A DNA stretch of 64,000 bases. Origin: Meghimatium bilineatum. Lineage: Eukaryota > Mollusca > Gastropoda > Stylommatophora > Philomycidae. Below are positions 1 to 64,000 of this stretch, one piece after another. Made by a program: the position numbers and the translations under genes. The notes beneath the pieces were generated by a model. The model had not been told where the DNA came from. It did not search any database and saw only the letters and a list, made by a program, of their open reading frames with translations. Numbering within the stretch: the stretch's first letter is position 1; each line of letters opens with the position of its first letter. The DNA lies in contig CM067319.1 of NCBI GenBank assembly GCA_034231615.1, positions 8,232,391 through 8,296,390 of the forward strand, in the 5' to 3' direction.

Positions 1-657
1 TGCAGTGTTGTTTCTTGTATAAATTGTTGTCTAATAATGTCTATATCTGCAGTGTTGTTTCTTGTATAAATTGTTGTCTAATAATGTCTATATCTGCAGT
101 GTTGTTTCTTGTATAAATTGTTGTCTAATAATGTCTATATCTGCAGTGTTGTTTCTTGTATAAATTGTTGTCTAATAATGTCTATATCTGCAGTGTTGTT
201 TCTTGTATAATTTGTTGTCTAATAATGTCTATATCTGCAGTGTTGTTTCTTGTATAAATTGTTGTCTAATAATGTATATATCTGCAGTGTTGTTTCTTGT
301 ATAAATTGTTGTCTAATAATGTCTATATCTGCAGTGTTGTTTCTTGTATAATTTGTTGTCTAATAATGTCTATATCTGCAGTGTTGTTTCTTGTATAAAT
401 TGTTGTCTAATAATGTCTATATCTGCAGTGTTGTTTCTTGTATAAATTGTTGTCTAATAATGTCTATATCTGCAGTGTTGTTTCTTGTATAAATTGTTGT
501 CTAATAATGTCTATATCTGCAGTGTTGTTTCTTGTATAAATTGTTGTCTAATAATGTCTATATCTGCAGTGTTGTTTCTTGTATAAATTGTTGTCTAATA
601 ATGTCTATATCTGCAGTGTTGTTTCTTGTATAAATTGTTGTCTAATAATGTCTATAT
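1..657. repeat. 47-bp satellite array, about 14 copies
   Basis: Head-to-tail copies of a 47-bp unit beginning tgcagtgttgtttcttgtat, nearly identical apart from a few substitutions (for example aaatt to aattt). The array runs off the left window edge. The same unit occurs in inverted orientation at 54836-55432. No coding role is visible. Confidence 0.97.
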
Positions 658-883
658 GAACAGCCTAAGAATTCCCCAGCAATCACTATATTGGGTGCCA
701 CCTGGAGTAAGAAGAAGAGGGAGACCTAGAGAAACTCTACGAAGAACCATTAATAGAGAAGGCATGTCAATGAACCTAAACAACACGCAACAATTGAAAG
801 ACCTGGCAACACAAAGACAGAAATGGAAAGCTATGGTTTCTGCCCTATGCGCCGCCTATGGCCCTGGAGGAACATAACATAAC
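658..883 (+). mobile_element. LINE 3' end inserted into the 47-bp satellite
   Basis: This 226-bp insert encodes the extreme C-terminus of an RTE-like LINE protein. It has a basic RRRGRPRETLRR motif, then an LKDLATQRQKWKAMVSALCA-type end and a stop, followed by a short AACAT-repeat tail. The satellite segment aataatgtctatat occurs on both sides (644-657 and 884-897). That fits a 14-bp target duplication, although satellite periodicity could give the same picture. The copy is severely 5' truncated and non-functional. A related C-terminus lies at 17625-17770. Confidence 0.8.
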
Positions 884-968
884 AATAATGTCTATATCTG
901 CAGTGTTGTTTCTTGTATAAATTGTCTAATAATGTCTATATCTGCAGTGTTGTTTCTTGTATAAATTA
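884..968. repeat. Resumption of the 47-bp satellite, about 1.8 copies
   Basis: The same unit as 1-657 continues after the LINE insert. The second copy has a small deletion (ttgttgtctaat to ttgtctaat). It ends at unique sequence at about 968. Confidence 0.9.
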
Positions 969-1071
969 GACAGTGTTTTCCATTTCTTGTTTTTTTTTAA
1001 ATCACAAAATGCAACAAAGAAATGAAAAGCATAATTGTATGAATGATGCATACTATAAAACGTCCATAAAA

Positions 1072-1152
1072 AACCTTCAATATAACGGCAGGTCATCTAC
1101 TAAGGTTTTCTACTGCATGAGTGGTTTGTCTAGTGGACCATTGGTGAGCACA
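1072..1152 (-). mobile_element. LINE 3'-terminal fragment, about 80 bp
   Basis: The reverse complement closely matches 10140-10216, where the same sequence forms the end of a LINE fragment (theme: ENLVDDMPLY-like codons, then ttatattgagg). It is an 80-bp, strongly 5'-truncated copy. The remaining sequence from 969 to 1790 is AT-rich with no recognised feature. Confidence 0.6.
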
Positions 1153-1795
1153 ACCGCATGAGTGTATATATGATCAAATCCAGCGTTTTAATAATATTTT
1201 ATGTCGTACAATCGTACAAGTTGCATTCTACAAAATGCAAAATTTATTCTTTTTTTTTTTTTATTAATTCAGAGAAACATATTACGTCATCTGCAATTGA
1301 CCAACAACTTAATCTATGGGGACGTGTACAGAAACATTGTCAAACTCAAGTGGGGTTATATTTTAGTAGCGCATATCACAACGTTACAACCAAAGCCAAA
1401 TATGGCGTCCGGTGTGCAGGATATTATCATTCTGGTGGTAAACTCGTTGTCGTTACTCCGTGTGTTTTAGCTCAGAAAAGCTTATGATTTTTCATTGATT
1501 ACTTCTTGATAAGCGACTAGCACATCAATCTTTGGGGCGTTGGTTTCACGGGGTGAGAAGTGTTAATGTCACAGATTTGAATGTTGAATTGATTTCGAAG
1601 CAACAGATGTCGATATGCATGATCAAATGTTGTGTTTTCTGATTTGTCTCACGATCATTGATTGGATTTTATGGTCACGTGGTTGGAGGTGTGTCTTGAT
1701 GTTGGAGAGGTTAGGAGGACCAGAGTTTGATGTGATGATAGAGCACGTAAAGGTGGTAAGAGTTAGAGAAACAATAGAATGATTCGAATGAAAAC
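1153..1795. other. Unassigned AT-rich stretch
   Basis: Overlapping ORFs of about 90-110 codons exist here, but their composition is random-looking, there is no recognisable domain, and a poly-T tract lies inside one. I see no supported gene. Confidence 0.5.
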
Positions 1796-1839
1796 AGAGT
1801 TAAGGGAGTTCACATGGATGTGTGAATCGAGAGTGTTGG

Positions 1840-2372
1840 ATGATGGTGAGTCTGTGAACAGAGGACATATTCAGTAATGGTGAGTCTGTGAACAGAGGAA
1901 ATATCCAGTAATGGTGAGTATGTGAACAGAGGAAATATCCAGTAAGGGTGAGTCTGTGAACAGAGGAAATATCCAGTAATGGTGAGTATGTGAACAGAGG
2001 ACATATCCAGTGATGGTGAGTCTGTGAACAGAGGAAATATACAGTAAGGGTGAGTCTGTGAACAGAGGAAATATCCAGTAATGGTGAGTATGTGAACAGA
2101 GGAAATATCCAGTAAGGGTGAGTCTGTGAACAGAGGAAATATCCAGTGATGGTGAGTATGTGAACAGAGGAAATATACAGTAAGGGTGAGTCTGTGAACA
2201 GAGGAAATATCCAGTGATGGTGAGTCTGTGAACAGAGGAAATATCCAGTGATGGTGAGTATGTGAACAGAGGAAATATCCAGTGATGGTGAGTATGTGAA
2301 CATAGGAAATATCCAGTGATGGTGAGTATGTGAACAGAGGAAATATCCAGTGATGGTGAGTGTATAAAATGA
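1840..2372. repeat. 34-bp minisatellite, about 15 copies
   Basis: The unit theme is atggtgagtctgtgaacag followed by aggaaatatccagta, with exact 34-bp spacing. Variants alternate gtctgtg/gtatgtg and taatgg/tgatgg/taaggg. Degenerate copies extend to about 2475. The unit is related to the array at 3370-3968. Its open frames on the minus strand are periodicity artefacts. Confidence 0.95.
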
Positions 2373-2639
2373 GGTGGTATCGAATGATGATGTGAATCGA
2401 GAACGTGCTGAGTGAAGGTGAGATGTCAACTGAAGCAGTGTCGAGTGATGGCGAGTGTGTGTGATGGTGAGTTTCAGGACTATTCGCATGGAATATGTGG
2501 TTTCTTTCTGTATCTGTTAGTTAGAGACCGCTGTGTAGCACTGTGAATTTTCTGATACAACACTGAGACAGGATTAGCAAACCTTCAGTGACAACACAAT
2601 GGCTCGTAGTAAACGGAGAGTTTTCTGAAAACGACTACT

Positions 2640-3340
2640 TAGATAGATTACATCAAACATGCCATACATTCAACATAAAGATAAATATAGAAAAGACGGA
2701 AGTAATGAAGATAAGAAGAACAGAAACACCAATATACATATTTTGGAAACAACAGACTTAAACAAGTGTCAGAATTCACATACCTAGGAAGCAATATAAC
2801 AACAAACAGCAAGAGCAGTACAGAAATACACAATAGATGTAGTAAAGCATACCACGCCCTAATGCAAATTAGGTATACCAATCTTCAGAAATAAAAAATG
2901 TAGATTTAAATACCAAAATAACACTATTCAAAACGATTATTATGCCAAAGCTGTGCTACCAAACCAAACATGGACAACGCCAGCACAAGACAAACGTAAG
3001 CTTGTGACAGCTGAAATGGCATGCTTACGAAGAATCCTAGAAATTTCACTAAGAGACAGAGTGAGAAATGAGGACATTAGACAAAGAACCAGCACCGTCT
3101 CAATCTTGGAGTATATTAAGAGACAACAGATCAAATGGTTTGCACACATCAGCAGACTACCACCAGACAGCATACCACATCAAGCTATGCTACACAGGTA
3201 CAGAAAAAGCAGACCTAGTTTTCGACAACGAAAACGATGGGCCACCGAAATAAAAGAGGCATCAAATTCCACAATATACTCAGCACAAACGGGGGCCATC
3301 TCCAGAAAACCCATCTACCCCTGACACTGAAAGGCAACGA
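2640..3340 (+). mobile_element. Decayed RTE-like LINE fragment (RT thumb and C-terminus)
   Basis: Frame-shifting translation gives a typical order: KTEVMKI, then a FTYLGSNITT-like motif, then the RT-thumb theme IIMPKLCYQT, a basic block of VTAEMACLRRIL type, IKRQQIKWFAHISR, and an RW..EI end. Several frame changes and stops are present. The last part is open at 2953-3324. Homologous ends lie at 41400-41545 and 41945-43110. It sits between two related 34-bp arrays. Confidence 0.75.
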
Positions 3341-3369
3341 AGGGTTTAGCGAATACTAGATAGCTGAGT

Positions 3370-3968
3370 GTTTGAACTGAAACGGTATCGAGTGATAGTG
3401 AGTGTGTGAACTGTTGCAATATCGAGTAATGGTGAGTGTGTGAACTGTTGCAATATCGAGTGATGGGGAGTGTGTGAACTGTTGCAATATCGAGTGATGG
3501 GGAGTGTGTGAACTGTTGCAATATCGAGTGATAGTGAGTGTGTGAACTGTTGCAATATCGAGTAATGGTGAGTGTGTGAACTGTTGCAATATCGAGTGAT
3601 AGTGAGTGTGTGAACTGTTGCAATATCGAGTGATGGGGAGTGTGTGAACTGTTGCAATATCGAGTGATGGGGAGTGTGTGAACTGTTGCAATATCGAGTG
3701 ATAGTGAGTGTGTGAACTGTTGCAATATCGAGTAATGGTGAGTGTGTGAACTGTTGTAATATCGAGTAATGGTGAGTGTGTGAACTGTTGCAATATCGAG
3801 TGATAGTGAGTGTGTGAACTGTTGCAATATCGAGTAATGGTGAGTGTGTGAACTGTTGCAATATCGAGTGATGGTGAGTGTGTGAACTGTTGCAATATCG
3901 AGTGATAGTGAGTGTGTGAACTGTTGCAATATCGAGTAATGGTGAGTGTGTGAACTGTTGCAATATCG
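3370..3968. repeat. 34-bp minisatellite, about 17-18 copies
   Basis: The unit theme is gatagtgagtgtgtgaactg then ttgcaatatcgagt, period 34. It shares a TGGTGAGT.TGTGAAC....AATATC.AGT backbone with the array at 1840-2372, so the two are diverged relatives. Because 34 is not a multiple of 3, three units make a 102-bp in-frame cycle, which produces spurious minus-strand ORFs of 200+ codons. Confidence 0.96.
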
Positions 3969-3970
3969 AA

Positions 3971-4254
3971 TTCTTCTTCTTCTTCTTCTGCGTTCATTCT
4001 CAAACTCCTGCAGATTAGCAGGATGTAGTCCGGAGAACGGAATGCGTTGTCATAGTTTACAGCATTGCATCGATATCTGCGCCTTTCGGCCAGACACATC
4101 CGACTTCAGCATGGCTTTGGCTCACTGACCCTATATGGGATGAGACAGCCAACTCCATCACATAACCTCCTTAGTCGTCTTTTACGACGTGCGTGGAAGC
4201 TAAACAGTGTAACTATTCTTTGCTCCCCTTTCGGGCCCCGGCAACACACGGGCG
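3971..4254 (-). mobile_element. SINE-B, near full length
   Basis: This is a 284-bp element read on the minus strand from the head cgcccgtgtgttgccgg to a (GAA)n tail, seen here as ttcttcttc at 3971. Internal landmarks are gctgaagtcggatgtgtc, ggactacatcctgctaatct and gagtttgagaa. It adjoins the 34-bp array directly. No Pol III A/B box or coding potential is evident. Confidence 0.9.
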
Positions 4255-4304
4255 GGTTTTCCATATGAGAAGAGATAAGGTCATAGAGAAAAGAAGAGAA
4301 TATG

Positions 4305-4480
4305 GTGAGTTCGTGAAGTGAGGAAAGATGAGGTGATGGGGAGATTAGGTCGTGGGAGTATGCGGTGAGGAAAGATGATGTGATGGGGAGATTAGGTCGT
4401 GGGAGTATGCGGTGAGGAAAGATGAGGTGATGGGGAGATTAGGTCGTGGGAGTATGCGATGAGGAAAGATGAGGTGATGG
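4305..4480. repeat. 47-bp minisatellite, about 3.7 copies
   Basis: The unit gaggaaagatgaggtgatgg plus ggagattaggtcgtgggagtatgcggt has exact 47-bp spacing. Its sequence is unrelated to the 47-bp satellite at position 1. The stretch from 4481 to 4875 that follows holds no recognised feature. Confidence 0.9.
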
Positions 4481-4877
4481 AGACAATCTATGAATACAGA
4501 GAAAGAAAGAAGTCCTTCACAGGTTCTCAAAACTCCAGGAACATGGCCTGAAGCGACAATGATAATACCTGTCTCAAAAGATTATCCATTGTAAACAGCC
4601 CAAATTTCCTGAGAAAAATACATTTCAAATTCACGATGAACTCACATCGTGGGAAACTATGCAAACTATTTCCGAATTTATCAAAACACGATCCAGATTC
4701 TCTCATTTTTCGTAGGTCCTGTCCAAAACCACAATGCTATGGGAATCGTACACAACAATCACCTGCTGTGATACATGCGGTAGGAAAGGACAATGGACTA
4801 GTTCAGGGTTGCCATATTTCATTTTTAAGCCGAATTCCACACGTCTATTCATTTTAAAATGTCGCTGGTCATTGTCA

Positions 4878-5300
4878 TTGTGTTGGTGGGGCCAAATAGG
4901 GAGAAAAGAATAGTGGCGCTGTTATCTGCAGTGCATGTCGTAAGAGGCCTCTTCTTCTTCAGAGTTCTTTCTCAAACTCCCACTGCGTCTCTCTTGTAGC
5001 AGGAAAATTAGACTTCCACCAGGATGAAGTCTAGAGAATGGAAATGCGTTGTGTCGCCATTTTATTTCCACCAATATACTGACACATCCGTCTTCGGCAA
5101 TGTCGGAGTAGACGACTAATGATGTTTTAATGGTGAAGATTGCTATCCCATTTCAAAGAGGGTCAAAGTGACACAGAATCCATCTGGAAATCGAATGTAT
5201 CATAGCAAAACTCGCAGATATCACATCCGAGCTGTAAACCGTGAGAACGGGTCGGTTCTCGTGACTAGATCCTGCTACGCTGCAACAGTCTGGGAACGAT
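4878..5300 (+). mobile_element. SINE-B interrupted by a SINE-A
   Basis: The SINE-B head reads from tgttggtggggcc to gtcgtaagaggc (to about 4948) and resumes at about 5109 (gacgactaatg). It is diverged through the aagtgac and gctgtaaaccgtg landmarks. The interruption is the SINE-A at 4950-5098. Imperfect flanking copies, atgtcgtaagag and atgtcggagtag, may be an eroded target duplication. Confidence 0.7.
4950..5098 (-). mobile_element. SINE-A inside SINE-B
   Basis: On the plus strand it reads from cttcttcttcag through ctcaaactcccactg, ctctcttgtagcagg and gaaatgcgttgtgtcgcc to cacatccgtcttcggc, the complement of the usual SINE-A. Because SINE-B resumes directly after it, SINE-A inserted later. 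Confidence 0.85.
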
Positions 5301-5798
5301 TAAGAATACAATTTATGTTTTGACCAGTAGTGTACAAATTTGTTTTTGAAACTTCAAAGAAAGAATTCTAATATTCAAAATGCGAGCGTCTAGGGCGTGT
5401 GCAGAATGAGGGAATGTTGATAGTCATTGGCTGCACCTTTTATATAAATTGTGAAAATGAGACATATGCTTGACTCCTGTCACTACGTTCTCGGCTTCCT
5501 CTCGCTAAAACTAAAACACAAATGCGTCTCACTGCAGACCAGAGACACCCACTCCTCCAGAATATCAAAGACGTAAAGAGAGTAAGAATTAAGCTTGGTA
5601 TTTTCAGTCATGAATGACGCAAGCTGAAAGGATTATGGGAGATGTAACCACAATACCACCTTGTCAACAGGAGAAGTATGGCGTCCCATCGATGAGACAA
5701 TGAACGGCTTTCAGAAAGTAATTAGGAAATTAATGTAGCGATTGGGGAAGTGGTAAAACGAACATGGAAAATAATAAGCTGATAACTGGAGATGTTCT
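5301..5798. other. Unassigned stretch
   Basis: About 500 bp of AT-rich sequence without repeats, long ORFs or homology that I recognise. Confidence 0.5.
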
Positions 5799-5799
5799 A

Positions 5800-6070
5800 C
5801 TTCTTCTTCCGCGTTCGTTCTCAAATCTTATCAGATCTGTAGTCCTGATACTTGAATGCGTTGTGTCATGGTTTAGAGCATTGCTGCGATATCTGAGCCT
5901 GTCGGCCTGACACATCCAATTTTAGCATGGCTTTTGGTCACTGACCCTATATGTTGTGGGACAGTCAACTCCATCCCATAACCTCCTTAGTAACCACTTA
6001 CCACATGCATGGAAGGTAAACAGTGTGGCTATTCTTTGCTCCCGTCTCGGGACCTTGCAATGCACGGGCA
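5800..6070 (-). mobile_element. SINE-B
   Basis: It runs from a ttcttcttcc tail to a head reading ccttgcaatgcacgggca on the plus strand. The 3' module is shortened (the tgcagattagcaggatg part is deleted or altered). Landmarks ttagagcattgctgcgat, gaccctatat and cccataacctccttag are intact. Confidence 0.85.
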
Positions 6071-6079
6071 TCTGAAGAT

Positions 6080-6660
6080 GATGATGTCATTGTATCTGCC
6101 GATGGGTCTGTACATCGTGGTAAGAATTCTGACTGATACTTTACAGTTAGTTACTGTGATAGAATCAGTGCCGATAACAGCAAAGCATACAGAACAACTA
6201 CATCCAGTATGAGGATGGAAGTCAAGGCTGCCACTGCTGCCCTCAAATGGTTCTCTGAGACCTCAATCACCAAAGCAGTTACTGTGGCAAACTCCCAGTC
6301 CATGATGTGAAATATCCCAAATGGTCGATATTTATATGATTGGACGACATCTAAAGCTGTATCCAACCTCCGGGACATCACATTGATTTACTGCCCTGGA
6401 CACGCCGATGTTTGCGGAAGTGAGAAAGTAGACAGCTTCCCAGGCACCAATAGACGGGGCGTTAACAGTAGCATAGAGGAAATTGCTGAAAGTGCTTAAG
6501 TTATCACCTTCCTCATCAGGAAAGGGCACGAAAAATAAACAGCCACTTAACATAAACTAAGACCGGTTCTATCACCTCTGTGTCTATGTGGGCAAGCAGC
6601 ACAGACCGAAGAACTAATTTTGCAAGACTGACTTACAAATAACCAGTTAGGAGATAACTT
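6080..6660 (+). mobile_element. LINE RNase H domain, degenerate
   Basis: The translation shows the RNase H order with stops between motifs: an IVSADGSV-like first aspartate block, MRMEVKAATAALKWFSET (the E-containing helix), a VANSQSM block (degenerate DSQS), then LIYCPGHADVCGSEKVDS, matching the CPGH..G.E..D motif. A decayed tail follows, RKGTKNKQPLN and then a C-containing end. The 3' end matches the LINE end at 47085-47310. Frames shift and catalytic residues are partly lost. Confidence 0.75.
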
Positions 6661-6679
6661 TCACACAGTGGCAGATATT

Positions 6680-6815
6680 CACAAAACTCCATAGATAACC
6701 ACATATATCCCCAGAACTCCATAGATAACCACAGATATCCACAGAACTCCATAGATAACCACAGATATCCACAGAACTCCATAGATAACCACAGATATCC
6801 ACAGACAGCTGCATG
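6680..6815. repeat. 30-bp minisatellite inside a LINE 3' end, about 4.4 copies
   Basis: The unit acagaactccatagataacc plus acagatatcc repeats at exactly 30 bp. The flank after the array (tatccacagacagctgcatg, then gctttcaaatactg) aligns with 47270-47315, where no array exists. The expansion therefore happened inside the LINE 3' sequence. Confidence 0.85.
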
Positions 6816-7020
6816 AGAGCACTGTGGTGCTTTCAAATACTGATAAATGCAAGAAGGAAGCCAGAGGATAAATAAAAAATTCTCGAGTCTAACGGGAATT
6901 AAACAGTAAAATTCACTGGTTCAATTCCCGTTAGATGCAAGAATGTACAAATACTGCAACATTTATTTAAACAACCAGAATTACTGTGTATACATGTAAG
7001 AAATGCTGACTTTCTGTGAA

Positions 7021-7172
7021 CTTCTTCTTCTGCGTTAATTCTCAAACTCCCGCTGGATTTCTCTTACATGCAATGGTCGTCCTAGATTTCCAACAGGATG
7101 TAGTCCACAGAATGGGAATGCGTTGTGTCACCGTGTTATTTGCGTCATTGGCCGACACATCCAAATTCGGCG
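7021..7172 (-). mobile_element. SINE-A
   Basis: Complement of SINE-A from the (GAA)n tail (cttcttcttctgcg) to cacatccaaattcggcg. It is slightly diverged in the middle (ctcttacatgcaatggtcgt). Confidence 0.88.
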
Positions 7173-7183
7173 TTAATCCTAGA

Positions 7184-7422
7184 CATTAGCAGTATTTGGT
7201 CCGGAGAACGAAATTCTCTGTGTCATGGTTTACGGCTGAAATAACTGCGCCATTCGGTCTGAAACATCAGACTTTAGCATGGCTTTGGGTCATTGACCCT
7301 ATATGGGATGGGACAGCCAACTCCATCCCATAACCTCCTTAGTCGCCTTTTACGACATGCGTGGAAGGTAAACAGTGTTGCTATTCTTTGCTCCCATTTC
7401 GGGCCCCGGCAACACACGGGCG
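7184..7422 (-). mobile_element. SINE-B lacking its tail
   Basis: Starts in the 3' module at attagcagtatttggtccgg and continues to the complete head (ggccccggcaacacacgggcg). The tail-proximal 40 bp are missing, and a SINE-A lies directly upstream. Confidence 0.85.
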
Positions 7423-7429
7423 GTTGACA

Positions 7430-7868
7430 CATTTTAACAGTTTGGCCGAACAGTTTAGCAGAGAAAAATCGTTACATGTGAAATGAAGTGTCCGAGAAAA
7501 GCTGTAATGTTTACTAAACTAGATAAAATAAAAAATGAAGAAATTAGGAAAAAAATTGGTATAATATCATGTATCGAACATATTGAGAGACAGCAAGTAA
7601 AATGTTTCGGTTACCTTATGAGAATGAACCCAAACCAAATACCAATAAGAGCATATAATACAAGAATATCCGGACGTAAAGCCAAAGGTAGACCAAGAAA
7701 ACTGTGGATAGAAAACATTAAGATACCCTCGAACAAACATGGACTAAATGCAACCTCGGCGACACATCTGACCTTGGAACGACAGCTTAAGCCCCCACTC
7801 TTACGCTTAACGGCAAGTGTGAATACGATCAACCATCATTCACCTGGGCGATAGACAATAGACAATAG
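7430..7868 (+). mobile_element. LINE C-terminus, RTE-like family
   Basis: The open frame at 7483-7854 encodes DKIKNEEIRKKIG, IEHIERQQVKCFGYLMRM, RISGRKAKGRPRKLWIENIK and a THLTLER end, the classical C-terminal order of this LINE family. The 3' end is gatagacaatagacaatag, a tail-like short repeat. Homologues are 11667-12015 (minus) and 41945-43110 (plus). Confidence 0.85.
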
Positions 7869-8142
7869 TTTGGCCATATTTTTACTTGAAAATTTTTCAA
7901 TCACTTGGCAACCCTGAACTTTGTCCATGTTATATTGTGATACCATTCACGTGTTAAAGTGTGAGATGTTTGATTTAGTCAGAGGTGACCGTTTGGAAGA
8001 CGTTTAACAGCTGAGCGCATTTGATTCCCCATGCTAAACAGCTCCTAGGGGGGATTAGATGTTTGTTGTGAATTATCTCAAGAAATAATGAAACTGGAGC
8101 GACAGTGTGGTGCCGAGACCTAAAAATTGAACATTTAATAAC
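7869..8142. other. Unassigned stretch
   Basis: No repeat, RNA or coding signature seen. Confidence 0.5.
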
Positions 8143-8300
8143 CATCGAAGAATGATGTGCCGGGCCATTGGTGCAAATAAAATATCGACACAATTCATTT
8201 TCATTCTCTGGACTACATCCTGCTGAAAATCTAGTTGGACCATTGTCCTGCTACAAGAGAGGTCCAGTGGGAGTGTGAGAATTAACGCTGAAGAAGAAGA
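8143..8300 (+). mobile_element. SINE-A
   Basis: Reads forward from cgaagaatgatgtgccgggc through gcaaataaaat, gactacatcctgctg, ctgctacaagagaggtccag and gaattaacgctgaagaagaa. All landmarks are present and the tail is short. Confidence 0.9.
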
Positions 8301-8421
8301 GCAATTAATAGCGCATTGTGACTTGTCATACATATCTTAAAAGGCGATTCAGAAACTTGAGATTGGGACAGAATGACCTATCACAGATAAAAGTTATCCA
8401 AAAATCGTGATGAATTTAGAG

Positions 8422-8526
8422 GTAGCAGGTCGAAAGGAGGAAATATCGCAACCAAGCTGTAAACCATGACACATTGCTGGTTGCTCTCTGTATTACATCC
8501 TGCTAATCTACTAGAGTTTGTGAACA
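8422..8526 (+). mobile_element. SINE-B 3' half
   Basis: Matches from the ggtcgaaaggag..atatcgca block through gctgtaaaccatgacac to tacatcctgctaatct and gagtttgtgaac. The first half is absent. The stretch from 8527 to 8769 is unassigned. Confidence 0.75.
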
Positions 8527-8769
8527 TAAAAAGAGGTGTACTAGCCCACCACATTATCTCCGTTGTGGCGAGGTCTACATGTAACCCAAAAGGGTGGGGG
8601 TGGGGGAGATATTTTATCTACAGCCAATCTTGATATTACAAGAAAGTCATGGCACAGTTCCAGAGTGGTATAGGTATATGGGGTCCAGCTTTCGCCCGTG
8701 TCTCTCATTGAAATATGTCCATCTTACGTCAGTGCATCTTATTGAAACATTGAGTAAAATAGTCATAAT

Positions 8770-9632
8770 CTTCTTCTGTATTCGTTCACGTTTCAAACTT
8801 CTATACAAGGCGCAGGGTGTAGTCCACAAACTTCTATAGAAGGTACAGGGTGTAGTCCACAAACTTCTACAGAAGGTGCAGGGTGTAGTCCACAAACTTC
8901 TACAGAAGGTGCAGGGTGTAGTCCACAAACTTCTATAGAAGGTGCAGGGTGTAGTTCACAAACTTCTATAGAAGGTACAGGGTGTAGTCCACAAACTTCT
9001 ATAGAAGGTGCAGGGTGTAGTCCACAAACTTCTATAGAAGGTACAGGGTGTAGTCCACAAACTTCTATAGAAGGTGCAGGGTGTAGTTCACAAACTTCTA
9101 TAGAAGGTACAGGGTGTAGTCCACAAACTTCTATAGAAGGTACAGGGTGTAGTCCACAAACTTCTATAGAAGGTGCAGGGTGTAGTCCACAAACTTCAAT
9201 ACAAGGTGCAGGGTGTAGTCCACAAACTTCTATAGAAGGTGCAGGGTGTAGTCCACAAACTTCTATACAAGGTACAGGGTGAAGTCTGGAAACTTCTATA
9301 CAAGGTGCAGGGTGAAGTCTGGAAACTTCTATACAAGGCGCAGGGTGTAGTCCACAAACTTCTATACAAGGTGCAGGGTGAAGTCTAGAAACTTCTATAC
9401 AAGGTGCAGGGTGTAGTCCACAAACTTCTATACAAGGCGCAGGGTGTAGTACAGAACACGAAATGCGCTGTCATTGTTTACAGCCTGGCTACTATATTTG
9501 CGTCTAGTGGTCTGACACACTTGACTAAAGGCAGGCTTGGACCACTGACATATGGGATGGGACAGCCGACACAATCCCCAAAACTCTTAAGTTGCTTCTT
9601 ACATGGACGGTAAACAGTGGTGCTATTAGTTG
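8770..9632 (-). mobile_element. SINE-B carrying an internal minisatellite
   Basis: Plus-strand reading starts with the tail (cttcttctgtattcgtt), enters the 33-bp array at 8794-9452, and exits into normal SINE-B (gaaatgcgctgtcattgttt, then gtctgacacacttgac, tatgggatgggacagcc, taaacagtggtgctatt). The 5' head is missing. The array replaces exactly the tgcagattagcaggatgtagtcc part of the 3' module. Confidence 0.88.
8794..9452. repeat. 33-bp minisatellite derived from the SINE-B 3' module, about 20 copies
   Basis: The unit aaacttctatagaaggtgca plus gggtgtagtccac repeats at 33 bp. It aligns with the SINE-B segment aaactcctgcagattagcag plus gatgtagtccgga. Variants are acagg/gcagg, atagaagg/atacaagg and a gaagtctgg form near 9285. 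Confidence 0.95.
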
Positions 9633-9654
9633 CACCAGATAAAATTGGCCCACA

Positions 9655-9890
9655 CAAATGGATGTCCACATGGAACAGAAATACAGATCCATTTGCACAT
9701 ATTGCAATACTGCCCAGATTTTAAAAAACTGCTAGGCAAGACATGGTCACACAGTAGTGAACTTAGGCCAAAACATAAGTACAGCCGCTCTGACATGGAT
9801 AAGACTGGGAACTTCGTCCTGGCGACTGGCCTAAAGATTTTGCAAGATCAAAAGAATTCTAGACGCGGAAGCAGACATTTGCTTTGAACC
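9655..9890 (+). mobile_element. LINE RNase H-lineage 3' end
   Basis: The frame encodes HLHILQYCPDFKKLLGKTW, then a SHSSELRPKH-type block and FVLATGLKI, the standard Q/HILQxC...W...F..TGL end of RT-RNase H LINEs. It is homologous to 16540-16690. The frame is open for 85 codons but the upstream part is missing. Confidence 0.75.
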
Positions 9891-10216
9891 TACGTATTCC
9901 CAGTTGCAATATATGGATGTAAATCTTGGACAATCAACAATGCACCACGAGAGACATTCTGAGACAATCGAATGTAGGCGAAATCTGGCTAAACAACAAT
10001 GTTCTCTCTTCTAGAAAATTATTACAATATTTTGTCCATATTAAACAGCAGGAACCCATAGAAAATAACATAATGTAGGAAGTATGCCACAAAGAAGATG
10101 GATGCAATATATCAAAGATAACCTGAACGTAAACGCTCGTGGTTGCGTCTGTGGGTCTCACCAATGGCCCACTAGACAAACCACCCGTGCAACAGAAAAC
10201 CTTAGTGGATGACATG
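9891..10216 (+). mobile_element. LINE fragment (RT thumb to 3' end), decayed
   Basis: Begins with TYVFPVAIYGCKSWTI, the RT-thumb YGCE.WT motif, then frame-shifted text with PQRRWMQYIKDNLN and a terminal ENLVDDMPLY-like stretch before ttatattgagg. The last 75 bp recur inverted at 1072-1152. Confidence 0.65.
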
Positions 10217-11153
10217 CCGTTATATTGAGGTCAGCGCAAGGTGTCCCCTACACAGAGCCAGTGATCACAGTAAAGGAACAAAAACTTAATACTGCCAATA
10301 AGTTTGTATATCTCGGCAGCACACTATCACAAACTGCGACAATTGACGAGGATGTTGCCCTGCGTATTGCTCGTGCCAGTGCAGCATTCGGGAGCCTTCG
10401 TGCCAACGTCTGGAACAGGCGTGGTCTCAGTCTGACAACTAAGTTGGACCTGTACCGCGCAGTGGTTCTACCAACACTGCTTTATGCTGCGTCATCCTGG
10501 ACTGTCTATGCGAGACACGCTCGACAGCTTAACTCTTTTCATCTTCGGTGCCTACGAAACCTCATGAGAGTACATTGGCAGGATCGTGTACCATATACGG
10601 AAATTCTTCAGAAGTCCCGTATGCAAAGCATCCATGCAATGCTGACTAGGTCCCAACTCCACTGGACTGGCCACATCGTCTGTATGCCAGACAAACGCCT
10701 CCCAAAGAGATTATTCTATGGGAAAGTGTGCGAAGGTTCTTGGAAGACAGAAAAAGCGCTTCAAGGATCACCTAAAAAGCTCTCTAAAAAACTGCAGCAT
10801 CGATCCTAGCTCCTGGGGGGACTACAGCACTTGATCGCTCAGTCTGGCACACTCAGATCACTGCTGGCATCACGAAATTTGAAAAAGAAAGAACACTGCG
10901 GGCAATCCACAAGAGCAACAAGCGGAAGGACAAATCCGTAAATTCTCCTACCCCGAAACTCCATCACCCCTGCATGTACTGCAATAAAACTTTCCGTGCA
11001 CGAATCGGACTAATCGGGCATCTATGAACTCACAAACTAAATTAGTTAATTACCAATTTTAATTATTATTATATATATATATTCATCGCATTTAATGGGT
11101 TTTTTTCCCTGCTATGCTCATCTTCGCTTGCGAAGGAGGAACATCATCATCAT
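10217..11153 (+). pseudogene. LINE RT C-terminus with zinc-finger end
   Basis: The frame at 10225-10809 is well preserved. It encodes KFVYLGSTLSQTATIDEDVALRIARA (read here as two linked motifs), NVWNRRGLS..TKLDLYRAVV, TLLYAASSWTVYARH, LRCLRNLMRVHWQDRVPYTE and LTRSQLHWTGHIVCMPDKRLP. A one-base frameshift near 10730 moves the rest (KKRFKDHLKSSLKNC, DPSSWG, FEKERTLRA) into another frame. It ends in a C2H2-like finger CMYCNKTFRARIGLIGHL, then a TGA where the family has an arginine codon, a CpG-type nonsense change. A small hairpin (cttcgcttgcgaag, 11122-11135) and a (CAT)n tail at 11142-11153 close the element. Confidence 0.88.
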
Positions 11154-11412
11154 ATTGAGGTTATCTTCTTATAGAAGCTTCATGGCACGTCATCTACATA
11201 ATTATGCTCCCATAATTGTATTTTGTTGTTGCAATGTGTTTTATTCTTTGTATAATTTTATATATGTATGCACCCTCTGTGGTTGGGAGGGAGCCAGAGA
11301 TGCACTGCGCAGCATTGAGGAGGAGGAAACTGCCTGCACTGTTTTTTCCTATGGCTGAGACCCATCATAAAGGCACAGTGACTTAGGACGTAACAATCCT
11401 TTTGACTTGAAG
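11154..11412. other. Unassigned stretch
   Basis: AT-rich, with one modest ORF and no recognisable domain. It directly precedes a SINE-D. Confidence 0.45.
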
Positions 11413-11647
11413 ATTTGGCTGCATGCCTGGAGCAATAGAGAAGTTCGGCATAACCAGTAGTCAATTGGTGGCGGGGAATGAGCACAGTGAACCCTATCTT
11501 GGTTGCAGTGGTTGGGAGCAGTTCATAGGTTGATACCTACCTTCCTAGAGGTGTGATAGTTGTTCTGGCTCTGGCCAGAGACTTCGCTTTAAAATAATGT
11601 CATTTTAATGACATTTGGTCAAAGGGCATGAGCCCATGGACCGCTGG
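11413..11647 (+). mobile_element. SINE-D, 3' truncated
   Basis: Shares nearly the whole length with 38554-38818: gcctggagcaatagagaagt, cggcataaccagtagtcaat, tggtggcggggaatgagcac, then cattttaatgacatttggtc and gggcatgagcccatggaccg. It stops at ccgctgg, without the atcagcaaccaacc tail. Confidence 0.85.
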
Positions 11648-11666
11648 TTACTATTTCATACTTGGA

Positions 11667-12015
11667 ATCTATCTACTGTCTATTGTCTTTCCCCAGGTGG
11701 TTTGTGATCCACTCTTGCAGTTAAGCGTAGGGGTGATTAGAGCTCGAGATTGTTCTAAAGCCAGATGTGTGGCCTCTGCTGTGCTATGTCCGTGTCTGTT
11801 CAGGATTTCCCATACATTTTCTATTCATCTTTTCCGTGGTCTTCCTCTGGCTTTATACCCTAATATCATTTGGTTATATGCCTGTACGGGCAACTTGTCC
11901 TGATGCATTCTCATAATGTGGCCAAACCACTTGATCTGCTGCCTTTATATATATTCTGTGCACGGTATTATACCTATTTTCCCCCTGATATCTTCATTTC
12001 ATAATCTATCGAGCC
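11667..12015 (-). mobile_element. LINE C-terminus, RTE-like family
   Basis: The minus-strand frame reads QQIKWFGHIMRM, LPVQAYNQM, GYKARGRPRKR (then a TGA replacing the usual tryptophan), IENVWEILNRHG and ATHLALEQSRALITPTLN. The 3' end is gacaatagacag. It is the same family as 7430-7868. Upstream, a KIGIIPCTEYI block is shifted in frame. Confidence 0.85.
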
Positions 12016-12340
12016 TGGTGAACCCGGTGGCTGTCCTCGGGCATTTTATCTCACGTGTCACTTGGAATCGCATACCAAAATTAGCCAAGGTGACTTCAAG
12101 TATATAAATAGTGACCAATCGAATGTCCAACAAGGACCCACCCCCACCCCACCACCCCCCCATCCGGTCACGTAAAAATTCAAGATAACAGAACTTAACT
12201 GGAGAGGGTCGTGGTATAGGGACTATGGGAATGACAACTCTTAATGACTCATTTATCTATTCTGGTGTCTCATTTTTAGAAGGCTGGATTTCCTATTTGC
12301 CAATAAGCCTTACACTATAATGTACACGATCATGTTGTAA
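12016..12340. other. Unassigned stretch with a C-rich tract
   Basis: Contains a C/A-rich tract (12129-12165) but nothing else recognised. Confidence 0.5.
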
Positions 12341-12344
12341 CATA

Positions 12345-12560
12345 CCGAGTCTCTCGTTAATTATACAACCCTACGGACTCGCCTTCATCGTTCTTAAAAA
12401 ATGACGCTTTTTGATTTTTTACGTAATTTTTATTAGTCACAGTGTATATTTTTTATTGACAGCCAATGAAAATCATTGTTACAGTCGAATATCCCTACTT
12501 TTCGTGGATAATAATCGATGTTTACACAGGACAGTCTATTCGACGATCGACTCTAACATA
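12345..12560. mobile_element. Possible relative of the 46.4 kb inverted-repeat element
   Basis: The segment ctcgttaattatacaaccct, then ggactcg, resembles the left end of the element at 46388-46605. Interior AT-rich text (gtgtatattt..gaaaatcat) is also similar. I could not identify a matching right terminal repeat. Confidence 0.3.
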
Positions 12561-12880
12561 CTCTCGCATGACCCACGTGGACATGTTGCGGAGTTTTTCC
12601 ATTCATTATTAACATCCGCGTAATGGGACAGATGTTACGTCTCTTGTTTAAACCAATCAAAAATGAGCTTTTGAATTTCACCTGTTGCCTGGCACGTGTC
12701 CCGTGATCTACTTTAAGTTTTTAAATAGCACATTAAATGTTTGCAAACGGAATCGCTACATGTAAAAACTTTAAACTACCTTCATGTCTGAATACCTTTG
12801 TTGACTAGATATATGGTTCTCAAACTTTGTAGTTATCGGTGCTCCTTCTGTGACACATTTCTTTCCGCGATAATATGTTG
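12561..12880. other. Unassigned stretch
   Basis: No supported feature. Confidence 0.5.
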
Positions 12881-12890
12881 CATATTGAGA

Positions 12891-13063
12891 TCTTCTTCAG
12901 AGTTCATTCTCAAACTCCCGCTGGATCTCTCTTGTAGCAGGACAATGGTCCTAGCAGATTTCCTGCAGGGTCCAGAGAATGGTCCAGTAGTCCAGAGAAT
13001 GAAAATGCACTGTGTTGAAGTTTTATTTGCCAAAATGGCCCAACACATCTGACTTCGGTTGAA
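12891..13063 (-). mobile_element. SINE-A with 10-bp TSD
   Basis: Complement of SINE-A flanked by catattgaga at 12881-12890 and 13064-13073. Inside is a 20-bp local duplication of gtccagagaatg, so it is 173 bp instead of about 162 bp. The stretch from 13074 to 13320 is unassigned. Confidence 0.92.
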
Positions 13064-14552
13064 CATATTGAGAACATATATACATATGTGTATATCAACA
13101 TATATAGCAACAGACGACATTCATCGCCAAACCTGTAAACAATAAACTCGGAGGCAGTGACCATTTTCCAGTCACACTGCACATCTCAGAGACACTGTAC
13201 ATCTAAGCTGGAACTATAAAAACTCAAATTTGACACTTTTTAGAGTACACACCGATCAACTCTGCTAGCACATTATAGACTTAACAATATAAATAAGAAC
13301 ATTTCCATAATAAATGAGGCTGAAGGATACCATGAAGGTAATTCCAAAGGGCAAAAGAAGAGTCTGCAAATAGTCTTGCAACCCTACTGGCATGCTGCCG
13401 TGGAATAGCCTCACAATGAACTAACAGAAGCACGAAATAGCATGGAGAAAATCCCCACATCTGAAAATATCAAGAAACATAACAATATAAAAAACATGGT
13501 TCAATGAATAGAAGAAAGTCGAGATGCAAAGAAGTTGGCATGGAGAATCAAATTGTGGAAGCTAACAAAAACATTAAATGAAGAGGCAAGAAATGCATAC
13601 AGCAGGACGGTCATCATGGAATATGGGAAACTCCATACGGTAAAAATCACAGCAAACATTCTAGCAGACTTTTGCAATGAAGAAAATACTGTAACCCTCC
13701 CCCAAAAGCGTATCAAAGAAGTCAGCAAAGGAATACATGCCACGCTAAAAGGCCAAAACCCCGAATCTTACATGACGTCATCCTTCACCATGAGAGAATT
13801 AAATGTAGCTAACAACAAACTCCATAGAAGAAAATCCCCAGGTAAAGACGATATCTCAAGTGTCAAGAACCATTTAAGAACCTCGGTGCACAGCCAAATG
13901 TAAACTCCTTATCGTCTACAATCAGTTCTGGAGTAAAGGGAAAATTCCGGATAAATGGCGAGAGGCAATCATCACCATCCCAATCATAAAGAAAGAGAGC
14001 AGAATCTGCCTGCTCCAACCGAAGCAGAAAGTGAAAACAAGCAAATCCAGCTACCGACGAATTTGCCTACTAAACTGATTAGGAAAGGTTATGGAAAGAA
14101 TGTTAAACACAAGATTATATGCAGCATCTAGAAAAATAAAACCACCTGCTGGATAACTTAGTCAGCATAGAGGAAATATTGCAGCAAAGAAGACCAACTT
14201 GTACACCTGGCTCAAGAAATAGAAAATGTCTGAAAGGAAAAAGTACTTGCAGTCTTTGTGGACCTAATTAAAGCATTTAATAAAGTATGAAATCAAGGAC
14301 TAATCCTTAAGTTAATTAGAAATAAAGTTGAAGGTGAACAGGTGAACAAAGGGCTTTCTGCTGTACCGCACAGCAAGAGTAAGGCTAGATGGAATACTTA
14401 ACCACCAAGTCAGTCTCCAACAAGGTGTACCGCAGGAAGGAGTCATATCCCCGACTCTATTCCTCGTCTAGTAATAACATCATAGACAAGCTAACAGACC
14501 AGGTCTCCAAAGTGATCCATGCTGATGACCTTACGGTGTGGAGTGCTGCAGG

Positions 14553-14727
14553 CAGTGGCGTAGCGAGAGGGGGGCGGAGGTGCGGACCGCCTCGGGCGGC
14601 ATCATAGGGAGGGCGGCAAATTTATTTTCGTCCAGGCTGTCACAATCAATGCCATATTTTTTTCATGTCACAAGGGCGGAAAATTATGATTCCGCCCTGG
14701 GCGCCATTGACCCACGCTACGCCACTG
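14553..14727. mobile_element. hAT-type MITE, 175 bp
   Basis: Terminal inverted repeats are cagtggcgtagcgag at the left and, as reverse complement of the right end, cagtggcgtagcgtg. The direct 8-bp duplication gctgcagg flanks it at 14545-14552 and 14728-14735. GC-rich inverted blocks (gggcgg..ccgccc) lie inside. Eight-base duplications with CAGTGGCG-type ends are typical of hAT transposons. It has no coding capacity. Removing one duplication and the MITE makes the RT frame continuous from SAAG into HINTVTSR. Confidence 0.95.
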
Positions 14728-14778
14728 GCTGCAGGTCATATCAACACAGTCACGAGTAGAATAAAGACAGAACTAAAC

Positions 14779-15094
14779 AACATCAGCAGATGGGCAACTG
14801 ACTGAGGAACAACATCAGCAGATGGGCAACTGACTGAGGAACAACATCAGCAGATGGGCAACTGACTGGGGAACAACATCAGCAGATGGGTAACTGACTG
14901 GGGAACAACATCAGCAGATGGGCAACTGACTGGGGAACAACATCAGCAGATGGGCAACTGACTGGGGAACAACATCAGCAGATGGGCTACTGACTGAGGA
15001 ACAACATCAGCAGATGGGCAACTGACTTGGGAACAGCATCAGCAGATGGGCAACTGACTGGGGAACAACATCAGCAGATAGGCAACTGACTGGA
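14779..15094. repeat. 32-bp minisatellite inside a LINE RT, about 10 copies
   Basis: The unit aacatcagcagatgggcaac plus tgactgaggaac repeats at 32 bp and is an amplification of the RT segment encoding NNISRWATDW. RT sequence continues on both sides. Since 32 is not a multiple of 3, the expansion destroys the frame. Confidence 0.95.
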
Positions 15095-15368
15095 GAGTAT
15101 AGATCAACTTCGCTAAAACAGCGGTAACATGTTTTACCGTGTCAAATCAACAAGAAAATTTCAACCTAAAAATGTATGGAAAGGAGATTGTCTCACAAGA
15201 AAATCATATCTACTGGACCAGCGATTGTCCTGGAAGCAATATCTGATTGTTGTAGAGTGGAAAAAAAACAACCCGAAAGCTTCCCCCCATGAAGAAATTA
15301 GCTTGTACAAGTTGAGGGGAGGGGGGGGCACACAGCAATATACTTAAAAGCGTATACACATGAGCAGT

Positions 15369-15646
15369 CGCCCGTGTTTTGTCGGGGCACGAAAGGGGAG
15401 AAAAGAATAGCACCACTATTTACCTTCCATGCATGTTGTAAGAGGCGACTAGGGAGGGTATGGGATGAAGTTGGCTGTCCCACCCCATATAGGGTCAGTG
15501 ATCCAAAGTGATGCTGAAGTGGGATATGTCAGGCCGCAGGTATCGCAGCAATGCTGTAAAACCATGACACAATGCATTAAGTTCTCCGGACTACATCCTG
15601 CTAATTTGCAGGAGTTTGAGAACGAACGCAGAAGAAGAAGAAGAAG
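15369..15646 (+). mobile_element. SINE-B, full length with 11-bp TSD
   Basis: This copy defines the SINE-B borders. It starts cgcccgtgttttgtcgggg and ends with (GAA)n, 278 bp, flanked by perfect acatgagcagt duplications at 15358-15368 and 15647-15657. It is inserted into the LINE. Confidence 0.96.
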
Positions 15647-16846
15647 ACATGAGCAGTTACCATGCACAGCAAATGCAACAGTTACACAAACAAAAATAGA
15701 TTGAAGAGAACCAGTTTCTTGCACATATCAAAACAAAGGCATAACGAACAGGAATATGATTCCCCAATAATTCCCAACAAGTAGAAATATTTTCTAGATT
15801 TTATGAGCCATTTTACAGACCAAAAATCATCGTCATAATCAAAGAAGTCCCAGGGATCATCAGCAGAGAACACCTGCCATCCATTAAGCGAAAGTCTCTG
15901 GGGTAAATGAAATAATTGCACACAAATATGATTTTAATATATGGCCACATGTGTACACAGATGTATCGGCAGAGGTAGCTCTAAAAAATTGAGGAGGATG
16001 CGTCTTTATAAAATATAATAACTGAAAGAGCCCCAGTAAAAGATTCGATCATGAAAGACACACCTCAGAGCAGAAGTGAAGGCACTTCTGCAGGCACTGA
16101 GAACTCTCGCTTCCACTGATCTTTCAAAACCATCCAATGTAGTAATATTCACGGAGAGCAGATCCCTATGGAAGCCTTACAAAGCAACAAAGTGAAAACG
16201 CAATACACAAAATTAGACTAGAACTGACAAATATAAAAGAAAACTCACACATCAGGCTTCAATGGCTGCCCGTGCATTGTGGTATCACTGGAAATGAAAG
16301 AGCTGATGAGATGGTAAAAGCAAAAGGTAAAATGAAACAATTCAGATATTCTATTATACAGTGAGGCCAAAACACTAATACGCTACCATTATACATCACA
16401 GTGCAAGAAAGATATGGATATTGATTCGAAACCAGACCCCATACACCAACTTCATAGGCAACAACAGACCATCATCTTTCGGCTTAGGACTGGCTAATAC
16501 GTCGGAACAGGCATACATACCCCTGAAAACATACTCAAAGACCGTCCAGAATACAAAGAACTGTGTGGCAAGACATGACCATAATGGGCCGAACTGAGGC
16601 AAAAACTTTGGAGAGTCGCTCTGACCTGGAGAAGACTAGGAGCTCATCCTGACGACTGGCTGAATATCTAGCACAAGTAAAAGAATCCTTTGTTCATCTG
16701 TTATACACGTCGTCAAAACACCCAAATGTCTCTAGCCTCGAACACCGAACACAGCACAGTCAAGTCAAAACAAAGGTTATTTCCACAACGCCGCCACAAC
16801 GATATATTTGAGTACGTAAAATAATATTTATATAAAAATTGTGTCA

Positions 16847-17085
16847 AGAAATGTCAAGGTCAATGATGCAGTAACGTATGAAGGTTAAGATGTCAAGGTC
16901 AATGATGCAGTAACGTATGAAGGTTAAGATGTCAAGGTCAATGATGCAGTAACGTATGAAGGTTAAGATGTCAAGGTCAATGATGCAGTAACGTATGAAG
17001 GTTAAGATGTCAAGGTCAATGATGCAGTAACGTATGAAGGTTAAGATGTCAAGGTCAATGATGCAGTAACGTATGAAGGTTAAGA
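16847..17085. repeat. 39-bp minisatellite, 6 copies
   Basis: The unit atgtcaaggtcaatgatgca plus gtaacgtatgaaggttaag, essentially identical in all copies, suggests recent expansion. The flank from 17086 to 17620 is unassigned AT-rich sequence. Confidence 0.97.
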
Positions 17086-17624
17086 GAGTATGATGTACTG
17101 GGAGATTATTGCATCAATAAATCAATAATCTATCCATATGGATTTTGATCAGCAATTATCGATTTGTAAGATTTCTTATACCGACTACGGGCGGATTTAT
17201 GACCCAACGAGTCAACATGCCAAACTTCATCTGAAGTGGTCAACGCCTTTGAGATTTTGAGTTTTATATACCGTTCGACATAATCATAGAGTTTCGGATA
17301 TATCCGTTTATATATATAAACTTAGCATGATTTAACCCTTTGGGAATAATGCCCGCAGCCGTATGGACGATGTCCTATTGTTCCGTCAATCCTCTGTCTT
17401 GTTTCTACAATATTTGAGTGTATTTTGTCTATTTTTTGTTTATGTTATTTCATCTCCGACCTTCTAGTTTTAACTCTTCCGGGCAATATTTATATTTAGC
17501 TCTGTAACGTGAATGTCAATAGTGCTGTTTTTACTCGCGTTTTTTTGTTGTGTATTTGTTTGTGGTAAAAGTCGTTTGAGAATAAACTCGATTTGTGTGT
17601 ACGATTGTGTGTTTCCAAAAACAT

Positions 17625-17770
17625 CGATCCGAAGAACATTTATCAATAAATTAAAATCAACAGGCATAAATGCACAAGACCTGCAATCCTTGGCAGCTGA
17701 CCGACAGGCATGGGGAACTATGACATCCACCCTATGTGCCAAACTTGGCAAAAGAGGAACTGACTGACTA
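17625..17770 (+). mobile_element. LINE 3' end
   Basis: The frame encodes SIRRTFINKLKSTGINAQDL, QSLAADRQAWGTMTSTLCA and a stop after KRGTD. This is the same C-terminal theme as 658-883 (LA..R..W..M.S.LCA). It is followed by actgactgactaatta. Confidence 0.75.
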
Positions 17771-17889
17771 ATTATGTGTTTTGAAAAATTCTCGAAAAGC
17801 CATTACCCTGTTCGAAGTTCCGCATTTTTTCTTTCTGCGGCTCTCTTGAATCTAAAGAATCGGTTCAGCTTTCTCAAATTTCCTGAAAC

Positions 17890-18137
17890 TTGCTGTCTCA
17901 TATCTACTGAAAATTGCTGAAGTCCACAGAACTGAATGCGCTATACCGCTTCGCTGCATACTTGCCCACTCGTCATGACACATCCGACTTCAGCAAACTT
18001 TTTTATTTACTTTGATCCTGTGTGGAATAGAACAGCTACATCCATTCAAAAATCTCCTTAGTCGCTTCTTACGACATACAAGAAAAGTAAACAGTGCTGC
18101 TATTCCTTGCTCCCCTTTCGGGCAGCGCCAACACACG
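17890..18137 (-). mobile_element. SINE-B, diverged
   Basis: Landmarks on the plus strand are gaagtccacagaactgaatg, gacacatccgacttcagc, ctccttagtcgcttcttacg and cccctttcgggcagcgccaa. The 3' tail is poorly preserved. Confidence 0.8.
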
Positions 18138-18171
18138 AAAATATCATGACTCAATACGTCTGTATATTGCA

Positions 18172-18235
18172 GAAAGAGAAAAGAATAGTGGCACTATTAC
18201 ATGTCATGAATGTTGTAAGAGACGATTAAGGTGGT
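18172..18235 (+). mobile_element. SINE-B 5' third
   Basis: Sequence gagaaaagaatagtggcact through catgaatgttgtaagagacg and attaaggtgg matches the SINE-B head. It then passes directly into a 39-bp array. The rest of the SINE is absent. Confidence 0.7.
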
Positions 18236-18239
18236 TTTG

Positions 18240-18530
18240 AGGTCACCAGCGGCAATGAGAGGGATAACGTACATATTGTGGTAACCTGAGGTAATGAGAG
18301 GGACGAAGTACATATGGCGCGGTAACCTGAGGTAATGAGAGGTATAAAATACATGTCGCGGTAACCTAGGGGTAATGAGAGGTATAAAGTACATGTTGCG
18401 GTAACCCGAGGTAATGAGAGGTATAAAGTACATGTCGCGGTAACCTGAGGTAATGATAGGCATAAAGTACATGTCGCGGTAACCTGAGGTAATGAGAGGG
18501 ACGAAGTACATATGGCGGTAACACGAGTAT
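18240..18530. repeat. 39-bp minisatellite, about 7 copies
   Basis: The unit ggtaacctgaggtaatgaga plus ggtataaagtacatgtcgc is variable (ggaacgaagt forms). It starts within the SINE-B at its ctaaggaggtt site. The minus-strand ORFs of about 100 codons are periodicity products. Confidence 0.9.
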
Positions 18531-18574
18531 ACATAAATTACTCCTGTACGCCTATGAGCCTTACTACAATTATT

Positions 18575-18660
18575 GTTATTGTTATTTTAATTGTTATGAT
18601 TATTATGATTAATAATATTATTATTAGTATTATTATTATTCAATCAATCAATCAAGTGTC
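18575..18660. repeat. ATT-rich and AATC microsatellites
   Basis: Imperfect (ATT)n from 18575, then (CAAT)n at 18640-18655. Confidence 0.8.
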
Positions 18661-18682
18661 ATGCTGAGTGGCGTAGACAACA

Positions 18683-18930
18683 AGTAGGCGCAGTGGTTAG
18701 AGCACTGGCTTCGCGTGTGAGTGGTTGGGCCCATTCCTCACTTAAGGCGGAAATGTTTTTCAGATCGCAACGACTCCCGGGTCGACCCAGCCTTAATTGG
18801 GTACCGGATTAATCCGGGAAGTAAAGATTGCGAGAGAGAGGAGATGGCTACCACCTTCATATAGCAGAGCCACTGAAATGTGAGATAGCTAACATCTTTA
18901 ACGGCAGTTAAATGCTATGGGTCTCTTTAC
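18683..18930 (+). mobile_element. SINE-C, tRNA-derived
   Basis: The head gtaggcgcagtggttagagc has a good Pol III A box (TRGCNNAGYNGG), and a degenerate B-box region follows at gtggttgggcccattcc. The body shares cagccttaattgggtaccgg and attaatccgggaagtaaaga with 19567-19827. Confidence 0.85.
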
Positions 18931-19566
18931 TTTTTTTCATTTTGTACCACAGTGATAACACATTCAGAAATTTCTCTTTGTCTTCCTCTGTCTCTTCTCT
19001 CCCCCCCCCCTCCTTGATCTTTCCGGTGGTTATTAAATGTTAAGTTTTTATTTTCCTCATCACATGCCCTAAAAATCTTGATTGTCTGTTTATAATTTTC
19101 GCTATAATTTGTCGTTTTACGCCAGCTACTCTGAGAACTTGTACAATAGTTTTCTTGGTTGTCTGTGGAATTTTTCATCATTCTTCTTAAGCACCACATC
19201 TCATTTGCTTCCAGCTTATCTTGGGCACTTTTCTGCACATGATTCGCTTCCCCATAGAAGGATTGGCTCAATTTAACATCATAACATTCGAACTCGCGTA
19301 TGCATTGATATTACTTCATTGCATAGAATATGTCTCATTCTTTGAAATGTTGATTTGTATGTTCTATCTTGTTTTTTTTTATCTCATTGGAGCACCTGCC
19401 ATCTGATGTTAAAATTGTGCCAAGATAATTAACTTTGTCGCTTGATTTAATTTTGCATTATTGATAGTAATACTGCATTTTGGCGGTGTGTATTTTTTTG
19501 AGACAACCATTACTTATGTGTTCTTGTTTAGACGTAGGTCTTTGCTTTCACTTTCTTGTACCATTA
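18931..19566 (-). mobile_element. LINE RT-thumb/C-terminal fragment
   Basis: Minus-strand reading from 19560 down gives KVMVVSKK, an ATKFNYLGTILTSDGRCSNEI-like motif split by a frame change, then QDKLEANEMWCLRRMMK, a GHVMRKIK block and NNHRKDQGG. It is bounded on both sides by SINE-C copies. A homologous fragment lies at 38355-39030. Confidence 0.75.
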
Positions 19567-19827
19567 GGGAGCCGCGTTAGCGCAGTGGTTAGTGCACTGG
19601 CTTCGCATATGAGTGGTCCTGAGTTCATTCCCCAGTTGCGGAAATGTTTTTCAGATCACAACGGCTCCCAGGTCGAACCAGCCTTAAATGGGTACCGGAT
19701 TAATCCGGGAAGTAAAGACTGCGAGGGAGAGGAGATGGCTACCGCCCTCATTTGCAGAGCCACTGAAATGTGAGATCGCTAACATCTCACACCCCTACGG
19801 CAGTAATAAATGCTATGGGTTACTTTA
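19567..19827 (+). mobile_element. SINE-C, tRNA-derived
   Basis: The head gggagccgcgttagcgcagt contains an exact A-box match (tagcgcagtgg) and a B-box-like gagttcattcc about 40 bp on, the spacing expected of a tRNA-derived promoter. The body ends with tgctatgggttactttatta. Same family as 18683-18930. Confidence 0.9.
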
Positions 19828-19981
19828 TTACTTACTATCGTGTGTAACAGGGCTTGTAGTTATTTTTCTTTCCCTGAAAGAACTACTATTATTATTTATT
19901 ATTTCCATTACGTTTCTCATTACTAATATTCTTATTATTACTGTTACTATTTTTAATATTAGTGTTGTCAAAATTTAGGAT

Positions 19982-20250
19982 CGCCCGTGCGTTGTCGGAC
20001 ACTTAGAGGGAAGCAAAGAATAGCAACACTGTTTACCTTCCATGCATGACAAAGGAGGTTATGGGATGGTGTTAGCTGTCCCATTTCATATAGGGTCAAT
20101 ATGACCCAAAGCCATGCTGAAGTCGGATGTTTCAGGCCAAAAGGTGCATATATCGTAGCATTGCTGTAAGCCACGATACAAAGCATTCCGTTCTCTGGAC
20201 TACATCCTGCTAATCTGCAGGAGTTAGGGAACGAAGAAAAAGAAGAAAAT
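19982..20250 (+). mobile_element. SINE-B
   Basis: Head tcgcccgtgcgttgtcgg, all internal landmarks, and a gaagaaaaagaagaaaat tail. It is preceded by 19830-19975, an AT-rich (ATT)n-like stretch. Confidence 0.9.
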
Positions 20251-20475
20251 ATAGAATGTTGTGAGGTAATATCAGCTACATAGTTTATGTGAAAGGAGAT
20301 AGTGATTTATGTTGTTCATCCATCACATGATGATGATGGCCATTTGTGACATCCACTTTATTACACTCTGTTAGAGTTATGTCCTTGACTACGAGTTCGT
20401 TGATGGCTAATAAGTCATATTATAGCAGAAAATGTTTTTTGGGCAGTTCGGACATAACTATAGATTGACCACTAA
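20251..20475. other. Unassigned stretch
   Basis: A segment around 20320-20370 (tgatgatgatggccatttgt..acatcc) resembles 46885-46935, so it is probably a shared interspersed fragment of unknown type. Confidence 0.35.
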
Positions 20476-21087
20476 CTATAGATGTTTTTTTTTTATATAA
20501 CCGTGTCCTGTAAGCTTATTTTCTCCGTTGAGATCCTGCATTTCTCCTCTTTTCACAAGATTCTGCGCCTTTTTTTTACTATAAAGCGCCATTTTTGCTC
20601 TATTTCGTATATCGTCTGTCATTGCTCCATGTTTGTGGTTCATTGCAGGATAAAGCGTCCACGCGCATTCCAACATGTTAATATTAGGTTTGATTTCATA
20701 CAGCTTACGTGACGCGGAGATAAAAAAACACACATCGGCTGCTACTGATTATTCAATCTGCGCGCAACGTACTGAGAGCCTCTCCCAATGGTTTTCCATG
20801 GGAGTGGGTAGGGAGATCTCGCAGTGCTTTGCGCGCAGATAAAGGGATGCTGCGTTTTATGCGCTTCAAGTTCGTTTCGTTAAATAATGTATGGCTTGTT
20901 TTGCTAAATGTGTGGACACAATCCCATAACGTACCATGGTTTTTGTTTTTTCGGTGAGGTCTATAACGAGCACTTGTAGCGCTCCTTTGGGCGACCTGAA
21001 GAACTTATACTCTTCTGCAATTCGCTTTAGAGAAGTATCTTTGGTATGCGATGATGTGGCATAAGCACCACATGACCTGCCCAACAA
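20476..21087 (-). pseudogene. Unrecognised coding remnant split by a foldback
   Basis: Two minus-strand frames, 21087-20866 (73 codons, with KRIAEEYKFFRSPKGALQV) and 20733-20476 (85 codons, with RKLYEIKPNINMLECAW and DDIRNRAKMALYSKKKAQ), flank the 85-bp foldback at 20756-20840. The second carries a LYEIKP-like phrase seen in some LINE RNase H regions. I cannot assign a family. It could be a LINE or an exon of an old gene. Confidence 0.3.
20756..20840. repeat. Foldback element with about 30-bp arms
   Basis: The left arm atctgcgcgcaacgtactga, then gagcctctccc, is complementary, with a few mismatches, to the right arm gggagatctcgcagtgcttt, then gcgcgcagat. About 24 bp separate them. It could fold into a strong hairpin or be a tiny foldback transposon. 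Confidence 0.75.
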
Positions 21088-21089
21088 AT

Positions 21090-21800
21090 TTGTGTCTGAT
21101 TAAGAATAGTGTCAACGCTAGGCATATCAGATGTGTTCAGAACAATGGTACCCTGAATATGTCTTGCCATCTGTTGTTATATAGCAGTATACTACTCTTT
21201 CTATTATGTAAGTTGATCACATTGTTGAAAGCTGCTGTGTTTCTTGTTCTGTTTTAAGAGGCCTAATATTTATTTCTATTGAAGATCATCGTCGTCATGT
21301 GCCGTGGCGACTGAGTAGGTGATCATGAAACTCCACAACTCTGTATTCCCATTATCTTTTATGAGAATCGCTGTTGGCTCTTTGCCATGCCACGAAAGAT
21401 AAACAGCAAATTTGAACAGGTTTCATATGATGATGTCAGATGCGGCCTCGGTGCGCAAAATGGTGGGCAACCATGTTCTATTGTAAACAATGCCGGTGCA
21501 TAAAAGGTGAAACTTGCGATGGGATGTCTGTCAGTTCACACGACACTGTGAAACATCTGTTGTTTTAGAACTCTGCAAATATACTGATTGTCCACTGGTC
21601 TACCCTCTGTCCAATTCTTCCATCTTTCTCTCTAAAGGTATTTAATAGCACAGATAAATTGAAAAAAAATGTATAAAAGAGTGATTGAACAAAAGAAGTT
21701 GTAACAAATGGAGAAGCAAGAGAGGGATAGAGTTACCGATTTCTTTTGATTGCTTGTTGTTGTTATTGTTTTTGTTATGATTATTGTTTCGACTCCCAGG
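21090..21800. other. Unassigned stretch
   Basis: AT-rich. The piece near 21297-21345 (tgccgtggcgactgagtagg) loosely resembles 37838-37880. No other feature is supported. Confidence 0.4.
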
Positions 21801-21805
21801 AATCT

Positions 21806-21960
21806 GCAGAAGCTGAATATGTCGGACCATTGGTGCAAATAAAACGGCGATATAATGCTATTTCATTATCGGGACTACTTACTGCTGGAGATCTAGTAGG
21901 ACTATTGTCCTGCTACAAGAGACATCCAGCGGGAGTTTGAGAATGAGCGATAAAAGAAAA
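21806..21960 (+). mobile_element. SINE-A
   Basis: gaatatgtcggaccattggt, gcaaataaaacggcgata, ggagatctagtaggactatt, ctgctacaagagacatccag and gagaatgagcg, with a degenerate A-rich tail. Confidence 0.88.
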
Positions 21961-22024
21961 AAATGACTTCTCTTTGACAACAGCAGAACTACAATCGTAT
22001 CACAAGAGACGCATTTAGAAGTCT

Positions 22025-22413
22025 TCTGTGTCAGCGTTAGTTTTCAAACTCCTGCAAATCGGCATCAGGTAGTTCTCAAACTCCTGCAAGTCGGCATGAG
22101 GTAGTTCTCAAACTCCTGCAAATCGGCATGAGGTAGTTCTCAAACTCCTGCAAATCGGAATGAGGTAGTTCTCAAACTCCTGCAAATCGGCATGAGGTAG
22201 TTCTCAAACTCCTGCAAATCGGAATGAGGTAGTTTGGAGAACGGATTGCTTTGTCTCGTGATTTACAGATTGACTTCAATCAGTACCTGCGCCTTTTTCC
22301 CGACACACCCGATTTCGGCATCGCTTCTGTGTCACTGTCACCTGATATGGGATTGGACAACATATTCCACCCCATAACCTCCTAAGATGCCTCTTACAAT
22401 ATGCAATGAAGGT
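22025..22413 (-). mobile_element. SINE-B with internal 32-bp array
   Basis: Tail side cttctgtgtcagcgttag, then six copies of the 32-bp unit, then normal SINE-B (ggagaacggattgctttgtc, gacacacccgatttcggcat, cataacctcctaag). The head is truncated after gaaggtaaa. Confidence 0.88.
22047..22234. repeat. 32-bp minisatellite from the SINE-B 3' module, 6 copies
   Basis: The unit ctcaaactcctgcaaatcgg plus catgaggtagtt amplifies the same SINE-B segment as the array at 8794, but as an independent event with a different unit. Confidence 0.95.
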
Positions 22414-22439
22414 AAATTCGAGTTCCTGACTATACACGA

Positions 22440-22650
22440 ATTATTGACGGGTATGTTTTTCTTTATTGAATGATTGATTGATTAATTAATATATTGAATT
22501 GCTGATTTATTGATCTATTTCTTTAAATAATGAATGATTCATTAGCGTATTTATTCATTGCATGAACGATTTATTTATGAAATAAATGAATTATTTATTG
22601 AATTATGATTCATCGAATGAATAATTGCAGGCTTCGTGTAGTATCTTATG
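22440..22650. other. AT-rich low-complexity stretch
   Basis: Repeated attgattgattaatt and tttattgaatt motifs. No gene. Confidence 0.6.
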
Positions 22651-22655
22651 CAAAA

Positions 22656-22750
22656 TGTGAGAACCCCCCTCTTGTAAAGGTGGAACTACAGTTGGATACA
22701 TAAATCAACAAAAGATGAAACATGAAAAACGAATAATAATAAACATGAAA
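22656..22750. repeat. 95-bp segment duplicated at 23080-23172
   Basis: Text such as tgtgagaacccccctcttgt and aaaggtggaactacagttg reappears as ttgagaacccctgttgtcaa, then ggtgagactacatttg, on the far side of the SINE-B. It is an imperfect direct repeat. Confidence 0.65.
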
Positions 22751-23036
22751 CGTGAGTAGCTGGGTCTGAAAGGAGGACAAACGATAGCAACACTGTTCAA
22801 CGTGCATACATGCCGGAAGAGGCGACTAAAGAGGTTATGGAGGTTTATACAATGAGGTTGAGGTATTTGTTCCATTGTATATAAGCTCAAAGTGACCCAG
22901 AGGCTATGATGAAGTCGGATGTATAAAGCCAAAAGACGCAGATAGCGCAGCAACGTTGTAAATAATGACACAACTCATTACGTTCGCTGGACTACATCAT
23001 GCTAGTCTGCATGAGTTTGAGAACGAATGCACACCA
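22751..23036 (+). mobile_element. SINE-B
   Basis: Head ctgggtctgaaaggaggac, central aaagtgacccagaggctatg, then ggactacatcatgctagtct and gagtttgagaacgaatgc. Diverged. It contains a short local expansion (gaggtttatacaatgaggtt). Confidence 0.85.
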
Positions 23037-23169
23037 CAAAAAAAACGGACGAAATTAACATGAAAAAAATTATAAGAATTTGAGAACCCCTGTTGTCAAG
23101 GTGAGACTACATTTGATGACTCATTAGACGCAGATGAAATATGAATAAGATCATAGGAATGTGAGTATA

Positions 23170-23412
23170 TGACAGGTGATCTCACGCAGTGGTGATGCAC
23201 AGATTTTATGTCAAGGAAATGAAACTCTGTGTCTAGTTAAATTGAATACATTCTTTAAGGACTAGTCATGAAAAGGGGAAAAGAGGAAGTCAAAGAAACA
23301 CCTGGTGAAAGGGATTTGATGCAGACACAGAGATTGCGTTGCTCATGGAAAGAAATAGGTAAAGATGGGCAACGCCCGAGTGTTGCGAGCGCCCAAAATG
23401 GATTGAATAGCT
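23170..23412. other. Unassigned stretch
   Basis: No supported feature. Confidence 0.5.
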
Positions 23413-23414
23413 AC

Positions 23415-23838
23415 AGATAGGACACTATCATTGCGCTCCTGGGGCCCACATAGATAGAACAATATCATTGAGCTTCTGGGGCCCACACAGATAGAACATT
23501 ATCATTGAGCTTCTGGGGCCCACATAGATAGTACAATATCATTGAGCTTCTGGGGCCCACACAGATAGAACAATATCATTGAGCTTCTGGGGCCCACATA
23601 GATAGAATAATATCATTGAGCTTCTGGGGCCCACATAGATAGAATAATATCATTGAGCTTCTGGGGCCCACATAGATAGAATAATATCATTGAGCTTCTG
23701 GGGCCTACATAGATAGAACAATATCATTGAACTTCTGGGGCCCACATAGATAGAACAATATCATTGAACTTCTGGGGCCCACATAGATTGAACAATATCA
23801 TTGAACTTCTGGGGCCCACATAGATAGAAACAGATAAA
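23415..23838. repeat. 37-bp minisatellite, about 11 copies
   Basis: The unit gatagaacaatatcattgag plus cttctggggcccacata repeats at exactly 37 bp. Variants aacaat/aataat and cattgag/cattgaa cluster in adjacent copies. Confidence 0.97.
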
Positions 23839-23869
23839 GATCGGACAATGTTATGTACAGTTTCAACCC

Positions 23870-24600
23870 CTTTATATCGGAGGAAAGGAGATTTCATCAA
23901 ATAGGCCTGCAGATGACACCATCCTAATATCAAGGAGCCCCCACAGGTTTAGGGCGCATGATGTTGTTGTCTATCCGTGTTGCATGATACCATGGTTTCT
24001 CGTGCACCTCTCAGTCTGGTATCTCCGACTTCAGCACCAGTGATTACTTAGGCTGGACTGTAGTTCTGCTAGACGTCAGGGTTGGCCTCTGTTTGCTGGA
24101 CCATCCCCCTCACTACTTCAAGGAGTTGGTCTCGATGGAGAGAACAAGTGATTATTTCACTTAAATATCATAGCGGGACACAAAATCTTTTCTTCAATAC
24201 AAAAATAATGAACATCAACAGAGATGAACTCACAGCTACAATAGTCATGACCAAAGACAACTCGAAAATGTCAGCAATTTTGAATATTCCGGGTCAATCA
24301 TCAATACCACATTTCTCATCGGAGATCAGAAAGAGATTAGCAATGACCCTAAAAAAGCATCACAAATGAAAAATGTATGGCAAAAGCCACATACACACAC
24401 AAAAACAATGTTGAAACTATTAAGAAGTTATATTTTCCCAGTAACAGCATATGGTTGTGAGACATGGACAATGGCATCCGTAATAGAAAAATATATCACC
24501 ATTCGAAATGATGAAATTCATGCACAGAATTAAAATGATGTTGAAATCTGTGAACAAAGAAACAGATGGGTCATGCGAAACACTTGGAGGACAATCTAGA
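23870..24600 (+). mobile_element. RTE-like LINE RT fragment
   Basis: PADDTILISRSPHRF at about 23908-23950 is the RT catalytic ADD block. The open frame 24082-24369 carries MNINRDELTATIVM and SSEIRKRLAMTLKK, and then LLRSYIFPVTAYGCETWTM (24415-24475), the RT thumb. The frame changes at least twice. Confidence 0.8.
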
Positions 24601-24605
24601 AATAT

Positions 24606-24970
24606 ATGAACAGCCCAAATCCTAAAGACAACATCAACCTCCTGGGAAGGAAAGACCAGAGTATCATCTTCCGACTGCGCACACAACATGTACAGCTTAA
24701 CATTCACCTGAACAGAATACAACCACAACACACTCGAGGGTGTCGGCTGTGCACTCATCCCTATGAAACTGTTGACCACCACCTTTTTGAATGTCCAGCG
24801 ATGGATGGCATCAGAAAAATGCTTCTCCCTCAAGGGCCAGATAAATGGAACACATTATATGGAACAAAACAACAGCTCAAAAACATGCATATATCACACA
24901 ATGGCATTGGATCACAGGACATGAGCCCATGGACCGCTGGATCAGCAACCAACCAACCAACCAACCAAAT
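24606..24970 (+). mobile_element. LINE 3' end carrying the SINE-D tail
   Basis: The open frame encodes KDQSIIFRLRTQHVQLNIHL, then CRLCTHPYETVDHHLFECPA, KWNTLYGTKQQLKN and a stop in the same frame downstream. This is the C-terminal cysteine/HILxxCP end of an RT-RNase H LINE. The terminal sequence gacatgagcccatggaccgc, then tggatcagcaacc(aacc)n, is the same tail found on SINE-D copies. Confidence 0.85.
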
Positions 24971-25064
24971 GAAATGTTATAGACAATTAATAAGAATGTC
25001 ATGGACAGAAAGATGAACCAAGATTCAACATTTTCATGACTTTTTCATATTATCGGCATCATCA

Positions 25065-25212
25065 ACGGTAGGTCATCAACAGTAGGTCATCAGCAGTAGG
25101 TCATCAACAGTAGGTCATCAGCAGTAGGTCATCAGAAGTAGATCATCAGCAGTAGGTCATCAGAAGTAGATCATCAGCAGTAGATCATCAGCAGTAGGTC
25201 ATCAGCAGTAGG
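25065..25212. repeat. 15-bp minisatellite, about 10 copies
   Basis: The unit agtaggtcatcagca (variants aaca, gaag, agatcatc) repeats at 15 bp. Confidence 0.92.
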
Positions 25213-25214
25213 TT

Positions 25215-25480
25215 GTTTTAAAGTTTTGATATGCTTGGCAAGGTCATTAATGTAAATGAGAAAGAAGGTGCAGTTCAAAACAAGGCCCTGTGGTAAGCCT
25301 TAATTTAGATCTTCTTTAGATGAGATTGCATCATTTATCATTGTCTGGAATATTCTGTCAATGAGGAAGTAATTTATCCAGTTATATAACTGTTTACTAA
25401 CTCATAACTCAATTATCTTCATCATTAGACCTTTCTCCATATTCGATCATAATCCTGTTGTAGCAGAATGGTATACGTTC
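25215..25480 (-). mobile_element. LINE RT palm fragment
   Basis: The minus strand encodes QQDYDRIWRKVL, a YNWINYFLIDRIFQT block and GLPQGLVLNCTFFLIYINDL, which matches the RT motif GLPQGSVLSP.LFLIYINDL. One or two stops are present. It stands alone, with no matching N- or C-terminus. Confidence 0.8.
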
Positions 25481-25867
25481 TCTAGGTGGTTAAAAGAAGT
25501 ACTACAAGGACTCGCTAAAGACCTCACCGAAAGATGAACTACAATGACTCGCTAAAGACCTCACTAAAAGCATTTGAAAATAGGATTTGACATGACGATT
25601 CTCGAAATATAGCAACATGGTACTCTATAATCAAAATATATAGGAAGATGGTGATCTTTAATCAACAAATATAGCAACATGTTGCTCTATAGTGAAAAAA
25701 GGCGCAGGCATTTGTGGAAAGATTAAAAATGCAGTATCTCAAAGGAAAAGAGTAGTTTGCAGGTCACGGCTAGATCAACAACCATCTTCAGTTAATGTAC
25801 TCGTGCCCGAATTGCCCAAGAACAGATGACCGCCACGATCTAAATATGGAAGAAGACTGGCTCCTCA

Positions 25868-26180
25868 AAACTATCAAAAACTATCAAAAACTATCAAAAC
25901 TATCAAAACTATCAAAAACTATCAAAAACTATCAAAAACTATCAAAACTATCAAAACTATCAAAAACTATCAAAACTATCAAAAACTATCAAAAACTATC
26001 AAAAACTATCAAAACTATCAAAAACTATCAAAAACTATCAAAAACTATCAAAAACTATCAAAACTATCAAAACTATCAAAAACTATCAAAACTATCAAAA
26101 ACTATCAAAAACTATCAAAAACTATCAAAACTATCAAAACTATCAAAAACTATCAAAAACTATCAAAACTATCAAAAAAC
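25868..26180. repeat. 10/11-bp (CTATCAAAA[A]) array
   Basis: About 29 units of ctatcaaaaa/ctatcaaaa mixed at 11 and 10 bp. The 136-codon ORF over it (NYQKLSK repeats) is a by-product. Confidence 0.97.
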
Positions 26181-26185
26181 CCGTG

Positions 26186-26385
26186 AACATATTCCGGACA
26201 TATAAAGGGACATAATTGTGTGGAAAGATTAATCATGGAGGGGAAAGTTACAGGAAAGAGAACAAGAGGCAGACCAAGACTACGATGGACGCAGGATATT
26301 GAAGACCTGAACATGACACGTGAAGAGGCTGGTCAGCTTGAACAGAATAGAGAGGCTTACATAGTGACAGAGTGAACAACGTTCA
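26186..26385 (+). mobile_element. LINE C-terminal end
   Basis: The frame gives a HIKGHNCVERLIMEGKV-like motif, GKRTRGRPRLRWTQDIEDLN, REEAGQLEQNREAYIVTE and a stop, followed by an atagatagacagatagg tail. Homologous to 41665-41880, which also ends in a GACA/GATA-type tail. Confidence 0.85.
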
Positions 26386-26404
26386 ATAGATAGACAGATA
26401 GGAC

Positions 26405-26870
26405 AAATCCGTGTACTCACCATCAGGTGACATATTCTGTCCATAACGCAGTCTTCCCTAGGGATCTCTTGAATTCTTCGCGGTATTCAGTAAGTCTTTT
26501 CTAGTGACATGCTGCAGGCATTCTTGAATATTTTTCGATCAACGGCGTCTTTGCCTAAGTTGCCTTCTATCATCCCCTCCAGTAACACTCTCTCCATGCT
26601 GTCGTGTCTCTTCATGTGACTGAAACAATATCTCATTCTTTGATATGGTGTTCAGAAGTTATCCTTCCAGGTCGTTAATTGTTCTTAAAATTTGTTTTCC
26701 TGGCTGTTCATGGTATTCACAACATCCATAGAAAATTTCTTGGAACTACATTCTACATTCCTGTAGTTTGCCATTGCTTTCATGAGGAACATCCGATTTA
26801 AACTGTCACCGAGGAAAACACATTCTTACTTTCCATTTTGACCGGAAGTCCGGTGTACTCATGCGCCCAA
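26405..26870 (-). mobile_element. LINE C-terminal fragment with internal deletion
   Basis: The minus strand has FSHMKRHDSMERVLLEGMIEG then a degenerate RW/DIK-like block. Upstream, sequence aligning with 36950-37040 (gtttgccattgctttcatga) is joined with most of the intervening thumb missing compared with 36225-37050. Confidence 0.75.
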
Positions 26871-26901
26871 AATTGGAGATAATAGATAAAGAAAAAACAA
26901 C

Positions 26902-27000
26902 GGTCGTGTCCTGCAGGGTCCACATGTGGAAGCAAAGAGCAGCTGCCCTGTAGCCTACCACCATGTCGTAATAGGCAACTACTGGGGGGAGGAGGGAATA
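26902..27000 (+). mobile_element. SINE-B 5' fragment
   Basis: ggtcgtgtcctgcagggtcc, then gaagcaaagagcag and catgtcgtaataggcaacta, align with the SINE-B head. The element breaks off near 27000. Sequence from 27060 to 27160 is (ATT)n-rich. Confidence 0.6.
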
Positions 27001-27249
27001 GTGTTGACTATTCCTAAGCTGAAATTGTATGCGCTAGGTAGACAGACGCTGATATCGCAGCTATCTACTATTATTACAAATTTTATGACTATTATAATTT
27101 CTATTATTATTATTGTTATTATTTCTATTTTTATTATTATTGTGGACATCGTATATCAGTTTTAGACGTTTACATGATGTCCTGTACTTGAGCATTACTA
27201 GGTTACCACACTTTCCTCTTTACGCTTCGTAATTGGTAGCGTATCTCAT

Positions 27250-27658
27250 TCAGGACGTAGCCATCAACCAAGCATATCTTGGCAGGACGTAGCCATCAAC
27301 CAAGCATATCTTGGCAGGACGTAGCCATCAACCAAGCATATCTTGGCAGGACGTAGCCATCAACCCAGCATATCTTGGCAGGACGTAGCCATCAACCAAG
27401 CATATCTTGGCAGGACGTAGCCATCAACCAAGCATATCTTGGCATGACGTAGCCATCAACCAAGCATATCTTGGCAGGACGTAGCCATCAACCCAGCATA
27501 TCTTGGCAGGACGTAGCCATAAACCCAGCATATCTTGGCAGGACGTAGCCATCAACCCAGCATATCTTGGCAGGACGTAGCCATCAACCCAGCATATCTT
27601 GCAGGACGTAGCCATCAACCCAGCATATCTTGGCAGGACGTAACCATCAACCCAACAT
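27250..27658. repeat. 32-bp minisatellite, about 13 copies
   Basis: The unit caggacgtagccatcaacca plus agcatatcttgg is highly uniform, with caaccaagc/caacccagc variants. Confidence 0.97.
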
Positions 27659-27711
27659 TTTTTTGAGTGTAGTAATTTTCTAGGCAATATTAATACGTTC
27701 AGTAGTTTGAC

Positions 27712-27842
27712 AAAAAATCCATGCTGAAGTTGGATGTGTCAGCCCAAAAGGCTCGGATATCTCACCATAGCTGTAAAATGCATTCCGTTCTCAGAACTTC
27801 ATCGTTCTAACCTGTAGGAGCGTCAGAGCAAGCGCACGAATT
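27712..27842 (+). mobile_element. SINE-B 3' half
   Basis: ccatgctgaagttggatgtg, tcagcccaaaaggc, gctgtaaaatgcattccgtt, then ctgtaggagcgtcagagcaa. The first half is absent. Confidence 0.75.
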
Positions 27843-28720
27843 GCTATTTGAGTATAAACGAAATATTTTCAGTCTAGTATTTTAACCCTTTATAAAATTT
27901 TCGACATAAAACCACGCTCTCTAAGCAGCGAGTACGACATGAATAAATGAGTAATGTTATTACAATAATGCACACCTCAAACGCCTCTCTACCGCATGCG
28001 CGTATCTCTTTCATGTAACAATCACTTCTCAAATGTGAAAAAAAAAATAGGGCACACAACGCACTGAAATAGGGCACACAACGCACAAGATAAGGGAAAA
28101 AAACTACTCTTTATTCCATTTTCCTCTTAATTACATTTTATTCGCAACAGTTGGCACGGCCAGCTGATGCATCACCATTGATGTTATTATGAATAGATTG
28201 TGTGATATCATTTTGCATTGTCGTAACGGCAAATGGGTCCGCCTTCTACTAACCTCAATCGTTCCCAGATTCTATATGTAATTTGCATAATCACAGAAAC
28301 CGGCAGAGATTTTTTTTTAAATATCTCTCAATATCTTCTAGTTATTGTGCATCATTCACTCCTTTCACCGAAATCTCAGATCTTTAACCCAAAACATGAA
28401 ATTAAAAAAATTAAAATATAAAAATATAATTTTAAATGTGGCACACGACTGTAGACCACCTGCCGGGGTCAAATTTAGCCAATGATAGTTGTCGATTAGT
28501 CTGGCACGTGTCCGGTGGTTGACCTTTGCGGTGTTCGTCATCACTTGTTGCAGTTTATGCCACACTTGTTGCTCGTGTCATCAAAATTTGTGTTTTGGAA
28601 ATAATTTCAAAAATTCGACAAATCAATGAATAATATTTTTAATTTCGGTTATTTGCAACGTATAATAAATATATGCCTGAAATATTTTTGTGGTCCGATG
28701 GCGGCGAGCTTTTGTGTGGT
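27843..28720. other. Unassigned stretch
   Basis: Nearly 900 bp, AT-rich, with one short duplicated phrase (agggcacacaacgcac, near 28050 and 28073). ORFs are under 75 codons. No gene is supported. Confidence 0.5.
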
Positions 28721-28721
28721 G

Positions 28722-28846
28722 CTGTCCATTAATTACGTTAAGACATTTCGGCCTTCTCTGACCCCCCCCCTCCCCTTTGTCAACAATTGTCAAACTTTTG
28801 CTATCCCTCTCCCCCCCCCCTAATTATTGACGTAATTTACGGACAG
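28722..28846. mobile_element. C-rich MITE, 125 bp
   Basis: The ends ctgtccattaattacgt and (reverse complement) ctgtccgtaaattacgt form 17-bp inverted repeats with two mismatches. The interior holds two poly-C tracts and ttgtcaacaattgtcaaac. C-rich mini-transposons with an attacgt..acgtaat structure are widespread in invertebrates. The superfamily is not assigned. Confidence 0.75.
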
Positions 28847-28937
28847 TCTCTTAATAGGAAGACCAAAAAAAAAAGGGGGGGGGGTAAAATTTCAACTTAT
28901 CCTTTAATGATTTGCCAAGAAAAAGTCACAAAAACTA

Positions 28938-29215
28938 CCTGTGTATTGTCGGGCTATGTAGAGGGAACAAAGTATAGCGTTTTTCTTCCATTCATGTTGC
29001 AAAAGGCGACTAAGAATGCTAGGGTGGGGGGAATTGGCTGTACCATCCCATACAGCATCAAAGTGATTCTATTTTGATATAGAAATCAAAATGATGAAGT
29101 CGGATGTGGCAAGCCAAAAGACGTTGATATCACAGGCAAGCTGTAACCCATCAGTCGCATTTCGTTTTCCAGACCACATCCTGGTAATCTGCAGGAGTTT
29201 GAGAACGAAGGCAAA
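28938..29215 (+). mobile_element. SINE-B
   Basis: Head tgtgtattgtcgggctatgt, then gaagtcggatgtggcaagcc, accacatcctggtaatctgc and gagtttgagaacgaaggc. A 20-bp local insertion/duplication lies near 29075. Confidence 0.85.
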
Positions 29216-29339
29216 AGAACTCTCATCTTGTATTCTACATCAACCCTCACTTCTAATTTTAACCGACTTTCTATTTACTTTCTAATCTAAAACTGGAAAT
29301 AGAGAGTTGTAGAGAAACTATGAAGTTTTAGCAGAAAGT

Positions 29340-30045
29340 TAAAAGGAGAATAGGAATGGCTAATAGTACCTTCAATATGCCATGAGGAAAATATTAACAT
29401 CTAAACAAATTACAAATAAGTTATAAAATGAGAGTTATAAGATGCTACATTCATTCTATATTAATGTATGGATCAGAAACATGGACACTAAATAAACCTT
29501 TAGAAGACAGAATTGATGCATTTGAGATGTGGGTATATTTCTTCTTCTTCTTCAGCGTTCATTCTCAAACTACTGCTGAATTCTCTTATAGCAGGACCAT
29601 GGTCCTACTAGATTTCCAGCAGGATGTAATCCAGAGAATGGAAATGCGTTGTGTCGCCGTTTTATTTGCGCCAATGGCCCGACACATCCGTCTTCGGTGG
29701 AGATGTGGGTATATAGAAGAATAGGGAGAACATCATGGAAAGAGAAGAAAACAAATACAGAGGTTAATATGAAGAAAAAAATTATTAAGAGAAATAAAGA
29801 TGAGGCAATAAAATATATTTGACACATTAAAAGACATGACACCTTATTGAAGACCTTACTTGAAGGGTAAAGCCAAAGGGAAGCGAACAAGGGGTAGACA
29901 GAGATACAAGTGGGAGAGTAACATCACAAGATGGACAGGTTACAGTCTAGCATAGTGCACCACCAAAACAAGAGACAAGGGATAATCGTTGTCTGTTGCA
30001 GCCAAACTTCATTGCGGAGACGGCACTTGATGATGCTGATGAGAG
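29340..30045 (+). mobile_element. LINE RT-thumb to 3' end, split by a SINE-A
   Basis: Before the SINE is VIRCYIHSILMYGSETWTLN (29428-29490) with AFEMWVY. After it come WVYRRIGRTSWKEKK, HIKRHDTLLKTLLEG, a GKRTRGRQRYKWESN-like block in another frame, and an AAKLHCGDGT stop (30000-30032), a very typical RTE-type end. A tgatgatgctgatga tail follows. Confidence 0.85.
29539..29699 (-). mobile_element. SINE-A with 15-bp TSD
   Basis: A 161-bp SINE-A flanked by perfect gagatgtgggtatat duplications (29524-29538 and 29700-29714). It sits inside the LINE codons for MWVY, which are therefore present twice. Confidence 0.97.
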
Positions 30046-30673
30046 AACCAAGCATAGCATACGCCAGTCGATACTGCTCCTGATGATGATTGGCAACCAT
30101 GCTAATTATTTCTTGTACACCCCCATGCAATATACATATATGAAAAATAATGAATTCGTTACATCAGAATTCAAGAAAAATACAAATCGACCTTGCGACA
30201 AAATCTTACCCAACAATGGTAAGATCGGTAAATTTGTACAAAATTTGCACCTGCGCGCATACCTTGATGAACTGCATGCAGCAGGTGATTCCTAACACCG
30301 TCTGCTGCTTCGTTGGCGTCCTTATGTGAACTTTGACCTCGTATGTATATATACATCCATTTCGTCAATATGGAACTAGTTAGGAGGGGGGAGGGGGAAA
30401 GGGGGGGGGGATGTCGAATTGTCTGGCGTAAATTATCAAAATAAAAAATTGCCGACTTCAGCAACTGTGAGTCTGCGGTGCGTGTGTCGTCAGGGTCTGG
30501 AGTGGATTTATCTTTAGGAAAAGGTGTTTTTTTTTCTGGTTGGCAGTTCAGGTGAGAATATATGACGGAAGTTGCAGGCCATGTTACTTGTCATTTCAAT
30601 GCTTCTCAAACTGTCAAGACTCAGGGCCCCATGGGGGGGGGGGGGTTTGTTCAATCCATGACATTGCGAGCCA
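30046..30673. other. Unassigned stretch with G-runs
   Basis: G-rich tracts near 30384-30411 and 30632-30646. Short ORFs only. Confidence 0.5.
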
Positions 30674-30918
30674 TTCTTCTTCTGTGTTCATTCTCCAACA
30701 TCTGAAGATTAGCAGGATGTAGTCCGAAGAGCGGAAAGCGTTGTGCCATGGTTTACAGCTTAGCTGCGATATCTGCGCAGTTTGACGTGATACATTTGAC
30801 TGACACTTTTTAACTGGCACTATATGGGATTGAACAGCCATCTCCACTCTAAAATACCAATTGCCGCTTCTTACGACATGCATGACAGGTAGCAGTGTCA
30901 TTATTCTTCCTCTCATCT
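30674..30918 (-). mobile_element. SINE-B
   Basis: ttcttcttctgtgttcattc tail side, then gattagcaggatgtagtccg, atggtttacagcttagctgc and cttacgacatgcatgacagg, ending near the head. Confidence 0.85.
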
Positions 30919-31045
30919 CTAGATTTTCCTTCTCAATCGTATGCGGATTAGTAGAATATTGTCCGGACCAGGCATGAATTATCTCGTAAGGTTTACAGGT
31001 GGTCAGCGATCTCCACGTTTTTCAATCTAACACAATTTATTTCTG
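30917..31045 (-). mobile_element. SINE-B 3' portion, diverged
   Basis: attttccttctcaatcgtat, then ggattagtagaatattgtcc and gtttacaggtggtcagcgat, follow the SINE-B order next to the preceding copy. Confidence 0.5.
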
Positions 31046-31145
31046 CACACTTTTGGGGGTTACCTTGATGAATGTGTGTGAACAGTATATTCCCACCCCA
31101 TTCCCCCCCCCCAGTTTTTCCTCTCTAAACATGAATATCAGATCA

Positions 31146-32180
31146 CCCATCTAGCCAGGTTCATCGTTCATCTAGCCAGGTTCATCGTTCATCTAGCCAG
31201 GTTCATCGTCCATCTAGCCAGGTTCATCGTCCATCTAGCCAGGTTCATCGTCCATCTAGCCAGGTTCATCGTTCATCTAGCCAGGTTCATCTAGCCAGGT
31301 TCATCGTTCATCTAGCCAGGTTCATCGTCCATCTAGCCAGGTTCATCTAGCCAGGTTCATCGTTCATCTAGCCAGGTTCATCGTTCATCTAGCCAGTTTC
31401 ATCTAGCCAGGTTCATCGTCCATCTAGCCAGGTTCATTGTTTATCTAGCCAGGTTCATCGTCCATCTAGCCAGGTTCATCGTCCATCTAGCCAGGTTCAT
31501 CGTCCATCTAGCCAGGTTCATCGTCCATCTAGCCAGGTTCATCGTCCATCTAGCCAGGTTCATCGTCCATCTAGCCAGGTTCATCTAGCCAGGTTCATCT
31601 AGCCAGGTTCATCTAGCCAGGTTCATCTAGCCAGGTTCATCGTTCATCTAGCCAGGTCCATCTAGCCAGGTTCATCTAGCCAGGTTCATCTAGCCAGGTT
31701 CATCGTCCATCTAGCCAGGTTCATCGTCCATCTATCCAGGTTCATCGTCCATCTAGCCAGGTTCATCGTCCATCTAGCCAGGTTCATCTAGCCAGGTTCA
31801 TCGTTCATCTAGCCAGGTTCATCGTCCATCTAGCCAGGTTCATCGTCCATCTAGCCAGGTTCATCGTTCATCTAGCCAGGTTCATCTAGCCAGGTTCATC
31901 GTTCATCTAGCCAGGTTCATCTAGCCAGGTTCATCGTCCATCTAGCCAGGTTCATCTAGTCAGGTTCATCGTTCATCTAGCCAGGTTCATCGTTCATCTA
32001 GCCAGTTTCATCTAGCCAGGTTCATCGTCCATCTAGCCAGGTTCATCGTCCATCTAGCCAGGTTCATCGTCCGTCTAGCCAGGTTCATCGTCCATCTAGC
32101 CAGGTTCATCGTCCATCTAGCCAGGTTCATCGTTCATCTAGCCAGGTTCATTGTCCATCTAGCCAGGTTCATCATTCATC
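31146..32180. repeat. 20/14-bp minisatellite, over 1 kb
   Basis: The unit catctagccaggttcatcgt (20 bp) is interspersed with a 14-bp deletion form, catctagccaggtt. The two lengths alternate irregularly, giving a higher-order, readable pattern. Confidence 0.97.
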
Positions 32181-32234
32181 TAGGCAGAATCATCATCTAT
32201 CAAGGCGGACGCATCATCTGTCTAGGCAGACTCA

Positions 32235-32590
32235 TTGTCAATCTATACAGACTTATCATCCATTCAAGTAGACTCATCATCCATTCAGGTAGACTCATCA
32301 ACCACTGAGGTAGACTCATCATCCATTCAAGTAGACTCATCATCCACTCAAGTAGACTCATCATCCACTCAAGTAGACTCATCATCCACTCAAGTAGACT
32401 CATCATCCACTCACGTTTACTCAACATCCACTCAAGTATACTCATCATCCACTCAAGTAGACTCATCATCCACTCAGGTAGATTCATCATCTATTCAAGT
32501 AGACTCATCATCCACTCAGGTAGATTCATCATCTATTCAAGTAGACTCATCATCCACTCAGGTAGACTCATCATCCACTCTCATCACCCA
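32235..32590. repeat. 21-bp minisatellite, about 17 copies
   Basis: The unit gactcatcatccactcaagta (21 nt, written in two parts: gactcatcatccactcaag and ta) grades out of the preceding array. A multiple-of-3 period keeps frames open on both strands (DSSSTQV plus, MMSLLEW minus). There is no other sign of coding. Confidence 0.93.
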
Positions 32591-32643
32591 TCTATGCAAA
32601 CTCAGAAGAAGAAAATAGTGGCCATCGAAAATTCACGACAATA

Positions 32644-32918
32644 TTCTTCTTCTTCGTTCTCAAACTCCTCCAGATTAGCAGGATGTAGTCCAGAAAACGG
32701 AACGCGTTGTGTCATGGTTTACAGCAATGCTGTGATATCTGCGTCTTTCAGCTGGACACATTCGCCTTTAGCATGCCTGTGGGTCATGTTGACCCTATAT
32801 GGGATGGGATAGCCAACTCTATCCCATAACCTCCTTAGTCGTCTCTTACGACATGCATGAAAGGTAAACAGTGTTGCTCACCTTTACTCCTCTTTCGGAC
32901 CCCGGCAACACACGGGCG
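32644..32918 (-). mobile_element. SINE-B, near full length
   Basis: ttcttcttcttcgttctcaa to cccggcaacacacgggcg, with all landmarks. The stretch from 32919 to 33190 is unassigned. Confidence 0.92.
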
Positions 32919-33194
32919 ACGACTTTAATCAAAACGTAATGAATGAAATCTTGTTTACTTTCTGTACATAGGTCTTCACTGCCGATGGTCTAGCTCTCAA
33001 GTGCATGTTGCACCCCGGTTTTGAACAGATGGCGTAGTTGATGTAAGAAGCAACTATTCCGGGACTTGACAATTCCTTATGAGACCCCAGAATCAGGAAT
33101 ATATGCTAGAGCTGAGAATCCCATGGAATGGGGGGGGGGGAGACGCATAGCTATCTGCTTCATCATCGTCTTCGTCTTCCTCGTTCTCTAGTCT

Positions 33195-33340
33195 AAAACT
33201 AAGGTTGACATGAACGTCATCTGTGTTGTGGTCACTAGTCTCTACACAGACGCTGACATGAACTTCATCTGTGTTGTGGTCACTAGTCTCTACACAGACG
33301 CTGACATGAACTTCATCTTTGTTGTGGTCACTAGACAGAG
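33195..33340. repeat. 48-bp tandem repeat, about 3 copies
   Basis: The unit gaacttcatctgtgttgtgg plus tcactagtctctacacagac and gctgacat has 48-bp spacing (33209, 33257, 33305). Confidence 0.9.
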
Positions 33341-33359
33341 CTGTACAGTCTGTCCGCAA

Positions 33360-33448
33360 GGGACTGCGGTTTGGTCGAAGACGGAAAACGTGTTGACTCG
33401 CGTTGCGAGTAGGTGCCATTCGTGCGGAATGGGTTCAAATCCCATATA
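33360..33448 (+). other. tRNA-like sequence, probably a pseudo-tRNA or SINE head
   Basis: atgggttcaaatcccat (33429-33445) is a perfect T-arm/B-box form, and actc-gcgttgc-gagt upstream resembles an anticodon arm with a 7-base loop. The region between them is long and the acceptor stem does not pair convincingly, so I do not call a functional tRNA gene. Confidence 0.35.
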
Positions 33449-33454
33449 CAGTAT

Positions 33455-33616
33455 CTTCTTCTTCTTCAGCGTTCATTCTCAAACTCCCGTTGGATTTCTC
33501 TTGTAGCAGGACCATGGTCCTATTAGTTTTCCAGCAGGTTGTAGTCCAGAGAATGCAAATGCGTTGTGTCGCCGTTTTATTTGCGCCAATGGCCAGACAC
33601 ATCCGTCTTCGGCGGA
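33455..33616 (-). mobile_element. SINE-A with 11-bp TSD
   Basis: This 162-bp copy defines SINE-A length. It is flanked by atatacagtat at 33444-33454 and 33617-33627. All landmarks are intact. Confidence 0.97.
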
Positions 33617-33659
33617 ATATACAGTATTATCACGTTTCTTTAATAATTCCTCAATGCGT

Positions 33660-33793
33660 CTTCTTCTTCTTCTTCAGTGTTCGCTTTCTAATAACCAACA
33701 CTTACGTTTGTGTGATTTCCGCGGGGAAAGGTGAAATACATTGTGCTACAGTTTGGTTATTTGTGCATATGGCCTAACACATCCGTTTTCGGC
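33660..33793 (-). mobile_element. SINE-A, diverged
   Basis: ttcttcttcttcttcagtgt tail, then acagtttggttatttgtgca, cctaacacatccgttttcgg. The middle segment is altered. Confidence 0.8.
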
Positions 33794-33960
33794 ATCGATG
33801 CCTCTAATGTATATTGCTCTTCTGATGTACAGTGTATAATTCTGTAAAATATACAGAATGGAACGCAACTCAGCCATACAACCAAAACGACAATACTATA
33901 TATAGACTTGGAAGAAAGGAATAACCAATTATCTGTAGATTGATAACCCACCATCATACA

Positions 33961-34110
33961 CGTGTGTGTCGGGCCATTGCCGCAAGCAAAAACGACGCAC
34001 AACGCATTTTTAGTCTCTGGACTACATACTGATGCACATCATATAGGATCTTTGTCCCGCTACAAGAAAGATCCAACGGGAGTTTGAGAATGAATGTTGA
34101 CAAAGAAGAC
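33961..34110 (+). mobile_element. SINE-A
   Basis: cgtgtgtgtcgggccattgc, tctctggactacatactgat, ctacaagaaagatccaacgg, gagaatgaatgttgacaaag. It forms an inverted pair with the copy at 33660. Confidence 0.85.
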
Positions 34111-34164
34111 TGAGATTAGGTCGACAGAATCAAACAACACATTTTCGGAAATTTTGGAATTGGT

Positions 34165-34622
34165 GACAAATGTGGCTACCTCACCACACTGATATGTGCC
34201 CATGTGGCTACCTTACTACACTGATATGTGCCCAATTGATTACTTCACAACACTGATATGTGCCAATGTGGCTGCTTGACACCACTGGATATGTGACTAC
34301 TTCACAACACTGATATGTGCCCAATTGACTACTTCACAATACTTATATGTGCCCGTGTGGCTACCTCACAACGCTGATCTGTGCCCATGTGGCTACTTCA
34401 CAACACTGATATGTACCCATGTGACTACTTCGCAACACTGATATGTGCCCATGTGGCTACTTTACAACACTGATATGTGCCCGTGTGGCTACCTCACCAC
34501 ACTAATGTGTGGCTACTTCACCGCACTGATATGTGTCCATGTGGCTACTTCACCACATCAATATGTACAATGTGGCTACATCGCCACACCGATATGTGCC
34601 CATATGATTACTTCACCTATTC
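34165..34622. repeat. 33-bp minisatellite, about 14 copies
   Basis: The unit ctgatatgtgcccatgtggc plus tacttcacaacac has several shortened copies. Confidence 0.93.
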
Positions 34623-34719
34623 CCGTGACAGGTTCGGAGCTGAGTTAGGGACACTTCTGAATGATGCTCAACAGAGAAGCAGAGGTTTAAGATTCTATGG
34701 ATGATTGGATTAATCGATA

Positions 34720-34945
34720 GGTGGATGGATGGATAGATGGGTGCATGGGTGAATGGATAGATGGGTGCATGGATAGATGGGTGCATGGGTGAATGGATAG
34801 ATGGGTGCATGGGTGAATGGATAGATGGGTGCATGGGTGAATGGATAGATGGGTGCATGGGTGAATGGATAGATGGGTGCATGGGTGAATGGATAGATGG
34901 GCGCATGGGTGAATGGATAGATGGGTGCATGGATATAGATAGATG
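34720..34945. repeat. 24-bp minisatellite, about 9 copies
   Basis: The unit gatagatgggtgcatgggtg plus aatg sits beside and grades into GATG/GATA tetranucleotides. Confidence 0.95.
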
Positions 34946-35039
34946 GATGGATGGATGTCTGGATGGATGTATAGATAGATAGATTATATATATAGATAGA
35001 TATATAGATAGATGGATAGATGGATGGATGGATAGATAA

Positions 35040-35133
<94 letters not shown>
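34946..35133. repeat. GATG/GATA microsatellite
   Basis: Mixed (GATG)n then about 22 pure GATA units at 35039-35133. Confidence 0.97.
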
Positions 35134-35134
<1 letters not shown>

Positions 35135-35538
35135 TAACATAAAGTACGGCTTATGTTGCAGTCGGAAGTAATGACTGCGCAGAACAAGCTGCGCTGAAGA
35201 CGCTACCAGATTTGAACATATATTGCTTGTGAATCTGTGAACAAAGAAAGTTCACTGGAGTGCATGTAGTTTCCTCTATAGACAAAGTGGGCGCGATTGA
35301 GAGAGTAGGGTAACTTTCGTTGTGGAGATGTACAGCAGAAGTGGCTGAATGATAAAATATATTTCAAGGTCGACGTTAGAGGCTGTTGAACTGGGGCGCT
35401 GGGAGGTGGTACCGTACTTCAAGTAAAAATCGCACACAGTTGAAAAGTTGTGAATGATCGCTGAATGGTAATGAGAATCGGTACGTGTTTGTAACACTGA
35501 ATTTTCGGCTTTCGTTTCAGCTGTCAGGGGATTACATC
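35134..35538. other. Unassigned stretch
   Basis: The first bases (about 35150-35225) read VAVGSNDCAEQAALKTLPDL, faintly like a LINE RNase H GN..A...A block, but this is too weak to call. Confidence 0.3.
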
Positions 35539-35539
35539 T

Positions 35540-35872
35540 AGTGTGTGGTCGTGTCCCAAAATGTGAGAAAAGAGTTTTACGCGTGTCTTTCCATGCATGT
35601 TAAAAGAGATAGCTAAGAATATTTTCACTGTCCAGTCACATAGGTCAAAAAGATCAAAATGCTAGATACGTGAGACAGAGGCGCAGATCTGCCGAAGACG
35701 GGTGTGTCGGGTTATTGTCGGAAAACAACTAACGCATTTCTATTCTGGACTACATCCTGCTGGAAATCTAGTAGTACCATTGTCCTACCACAAGAGATAT
35801 CCAGCGGTAGTTTGAGAATTAACGCTGAAGAAGAAGAAGAAAGTCGCAGACATTACACACAGCCAAGCTGGA
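35540..35872 (+). mobile_element. SINE-B interrupted by SINE-A
   Basis: Diverged SINE-B head and middle (to ggcgcagatct at 35690), then a SINE-A (35691-35842), then the continuation tcgcagacattacacac. The near-identical cgcagat/cgcagac at the junctions may be a short target duplication. Confidence 0.75.
35691..35842 (+). mobile_element. SINE-A inside SINE-B
   Basis: gccgaagacgggtgtgtcgg, gactacatcctgctggaaat, ccattgtcctaccacaagag, gaattaacgctgaagaagaa. Slightly shortened in the gcaaataaaac region. Confidence 0.92.
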
Positions 35873-35881
35873 AACTATTTT

Positions 35882-36190
35882 TCCCCTTCTTTGTTGGTTC
35901 TTAAACTCGGCAATGTTAACATCTTGTATGCGATATCTACCCCTTTTGGGAAAGACATATCATATTTCAGCACGGCATCTGAGTCACTTTGACTGTCTAT
36001 AGAATGGGGCATTCAACTGCACCCAAAAATATCCTTAGTCATCACTACGATACAATGATTGGTAACAGTGTTGCTATTTTTTGCTCTCATTTCAACGATA
36101 CAATGAGTGGTAACAGTGTTGATATTTTTTGCTCTCATTTTAACGATACAATGAGTGGTAACAGTGTCGCTATTTTTTTGCTCTCCTTTC
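35882..36190 (-). mobile_element. Diverged SINE-B with triplicated head segment
   Basis: ttaaactcggcaatgttaac, gcgatatctacccc, catatttcagcacggcatct and tgagtcactttgac follow SINE-B order. The head region is present three times (see 36046-36189). Confidence 0.75.
36046..36189. repeat. 48-bp triplication of the SINE-B head
   Basis: Units starting at 36048, 36096 and 36144 contain cgatacaatgagtggtaaca, then gtgttgctattttttgctct. They match SINE-B acgacatgcatggaaggtaa through ctattctttgctcccctttc. Confidence 0.92.
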
Positions 36191-36224
36191 GGGCTCTTCT
36201 CCAGCTCTTGCGATGCTTTATGTG

Positions 36225-37050
36225 GAAGTCTTCTACCCAGAAAAGAACATCATCATCAAGTGACGTAGTCTTTCCTGTGGATCTCTTGAATTCTCCGCGG
36301 TCTTGAACAAATTGTCCTGCCTCTTTTAGTGACATGCGCAAGCATTCTTTAATGTCTTTCGTCCAACGGCGACTTGGGCGGCTTTTGCACCTGTTGCCTT
36401 CTATCATCCCCTCCAGTAACACTCTCTCCATGCCATCGTGTCTCTTTATGTGACCGAAAAAAAACTAGCTTTTTCTTTAAAAATGGTGGTCAGAAGTCAG
36501 CCTTCCTGGACGTTAATTGCAATTGTTCGTAACACCTCCTGGTTTATTTTCCATGCCGTCCATGGTATTCTCAGAACTCTTCTTAGGTCGTAGGGAATGA
36601 GCCCATGGATCGCTGGATTAGCAACCAACCAGAACTCTTCTGTAATACTTTAATTCAAATAATGTTATTCTCTTGGTCAAATTTGTATTTAGTGTCCATG
36701 CTTCACATCCATATGTCGTCACAGGAAACACACATGTTCGTAGTAAACACAACTTTGTTTTTATTTTAGTGCCCTGCCATAGTTTCTTTATCTGTTTTAA
36801 TTTTGTCCACGCCATTGCTGTTCTTCTCTTAATCTCAACTGTGCAGTCCCCCGCATTGTTTATATTAGTTCCTAAATAATCAAAATGTGTGGCTTCTTCT
36901 AAATTGCAGTTCTCAATACCATATAGAAAATCTATTGGCACAATACTCCTGTAGTTTGCCGTTGCTTTCATGAGGAACATCCGATTTACGCTGACACCGA
37001 GGAAAACACGTACATTCTCACTCGCCATTTTGACCGGAAGCCACAGACGA
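36225..37050 (-). pseudogene. RTE-like LINE, RT thumb to C-terminus
   Basis: The minus frame 37028-36618 carries VSVNRMFLMKATANYRSIVP, HFDYLGTNINNAGDCTVEIK, AWTKLKQIKKLWQGTKIKTK, LLRTCVFPVTTYGCEAWTLN and LFELKYYRRVL. After a 47-bp insert (36584-36630) it continues with RTPWTAWKINQEVLR. The frame 36431-36135 then gives MERVLLEGMIEGNRCKSRPS, RRWTKDIKECLRMSLKEAGQ, with KRHDG upstream. One of the better preserved LINE remnants. Homologous to 26405-26870 and 61130-61195. Confidence 0.88.
36584..36630 (+). mobile_element. 47-bp tail-only retroposon with 11-bp TSD
   Basis: The insert is only the LINE/SINE-D tail (gaatgagcccatggatcgct, then ggattagcaaccaacc) preceded by about 11 bp. Perfect agaactcttct duplications flank it (36573-36583 and 36631-36641). 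It is inserted in the LINE in the opposite orientation. Confidence 0.93.
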
Positions 37051-37111
37051 AATCTCGTCCGTATAATACTGCAGCTCGAACACGTAACAAAAATTAAATT
37101 GAGAAATCATT

Positions 37112-37250
37112 ATCAGCCATGCATGGTGCTAGATGCGACAAAGGGATTTTGGGGAGGCATTGCTTGTCTCATTCCGTTTTTTGTTAATTTGAGAAAGATT
37201 CTTCACTGAAGCCCAATGTATCAGGCCGAAATACTTGAATTTGCTAAATT
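37112..37250 (+). mobile_element. Diverged SINE-B middle fragment
   Basis: ccatgcatggtgctagatgc, gacaaagggattttggggag, then gaagcccaatgtatcaggcc and gaaatac, in SINE-B order. Confidence 0.5.
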
Positions 37251-37584
37251 TGCGAGTTAACGAAATTGCTAAAGTGAAAGTTGGAAGTGTAAAACTGTAG
37301 TAGATTATTGTAGTTGACTGCGCGAAGATATTATTTGTGCTGATAATATACCACGCTGCAGCTGTTAAAAGATGCTGCGGCAATTGTACATGATTACGTG
37401 GTGATAGTTCTTCTTCGGACTTTCAATATTTGAGCAATGTAACAGTTATACCCTTATTGAGACCAGTCCGTTTAATTGGAGGTGGGGCTTAATTTAGTCA
37501 ACACAGGCTGAAAATTACGATTGGTTGTTCCGTCTTCCATATTGAGTAGGACTACAGTGCTGCTCAAGCAAGCGCTGCTGTTGA
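37251..37584. other. Unassigned stretch
   Basis: No supported feature. Confidence 0.5.
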
Positions 37585-37768
37585 AATCGGAGATGTCAGG
37601 CATGAGAGACACACACGCTACTATGGCATCATGAGGCCACATAACATGAAGCTGCGAACGAGAGAAAGAAGAGCATCAACTTGTGAACCATAACTTATCG
37701 CACTCCGGAATATATCCTGCTGATGTCAGGAGTTTGAGAATGATCAGAGAAAATAAAGAAGAAGAATA
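37585..37768 (+). mobile_element. SINE-B 3' half, diverged
   Basis: gaaatcggagatgtcaggca, ccataacttatcgcactccg, atatatcctgctgatgtcag, gagtttgagaatgatcagag and a gaagaagaa tail. It has an internal insertion. Confidence 0.7.
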
Positions 37769-37834
37769 CTTTTAGATCAACGTAGAAGGTCAGAAACAGA
37801 TCCTTATATCAAAATCATCGGGTTGTCAGTCACA

Positions 37835-37925
37835 CCAATCAAGTGCCATGTCGAGTGACGCAGGTCATCATGCTTCTCCACAACTCTCTTTCTGTTGTGT
37901 TGTTGATAAGTTCAGTTAGTGACAT
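37835..37925 (-). mobile_element. LINE extreme C-terminus
   Basis: The minus strand encodes HEKMSLTELINNTTERELWR, then SMMTCVTRHGT and a stop, the common terminal pattern of RTE-like LINE proteins. Upstream in its frame lies the 26-bp array. Confidence 0.7.
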
Positions 37926-38270
37926 CTTTTCATGCCAAAACGACAACCCATCTTTTCTTAACATAGTGACAACCCATCTTTTCATGCCAAAACGACAAAC
38001 CATCTTTTCTTGACATAGTAACAAGTCATCCTTTTGTACCACAATGACAACCCATACTTTCGTGTTACCGTGACAACCCATCTTGTCATGTCACCATGAC
38101 AATCCATTTTTTCGTGTCACAGTGACAACCCATCTTTATCTGCCACAGCGACACCCCATCATTTCTTGACATAGTAACAACCCATTTTTGTGTGTCCCTG
38201 TGACAACCCATCTTTTTATGTCACCGTGACAACCCATTTTTTCGTGTCACATTGACAACCCATCCAGCTA
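37926..38270. repeat. 26-bp degenerate minisatellite, about 13 copies
   Basis: The theme gacaacccatcttttcatgt plus caccgt has much substitution (caaaac, catagt, cacagt). It is contiguous with LINE sequence on its left. Confidence 0.88.
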
Positions 38271-38297
38271 CTTCTCTTGTTCTCTACCTCTGGCTCT

Positions 38298-38362
38298 TCT
38301 CTCCATCATTTTCTCTCCATCATTTTCTCTCCATCATTTTCTCTCTATCATCTTCTCGCCAT
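38298..38362. repeat. 14-bp repeat, about 4-5 copies
   Basis: ctctccatcatttt repeated, changing to ctctctatcatctt at the end. Confidence 0.9.
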
Positions 38363-38490
38363 CATCTTTCCGGTGTTTTACTAAATGTTCAAGTTTTGGT
38401 CTTCGTAAAATGTTCTCTATTTATCGTTCTACGTCTAATTCTTACAATAATTTGTCCTTTCTACTCCAACATTTCTGAAGACTTCTATAT

Positions 38491-38930
38491 TCTTCTTCTT
38501 CAGCGTTCATTCTCAAACTCCCACTGAATCTCTCTTATAGCAGGAAAATGGTCATTTGGTTACATGCCTGGAGCAATAGAGAAGTTCGGCATAACCAGTA
38601 GTCAATTGGTGGCGGGGAATGAGCACAGTGAACCCTATCGTGGCTACAGTGGCTGGGAGCAGTGCATAGGTTGAAACCTACCTTCATGGAGGTGTGATAG
38701 TTATTCTCTGGCTATTCCCGTGCTGAAAATCCAGTCTTCCCAGCAATACAATGCCATTTAATGGCATTAGGTCAAAGGGCATGAGCCCATGGACCGCTGC
38801 ATCAGCAACCAACCAACCAGCAGGAAAATGGTCCAACTAGATTTCCAGCAGGATGTAATCCAGAAAATGGAAATGCGTTATGTCGTCGTTTTATTTGCGA
38901 CAATGACCCGACACATCCGTCTTCTGTGGA
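38491..38930 (-). mobile_element. SINE-A (split by SINE-D) with 14-bp TSD
   Basis: SINE-A halves 38491-38553 and 38819-38930. Flanking gaagacttctatat at 38477-38490 and 38931-38944 marks its own insertion into the LINE. Confidence 0.95.
38554..38818 (+). mobile_element. SINE-D, full length with 15-bp TSD
   Basis: 265 bp from atttggttacatgcctggag to the tail cgctgcatcagcaaccaacc. Perfect agcaggaaaatggtc duplications at 38539-38553 and 38819-38833. A weak B-box-like ataggttgaaacctacc lies inside, but the promoter type is not settled. Confidence 0.95.
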
Positions 38931-39035
38931 GAAGACTTCTATATAACTCTGTTCACTCGAAGAATGAAGTGGGTCAAAACACACCTCCACATTACTTCAC
39001 GACAACAGGTGATTTTAAAACAGCTGATGACATGT

Positions 39036-39915
39036 AAAAACAATAGTATTTAAAAGATTCAAAAACATTTAAACAATATTTTAAAAACGTTAAAAAACGA
39101 AATTTAAAAAAAAAATATATTATTGGGCACTTAATCGATAAATGTGTTCTGCTTCCAACAACCGATCAGAAGCATTGACCCACTTAATTCTTAAACTAAA
39201 CAGAGTATATTTTAGTTTTTTGTGTCTTTCTATGAAATTTTCATCTTCTCCTCAAAAACCACATCTCATAAACCATCGGATTGTACAACACTCAAACTTT
39301 CATATCTTGACTTATTTTTTAAACCAAGTACGGTATTTAAAAAACCTAACTATGACCCTCTTCGACTCCCATCTTGTCCTCTCTCACCGTATTTAAAAAA
39401 AGTATGCTGAAAGGAAAAAAAAAGAAGAGTAACCGCCCCCGAAATGTAAGGGCTATTACCTCCATTCATTCCTGGTCTGGTTATCTGGAATCAACATTCC
39501 GTACCTTGTATGAATGGTGAGATGTAGCGCCCCCTCCCCCTTTACGATCAGCTGATCGCTGTCAATATAGGTGGCACCGTGAGAAGGCTGAGAATCTAAT
39601 TGGTTGGTTTTTATAAGTAGGCGGGGCACAGAATTGAAATGATAGAAAGACACGTACGTGAAATGGATTATGGAAAACGTGTTTCTGGTTGATATTTTTT
39701 TGCGTTTTTTTTTTCCGTGGTTGTGGTTTTAGTAAAACAATGAAATGAAATAAACCTGGATTTTTGTTAATATGTTATGTATAGATGGTTTTCAGATGTG
39801 TATGAAGCTAACACATAGGTATACATCAATTTCAGCCAAATATGAAGCATTGTCAGGAAAATCACATTAAAGCCGAGGAAATGATCTATGTTTGAAGGCT
39901 ATCATCAGCCACTGT
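39036..39915. other. Unassigned AT-rich stretch
   Basis: Nearly 900 bp with A- and T-runs. Short overlapping ORFs (39142-39410) have no recognisable domain. Confidence 0.5.
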
Positions 39916-39917
39916 GG

Positions 39918-40092
39918 ACAAGCACATAGGTGCTCCTGTTTCCGTCTTAATATATCCATCAACGCACTCCGGACAAGTATATAGGTGCTCCGATCTCCAT
40001 CTCAATAAATCTATCAACGCACTCCAGACAAATATATAGGTGCTCCAGACAAGTACAAAGATGCTCCAATCTCCGTCTCAATAAATCCATTA
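39918..40092. repeat. 56-bp degenerate tandem repeat, about 3 copies
   Basis: The theme acaagtatataggtgctccg, atctccatctcaataaatct, atcaacgcactccg, with one internal shortened copy. Confidence 0.85.
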
Positions 40093-40434
40093 GATTGTAG
40101 CAGCTGACAGTTCCAATTCCATGCTGATTTATAAGTCTCTTGGTATATCTATTTTGTTTCTCTTTACGGGCTCTTACTAATTTACATCAAACTCGCGCAC
40201 AGGGCCATGATATGATACAGAGAGGCGGCCACATCAGGCGACACCCTAATGAAGCGTCATAAGCAACGAAATCAAAATACATTTTGAACCATTCACTAAT
40301 TTTACAAAAATAAATTCAGGGGCGTCATTTCGAAGACTTGCATCATACTAAGAAAATATACACCACGCCCCTGCTACGCAGTCTTGAGCGCCAGCATGGT
40401 TCACACTTAGGACAATTTTCTGAGTGGATGAGAT

Positions 40435-40562
40435 ACTTTACCTGAACGCACCAACTCAGATCGATCCATTGATGTACCCACTGGCTATGCTCGCCAGTGT
40501 ATCGGCTCGTTCATTACCCTGATCATTCCCATGTTCTGTCACGAATATAAAGACGTGTGAAA
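40435..40562 (-). mobile_element. LINE RNase H remnant
   Basis: The minus strand reads FVTEHGNDQGNERADTLASI, the RNase H motif H.N..GNE.AD.LA, followed by degenerate text. The stretch from 40093 to 40434 is otherwise unassigned. Confidence 0.6.
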
Positions 40563-40662
40563 TAGAAAATCCGGGCCAGTTAAACAGATGTGATTGATAA
40601 AGTTATCTCTTTACCATGTCACATCAACACACACAAAACTGGCTTCATAAAACAGTAGAACA

Positions 40663-41278
<616 letters not shown>

Positions 41279-41296
41279 CCGTCTGTGTGTCTGTCC

Positions 41297-41344
<48 letters not shown>

Positions 41345-41345
41345 G

Positions 41346-41383
<38 letters not shown>

Positions 41384-41395
41384 ATATATATATAC
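41279..41395. repeat. (CTGT)n then (TA)n microsatellite
   Basis: About 24 ctgt units with one ggtc interruption, then tatatatatata. Confidence 0.97.
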
Positions 41396-41399
41396 GCTC

Positions 41400-41545
41400 T
41401 GTCCCTTGTTTGACTTGCGGCGTCAGGGGTAGAAGAGTTCTCTGGAGATGGCCTTCTTGTGTGCTGTTTGTAAGCTTGTTCCTGTAACTTCTTCGATTTC
41501 TGTGATCCATCTTTTACATGGTCTGCCTCTGGCTTTTCAAAACAC
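41400..41545 (-). mobile_element. LINE C-terminal end whose tail joins the tetranucleotide array
   Basis: The minus strand encodes KARGRPCKRWITEIEEVTGT, SLQTAHKKAISRELFYP, a stop, then a tail reading atatagacagacagac and passing straight into the 700-bp GACA/GATA array. It is related to the end at 3290-3340. Confidence 0.8.
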
Positions 41546-41587
41546 GGTAGAAAACTGGGTTCTAAAAAACCATTAGAAAACTAGCTT

Positions 41588-41662
41588 CTGAAAACTACCA
41601 CACATACACACACAAAACTACCACACATACACACACAAAACTACCACACATACACACACAAA
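41588..41662. repeat. 24-bp CA-rich repeat, about 3 copies
   Basis: aaaactaccacacatacaca plus caca. Confidence 0.9.
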
Positions 41663-41664
41663 AC

Positions 41665-41890
41665 ACAATCTAACATATTTTGGACATAAAAAGACACAAT
41701 GGCTTAGAAATATTAATCATGGAAGGAAAAGTTCTAGGGAAGAGAACAAGAGGCAAACCAAGACTATGATGGACATAGGAGATCGAAGACCTTCTGAACA
41801 TGACACTGGAAGATGCTGGACAACTTACACATAACCGAGGGGCTTACAAAGCGGGGCACGTCACACAGACAGACAGACAGGTAGATTGAT
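41665..41890 (+). mobile_element. LINE C-terminal end
   Basis: A GHKKTQW/IKRHNGLE-like block, LIMEGKVLGKRTRGKPRL (then TGA for tryptophan), EIEDLLNMTLEDAGQLTHNR, GAYKAGHVTQ, and a tail acagacagacagacaggtag. Matches 26186-26385. Confidence 0.82.
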
Positions 41891-42032
41891 AGATTCCACT
41901 GAGGTTTATTCAGAAATACGGTATTAGGCCTGTATTTTTCATTGACTAACAGCACACATCCAAAATAGAGACACAAAAATAATACAGGTGAAAAGTTCAA
42001 GCACTTAGTAAGTATCTTCACAGAAGACGGAC

Positions 42033-42321
42033 CGCCCGTGTGATGCCGGGGCCCGAAAGAGGAGCAACGAATAGCAACACTGTTTACCTTCCATGCATGT
42101 CGTACGAGGCGACTAAGGAGGTTATGGGATGGAGTTGGCTGCCCCATTCCATATAGGGTCAGTGACCCAAAGCCATGCTGAAGTCGGATGTGTCGGGCCG
42201 AAAGGCACAGATATCGCAAAAATGCTCTAAACCATGACACAGCACATTCCGTTCTCCGGACTACATCCCGCTAATCTGCAGGAGTTTGAGAATGAACACA
42301 GAAGAAGAAGAAGAAAAAGAA
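42033..42321 (+). mobile_element. SINE-B, full length with 10-bp TSD
   Basis: 289 bp from cgcccgtgtgatgccggggc to a long GAA-rich tail. gaagacggac flanks it at 42023-42032 and 42322-42331. Confidence 0.95.
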
Positions 42322-42782
42322 GAAGACGGACGACTCGGCAGAGAGATAGAAACAAGATGTCAAAAGGCAAATGCTGTGCATACAAGCTGTTACCATTGCT
42401 GTTGTACCCACAAATCAACATGGAATTAAAGAAACAAGCTATTAAGAGCATCTTTATACCAACACTGTGCTACCAATGTCAGACTTGACAACTGACACAT
42501 AAGAGAAAGATAAAAATCGTGTTAAATGAAATGTCCAAGGAAGGCTATTGGAATCATCAGACTTGACAAAATGCGCAGTGAGAACAATCAGAAAGATAAT
42601 AGTTATCACATCAAGCATCGAATATATAGAGAAACAGCAGATAAAATGGTATGGACATCTTATGAGGATGAACGATCAATTTCCAATAAGGTCTTATAAC
42701 AGGATGGAATCAGGATACAGAGCCAAGGGCAGACCTAAGAAAAGGTGGATAGACAACATCAAGACCATCCTCAATAAACATC

Positions 42783-42972
42783 CCACCGAAGACGGATGTG
42801 TCGGTCCATTGACGATAGAAAATAAATCCGCGCAAATAAAGCGGCGACACAACGCATTTCCATTCTCTGGACTATAGATCTATTCTATGGATCATGCATG
42901 AAATATAGTAGGTCCATTGTCCTGCTACAAGAGAGATCCAGCGGGAGTTTGAGAAAAAACGAAGAAGAAGAA
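42783..42972 (+). mobile_element. SINE-A
   Basis: ccaccgaagacggatgtgtc to gaagaagaagaa, with a small internal insertion near 42820 and a changed middle (ctatggatcatgcatg). It interrupts LINE codons LNKH/GYTST. Confidence 0.9.
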
Positions 42973-43110
42973 ACAAGGCTACACCTCAACCAGAGCAACA
43001 TATATTTCTCTGGAACGCAGGCTACGTCTCCTTCACAGACCCCTACGCTCAGCGGCAATTGTGGGAGTTATGACAACTCCACCACCTGGAGATAGACAAA
43101 AGACAATCTC

Positions 43111-43386
43111 CACCGTGTAGAATATCCTCTGATAGTTTTATTATTTATATTTGGACTAACTTCCGAGGTTGAAAGAAGCGTACCCCACGATATGTGATAC
43201 TTATTACTAAACCAATATACATTCTAAGCAGTGATAGTGGTAACAGGTTGGAACAATGTTGTTTGGCTAAGCGAGTAAGGAGCGAGGATGGAAGGCTAGA
43301 CGAGGTAAAGATGGATTTTATAACTAGTCGGAATATTTCACATTTCTGATTCAGCCTGGTTGTGAAATTCCCTAAAAGTGTAACTG
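43111..43386. other. Unassigned stretch
   Basis: No supported feature. Confidence 0.5.
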
Positions 43387-43388
43387 AT

Positions 43389-43659
43389 CGCACATGTGTT
43401 GTCGGGGCCCAAAAGGGAAGCTAGAAATAGCACAACTATTTACCTTCCATGCATGTCAAAAGAGCCAACTAATGACGTTATGGGGTGTAGTTGGTTGTAC
43501 CCTCCCATATAGGACCAAAGTGACTCAGTAGTCATGCTGAGGATGTGTCAGACCGGAAGGTGCAGATATCACAGCAAATATGTTAAACATTGCACAACGC
43601 ATTATCTCAGGACTACATTCTCTTAATCTGCGGGAGTTTGAGAATGACCACAGAAGAAG
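43389..43659 (+). mobile_element. SINE-B
   Basis: cgcacatgtgttgtcggggc to gagaatgaccacagaagaag. All landmarks, slightly diverged. Confidence 0.9.
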
Positions 43660-43761
43660 TAACACTAGATATACACCTGCATGGTAAATGTTTGATGGTC
43701 ACAGTGGTATACCAGACCAACTATCATCCAGTTTGTAGAATAATCCTTTTAGCGTTTCTGT

Positions 43762-44460
43762 TTGTGACTGTGAGAGTGTATGTCCTTCTGTTGGTCACTT
43801 TGAGAGAGTATGTCCTTCTGTTTGTGACTGTGAGAGAGTATGTCCTTCTGTTGGTCACTTTGAGAGATATGTCCTTCTGTTTGTGACTGTGAGAGAGTAT
43901 GTCCTTCTGTTGGTCACTTTGAGAGAGTATGTCCTTCTATTTGTCACTTTGAGAGCGTATGCCTTCTGTTGGTCACTTTGAGAGCATATGTCCTTCTGTT
44001 GGTCACTTTGAGAGCGTATGTCCTTCTGTTGGTCACTTTGAGAGCGTATGTCCTTCTGTTGGTCACTTTGAGAGCATATGTCCTTCTGTTGGTCACTTTG
44101 AGAGAGTATGTCCTTCTATTTGTCACTTTGAGAGCGTATGCCTTCTGTTGGTCACTTTGAGAGCATATGTCCTTCTGTTGGTCACTTTGAGAGCGTATGT
44201 CCTTCTGTTGGTCACTTTGAGAGCGTATGTCCTTATATTGGTCACTTTGAGAGCGTATGTCCTTCTGTTGGTCACTTTGAGAGCGTATGTCCTTCTGTTG
44301 GTCACTTTGAGAGCGTATGTCCTTCTGTTGGTCACTTTGAGAGCGTATGTCCTTCTGTTGGTGACTTTGAGAGCGTATGTCCTTCTATTTGTCACTTTGA
44401 GAGGGAATGCCCTTCTGTTGGTCACTTTAGAGCATATGCCCTTCTGTTGGTCACTTTGAG
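43762..44460. repeat. 30-bp minisatellite, about 23 copies
   Basis: The unit gagagcgtatgtccttctgt plus tggtcacttt, 30 bp. Early copies alternate with a gtttgtgactgtgagagag form. In-frame on both strands. An isolated ttgttggtcactttgag piece recurs at 44857-44873. Confidence 0.96.
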
Positions 44461-44479
44461 CTATAAAAGCAATATTCAG

Positions 44480-44780
44480 TCAGTTTTTTGTATTCTATTG
44501 TCTTTTCACAAACTTGTCGTAGATAAAATCTTTACATCTTCTTCTAAACTTCAACTGCTCCGGACTAAGCATTGAATCACAACAAGTCTTTTCCGTTGTT
44601 CAATAATCGTAGCGAATATTTTACCAACATGACTAAGCAGGGAGATACCTCTGTATGTGCCACAATCTTACTTGTTTCATTATCGAGTCCATACTGGTGA
44701 TATGATGTCTCAGTAGATGGTATGCCAATATAGTGTGGTTTTCGTTTTGTAGAAGCCCCACAACATTTCATCTGTACAAT
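44480..44780 (-). mobile_element. LINE RT fragment
   Basis: The minus strand has GTYRGISLLSHVGKIFATII, then EQRKRL and, in another frame, LSPEQLKFRRRCKDFIYDKF. These match the RT N-terminal palm order (YRGISLLS..GK, then QCGFR). Confidence 0.75.
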
Positions 44781-44904
44781 TGCCTTTCGATTATTTGGTG
44801 TGTCAATTATAGAACCCAGCAGTGTACATCGGGTAGGGGAAACCAGTTTATCGTTTGTTGGTCACTTTGAGTCCCGGTCCTGACCATGGTCCCAGCTATC
44901 AGTC

Positions 44905-45370
44905 TGTCAGACGATGAGGATGCCGATGACAATGATGATGATGTTGAAGATATCGATTTTGATGTTGATGACGACGATGGTGATAATGATGACTATGTTG
45001 AAGATAACGGCGACGATGGTGACGGTGTTAATAATGATGCTTACAACGATGATTATGATGTCGAAGATGACGAAAATGATGCTGATGACGACGAGGATGA
45101 TATTGACGATGTATGACGACGACGACTACGATAATAGAATGTCGAGAGATTCCGAGTTTATCACACCAGTTCATTTATTTCATATCATGCAGCTTTGCTT
45201 TCATCTCCAGATTTCTCTAGCACGATGATGGTAACGATGACAGTGACAAGACAGTGACGACGACGATCATGAAGATGATGATGACATTGGTTATGATGAT
45301 GTTAATGATGTGATGATGATAATTATGATGATGTTGATGATGCTGACGATGATGATGACGGTGTTTTACA
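44905..45370. repeat. GAT/GAC-rich trinucleotide low-complexity tract
   Basis: Imperfect gatgatgac repeats with a less regular patch at 45130-45225. The acidic ORF (44886-45116) reads almost only D, E, N and V and is not supported as a gene. Confidence 0.85.
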
Positions 45371-45498
45371 GGACTTTCGACAAGCCTCTGATGACTGACT
45401 CAATGTAACTGCTTCTATTCTGGAAGGGGACTTTGCCATGTTTTCTTGAAATCTCTAGGCATGTAATAGATCACATCTCGAAATATAGACATGAAAGT

Positions 45499-45664
45499 TC
45501 AACAGACTTAGCTGCGTGAGTTTTCGTGGATAGAGATAGTTAACTCCACCCATCAACAGACTTAGCTGCGTGAGTTTTCGTGGATGGAGATAGTTAACTC
45601 CACCCATCAACAGACTTAGCTGCGTGAGTTTTCGTGGATGGAGATAGTTAACTCCACCCATCAA
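45499..45664. repeat. 54-bp tandem repeat, about 3 copies
   Basis: The unit caacagacttagctgcgtga, gttttcgtggatggagatag, ttaactccacccat, 54 bp (18 codons), in frame on the minus strand. Nearly identical copies. Confidence 0.95.
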
Positions 45665-45679
45665 CATCCTGAGAGGCTG

Positions 45680-46060
45680 TCTATAAGAGACGTCAACAAT
45701 AGTTTTCCAATTTACTATCCTCCCTCCCCCACCCTCATTGTCAACAATTGTCAAGAATTCAGATAAAAATACCCCCCCCCCTCCCTTAATTTTTCCTTTA
45801 AATTTTTTTCTACCTGAAATAGTAGGAAAATAAATTAATGATTTTGATTTTTATTCAGAATTTTTGGAAAATGTTTCAAATTTTAACAATTTGATTGTTG
45901 TGTACAAAAATTGATTTGGTGATGTCCACTTATGGCGACGACGTCCATCGACGTCAACAACTGTCACACTTTTCATACCCCCTCTCCCCAAATCACACCC
46001 CCCCCCCCACCCAGTTATTGACAGCCAACAACCTCCATAGTTGCCATTTACAACTGGCAT
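45680..46060. other. C-rich patches resembling the C-rich MITE
   Basis: ttgtcaacaattgtcaagaa followed by poly-C (45736-45785), and gtcaacaactgtcacacttt with poly-C (45951-46015), resemble the interior of 28722-28846. Clear terminal repeats were not found. From 46061 to 46387 nothing is recognised. Confidence 0.4.
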
Positions 46061-46387
46061 TTTTGGCAGAAGCATTACTACTCTGTGGATACTCATTACG
46101 GTCTCCAACATTAGACGGGTGCACAACCTCGATAAAAAAAAAAGTCCCAGAACATCACATTTTAATAAGCGTGTGCGTGAGACAACACTGAATGGCAACT
46201 ATGTAAAAATCTGATGTCTGTATGTGATGCAGACCGCGTTTTAAGTTGGATTTTTGTAAAAAAAACTAAAAACCCAAAAAGTCACAAAAGTATCTGGAAA
46301 TAATCCTGACCAGCCAGGGTGAAGAGTTCAGTGGGGTATCTGCTGAGTTTGAACTCTGTGGTTGTTAAGTCAAACCTGTGGGGTTTT

Positions 46388-46605
46388 GTCAAGTCCTTCG
46401 TTAATTATACAGTCCTGTGGTCTCATCATTAATGTCATTTAAATGTGAACATATTTGACCTCTTTTTTCGTGACTTATTTTGCTGCCGCCACAAATTATA
46501 CAAAAAGTGTATATCAAACGAAAATCATAGAAAAAGTCAAATAACGTCACTTTTCAAGGATTTAACAAATCATTCCACGGAACTGTATAATTGTCTAGGG
46601 ACTCG
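46388..46605. mobile_element. Inverted-repeat element, about 215 bp
   Basis: The left end caagtccttcgttaattata, then cagtcctgtgg, pairs with the right end, whose reverse complement reads gagtccctagacaattatac then agttccgtgg. Most positions match across about 30 bp. AT-rich interior, no ORF. Likely a MITE of unassigned superfamily. Confidence 0.55.
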
Positions 46606-47080
46606 ATTATTTTTTCAAATACAGGAAATGACGTAGAGCTGACATTTGAACGTCAATAATTCACAACAGAAATGTAAGGTTGAAAAAAACATATGGCTCC
46701 TATGTAAACAACAGGGAAGAAATCTGCAAGGGTTCGTGACGTAGGTGTTCCACTGAACAACCTCACAATACCAACTAAATCGAGATTCTGTTCGAAAAGT
46801 AACCACACCTTCTCCTTTCAATGCAGCGCTAACTGCGTGCACATGTGTTTCTTATATGCACGGACATATGTTGTTGTTGGTCTGTCACAAGTGATGATGA
46901 CCATTTGTTACATCTGTTCCAAATACTCTGTATAAGTACCGGCCCTAAATAATGCTGCAGTAGAAATTAAAAATACAAAAAGTCAATGTCAACAGGTGGA
47001 GTTTTTTGTTATTAACGATGATCTGTCCTACAAGCCCTTGACAGCGATGAACTGCCACACTTGAAGGAATCATTGTCTTG
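46606..47080. other. Unassigned stretch
   Basis: No supported feature apart from weak similarity of 46885-46935 to 20320-20370. Confidence 0.45.
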
Positions 47081-47084
47081 ACAG

Positions 47085-47315
47085 AGCTGAGCAGGTTATA
47101 ATCTTCCGCATCGGGACACGACATAACATACTGAACAGCAACTTAAATAAACTACGACTGGTTCCATCCCCCTGTGTTCATGTGGGCAGAAAACACACCG
47201 AGGGCATATCCTGCAAGACTGCAGTTCACTACACCAGTTAAGGAAGGAACACTGCTCACAGAGACATATCCACAGAAAACTGAATGGGAGCAATGGTGAG
47301 CTCTCAAATACAGCA
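47085..47315 (+). mobile_element. LINE RNase H-lineage 3' end
   Basis: LDRAEQVIIFRIGTRHNILN, then LNKLRLVPSPCVHVGRKHTE and GISCKTAVHYTS. The same family end as 6560-6840 but without the 30-bp expansion. The frame runs into the CAA/GAA array. Confidence 0.75.
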
Positions 47316-47368
47316 GCATTCATTAAGAAAACCAGATGCTTGCTGTGTAGACATGTCACACTGTGAAT

Positions 47369-48095
47369 CAGAACAAGAAGAAGATCAACAACAAGAAGAA
47401 GATCAACAACACCAACAAGAAGATCAACAACAACAAGAAGAAGATCAACAACAACAACAAGAAGATCAACAACAACAACAACAACAAGAAGAAGATCAAC
47501 AACAACAACAAGAAGATCAACAACAACAAGAAGAAGACGATCAACAACAACAACAAGAAGATCAACAACAACAACAAGAAGATCAACAACAACAACAACA
47601 AGAAGAAGATCAACAACACCAACAAGAAGATCAACAACAACAAGAAGAAGACGATCAACAACAACAGCAAGAAGATCAACAACAACAACAAGAAGATCAA
47701 CAACAACAACAACAAGAAGAAGATAAACAACAACAAGAAGAAGATCAACAACAACAACAACAACAAGAAGATCAACAACAACAAGAAGAAGATCAACAAC
47801 AAGAAGAAGATCAACAACAAGAAGAAGATCAACAACAACAACAACAACAAGAAGATCAACAACAACAACAACAACAAGAAGATCAACAACAAGAAGAAGA
47901 TCAACAACAAGAAGAAGATCAACAACAACAAGAAGAAGATCAATAACAACAAGAAGAAGATCAACAACAACAAGAAGAAGATCAACAACAACAAGAAGAA
48001 GATCAACAACAACAAGAAGAAGATCAACAACAACAAGAAGAAGATCAACAACAACAAGAAGAAGATCAACAACAACAAGAAATAGAAGATCAATA
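47369..48095. repeat. CAA/GAA/GAT compound trinucleotide array
   Basis: Blocks of gaagaagatcaacaacaa with variable CAA runs. The last 150 bp are a regular 24-bp version. Frames stay open for 220-240 codons in three frames on both strands, as any pure trinucleotide array would. Confidence 0.97.
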
Positions 48096-48154
48096 AAAAA
48101 GAAGATACATGTTATGTAATTCAGTTAGAGTTATGACCTCGTCTATCATCTTGT

Positions 48155-48785
48155 AGTTGGATGATAAACCGTATAGTGGCCCCCCACAGGTCATTGGACA
48201 GTTAGAAGTGATGATAAGCCGTATGGTGCCCCCCCCCCCCCCCCCCACAGGCCACTGGATAGTATGCAGAGATGATAAGCCGTATGGTGGCTCCCATAGG
48301 TCACTGGACAGTTTGAAGTGATGATAAGCCGTATGGTGCCCCCCCACAGGTCACTGGACAGTTTCAAGTGATGATAAGCCGTATGGTGCCCCCCTACAGG
48401 TCACTGGACAGTTTGCAATGATGATAAACCATATGGTGGCCCCCACAGGTCATTGGACAGTTTGCAGAGATGATAAGCCGTATGGTGGCCCCCCACACAG
48501 GACACTGGGCAATGTGCAGTGATGATTAGCAGTATGGTGGCCCCCCACACAGGACACTGGGCAATGTGCAGTGATGATAAGCCGTATCGTGCCCCCCTCC
48601 ATAGGTCACTGGACAGTTTGCAGTGATGATAAACCGTATGGTGCCCCCCAACAGGTCACTGAACAGTTTGCAGTGATGATAAGCCGTATGGTGCCCCCCC
48701 CTCTACAGGTCACTGGATAGTTTACAGTGATGATAAGCCGTATGGTGGCCCCTCACTGCCCCACAGGTCACTGGACAATTTTCTT
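48155..48785. repeat. About 45-60-bp C-rich minisatellite, about 12 copies
   Basis: The theme gatgataagccgtatggtgc, ccccccacaggtcactggac, agtttgcagt. The length varies, mainly by the C-run (up to 18 C) and acacaggacactgggc forms. Confidence 0.93.
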
Positions 48786-48821
48786 TACTACACTGCGCCA
48801 CGTAGATCTGCTTCAGGCATC

Positions 48822-49374
48822 ATCTTCCCATGTATCACTGTTTCATGCATCATCTTCCCATGTATCACTGTTTCATGCATCATCTTCCCATGTATCACCG
48901 TTTCATGCATCATCTTCACATGTATCACTGTTTCATGCATCATCTTCCCATGTATCACTGTTTCATGCATCATCTTCCCATGTATCACTGTTTCATGCAT
49001 CATCTTCCCATGTATCACTGTTTCATGCATCATCTTCCCATGTATCACTGTTTCATGCATCATCTTCCCATGTATCACTGTTTCATGCATCATCTTCCCA
49101 TGTATCACTGTTTCATGCATCATCTTCCCATGTATCACTGTTTCATGCATCATCTTCCCATGTATCACTGTTTCATGCATCATCTTCCCATGTATCACTG
49201 TTTCATGCATCATCTTCCCATGTATCACCGTTTCATGCATCATCTTCCCATGTATCACTGTTTCATGCATCATCTTCCCATGTATCACTGTTTCAGGCAT
49301 CATCTTCCCATGTATCACTGTTTCATGCATCATCTTCCCATGTATCACTGTTTCAGGCATCATCTTCCCATGTT
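48822..49374. repeat. 30-bp minisatellite, 18 copies
   Basis: The unit catcttcccatgtatcactg plus tttcatgcat is extremely uniform. In-frame in both directions (HASSSHVSLF plus, MMHETVIHGK minus). Confidence 0.98.
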
Positions 49375-49569
49375 TATGTCAAATGATTTTAGTGAGATCT
49401 TTAACGAAAGATCTTTATCGTTATACAAGAATCCTTTATCCTTGTAATGCTTCTTTTGTCCATCTTGACAGCGCATCCCATTTTTATCTGACCATAGAGA
49501 AGTATTCTTTTGTCTATGGCTATCTGGAATATGTATTACATGATATTTCTAACCATTTTGCGTCTGCAT

Positions 49570-50027
49570 CAGAACAGTATCAGTGCTAGGGATACTTTCA
49601 GAACAATATCAGTGCAAGGGATACCATTAGAACAGTATCAGTGCAAGGGATACTATTAGAACAGTATCAGTGCAATGCATACCATTAGAACAGTATCAGT
49701 GCAATGCATACCATTAGAACAGTATCAGTGCAAGGGATACCATTAGAACAGTATCAGTGCAAGGGATACTATTAGAACAATATCAGTGCAAGGGATACTT
49801 TCAGAACAATATCAGTGCAAGGGAAACCATTAGAACAATATCAGTGCAAGGGATACTATTAGAACAGTATCAGTGCAATGGATACCATTAGAACAGTATC
49901 AGTGCAATGGATACCATTCGAACAGTATCAGTGCAAAGGATACCATTAGAACAGTACCAGTGCAAGGGATACCAATAGAACAATATCTGCGCTAGAGATA
50001 CCATTAGAACAATATCTGCGCTAGAGA
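49570..50027. repeat. 29-bp minisatellite, about 16 copies
   Basis: The unit cattagaacagtatcagtgc plus aagggatac, with an attgctagag form at the right end just before the SINE-B. Confidence 0.96.
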
Positions 50028-50229
50028 TACCTAAGGAGGTTATGGGATGGAGTTAGCTGCCCCATCCCATATAGGGTCAGCTACCCAAAGCCATGCTGAA
50101 GTCGGATGTGTCAGGTCGAAATGCGCAGATATTGCAGCAATGCTGTAAACCATGACACACTGCATTCCGTTCTCCGGACTACATCCTGCTGATCTGTAGG
50201 AGCGTGAGAACGAACGCAGAAGAAGAAGT
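50028..50229 (+). mobile_element. SINE-B lacking its head
   Basis: Begins at ctaaggaggttatgggatgg directly out of the 29-bp array and continues to a gaagaagaa tail. Confidence 0.9.
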
Positions 50230-50283
50230 ATATATAAAGACACGATCGGGATCCAATATAGATATTTGAACAGAGAGTCCACC

Positions 50284-50375
50284 AAAGCTGTAAACCATGA
50301 CACAACGTTTCCAATATCTGGACTACATCCTGCTAATCTTCAGGAGTGTGAGAACGAACGAAGACAAATAAGAAT
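50284..50375 (+). mobile_element. SINE-B 3' fragment
   Basis: aagctgtaaaccatgacaca, ctggactacatcctgctaat, gtgtgagaacgaacgaag. Confidence 0.8.
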
Positions 50376-51044
50376 ATATAATAAATATCCTACAATTACT
50401 GTCATGAGTTTTGTTTGTTGGTTTTGTTGTTTTTTTTACCTTACTTTCTCGTCTATTCTTCCTCAAACACATTTCCCGTTGGGCTAAAAGAAGACTCGAA
50501 CCGCGGGCGCCATCTCATACTGTTAGCTCAGAAGTGAGGTCGTGAATGTGGGCCTGTTGACAAGTTAGCAGAGATGTGACTTTACACTTGTGACTCTGTT
50601 TTTCTTTCAACATCTACTTGATCCAGTTGTCAACAGGTCAAGAGAATAGCGGAGTGATGGAGAGAGAAAAAGAGATAGAGAGAGAATACATATATAGGGG
50701 AAACTTGTTGTTTTCTTCAAACTTGTGATGTTGCATCCTGCTCGTTATATACACCGTCCATCTAGTCTATGCTAGCGTGTACAAAATATACCCAAAGTGA
50801 CCAATGAGATGTAGAGATCTGCTAATAAGAGTGACCAGTTGGACGGCCATGTATGTAAAGATGGCTGTGCTAAAGTTAGTTTTGTGGGTTTTCCCCGATA
50901 TTTTGAAGTGAAGTAATCTCACAACACATGTTCTCGTAGGAGTGTGAAGCGCTGAAGACCTTGCAGTGCTTGCATTTTCCGTTTGCACGTTATTGTTATT
51001 GGTTTTTTTTTGTTTTTGGCCTTTCATTTTACGGACTTTGCTAA
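50376..51044. other. Unassigned stretch
   Basis: A GA-rich tract near 50655-50690. No recognised gene. Confidence 0.5.
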
Positions 51045-51362
51045 ACAGAGATCCGTGTAAGGTGGGTCACCACAGCGACATCTGGGAGAGTCTGTGTATG
51101 GTGGGTCACACAGTGACATCTGGGAGAGTCTGTGTATGGTGGGTCACCACATCGACATCTGGGAGAGTCTGTGTATGGTTGGTCACCACATCGACATCTG
51201 GGAGAGTCTGTGTATGGTTGGTCACCACATCGACATCTGGGAGATGTGTATGATGGGTCACCACATCGACATCTGGGAGAGTCTGTGTATGGTGGGTCAC
51301 CACATCGACATCTGGGAGAGTCTGTGTATGGTGGGTCGCCACATCGACATCTGGGAGAGTCT
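51045..51362. repeat. 39-bp minisatellite, about 8 copies
   Basis: The unit gggagagtctgtgtatggtg plus ggtcaccacatcgacatct, one copy shortened at 51240. A multiple-of-3 period leaves long ORFs on both strands. Confidence 0.96.
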
Positions 51363-51492
51363 GTTGTGTATGATGTTGTGTATGATGTTGTGTATGATGT
51401 TGTGTATGATGTTGTGTATGATGTTGTGTATGATGTTGTGTATGATGTTGTGTATGATGTTGTGTATGATGTTGTGTATGATGTTGTGGATG
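51363..51492. repeat. 12-bp repeat (gttgtgtatgat), about 11 copies
   Basis: It joins the 39-bp array at its gtgtatg core, suggesting it arose from that unit. Confidence 0.97.
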
Positions 51493-51530
51493 ATAGATGG
51501 TACTGATTGAAAGTGGTAGTGAGGATGATA

Positions 51531-51793
51531 CTTCTTCTGCAATCATTCTCAAACCCTGCAGATTTCCATGCTGTACTGACAAAATGCATTGTAGCACGGT
51601 TTACAGATGGTGTGAAATATATGACCTGACAAATCCGACTTCAGCATGGCTTCCGGGCTCATTTTAATTCTCTGTGGGATAAATCAGTCAATTTCACCCC
51701 CCCCCCAGCATCCTTAGTCGCCTCTTACGGCAATTGTGGTAGGTAGCATTGTTTGTGCTCTTTGATACCCTTTCGGGGACAGGAACGCACCAG
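51531..51793 (-). mobile_element. SINE-B
   Basis: cttcttctgcaatcattctc to ctttcggggacaggaacgca, with the cagcatggcttccggg and ccttagtcgcctcttacg landmarks. Confidence 0.88.
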
Positions 51794-51794
51794 T

Positions 51795-51890
51795 GAAGGT
51801 AATGATGGTGATGATAATGATGAGGAAAATGATGATAATGTTGATGATAAGGATGATAATAATTAAGATGATTATGATGATAAGGATTCA
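51795..51890. repeat. GAT-rich low-complexity tract
   Basis: Imperfect gatgataatgatg repeats. Confidence 0.8.
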
Positions 51891-51957
51891 TTCACTGCCC
51901 ACGGTCCATACATGCTATAGACAAGTGGGTTGATTCTATGCCAACAGTCCAGGTTTG

Positions 51958-52098
51958 GGCCTTCAGCACGATTCACTATAGCGGAGAATATGGGTGGAGT
52001 AGTCAATCCCTTTCCCATACTTTTTAGTCACCTCTTACGACTTGCATGGCATGCAACAATGTCGCTAGTGTTGCTCCCCTTTCGAGCCACAGAACTAC
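51958..52098 (-). mobile_element. SINE-B 5' portion, diverged
   Basis: gccttcagcacgattcacta, actttttagtcacctcttac, gacttgcatggcatgcaaca, gttgctcccctttcgagcca. Confidence 0.65.
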
Positions 52099-53096
52099 AC
52101 TAACATATCACCAACTTGATTCACATAATCATCGTCTTCAAGACAAGAAATCAGTACTGGTGGCATGGATTGACTTACGGACTGCATTTGGTAAGTTATG
52201 GAAGAAGGATTGCTTCATAAAATGAGAAACTACAATTTAAGTGCAAATATATATAGAAGGACGAAAGCTTTTCTTAGCAATTGGATAGCTAGAGTACAAG
52301 TAAATGGAAAACAAAGTAATATGATACAGCTACGCCCTTGAGTGCCTCGGAGAGGAGTTTATCTCTGACTCTGTTCCTCACATTATCAACGATTTAATTG
52401 AGATACTCCGTGGAACTAAAGAGGCACTGTATGCAGGTGACTTAATTCTGGGTTGCACACATGAGAATGCTGTGGTTGCAACACAAATGCTTCAGAGAGC
52501 CAAGGATATTGTGACCAGTTGAGGGACAAATGAGTAGCAATGTAAGAATGTCAGCCACAACTCTTTTTACACTTTCACCAAAACAAAGACCAGGAAACAT
52601 CTATGTAAATAAAACTGTTTTAAAGGTAGATGGCCAACCCACATATCTTGGTGTAACATTTGATGCCAAAAAGTCATGGAAACATCATATCAACAAAGCA
52701 GAAACTTAGGTTAGAAGGAAGATAGCTATACTAAGAAAACTGAGTGGGACAACTTGGGGAGCAATTGAAAGAATTCTAAAAAATGTATACCAACAAGCCA
52801 TTCGACCACACTTGGAATATGGTTCTACAGCATGGAGTTCATCATCAAACACTACACTACAAAACCTAGATAGAGTACAGAACCAAGCACTTAGAATAAT
52901 TTCAGGAGCAATGAGATCCACACCAATCATAGAAATGCAGAATATTGAAGGGATGCAGTCATTGAAAGAGCGTAGGGATACTAAAATTATAGTTCATGAA
53001 GAAAAGTCTTTTTCTCATCATAGTCACCCACTGAAGGACAGATTTCAGAATCTGTCACACGGACGGCTTAAAAGAAGCAGCTTCATACACCAGGCC

Positions 53097-53214
53097 GGTT
53101 AGGTGAAGCTGTGGGGCAACCGTGAGGACCTCCTGCAGACGACTGAATTCATGGAGGCGGTCCACCTTCCTGTATAGACTTATGAGCATAGGAAACTGAT
53201 CGCAGAAGAAGAAG
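53097..53214 (+). mobile_element. 5'-truncated LINE with (GAA)n tail and 12-bp TSD
   Basis: The 118-bp insert encodes LWGNREDLLQTTEFMEAVHL, then a stop, a typical end of RT-RNase H LINEs. It closes with aaactgatcgcagaagaagaag. atacaccaggcc flanks it at 53085-53096 and 53215-53226. Its tail resembles that of SINE-A and SINE-B. Confidence 0.88.
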
Positions 53215-53439
53215 ATACACCAGGCCAAGCGTCTACGTAGACAGGTATCGGATCTGCCAGAGGTAACAGCACTGCTGATATTTCAGCCAGTTCACACTCC
53301 ATGGGAAAAACAGACATACCTACCAGCCATCACCCAAACAACGATAACAGGTGTGTATGGGGACGAACAGCAAAATAATCTACAGACAATAGTAGACGAT
53401 GCCTACAGCTTCCTCGATGATGATTGCCCAAGTGATCTA

Positions 53440-53945
53440 TGGATCAGAGGGTATTAGGGTGGATCAGAGTGTATACGGGTGGATCAGAGTGTATACGGGT
53501 GGATCAGAGTGTATACGGGTGGATCAGAGTGTATACGGTGGATCAGAGTGTATACGGATGGATCAGAGTGTATACGGGTGGATCAGAGTGTATACGGGTG
53601 GATCAGAGTGTATACGGGTGGATCAGAGTGTATACGGGTGGATCAGAGTGTATACGGGTGGATCAGAGTGTATACGGGTGGATCAGAGTGTATACGGGTG
53701 GATCAGAGTGTATAAGGGTGGATCAGAGTGTATTAGGGTGGATCAGAGTGTATACGGATGGATCAGAGTGTATACAGGTGGATCAGAGTGTATACGGTTG
53801 GATCAGAGTGTATACGGTTGGATCAGAGTGTATTAGGGTGGATCAGAGTGTATACGGGTGGATCAGAGTGTATACGGGTGGACCAGAGTGTATACGGGTG
53901 GATCAGAGTGTATACGGGTGGATCAGAGTGTATATGGGTGGATCA
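53440..53945. repeat. 20-bp minisatellite at the LINE RNase H start, about 25 copies
   Basis: The unit gtggatcagagtgtatacgg, 20 bp. The LINE codons WIRVYTDGS would be tggatcagagtgtatacgga then tggatcag, so the coding sequence itself holds a 20-bp-spaced tggatcag repeat that could have seeded the expansion. Confidence 0.96.
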
Positions 53946-54337
53946 GACAGAATTCAGTAAGACATGGGGGAAGTGGTATATAAATGAAATACACAGATGA
54001 CACAATTTATATCATATGTATACCAACAAGGAATTAATGCAACAAATATGACTCTAAAGTCAAAGCTATTTGTACAGCTGCAGAGAAACTTTTAACATTG
54101 CACAAGACTTCGTCACACTCTATTGTACTACTTAAAATGCAAGATCAGTACTAGAGGCACTACAATCCAATAAACTGCCAGAGTAGATAAATAAACTAAC
54201 ATCGGTGTAGAGTTATACTGCAATGGATTCCATCACACTGTGGAACCGCTGAGAATGAGAAAGCCGATCAACGGGCCAAGGAGGGTTCTAATATACAACA
54301 ACCTGATGTACCAATCAGCTATCAACAAATTTAATTC

Positions 54338-54495
54338 CGCCGACGACGGATGTGTTGGGCCATTCGCGCAAATAAAACGACTACACAACGCATTTCCATT
54401 CTCTGGACTACATTTAACTGGAAATCTTGTAGGACCATTGTCCTGTTACAAGAGAAATCCAGCGGGAGTTTGAGAATGAATGCTGAAGAAGAAGA
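54338..54495 (+). mobile_element. SINE-A inside the LINE
   Basis: cgccgacgacggatgtgttg to gaatgctgaagaagaagatg. It separates RNase H from the LINE C-terminus. Confidence 0.93.
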
Positions 54496-54835
54496 TGAAC
54501 CAAATGAAATCCATGATAAAGGCAGAACGACAGCCTAACTTACATCCACGGCACAACTACCACCTACTTAACAGACAAGAACAGGTCATCATATTTCGAC
54601 TGAGAACTGGACACAATAGACTAAACAGTCATATGTATACAAAATTTAAAATTGGTACATCAGCAAAGTGTAATTGTGGACAAGCGAACCAGACTTCAGA
54701 GGATATCCTTCAAGAATGTACAAGCTATAACACATTAAGATGCACATACTGGCCTTCTGATACACCTACGAATGTTAAACTCTGTGGTACACAACAAGAA
54801 ATGGAAAACATTATACAATTTAGATAATATTAGCC

Positions 54836-55432
54836 AACAATTCATGCAAGAAACAACACTGCAGATATAGATATTATTAGACATCAATTTATACAAGAAA
54901 CAATACTGCAGATATAGACATTATTAGACAACAATTTATACAAGAAACAACACTGCAGATATAGACATTATTAGACATCAATTTATACAAGAAACAACAC
55001 TGCAGATATAGACATTATTAGACATCAATTTATACAAGAAACAACACTGCAGATATAGACATTATTAGACAACAATTTATACAAGAAACAACACTGCAGA
55101 TATAGACATTACTAGACAACAATTTATACAAGAAACAACACTGCAGATATAGACATTATTATACAACAATTTATACAAGAAACAACACTGCAGATATAGA
55201 CATTCCTAGACAACAATTTATACAAGAAACAAAACTGCAGATATAGACATTACTAAATAACAATTTATACAAGAAACAACACTTCAGATATAGACATTAC
55301 TAAATAACAATTTATACAAGAAACAACACTGCAGATATAGACATTATTATACAACAATTTATACAAGAAACAACACTGCAGATATAGACATTATTATACA
55401 ACAATTTATACAAGAAACAACACTGCAGATCA
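54836..55432. repeat. 47-bp satellite, inverted relative to 1-968, about 13 copies
   Basis: The unit aacaatttatacaagaaaca, acactgcagatatagacatt, attagac is the reverse complement of the left-edge satellite. It starts directly after the LINE stop codon. Confidence 0.97.
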
Positions 55433-55477
55433 TTATCTTCATTATTTTGACAGTCGAAAATAATGACTAAACTTAAG

Positions 55478-55640
55478 AGGGGCGTGACCCAGAGGAGTAC
55501 TGAAGTCGAAAATGTCAAGTCAAAAGGCGGAGATATCACAGATATACTCTAAATCACGACCAAAAAAATATTTTCGTTCTCCGGAAAGCATCCTGTTAAC
55601 ATGCAGGAGTTTGAGAACGAACGCAGAAGAAGGAGGAGAA
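55478..55640 (+). mobile_element. SINE-B 3' half
   Basis: gcgtgacccagaggagtact, gaagtcgaaaatgtcaagtc, ggaaagcatcctgttaacat, gagtttgagaacgaacgcag and a GAA/GGA tail. Confidence 0.85.
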
Positions 55641-55646
55641 GAAAAT

Positions 55647-58600
55647 ATCAGATGTGTCGGTCTATTGGCACAAATAAAACAGCGATACAAAACATCTACG
55701 TTCTCTATAGAAAGTCATGCTTGAAATCTAGTAAGACCTTTGTTCCGCTACAAGAGAGAGATGGGAGTATGAGAACAATACAAGAGAGAGATGGGAGTAT
55801 GAGAACAATACAAGAGAGAGATGGGAGTATGAGAACAATACAAGAGAGAGATGGGAGTATGAGAACAATACAAGAGAGAGATGGGAGTATGAGAACAATA
55901 CAAGAGAGAGATGGGACTATGAGAACAACTTTGTTCCGCTACAAGAGAGAGATGGGAGTATGAGAGCAACTTTGTTCCGCTACAAGCGAGATGGGAGTAT
56001 GAGAACAACTTTGTTCCGCTACAAGAGAGATGGGAGTATGAGAACAACTTTGTTCCGCTACAAGCGAGATGGGAGTATGAGAACAACTTTGTTCCGCTAC
56101 AAGAGAGAGATGGGAGTATGAGAGCAACTTTGTTCCGCTACAAGAGAGAGATGGGAGTATGAGAACAACTTTGTTCCGCTACAATAGAGATGGGAGTATG
56201 AGAACAACTCTGTTCCGCTACAAGAGAGATGGGAGTATGAGAACAACTCTGTTCCGCTACAAGAGAGATGGGAGTATGAGAACAACTTTGTTCCGCTACA
56301 ATAGAGATGGGAGTATGAGAACAACTCTGTTCCGCTACAATAGAGATGGGAGTATGAGAACAACTCTGTTCCGCTACAATAGAGATGGGAGTATGAGAAC
56401 AACTCTGTTCCGCTACAAGAGAGATGGGAGTATGAGAACAACTTTGTTCCGCTACAAGCGAGATGGGAGTATGAGAACAACTTTGTTCCGCTACAAGAGA
56501 GAGATGGGAGTATGAGAGCAACTTTGTTCCGCTACAAGAGAGAGATGGGAGTATGAGAACAACTTTGTTCCGCTACAATAGAGATGGGAGTATGAGAACA
56601 ACTTTGTTCCGCTACAAGAGAGAGATGGGAGTATGAGAATAACTTTGTTCCGCTACAAGAGAGAGATGGGAGTATGAGAACAACTTTGTTCCGCTACAAG
56701 AGAGAGATGGGAGTATGAGAACAACTTTGTTCCACTACAAGAGAGAGATGGGAGTATGAGAACAACTTTGTTCCGATACAAGAGAGAGATGGGAGTATGA
56801 GAACAACTTTGTTCCGCTACAAGAGAGATGGGAGTATGAGAACAACTTTGTTCCGCTACAAGAGAGATGGGAGTATGAGAACAACTTTGTTCCGCCACAA
56901 GAGAGAGATGGGAGTATGAGAACAACTTTGTTCCGCTACAAGAGAGAGATGGGAGTATGAGAACAACTTTGTTCCGCTACAAGAGAGATGGGAGTATGAG
57001 AACAACTTTGTTCCGCTACAAGAGAGATGGGAGTATGAGAACAACTTTGTTCCGCTACAAGAGAGATGGGAGTATGAGAACAACTTTGTTCCGCTACAAG
57101 AGAGATGGGAGTATGAGAACAACTTTGTTCCGCTACAAGAGAGAGATATGGGAGTATGAGAACAACTTTGTTCCGCTACAAGAGAGCGATGGGAGTATGA
57201 GAACAACTTTGTTCCGCTACAAGAGAGAGATGGGAGTATGAGAACAATTTTGTTCCGCTACAAGAGAGAGATGGGAGTACGAGAACAACTTTGTTCCGCT
57301 ACAAGAGAGAGATAGGAGTATGAGAACAACTCTGTTCCGCTACAAGAGAGAGATGGGAGTATGAGAACAACTTTGTTCCGCTACAAGAGAGAGATGGGAG
57401 TATGAGAACAAATTTGTTCCGCTACAAGAGAGAGATGGGAGTATGAGAACAACTTTGTTCCGCTACAAGAGAGAGATGGGAGTATGAGAACAACTTTGTT
57501 CCGCTACAAGAGAGAGATGGGAGTATGAGAACAACTCTGTTCCGCTACAAGAGAGATGGGAGTATGAGAACTACTTTGTTCCGCTACAAGCGAGATGGGA
57601 GTATGAGAACAACTTTGTTCCGCTACAAGAGAGAGATGGGAGTATGAGAACAACTTTGTTCCGCTACAAGAGAGAGATGGGAGTATGAGAACAACTTTGT
57701 TCCGCTACAAGAGAGATGGGAGTATGAGAACAACTTTGTTCCGCTACAAGAGAGAGATGGGAGTATGAGAACAACTTTGTTCCGCTACAAGAGAGAGATG
57801 GGAGTATGAGAACAACTTTGTTCCGCTACAAGAGAGAGATGGGAGTATGAGAACAACTCTGTTCCGCTACAAGAGAGATAGGGAGTATGAGAACAACTTT
57901 GTTCCACTACAAGCGAGATGGGAGTATGAGAACAACTTTGTTCCGCTACAAGAGAGAGATGGGAGTATAAGAACAACTTTGTTCCGCTACAAGAGAGGGA
58001 TGGGAGTATGAGAACAACTTTGTTCCACTACAAGAGAGATGGGAGTATGAGAACAACTTTGTTCCGCTACAAGAGAGAGATGGGAGTATAAGAACAACTT
58101 TGTTCCGCTACAAGAGAGAGATGGGAGTATGAGAACAACTTTGTTCCGCTACAAGAGAGAGATGGGAGTATGAGAACAACTTTGTTCCGCTACAAGAGAG
58201 ATGGGAGTATGAGAACAACTTTGTTCCGCTACAAGAGAGAGATGGGAGTATGAGAACAACTTTGTTCCACTACAAGAGAGATGGGAGTATGAGAACAACT
58301 TTGTTCCGCTACAAGAGAGATGGGAGTATGAGAACAGCTTTGTTCCGCTACAAGAGATAGATGGGAGTATGAGAACAACTTTGTTCCGCTACAAGAGAGA
58401 GATGGGAGTATGAGAACAACTTTGTTCCGCTACAAGAGAGAGATGGGAGTATGAGAACAACTTTGTTCCGCTACAAGAGAGATGGGAGTATGAGAACAAC
58501 TTTGTTCCGCTACAAGAGAGAGATGGGAGTATGAGAACAACTTTGTTCCGCAACAAGAGAGATGGGAGTATGAGAAGAACTTTGTTCCGCTACAAGAGAG

Positions 58601-58985
58601 ATGGGAGTATGAGAACAACTTTGTTCCGCTACAAGAGAGAGATGGGAGTATGAGAACAACTTTGTTCCGCTACAAGAGAGAGATGGGAGTATGAGAACAA
58701 CTTTGTTCCGCTACAAGAGAGAGATGGGAGTATGAGAACAACTTTGTTCCACTACAAGAGAGATGGGAGTATGAGAACAACTTTGTTCCGCTACAAGACA
58801 GATGGGAGTATGAGAACAACTTTGTTCCGCTACAAGAGAGATGGGAGTATGAGAACAACTTTGTTCCGCTACAAGACAGATGGGAGTATGAGAACAAGTT
58901 TGTTCCACTACAAGAGAGATGGGAGTATGAGAACAACTTTGTTCCGCTACAGAGAGATGGGAGTATGAGAACAAACGAGACACAA
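55647..58985 (+). mobile_element. SINE-A whose 3' module is expanded about 3.2 kb
   Basis: A normal SINE-A 5' part (atcagatgtgtcggtctatt, gcacaaataaaacagcgata, gaaatctagtaagac) runs straight into the array at 55741. After the last unit, gagaacaaacgagacac may be the remains of the SINE end. No intact (GAA)n tail remains. Confidence 0.9.
55741..58975. repeat. Giant 30/40/42-bp minisatellite from the SINE-A 3' module, about 78 copies
   Basis: The unit tttgttccgctacaagagag plus agatgggagtatgagaacaac, with 40-bp (gagat) and 42-bp (gagagat) forms. The first six units are a 30-bp version (aatacaagagagagatggga). It aligns with SINE-A ttgtcctgctacaagagaga through gggagtttgagaatgaac. Copies are very uniform, suggesting recent expansion. 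Confidence 0.98.
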
Positions 58986-59425
58986 TGTATTTGTCTGTCC
59001 CTTCTGCCACCACTAATCATGGACTCTAGGTCTATATTGTTTGGAAAACCAAAAACAACCTTCTTCCTGATTTCGCAAAGTATGGGAAGCAAAAAAGAGA
59101 TGACAAAACTGGCTAAGATCAAAGGAGACTATGACAATGTCACACGAGGTCAGATGTCATTAATCCCCCCACATTCTCTGACCTTTGTGTCACAGGTAGT
59201 ATCACTAGTTCCCTCTGTCAAGTTTTGACTTACCCAAGACAAATTTATAACACCCAGACAGAACTGTTAATGTCTGGAAAAGACTTTAAGTCTTCAGTAT
59301 TTTATTATTATTTTAAATGTCGTTAAGTAAACTGACTCTAACCCATGTCCTCTATCTGTCCTTGTCTCCGAACTCTTTCACTCGATCTTTTCTAGTTATC
59401 TTTCTTCGAATACTGGATCAAAGAG
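58986..59425. other. Unassigned stretch
   Basis: ORF 58965-59228 starts within the array and has no recognisable domain. No feature is supported. Confidence 0.45.
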
Positions 59426-59429
59426 CACG

Positions 59430-59520
59430 TAGTAATGGATAGTTGGATCCGCAACCAACTAACGATCCAACTAAATAACCTTCTAACCAAACATCCAACG
59501 ACCTAACCAACCAACCAACC
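59430..59520 (+). mobile_element. Diverged LINE/SINE-D-type tail
   Basis: gtaatggatagttggatccg, then caaccaac and (AACC)n, resemble the catgagcccatggaccgctg, gatcagcaaccaacc tail at 24930 and 38780. Confidence 0.45.
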
Positions 59521-59536
59521 GTCCTAGAATACATTC

Positions 59537-59810
59537 AACCCGTGTGTTGCCAGGACCCGAGAGGCAAAGAATAGCAACAATGTTTACCTTATATGCATAA
59601 CGTAAGAGGCGACTAAAGAAGTTATGGAATGGAGTTGGCTGTACCATCACATATAGGGTCAGTGACCAAAACCATTCTAACGTTGTATGTGTATGATCGA
59701 AAGGCGCAGATATCGCAGTAATGCTGTAAACTATGACACAACGAATCCCGTTCTCTGCACTATATCCCGCTAATCTGCTGAGTTTGAGAATGAACGACGA
59801 AGAAGAAGAA
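59537..59810 (+). mobile_element. SINE-B, near full length
   Basis: cccgtgtgttgccaggaccc to gacgaagaagaagaa. Confidence 0.9.
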
Positions 59811-59824
59811 TATATTCACTTCAA

Positions 59825-60135
59825 CTAGTCATGAAGTGGATACTATCTGTAGCATACAAGGAAATGGGAGAGCATATCAAATGACTAAGGAGGATATTAC
59901 GGACAAACCAAATAGACGTACTGTTCACATACCATCAGGAAAAACCAAGAATCTAGTCACTCAGAAAGCCAAAAGCACCAACACAAGATGACTATCAAAT
60001 TATTTCAGAACATGGCAAAACCGACTCGAAGTCACATGCACATAAGAACAGGATTGGTAGCACAGCAATAGCAAACTGCAAAGCATATACTTCAAGATTG
60101 TCCTGGATATGAGGCGCTGAGTAAAACACACCATA
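59825..60135 (+). mobile_element. LINE RNase H-lineage 3' end
   Basis: Decayed, but RTGLVAQQ, then QTAKHILQDCPGYEALSKTH (60070-60130), is the recognisable QT..HILQDCP end. The frame is broken before it. Confidence 0.7.
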
Positions 60136-60268
60136 GAAACAACAACAAAACACAGACCCATAGAAACAACAACAAAACACAGAACAAAGGAAACAACAAC
60201 AAAACACAGACCCATAGAAACAACAACAGACCACAGACCCATAGAAACAACAACAAAACACAGGCCCA
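60130..60268. repeat. 27-bp minisatellite, about 5 copies
   Basis: catagaaacaacaacaaaac plus acagacc. It starts at the LINE 3' end. Confidence 0.94.
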
Positions 60269-60282
60269 TTGAAACCCGTTTT

Positions 60283-60612
60283 TATTTGATGTGGTTACTT
60301 TCAACCTTTGTGTATTTTATGTGATTACTTTCAACCTTTGTGTATTTGATGTGGTTACTTTCAACCTTTGTGTATTTGATGTGGTTACTTGAAATCTTTG
60401 TATATTTGATGTGGTTACTTGCAATCTTTGTGTATTTGATGTCTTTTCCTTCAATATCTGTGTATTTTATGTGGTTACTTTCAATCTTTGTGTATTTGAT
60501 GTGGTTACTTTCAATCTTTGTGTATTTGATGTCTTTTTCTTCAATCTCCGCGTATTTGATGTGTTTACTTTCAATATTTGTGTATTTAATGTGTTTACTT
60601 GCATACTTTCTG
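60283..60612. repeat. 30-bp minisatellite, about 11 copies
   Basis: tttgtgtatttgatgtggtt plus actttcaatc. Open in frame (CVFDVVTFNL). The ORF 60340-60834 extends beyond it by about 74 unrecognised codons. Confidence 0.94.
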
Positions 60613-61055
60613 TCATTTAGCTGTTTCTGTAAAATGTTTGAGACAGAATTACAAAAAGGGCATAACGCGTCATTACAGTCTGCATCAGATACAAGATACG
60701 TGCTCTATCCACAGGAGGGAACCATGGACATGGATATAATCCATGCTAGTGGACTCAGAGTGACCTCCCAAGCACCACACGCCACATATCTTTCAGAGGG
60801 AGTTAGGGTTAAGTACGTCGTGACCTTTCCGTAGAACAAAGACGGGGCGATAAATAGGAGAAGGAAGGTTAGGGGTGTCTGCGCGTGTGTCTGGACTGTG
60901 TATTCGTGAGTACTTCTGTGCCACAGTATTCATGTGTGAGATTATGAATGAGTCGCATGTACGGTCGCTTGTGCGTGTGTGTGTGTGCGTGCTTGTGTGC
61001 GTGCATGCTGTTCTGGGTGCCTACGTGAGGTTATGTTTATGTTTATGTGTGTATA
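60613..61055. other. Unassigned stretch
   Basis: Contains the unrecognised C-terminal part of the 60340-60834 ORF (FETELQKGHNASLQSASDTR and onward) and a GTGT-rich tract near 60975-61045. The ORF part has balanced composition but no known motif. Confidence 0.35.
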
Positions 61056-61056
61056 T

Positions 61057-61118
61057 TTCTTCTTATTCTGCGTTCGTTCTCACACATCTGAAAATTAAAA
61101 GGAGGTAGTTCGGAGAAC
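61057..61118 (-). mobile_element. SINE-B 3' fragment
   Basis: ttcttcttattctgcgttcg, ctcacacatctgaaaattaa, ggtagttcggagaacta. Confidence 0.65.
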
Positions 61119-61129
61119 TAGGTACATAA

Positions 61130-61195
61130 CTCTTGTAGTTTGCCATTGCTTTCAGGAGGCAACCCGTTTAGCGAATAGCACACACGAAAACAATA
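61130..61195 (-). mobile_element. LINE fragment, 65 bp
   Basis: ttgtagtttgccattgcttt, then caggaggcaacccgttta, matches 36952-36985 of the minus-strand LINE. Confidence 0.6.
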
Positions 61196-61204
61196 TCCTA
61201 GCAA

Positions 61205-61300
61205 GAAAACTGTTTTGTTGTTTTTTGTTGTTGTTTTTTGTTGTTGTTTTTTGTTGTTGTTTTTTGTTGTTGTTTTTTGTTGTTTTTTTTGTTTTGTTTC
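61205..61300. repeat. (GTTGTTTTTT)n T-rich repeat
   Basis: About six units of gttgttttttgttgtt type. Confidence 0.95.
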
Positions 61301-61515
61301 TTTGTCATATAAAGAGACATAACAGCATTGAAAGATTAATAGCTGAAAGAGTTCACGGCAACAGTGGAATGTGGCGCCCAATACGACTATGGTGCAGTGG
61401 TATATCAGATTGTTTAAATATGTCTCTGACTGCGGCAAGTCAACTCGCCCAGAATCGCGGAGTGTTCAGAGATTCCATAAGGAAGAACACGTTCTGGAAA
61501 GAATGTGTCACATGA
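61300..61515 (+). mobile_element. LINE C-terminal end
   Basis: HIKRHNSIERLIAERVHGNS, RPIRLWCSGISDCLNMSLTA, SQLAQNRGVFRDSIRKNT: the .HIKRHN.IERL...W...I...L.M....A..LA.NR..FR pattern of the C-terminus at 26186. Confidence 0.8.
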
Positions 61516-61523
61516 GATAGATA

Positions 61524-61757
61524 GTCCGAAGAACGAAACGCGTTGTCATGGTTTACAACAGCTTTGCTGCGGTGTCTGCGCCTTTTGGACTGATACTCCA
61601 GACTTAACATGGCTTCTGGGTAACTTTGACTCCATATCGGATGGCACAGCCAACCCCAACCCCATAACCTTCATACTACTCGCCTCCTGCGACATGCATA
61701 GAGGGTAATTATTGGTGATATTCTTCGCTCCCCTTTCGGGCCCGGCAACACCTAGCA
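61524..61757 (-). mobile_element. SINE-B lacking its tail
   Basis: gtccgaagaacgaaacgcgt to cctttcgggcccggcaacac. The stretch from 61760 to 61975 is AT-rich and unassigned. Confidence 0.88.
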
Positions 61758-61979
61758 AAACAGTATTATGATATGCGGTCCTGATGAGAGTGACGCAGTA
61801 ATAAAACCAAGGTTGCGATAACTAGAATAAAGTATTATTGTTACTTGTTTAACTAAAATAATCAAACGAATATAAAAAGGACATTACAGAAAACAACGAT
61901 AAAGTAGCATAACCTTAGTGTTGCTTTGTTGTTGTTTTATTTTTTTTTTTACATTAGTTGCGTTATTTGTGAGTTATTA

Positions 61980-62165
61980 GTTAAACCAGTAACCATATTA
62001 CACTAGCCTAGTGTATTTGTGTATGTGTAAACCAGTAACCATATTACACTAGCCTAGTGTATTTGTGTATGTGTAAACCAGTAACCATATTACACTAGCC
62101 TAGTGTATTTGTGTATGTGTAAACCAGTAACCATATTACATTATTCTAGTGTATGTGTGTATATG
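61980..62165. repeat. 46-bp tandem repeat, about 4 copies
   Basis: gtaaaccagtaaccatatta, cactagcctagtgtatttgt, gtatgt. Each unit contains the palindrome acactagcctagtgt. Confidence 0.95.
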
Positions 62166-62193
62166 TAAACGTTTGTGTGTGTGCTCGTTGTGT

Positions 62194-62194
<1 letters not shown>

Positions 62195-62228
<34 letters not shown>
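62195..62228. repeat. (TA)n microsatellite
   Basis: About 16 TA units immediately before a SINE-B tail. Confidence 0.97.
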
Positions 62229-62230
<2 letters not shown>

Positions 62231-62453
62231 TTCGTCCTCGTTCGTTCTCAAACTCCTGCAGATGAGCAGAATGTAGTCCGGAGAACGGAATGCGTTATGT
62301 AATGGTTTACAACATTACTGCGATATCTGCGCTTTTCGGTCTGACACACTTTAGAGAGCCAACTCCACCCAATAACTCCTTATGTCGTGCATGGAAGGTA
62401 AACAGTGTTGTTATTCTTTGCTCCCCTCTCGTGCCCCGGCGTCATACGGGCGA
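62229..62453 (-). mobile_element. SINE-B, internally deleted
   Basis: ttcttcgtcctcgttcgttc to gtcatacgggcg. The central tcggatgtgtc to tatgggatgg part is reduced. TA-rich sequence on both sides suggests insertion into a TA repeat. Confidence 0.88.
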
Positions 62454-62640
62454 TATATATGTATATATACGTAAATGTGAACAGACTCCCCGTGAGTGTG
62501 ATGCTGACTCTTGGCGTACTGTGTACTGATGATAGTTTAACTAAATCTTTTCGACATGACAGACACATTTTCAGAGATCTCCTAATGTACACAGGAAACA
62601 TGAGCCTGGGGAGGCTTGCACTTCCTGGGCATCTACGTTT
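62454..62640. other. Unassigned stretch
   Basis: No supported feature. Confidence 0.5.
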
Positions 62641-63280
62641 TCTTCTTCTTTATCGTGTTTTCTCAAACTCCCACTGGATCTCTCTTGTAGCAGGAAACAT
62701 TCTCAAACTCCCACTGGATCTCTCTTGTAGCAGGAAACATTCTCAAACTCCCATTGGATCTCTCTTGTAGCAGGAAACATTCTCAAACTCCCGCTGGTTC
62801 TCTCTTGTAGCAGGAAACATTCTCAAACTCCCATTGGATCTCTCTTGTAGCAGGAAACATTCTCAAACTCCCACTGGATCTCTCTTGCAGCAGGACACAT
62901 TCTCAAACTACCACTGGATCTCTCTTGCAGCAGGACACATTCTCAAACTCCCACTGGTTCTCTCTTGCAGCAGGACACATTCTCAAACTCCCACTGGATC
63001 TCTCTTGTAGCAGGACAACATTTTCAAACTCCCGCTGGATCTCTCTTGTAGCAGGACACATTCTCAAACTCCCACTGGATCTCTCTTGTAGCAGGACAAC
63101 ATTTTCAAACTCCCACTGGATCTCTCTTGTAGCAGGACAACATTTTCAAACTCCCGCTGGATCTCTCTTGTAGCAGGACAATGGTTCTACTAGATTTTCA
63201 GCGGGATATAATCCACAGAATAAAACTGCATGTGTCGCTGTTTTATTTGCGTCAATGGTCCGACACACCCGTCTTCGGCG
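62641..63280 (-). mobile_element. SINE-A with internal 40-bp array
   Basis: Tail (tcttcttctttatcgtg), 13 copies of a 40-bp unit, then normal SINE-A (atggttctactagattttca, gtgtcgctgttttatttgcg, acacacccgtcttcggcg). Both SINE ends are intact around the array. Confidence 0.95.
62661..63180. repeat. 40-bp minisatellite from the SINE-A 3' module, 13 copies
   Basis: ctcaaactcccactggatct plus ctcttgtagcaggaaacatt. The same SINE segment as the giant array at 55741, but on the other strand and with its own variants (aggacacatt, aggacaacatttt). Confidence 0.98.
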
Positions 63281-63667
63281 GAAATATAAATAAAACACAT
63301 ACTTTGCCCACAAAAATACATACTGAAATCGGATTGCAGAGCGCATATATCGCTGCCTCACTGTTTAATCGCGGTACAATGTAACAGCTGAACTATTCCG
63401 AGGGAACTGAGAAATACATGTGGTCATGATCTCATCACAACGTGTTCCCACAGTCGCCGTGGGTGACCGTTGACCATAGATTAGATATAATGTCCTGTCT
63501 AGACTGCGGGGTTGATTAACTTTTACTCTATGCAGCCCATGGTTTATAAACCTCTCGAGCAGAGTACACGGTCAAAGTGGTCGCGATTTACGTGAAGAAT
63601 TATAAACAGTAGATGCATGGTATCCCTCTATAGCGAATCTTTTTATAACAACTTTTTAAGATCCACA
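63281..63667. other. Unassigned stretch
   Basis: No supported feature. Confidence 0.5.
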
Positions 63668-64000
63668 ATATCTTCTTCTTCTCTGCGTTCGTTTTCAAAC
63701 TCATGCAGATTAACGGAATGCGCTATTTCATTGTTTCCAATAGAAGGTGGTACTGCTAGTAGAACATAATGGAAAATAATACTCACGTGGAAGACAGGTA
63801 ATGAAGTCCTACTGAATGACGACTAAAACACTACACACTATCACTAACGGATGTAAATATGGTACATACAACAAAACAAAACACAGAATATAATCTACAA
63901 ATGACAATACACAGGACATTTGTATTATATGTCATTGTTTATAGATCAACTGCGATACCTGCGCCTTTTGGCATACTACATCCTACTTCAACATGGGTTT
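63668..64000 (-). mobile_element. SINE-B split by a 195-bp insert, running off the window
   Basis: The tail side cttcttcttctctgcgttcg reaches tcattgttt at 63728-63736. The SINE resumes after tcattgttt at 63932-63940 (atagatcaactgcgatacct, gcgccttttggc). The 9-bp repeat is the likely target duplication of the insert 63737-63931, which has no recognised identity. Confidence 0.75.

What the first reader, a model, noticed from the sequence alone, without database searches (positions are those of the whole stretch)
55647..58985. A SINE 3' module has been expanded into a 3.2 kb minisatellite
Seen: the first 95 bp are an ordinary SINE-A, which continues into about 78 copies of its own ctgctacaagagaga..gagtttgagaa segment with 30-, 40- and 42-bp unit forms. 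Inference: a mobile SINE acted as the nursery of a large satellite, and the near-identity of units implies recent growth.
Basis: partly seen in the sequence, partly recalled or inferred. Interest (0 to 1): 0.85.

Follow-up and report, generated by a model that had tools for sequence, protein, structure and literature searches.

The report
Minisatellite grown inside a SINE-like retroposon
A short jumping element in this animal-like genome has had one piece near its end repeated about 82 times in place; related elements elsewhere in the same genome carry shorter runs of the same piece, so this is a good new example of a known way in which repeats give birth to minisatellites.

Summary
The array is real. 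Window 55651-58974 is a 5'-truncated, diverged copy of a 161-nt retroposon ("SINE-A") whose 3' module is repeated about 82 times (mainly 30, 39 and 41 bp). Its junction occurs 75 times in the 1.61-Gb genome, all at this locus; its private variant is in 78 of 82 units but 0 of 28 other window copies examined. Growth was local. It is not unique: another SINE-A copy (62640-63281) has 13 modules with a different junction, which occurs 2,234 times genome-wide. All 20 loci fetched for it carry 2-23 modules; SINE-A 5' sequence was detected in 16 of 20. Units are more alike within than between loci in 13 of 14 loci. One duplicated-module form apparently spread by retroposition, then expanded locally. 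Several, not all, duplications end at the base of a 3' hairpin. SINEs are not favoured nurseries: 4 of 36 hand-picked window arrays are SINE-derived, 6.2 expected. SINE-derived satellites are already published in squamates and a limpet. Verdict: new member of a known kind, with a mobile-seed twist.

The parts
55484..55643 (+). 5'-truncated SINE-B copy directly upstream of the SINE-A copy
   Evidence: BLAST to other copies and consensus
55651..55737 (+). SINE-A 5' part (consensus about 13-99), diverged, 5'-truncated
   Evidence: 77% identity to the SINE-A consensus over 55651-55775; alignment
55738..55778 (+). first module (41 nt), still joined to the SINE 5' part
   Evidence: sequence; alignment to SINE-A
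55779..55928 (+). five 30-bp units that lack 11 bp of the module
   Evidence: TRF and unit splitting
55929..58974 (+). main array of 39/41-bp units (76 unit lengths)
   Evidence: TRF 41-mer row; unit splitting; junction found 75 times, only here
58975..58987 (+). possible degraded remnant of the SINE 3' tail after the last module
   Evidence: read by eye from the sequence; weak
62640..63281 (-). second expanded SINE-A copy: 5' head, 13 modules of 40-41 bp (62660-63178), SINE tail kept
   Evidence: family junction counted
22022..22416 (-). SINE-B copy with 32-bp module array (22038-22234), tail kept; direct repeat AAACTA at both edges (by eye)
35929..36194 (-). SINE-B copy with internal 48-bp x3 array from its 5' part (36047-36190)

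Best explanation
The feature is a minisatellite that grew inside an old retroposon copy. SINE-A is a 161-nt short retroposon whose 3' end forms a hairpin followed by a GAAGAAG tail. In this copy the 3' half of the hairpin (from the apical loop to the base) was duplicated, with a junction of its own, and the duplicate then expanded in place by slippage or unequal exchange to about 82 units; an 11-bp-shorter 30-bp form expanded at the 5' edge. Separately, another duplication of nearly the same module arose once in a SINE-A source element, was spread to many loci by retroposition, and seeded variable-number arrays there, including the 13-module array at 62640-63281. Shown: structure, local growth of array 1, dispersal of one shared junction, local similarity of units. 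Inferred: order of events, single origin of the shared junction, slippage or exchange as the growth step, the hairpin base as cause of the recurrent 3' breakpoint. No function is suggested.
For: Unit matches SINE-A (0 of 1000 shuffles for the 41-mer). The private variant GTATGAGA is in 78 of 82 units and 0 of 28 other window copies examined. Array-1 junction: 75 places, all at C22:8288305-8291306, inside this array. Neighbouring units are more alike than permuted ones (lag-1 edit 2.09 vs 2.51, p about 0.001). The array-2 junction occurs 2,234 times (<=3 mismatches; reversed-pattern control 0) on many contigs. All 20 loci fetched for that junction carry 2-23 modules; SINE-A 5' sequence was detected by pattern in 16 of 20, and a tail-like stretch (up to 7 edits in 20) in 19 of 20. 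Unit distance 2.25 within vs 4.79 between loci (14 loci, 147 units), lower within than between in 13 of 14. Two-module copies have outer target-site repeats (L036, 12-bp perfect; L032, 7 bp; L009, by eye). Two single-module SINE-A copies in the window have clear TSDs.
Against: Array 1 has no detectable target-site duplication, so its insertion as a retroposon is inferred from family membership; array 2 has none either. The junctions of arrays 1 and 2 lie within about 2-3 nt of each other, so array 1 might be a diverged descendant of the shared junction. One of 14 loci (L042) is as different within as between loci, and 4 of 20 fetched loci (L031, L034, L042, L047) showed no SINE 5' part by pattern. 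Neighbour similarity in array 2 is not significant (p 0.07). No population data show that the array is variable. The 20 loci come from the first 100 exact places listed, not a random draw.
Confidence: 0.83

Rival explanations
1. The expanded modules are made during retroposition: the reverse transcriptase of the partner LINE re-starts at the 3' hairpin of the RNA and copies the module again, so copies are inserted already carrying several modules.
For: Four distinct junctions (array 1, the family junction, array 3, the L005 copy) end within a few nt of the hairpin base while their 5' ends differ (read by eye). The 3' domain folds better than the stretch just upstream: RNA z medians -1.93 (17 B copies) and -2.28 (11 A copies) against -0.57 and -0.17; 14 of 28 copies have z below -2. 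That stringent-type LINE and SINE 3' ends carry a stem-loop is stated in PMC3747384 (passages read).
Against: Within-locus similarity and locus-private variants point to most of the copy number arising after insertion. Other internal duplications do not end at the hairpin base (L024; 36047-36190; the extra 15-bp pieces in 12898-13007 and 42855-42964). Array 3 is flanked by a 6-bp direct repeat, which fits plain slippage. 8 of 28 copies have z above -1. No partner LINE was identified.
Confidence: 0.25
2. The identical junction at many loci is recurrent: a DNA fragile point at the hairpin makes the same duplication again and again, with no mobile duplicated form.
For: Breakpoint clustering near the hairpin base in different junctions.
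Against: By eye the shared junction has no microhomology overlap in the consensus, yet it is identical at the 36 loci formed by the 100 exact places listed; array 1, which broke in nearly the same place, has a different junction found nowhere else. DNA folding of the module is weaker than RNA folding.
Confidence: 0.12
3. Unrelated minisatellite that by chance lies beside a SINE and resembles it.
For: The genome is rich in minisatellites: 35,006 of 200,000 sampled bases.
Against: Unit-to-SINE shuffle test, module continuous with the SINE 5' part, and the same module expanded in other SINE-A copies.
Confidence: 0.01
4. Assembly artefact (collapsed or inflated repeat).
For: Copy number in long arrays can be mis-assembled; no reads are available here.
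Against: 34 distinct unit types in a non-random order and many similar arrays elsewhere in the assembly.
Confidence: 0.04

Closest known systems
SINE-derived satellites (sSats) of squamate reptiles (Vassetzky et al. 2023, PMC10702118; abstract, Discussion and Squam3 section read)
   Same: Tandem units made from part of a SINE, an extended terminal unit that still shows the SINE, many loci with one unit type, longer loci more homogeneous, independent origins from different SINE families.
   Different: Here the unit is a 3' hairpin module (about 40 bp) of another SINE family, and SINE sequence often remains on both sides of the array (there mostly on one end); chromosomal position (subtelomeric there) was not tested.
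PcH-sat of the limpet Patella caerulea, with a Nin-SINE segment (PMC11121367; abstract and Discussion read)
   Same: Tandem repeat with a SINE-derived segment in an invertebrate.
   Different: 179-bp pericentromeric satellite at about 10% of the genome; here short, dispersed, about 40-bp minisatellites.
Mouse B1-derived VNTR family (Bois et al. 1998) and Alu-derived minisatellites (Jurka and Gentles 2006)
   Same: Minisatellites expanded from SINE copies.
   Different: Known to me here only as references and table entries in PMC6947457 (passages); the originals were not read, so differences were not examined.
SVA (SINE-VNTR-Alu) retrotransposons of primates
   Same: A retroposed element that carries a VNTR (search listing and start of abstract only, PMC6928650; details recalled).
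   Different: SVA is a composite of other parts (recalled); here the VNTR is made from the SINE's own 3' module, and it is not shown that many-module copies move as such.

Membership tests
SINE-derived satellite/minisatellite | repeat unit homologous to part of a SINE | tested here: met
   41-mer and 40-mer vs SINE-A, 32-mer vs SINE-B: 0 of 1000 shuffles each; 30-mer vs SINE-A 3 of 1000
SINE-derived satellite/minisatellite | terminal unit continuous with the rest of the SINE | tested here: met
   arrays 1-3 in the window; by pattern in 16 of 20 fetched loci
SINE-derived satellite/minisatellite | same unit boundaries at multiple loci | tested here: inconclusive
   met for the junction of array 2 (2,234 places); not met for array 1 (75 places, all at this locus)
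SINE-derived satellite/minisatellite | heterochromatic or subtelomeric location of long arrays | not tested
   listed places lie on several contigs; no position test was made
SINE (short TPRT retroposon) | target-site duplications of variable length around full-length copies | tested here: met
   A at 29700 and 33615 (15 and 11 matched bp, 0 of 200 shuffles), 13061 weaker (8 bp, p 0.025), the other 10 A copies tested not significant; B at 42131 and 15467 (11 bp each, no shuffle test; 8 B copies looked at). B rows used a start inside the element and say nothing
SINE (short TPRT retroposon) | RNA polymerase III promoter (A and B boxes), tRNA/5S/7SL head | tested here: inconclusive
   ARAGORN finds no tRNA and Rfam no family in the window; no box scan was run, none obvious by eye
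SINE (short TPRT retroposon) | 3' end shared with a partner LINE | not tested
   A and B share a 3' hairpin and tail, but no LINE with that end was sought genome-wide
Nin-DC SINE | conserved Nin central domain | not tested
   SINE-B has CGTAAGAGGCGACTAA, which resembles the Nin core as I recall it; a literature search for part of that string found nothing

The most novel reading that the evidence does not exclude
SINE-A is an SVA-like element made from its own parts: a duplicated-module master copy retroposes, every new insertion is a ready seed for a private VNTR, and the near-constant 3' breakpoint at the base of the 3' hairpin reflects reverse-transcriptase re-initiation at its recognition hairpin. 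The genome thus continually sows minisatellite seeds by retroposition.
Probability: 0.3. Interest if true: 0.6.

Novelty: new member of a known kind. Interest (0 to 1): 0.4.

Why it matters
It links mobile elements and minisatellites at the level of single junctions: one duplication junction can be followed over many insertion sites that now differ in copy number, while a neighbouring copy shows a junction found nowhere else. That makes the order 'duplicate, move, expand' testable, and gives many markers of likely variable length. The general fact that SINEs give rise to tandem arrays is already in print.

Tried and rejected
Rejected: chance resemblance; SINEs as preferred source of arrays (4 of 36 hand-picked window arrays vs 6.2 expected, P(X>=4)=0.89; 0 of 140 automatically selected arrays in 200 kb); arrays lying unusually often beside SINEs (p 0.09, 0.47, 0.08 at 20, 50, 100 bp). 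A lag scan up to 29 units showed falling similarity and no clear higher-order period, though TRF also lists a 121-bp (three-unit) period.

Led nowhere: Rfam and tRNA searches; Pfam on 10 ORFs (one sub-threshold zf-RVT); protein search of one RT-like ORF to name the host (169 hits, 120 listed, the few named ones from several animal groups; host not resolved); paper searches with sequence strings (one paper, about a human microRNA, which I took to be a chance string match and did not open; none) and (0 papers). DNA-parameter folding of six copies is weaker than RNA folding, and the three single array units tested do not fold better than shuffles, so a DNA-hairpin cause is weakly supported. The genome count of all SINE-A copies did not complete; a rough figure from 4 hits in 200 kb is about 32,000, too small a sample to trust.

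Rows dropped: hides hits inside 55430-59000; one search drops hits starting inside 55761-58979. The 3'-domain tests use 28 copies picked by hand from the 47 merged SINE loci; some further loci that reach into that domain (for example 5100-5299, 27715-27836, 51531-51777, 63672-63720) were not included. The nine copies folded were picked by me; all 28 were then folded. The 36 window arrays were picked by hand from the 90 TRF rows, period 12 or more, leaving out some short ones and simple repeats. For the 200-kb sample, the contigs were ones that had shown matches. One search compares at most 12 units per locus between loci. In array 2 the family-junction pattern itself matches only 3 times; its later junctions are 1 bp shorter variants.

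Full report
What is there. TRF finds a 30-bp array (55749-55928, 6.0 copies) running into a 41-bp array (55899-58974, 76.7 copies). Splitting on the unit core gives 82 anchors and 81 unit lengths: 34 of 39 bp, 32 of 41 bp, five of 40, four of 30, three of 42, one each of 31, 38 and 43; 34 unit types are distinct. The 30-bp form lacks 11 bp (CTTTGTTCCGC) of the long form.

The SINE. BLAST of the region against the window finds many dispersed copies. They fall into two related families. SINE-A is about 161 nt. SINE-B is longer: upstream sequence shared by copies extends it to about 281 nt, including a CGTAAGAGGCGACTAA stretch. The two consensus sequences align over the SINE-A length and have closely similar 3' ends, GGAGTTTGAGAA.GAACGC.GAAGAAG, the dots being the positions that differ. 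Outer target-site repeats were clear for two of 13 A copies tested (29700, 33615; 15 and 11 matched bp, 0 of 200 shuffles as good), weaker for a third (13061, p 0.025), and not significant for the other ten, both arrays included. Two of eight full-length B copies looked at have 11-bp repeats (42131, 15467, no shuffle test). Merged loci in the window: 47. I therefore accept 'SINE-like retroposon'; a pol III promoter and a partner LINE were not shown.

The copy at the finding. SINE-A starts at 55651 with consensus position 13 and is 77% identical to the consensus over 55651-55775. It sits right behind a truncated SINE-B (55484-55643). The first module, 55738-55778, is joined to the SINE 5' part, and the following units repeat it. 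The 41-bp unit aligns to SINE-A positions 102-140; 0 of 1000 dinucleotide-shuffled units score as well (30-bp unit: 3 of 1000).

Local growth. The unit variant GTATGAGA is in 78 of 82 units and in 0 of 28 other window copies of the 3' domain that I examined, where GTTTGAGA stands in 21. Neighbouring units resemble each other more than permuted ones (2.09 vs 2.51 edits, p about 0.001; for array 2 the same test gives p 0.07). In the 1.61-Gb genome that holds the window (C22:8232391-8296390; 32 contigs; not named), the array's own junction is found 75 times with up to 3 mismatches, all at C22:8288305-8291306, that is, in this array; the reversed control pattern gives 0. So this array is private to its locus.

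Other expanded copies. At 62640-63281 (minus strand) a SINE-A copy with its head and tail contains 13 modules of 40-41 bp; its junction reads GAGAATG|TTGTCCTGC in the first units and 1-bp-shorter variants later. At 22022-22416 (minus) a SINE-B copy contains a 32-bp array of the matching 3' module (0 of 1000 shuffles), flanked by AAACTA on both sides (by eye). At 35929-36194 (minus) a SINE-B copy has three copies of a 48-bp piece of its 5' part. Outside the window, a SINE-B piece in L005 has two copies of a 3' module, a SINE-A copy in L009 has two modules with the same junction as the 62640 array, and one in L024 has a duplication elsewhere in the element.

A shared junction. GAGTTTGAGAATGTTGTCCTGCTACAAGAG with up to 3 mismatches occurs 2,234 times (967 + 1,267), control 0. 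The 100 listed exact places form 36 loci, 14 with one place; 42 of 64 gaps are 41 bp. I fetched 8 loci with a single exact place and 12 with several. All 20 carry 2-23 modules; the SINE-A 5' part (head or 5' hairpin base) was detected by pattern in 16 of 20 (not in L031, L034, L042, L047), and a tail-like stretch with up to 7 edits in 20 in 19 of 20, the match in L033 being weak and L044 having none. In 14 loci with three or more full units (147 units, array 2 included), mean unit distance is 2.25 within and 4.79 between loci; it is lower within than between in 13 of 14, L042 being the exception (4.83 vs 4.74). L036 has two modules between perfect 12-bp repeats. The simplest reading is one duplication in a source element, spread by retroposition, with later expansion at each site. 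Array 1, with its own junction, is either an independent duplication at nearly the same place or a strongly changed descendant.

Why the same place? The 3' domain folds as a hairpin: in SINE-B CGTTCTC pairs with GAGAACG, in SINE-A CATTCTC with GAGAATG, one compensating change between families (single copies). RNA z-score medians are -1.93 (17 B copies) and -2.28 (11 A copies) against -0.57 and -0.17 for the stretch just upstream; 14 of 28 copies have z below -2 and 8 of 28 above -1. The array units of SINE-A run from the apical loop to the base. Four junctions (array 1, family junction, array 3, L005) end within a few nt of the base; other duplications (L024; 36047-36190; the 15-bp pieces at 12898-13007 and 42855-42964) do not. 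This clustering was noticed after the fact and is not a formal test.

A sobering control. In the window, SINE-A/B cover 17.2% of the bases outside the 36 arrays that I picked; 6.2 SINE-derived arrays would be expected by coverage and 4 are seen. In a 200-kb sample (20 stretches at round coordinates), tandem arrays of period 12 or more cover 35,006 bases, SINE-A/B cover 9,202 bases in 61 loci, and 0 of 140 arrays match a SINE by the same unit test; two-copy duplications (L009, L024) fall below that filter. This genome makes minisatellites widely; SINEs show no excess as a source.

Known or new. SINE-derived satellites are described in squamates, with units plus an extended terminal unit and many loci of one unit type (PMC10702118; abstract, Discussion and one results section read), and a limpet satellite contains a Nin-SINE segment (PMC11121367; abstract and Discussion read). 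B1 and Alu minisatellites are listed in a review (PMC6947457; passages). I saw no paper describing this SINE or its arrays in the listings of ten searches of an open-access library, which does not show that none exists.

Noticed in passing
1-657 and 54821-55430: The same 47-bp minisatellite lies at both ends of the window in opposite orientation, up to 100% identical over two units, with a fragment at 884-967.
   Followed up: partly
window; L009-L028: Very high minisatellite load: 16,758 of 64,000 bases in 36 hand-picked arrays and 35,006 of 200,000 bases in a sample.
   Followed up: partly
12898-13007 (-) and 42855-42964 (+): Two SINE-A copies share a similar 15-bp insertion in the hairpin that resembles a second CATTCTCTGGAC; may mark another subfamily with a small internal duplication.
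   Followed up: no
L007 1484-1638 (-): A SINE-A copy elsewhere shows a similar short deletion in the module (ATCCAGCGGG to ATGGG) as array 1 (by eye).
   Followed up: no
1843-2361 and 3365-3969: Two separate 34-bp arrays have related units (about 84-86% identical over 50 bp); the second lies just behind a SINE-B tail.
   Followed up: no
16851-17085; 40664-41391: A 39-bp repeat of 6 copies with 100% matches and a 728-bp TATC microsatellite.
   Followed up: no
10213-10806 (+) and 24600-25013 (+): Reverse-transcriptase-like ORF remnants; the first has 169 relatives, the few named ones from tapeworm, snail, annelid and fish entries, the second a sub-threshold zf-RVT match.
   Followed up: partly
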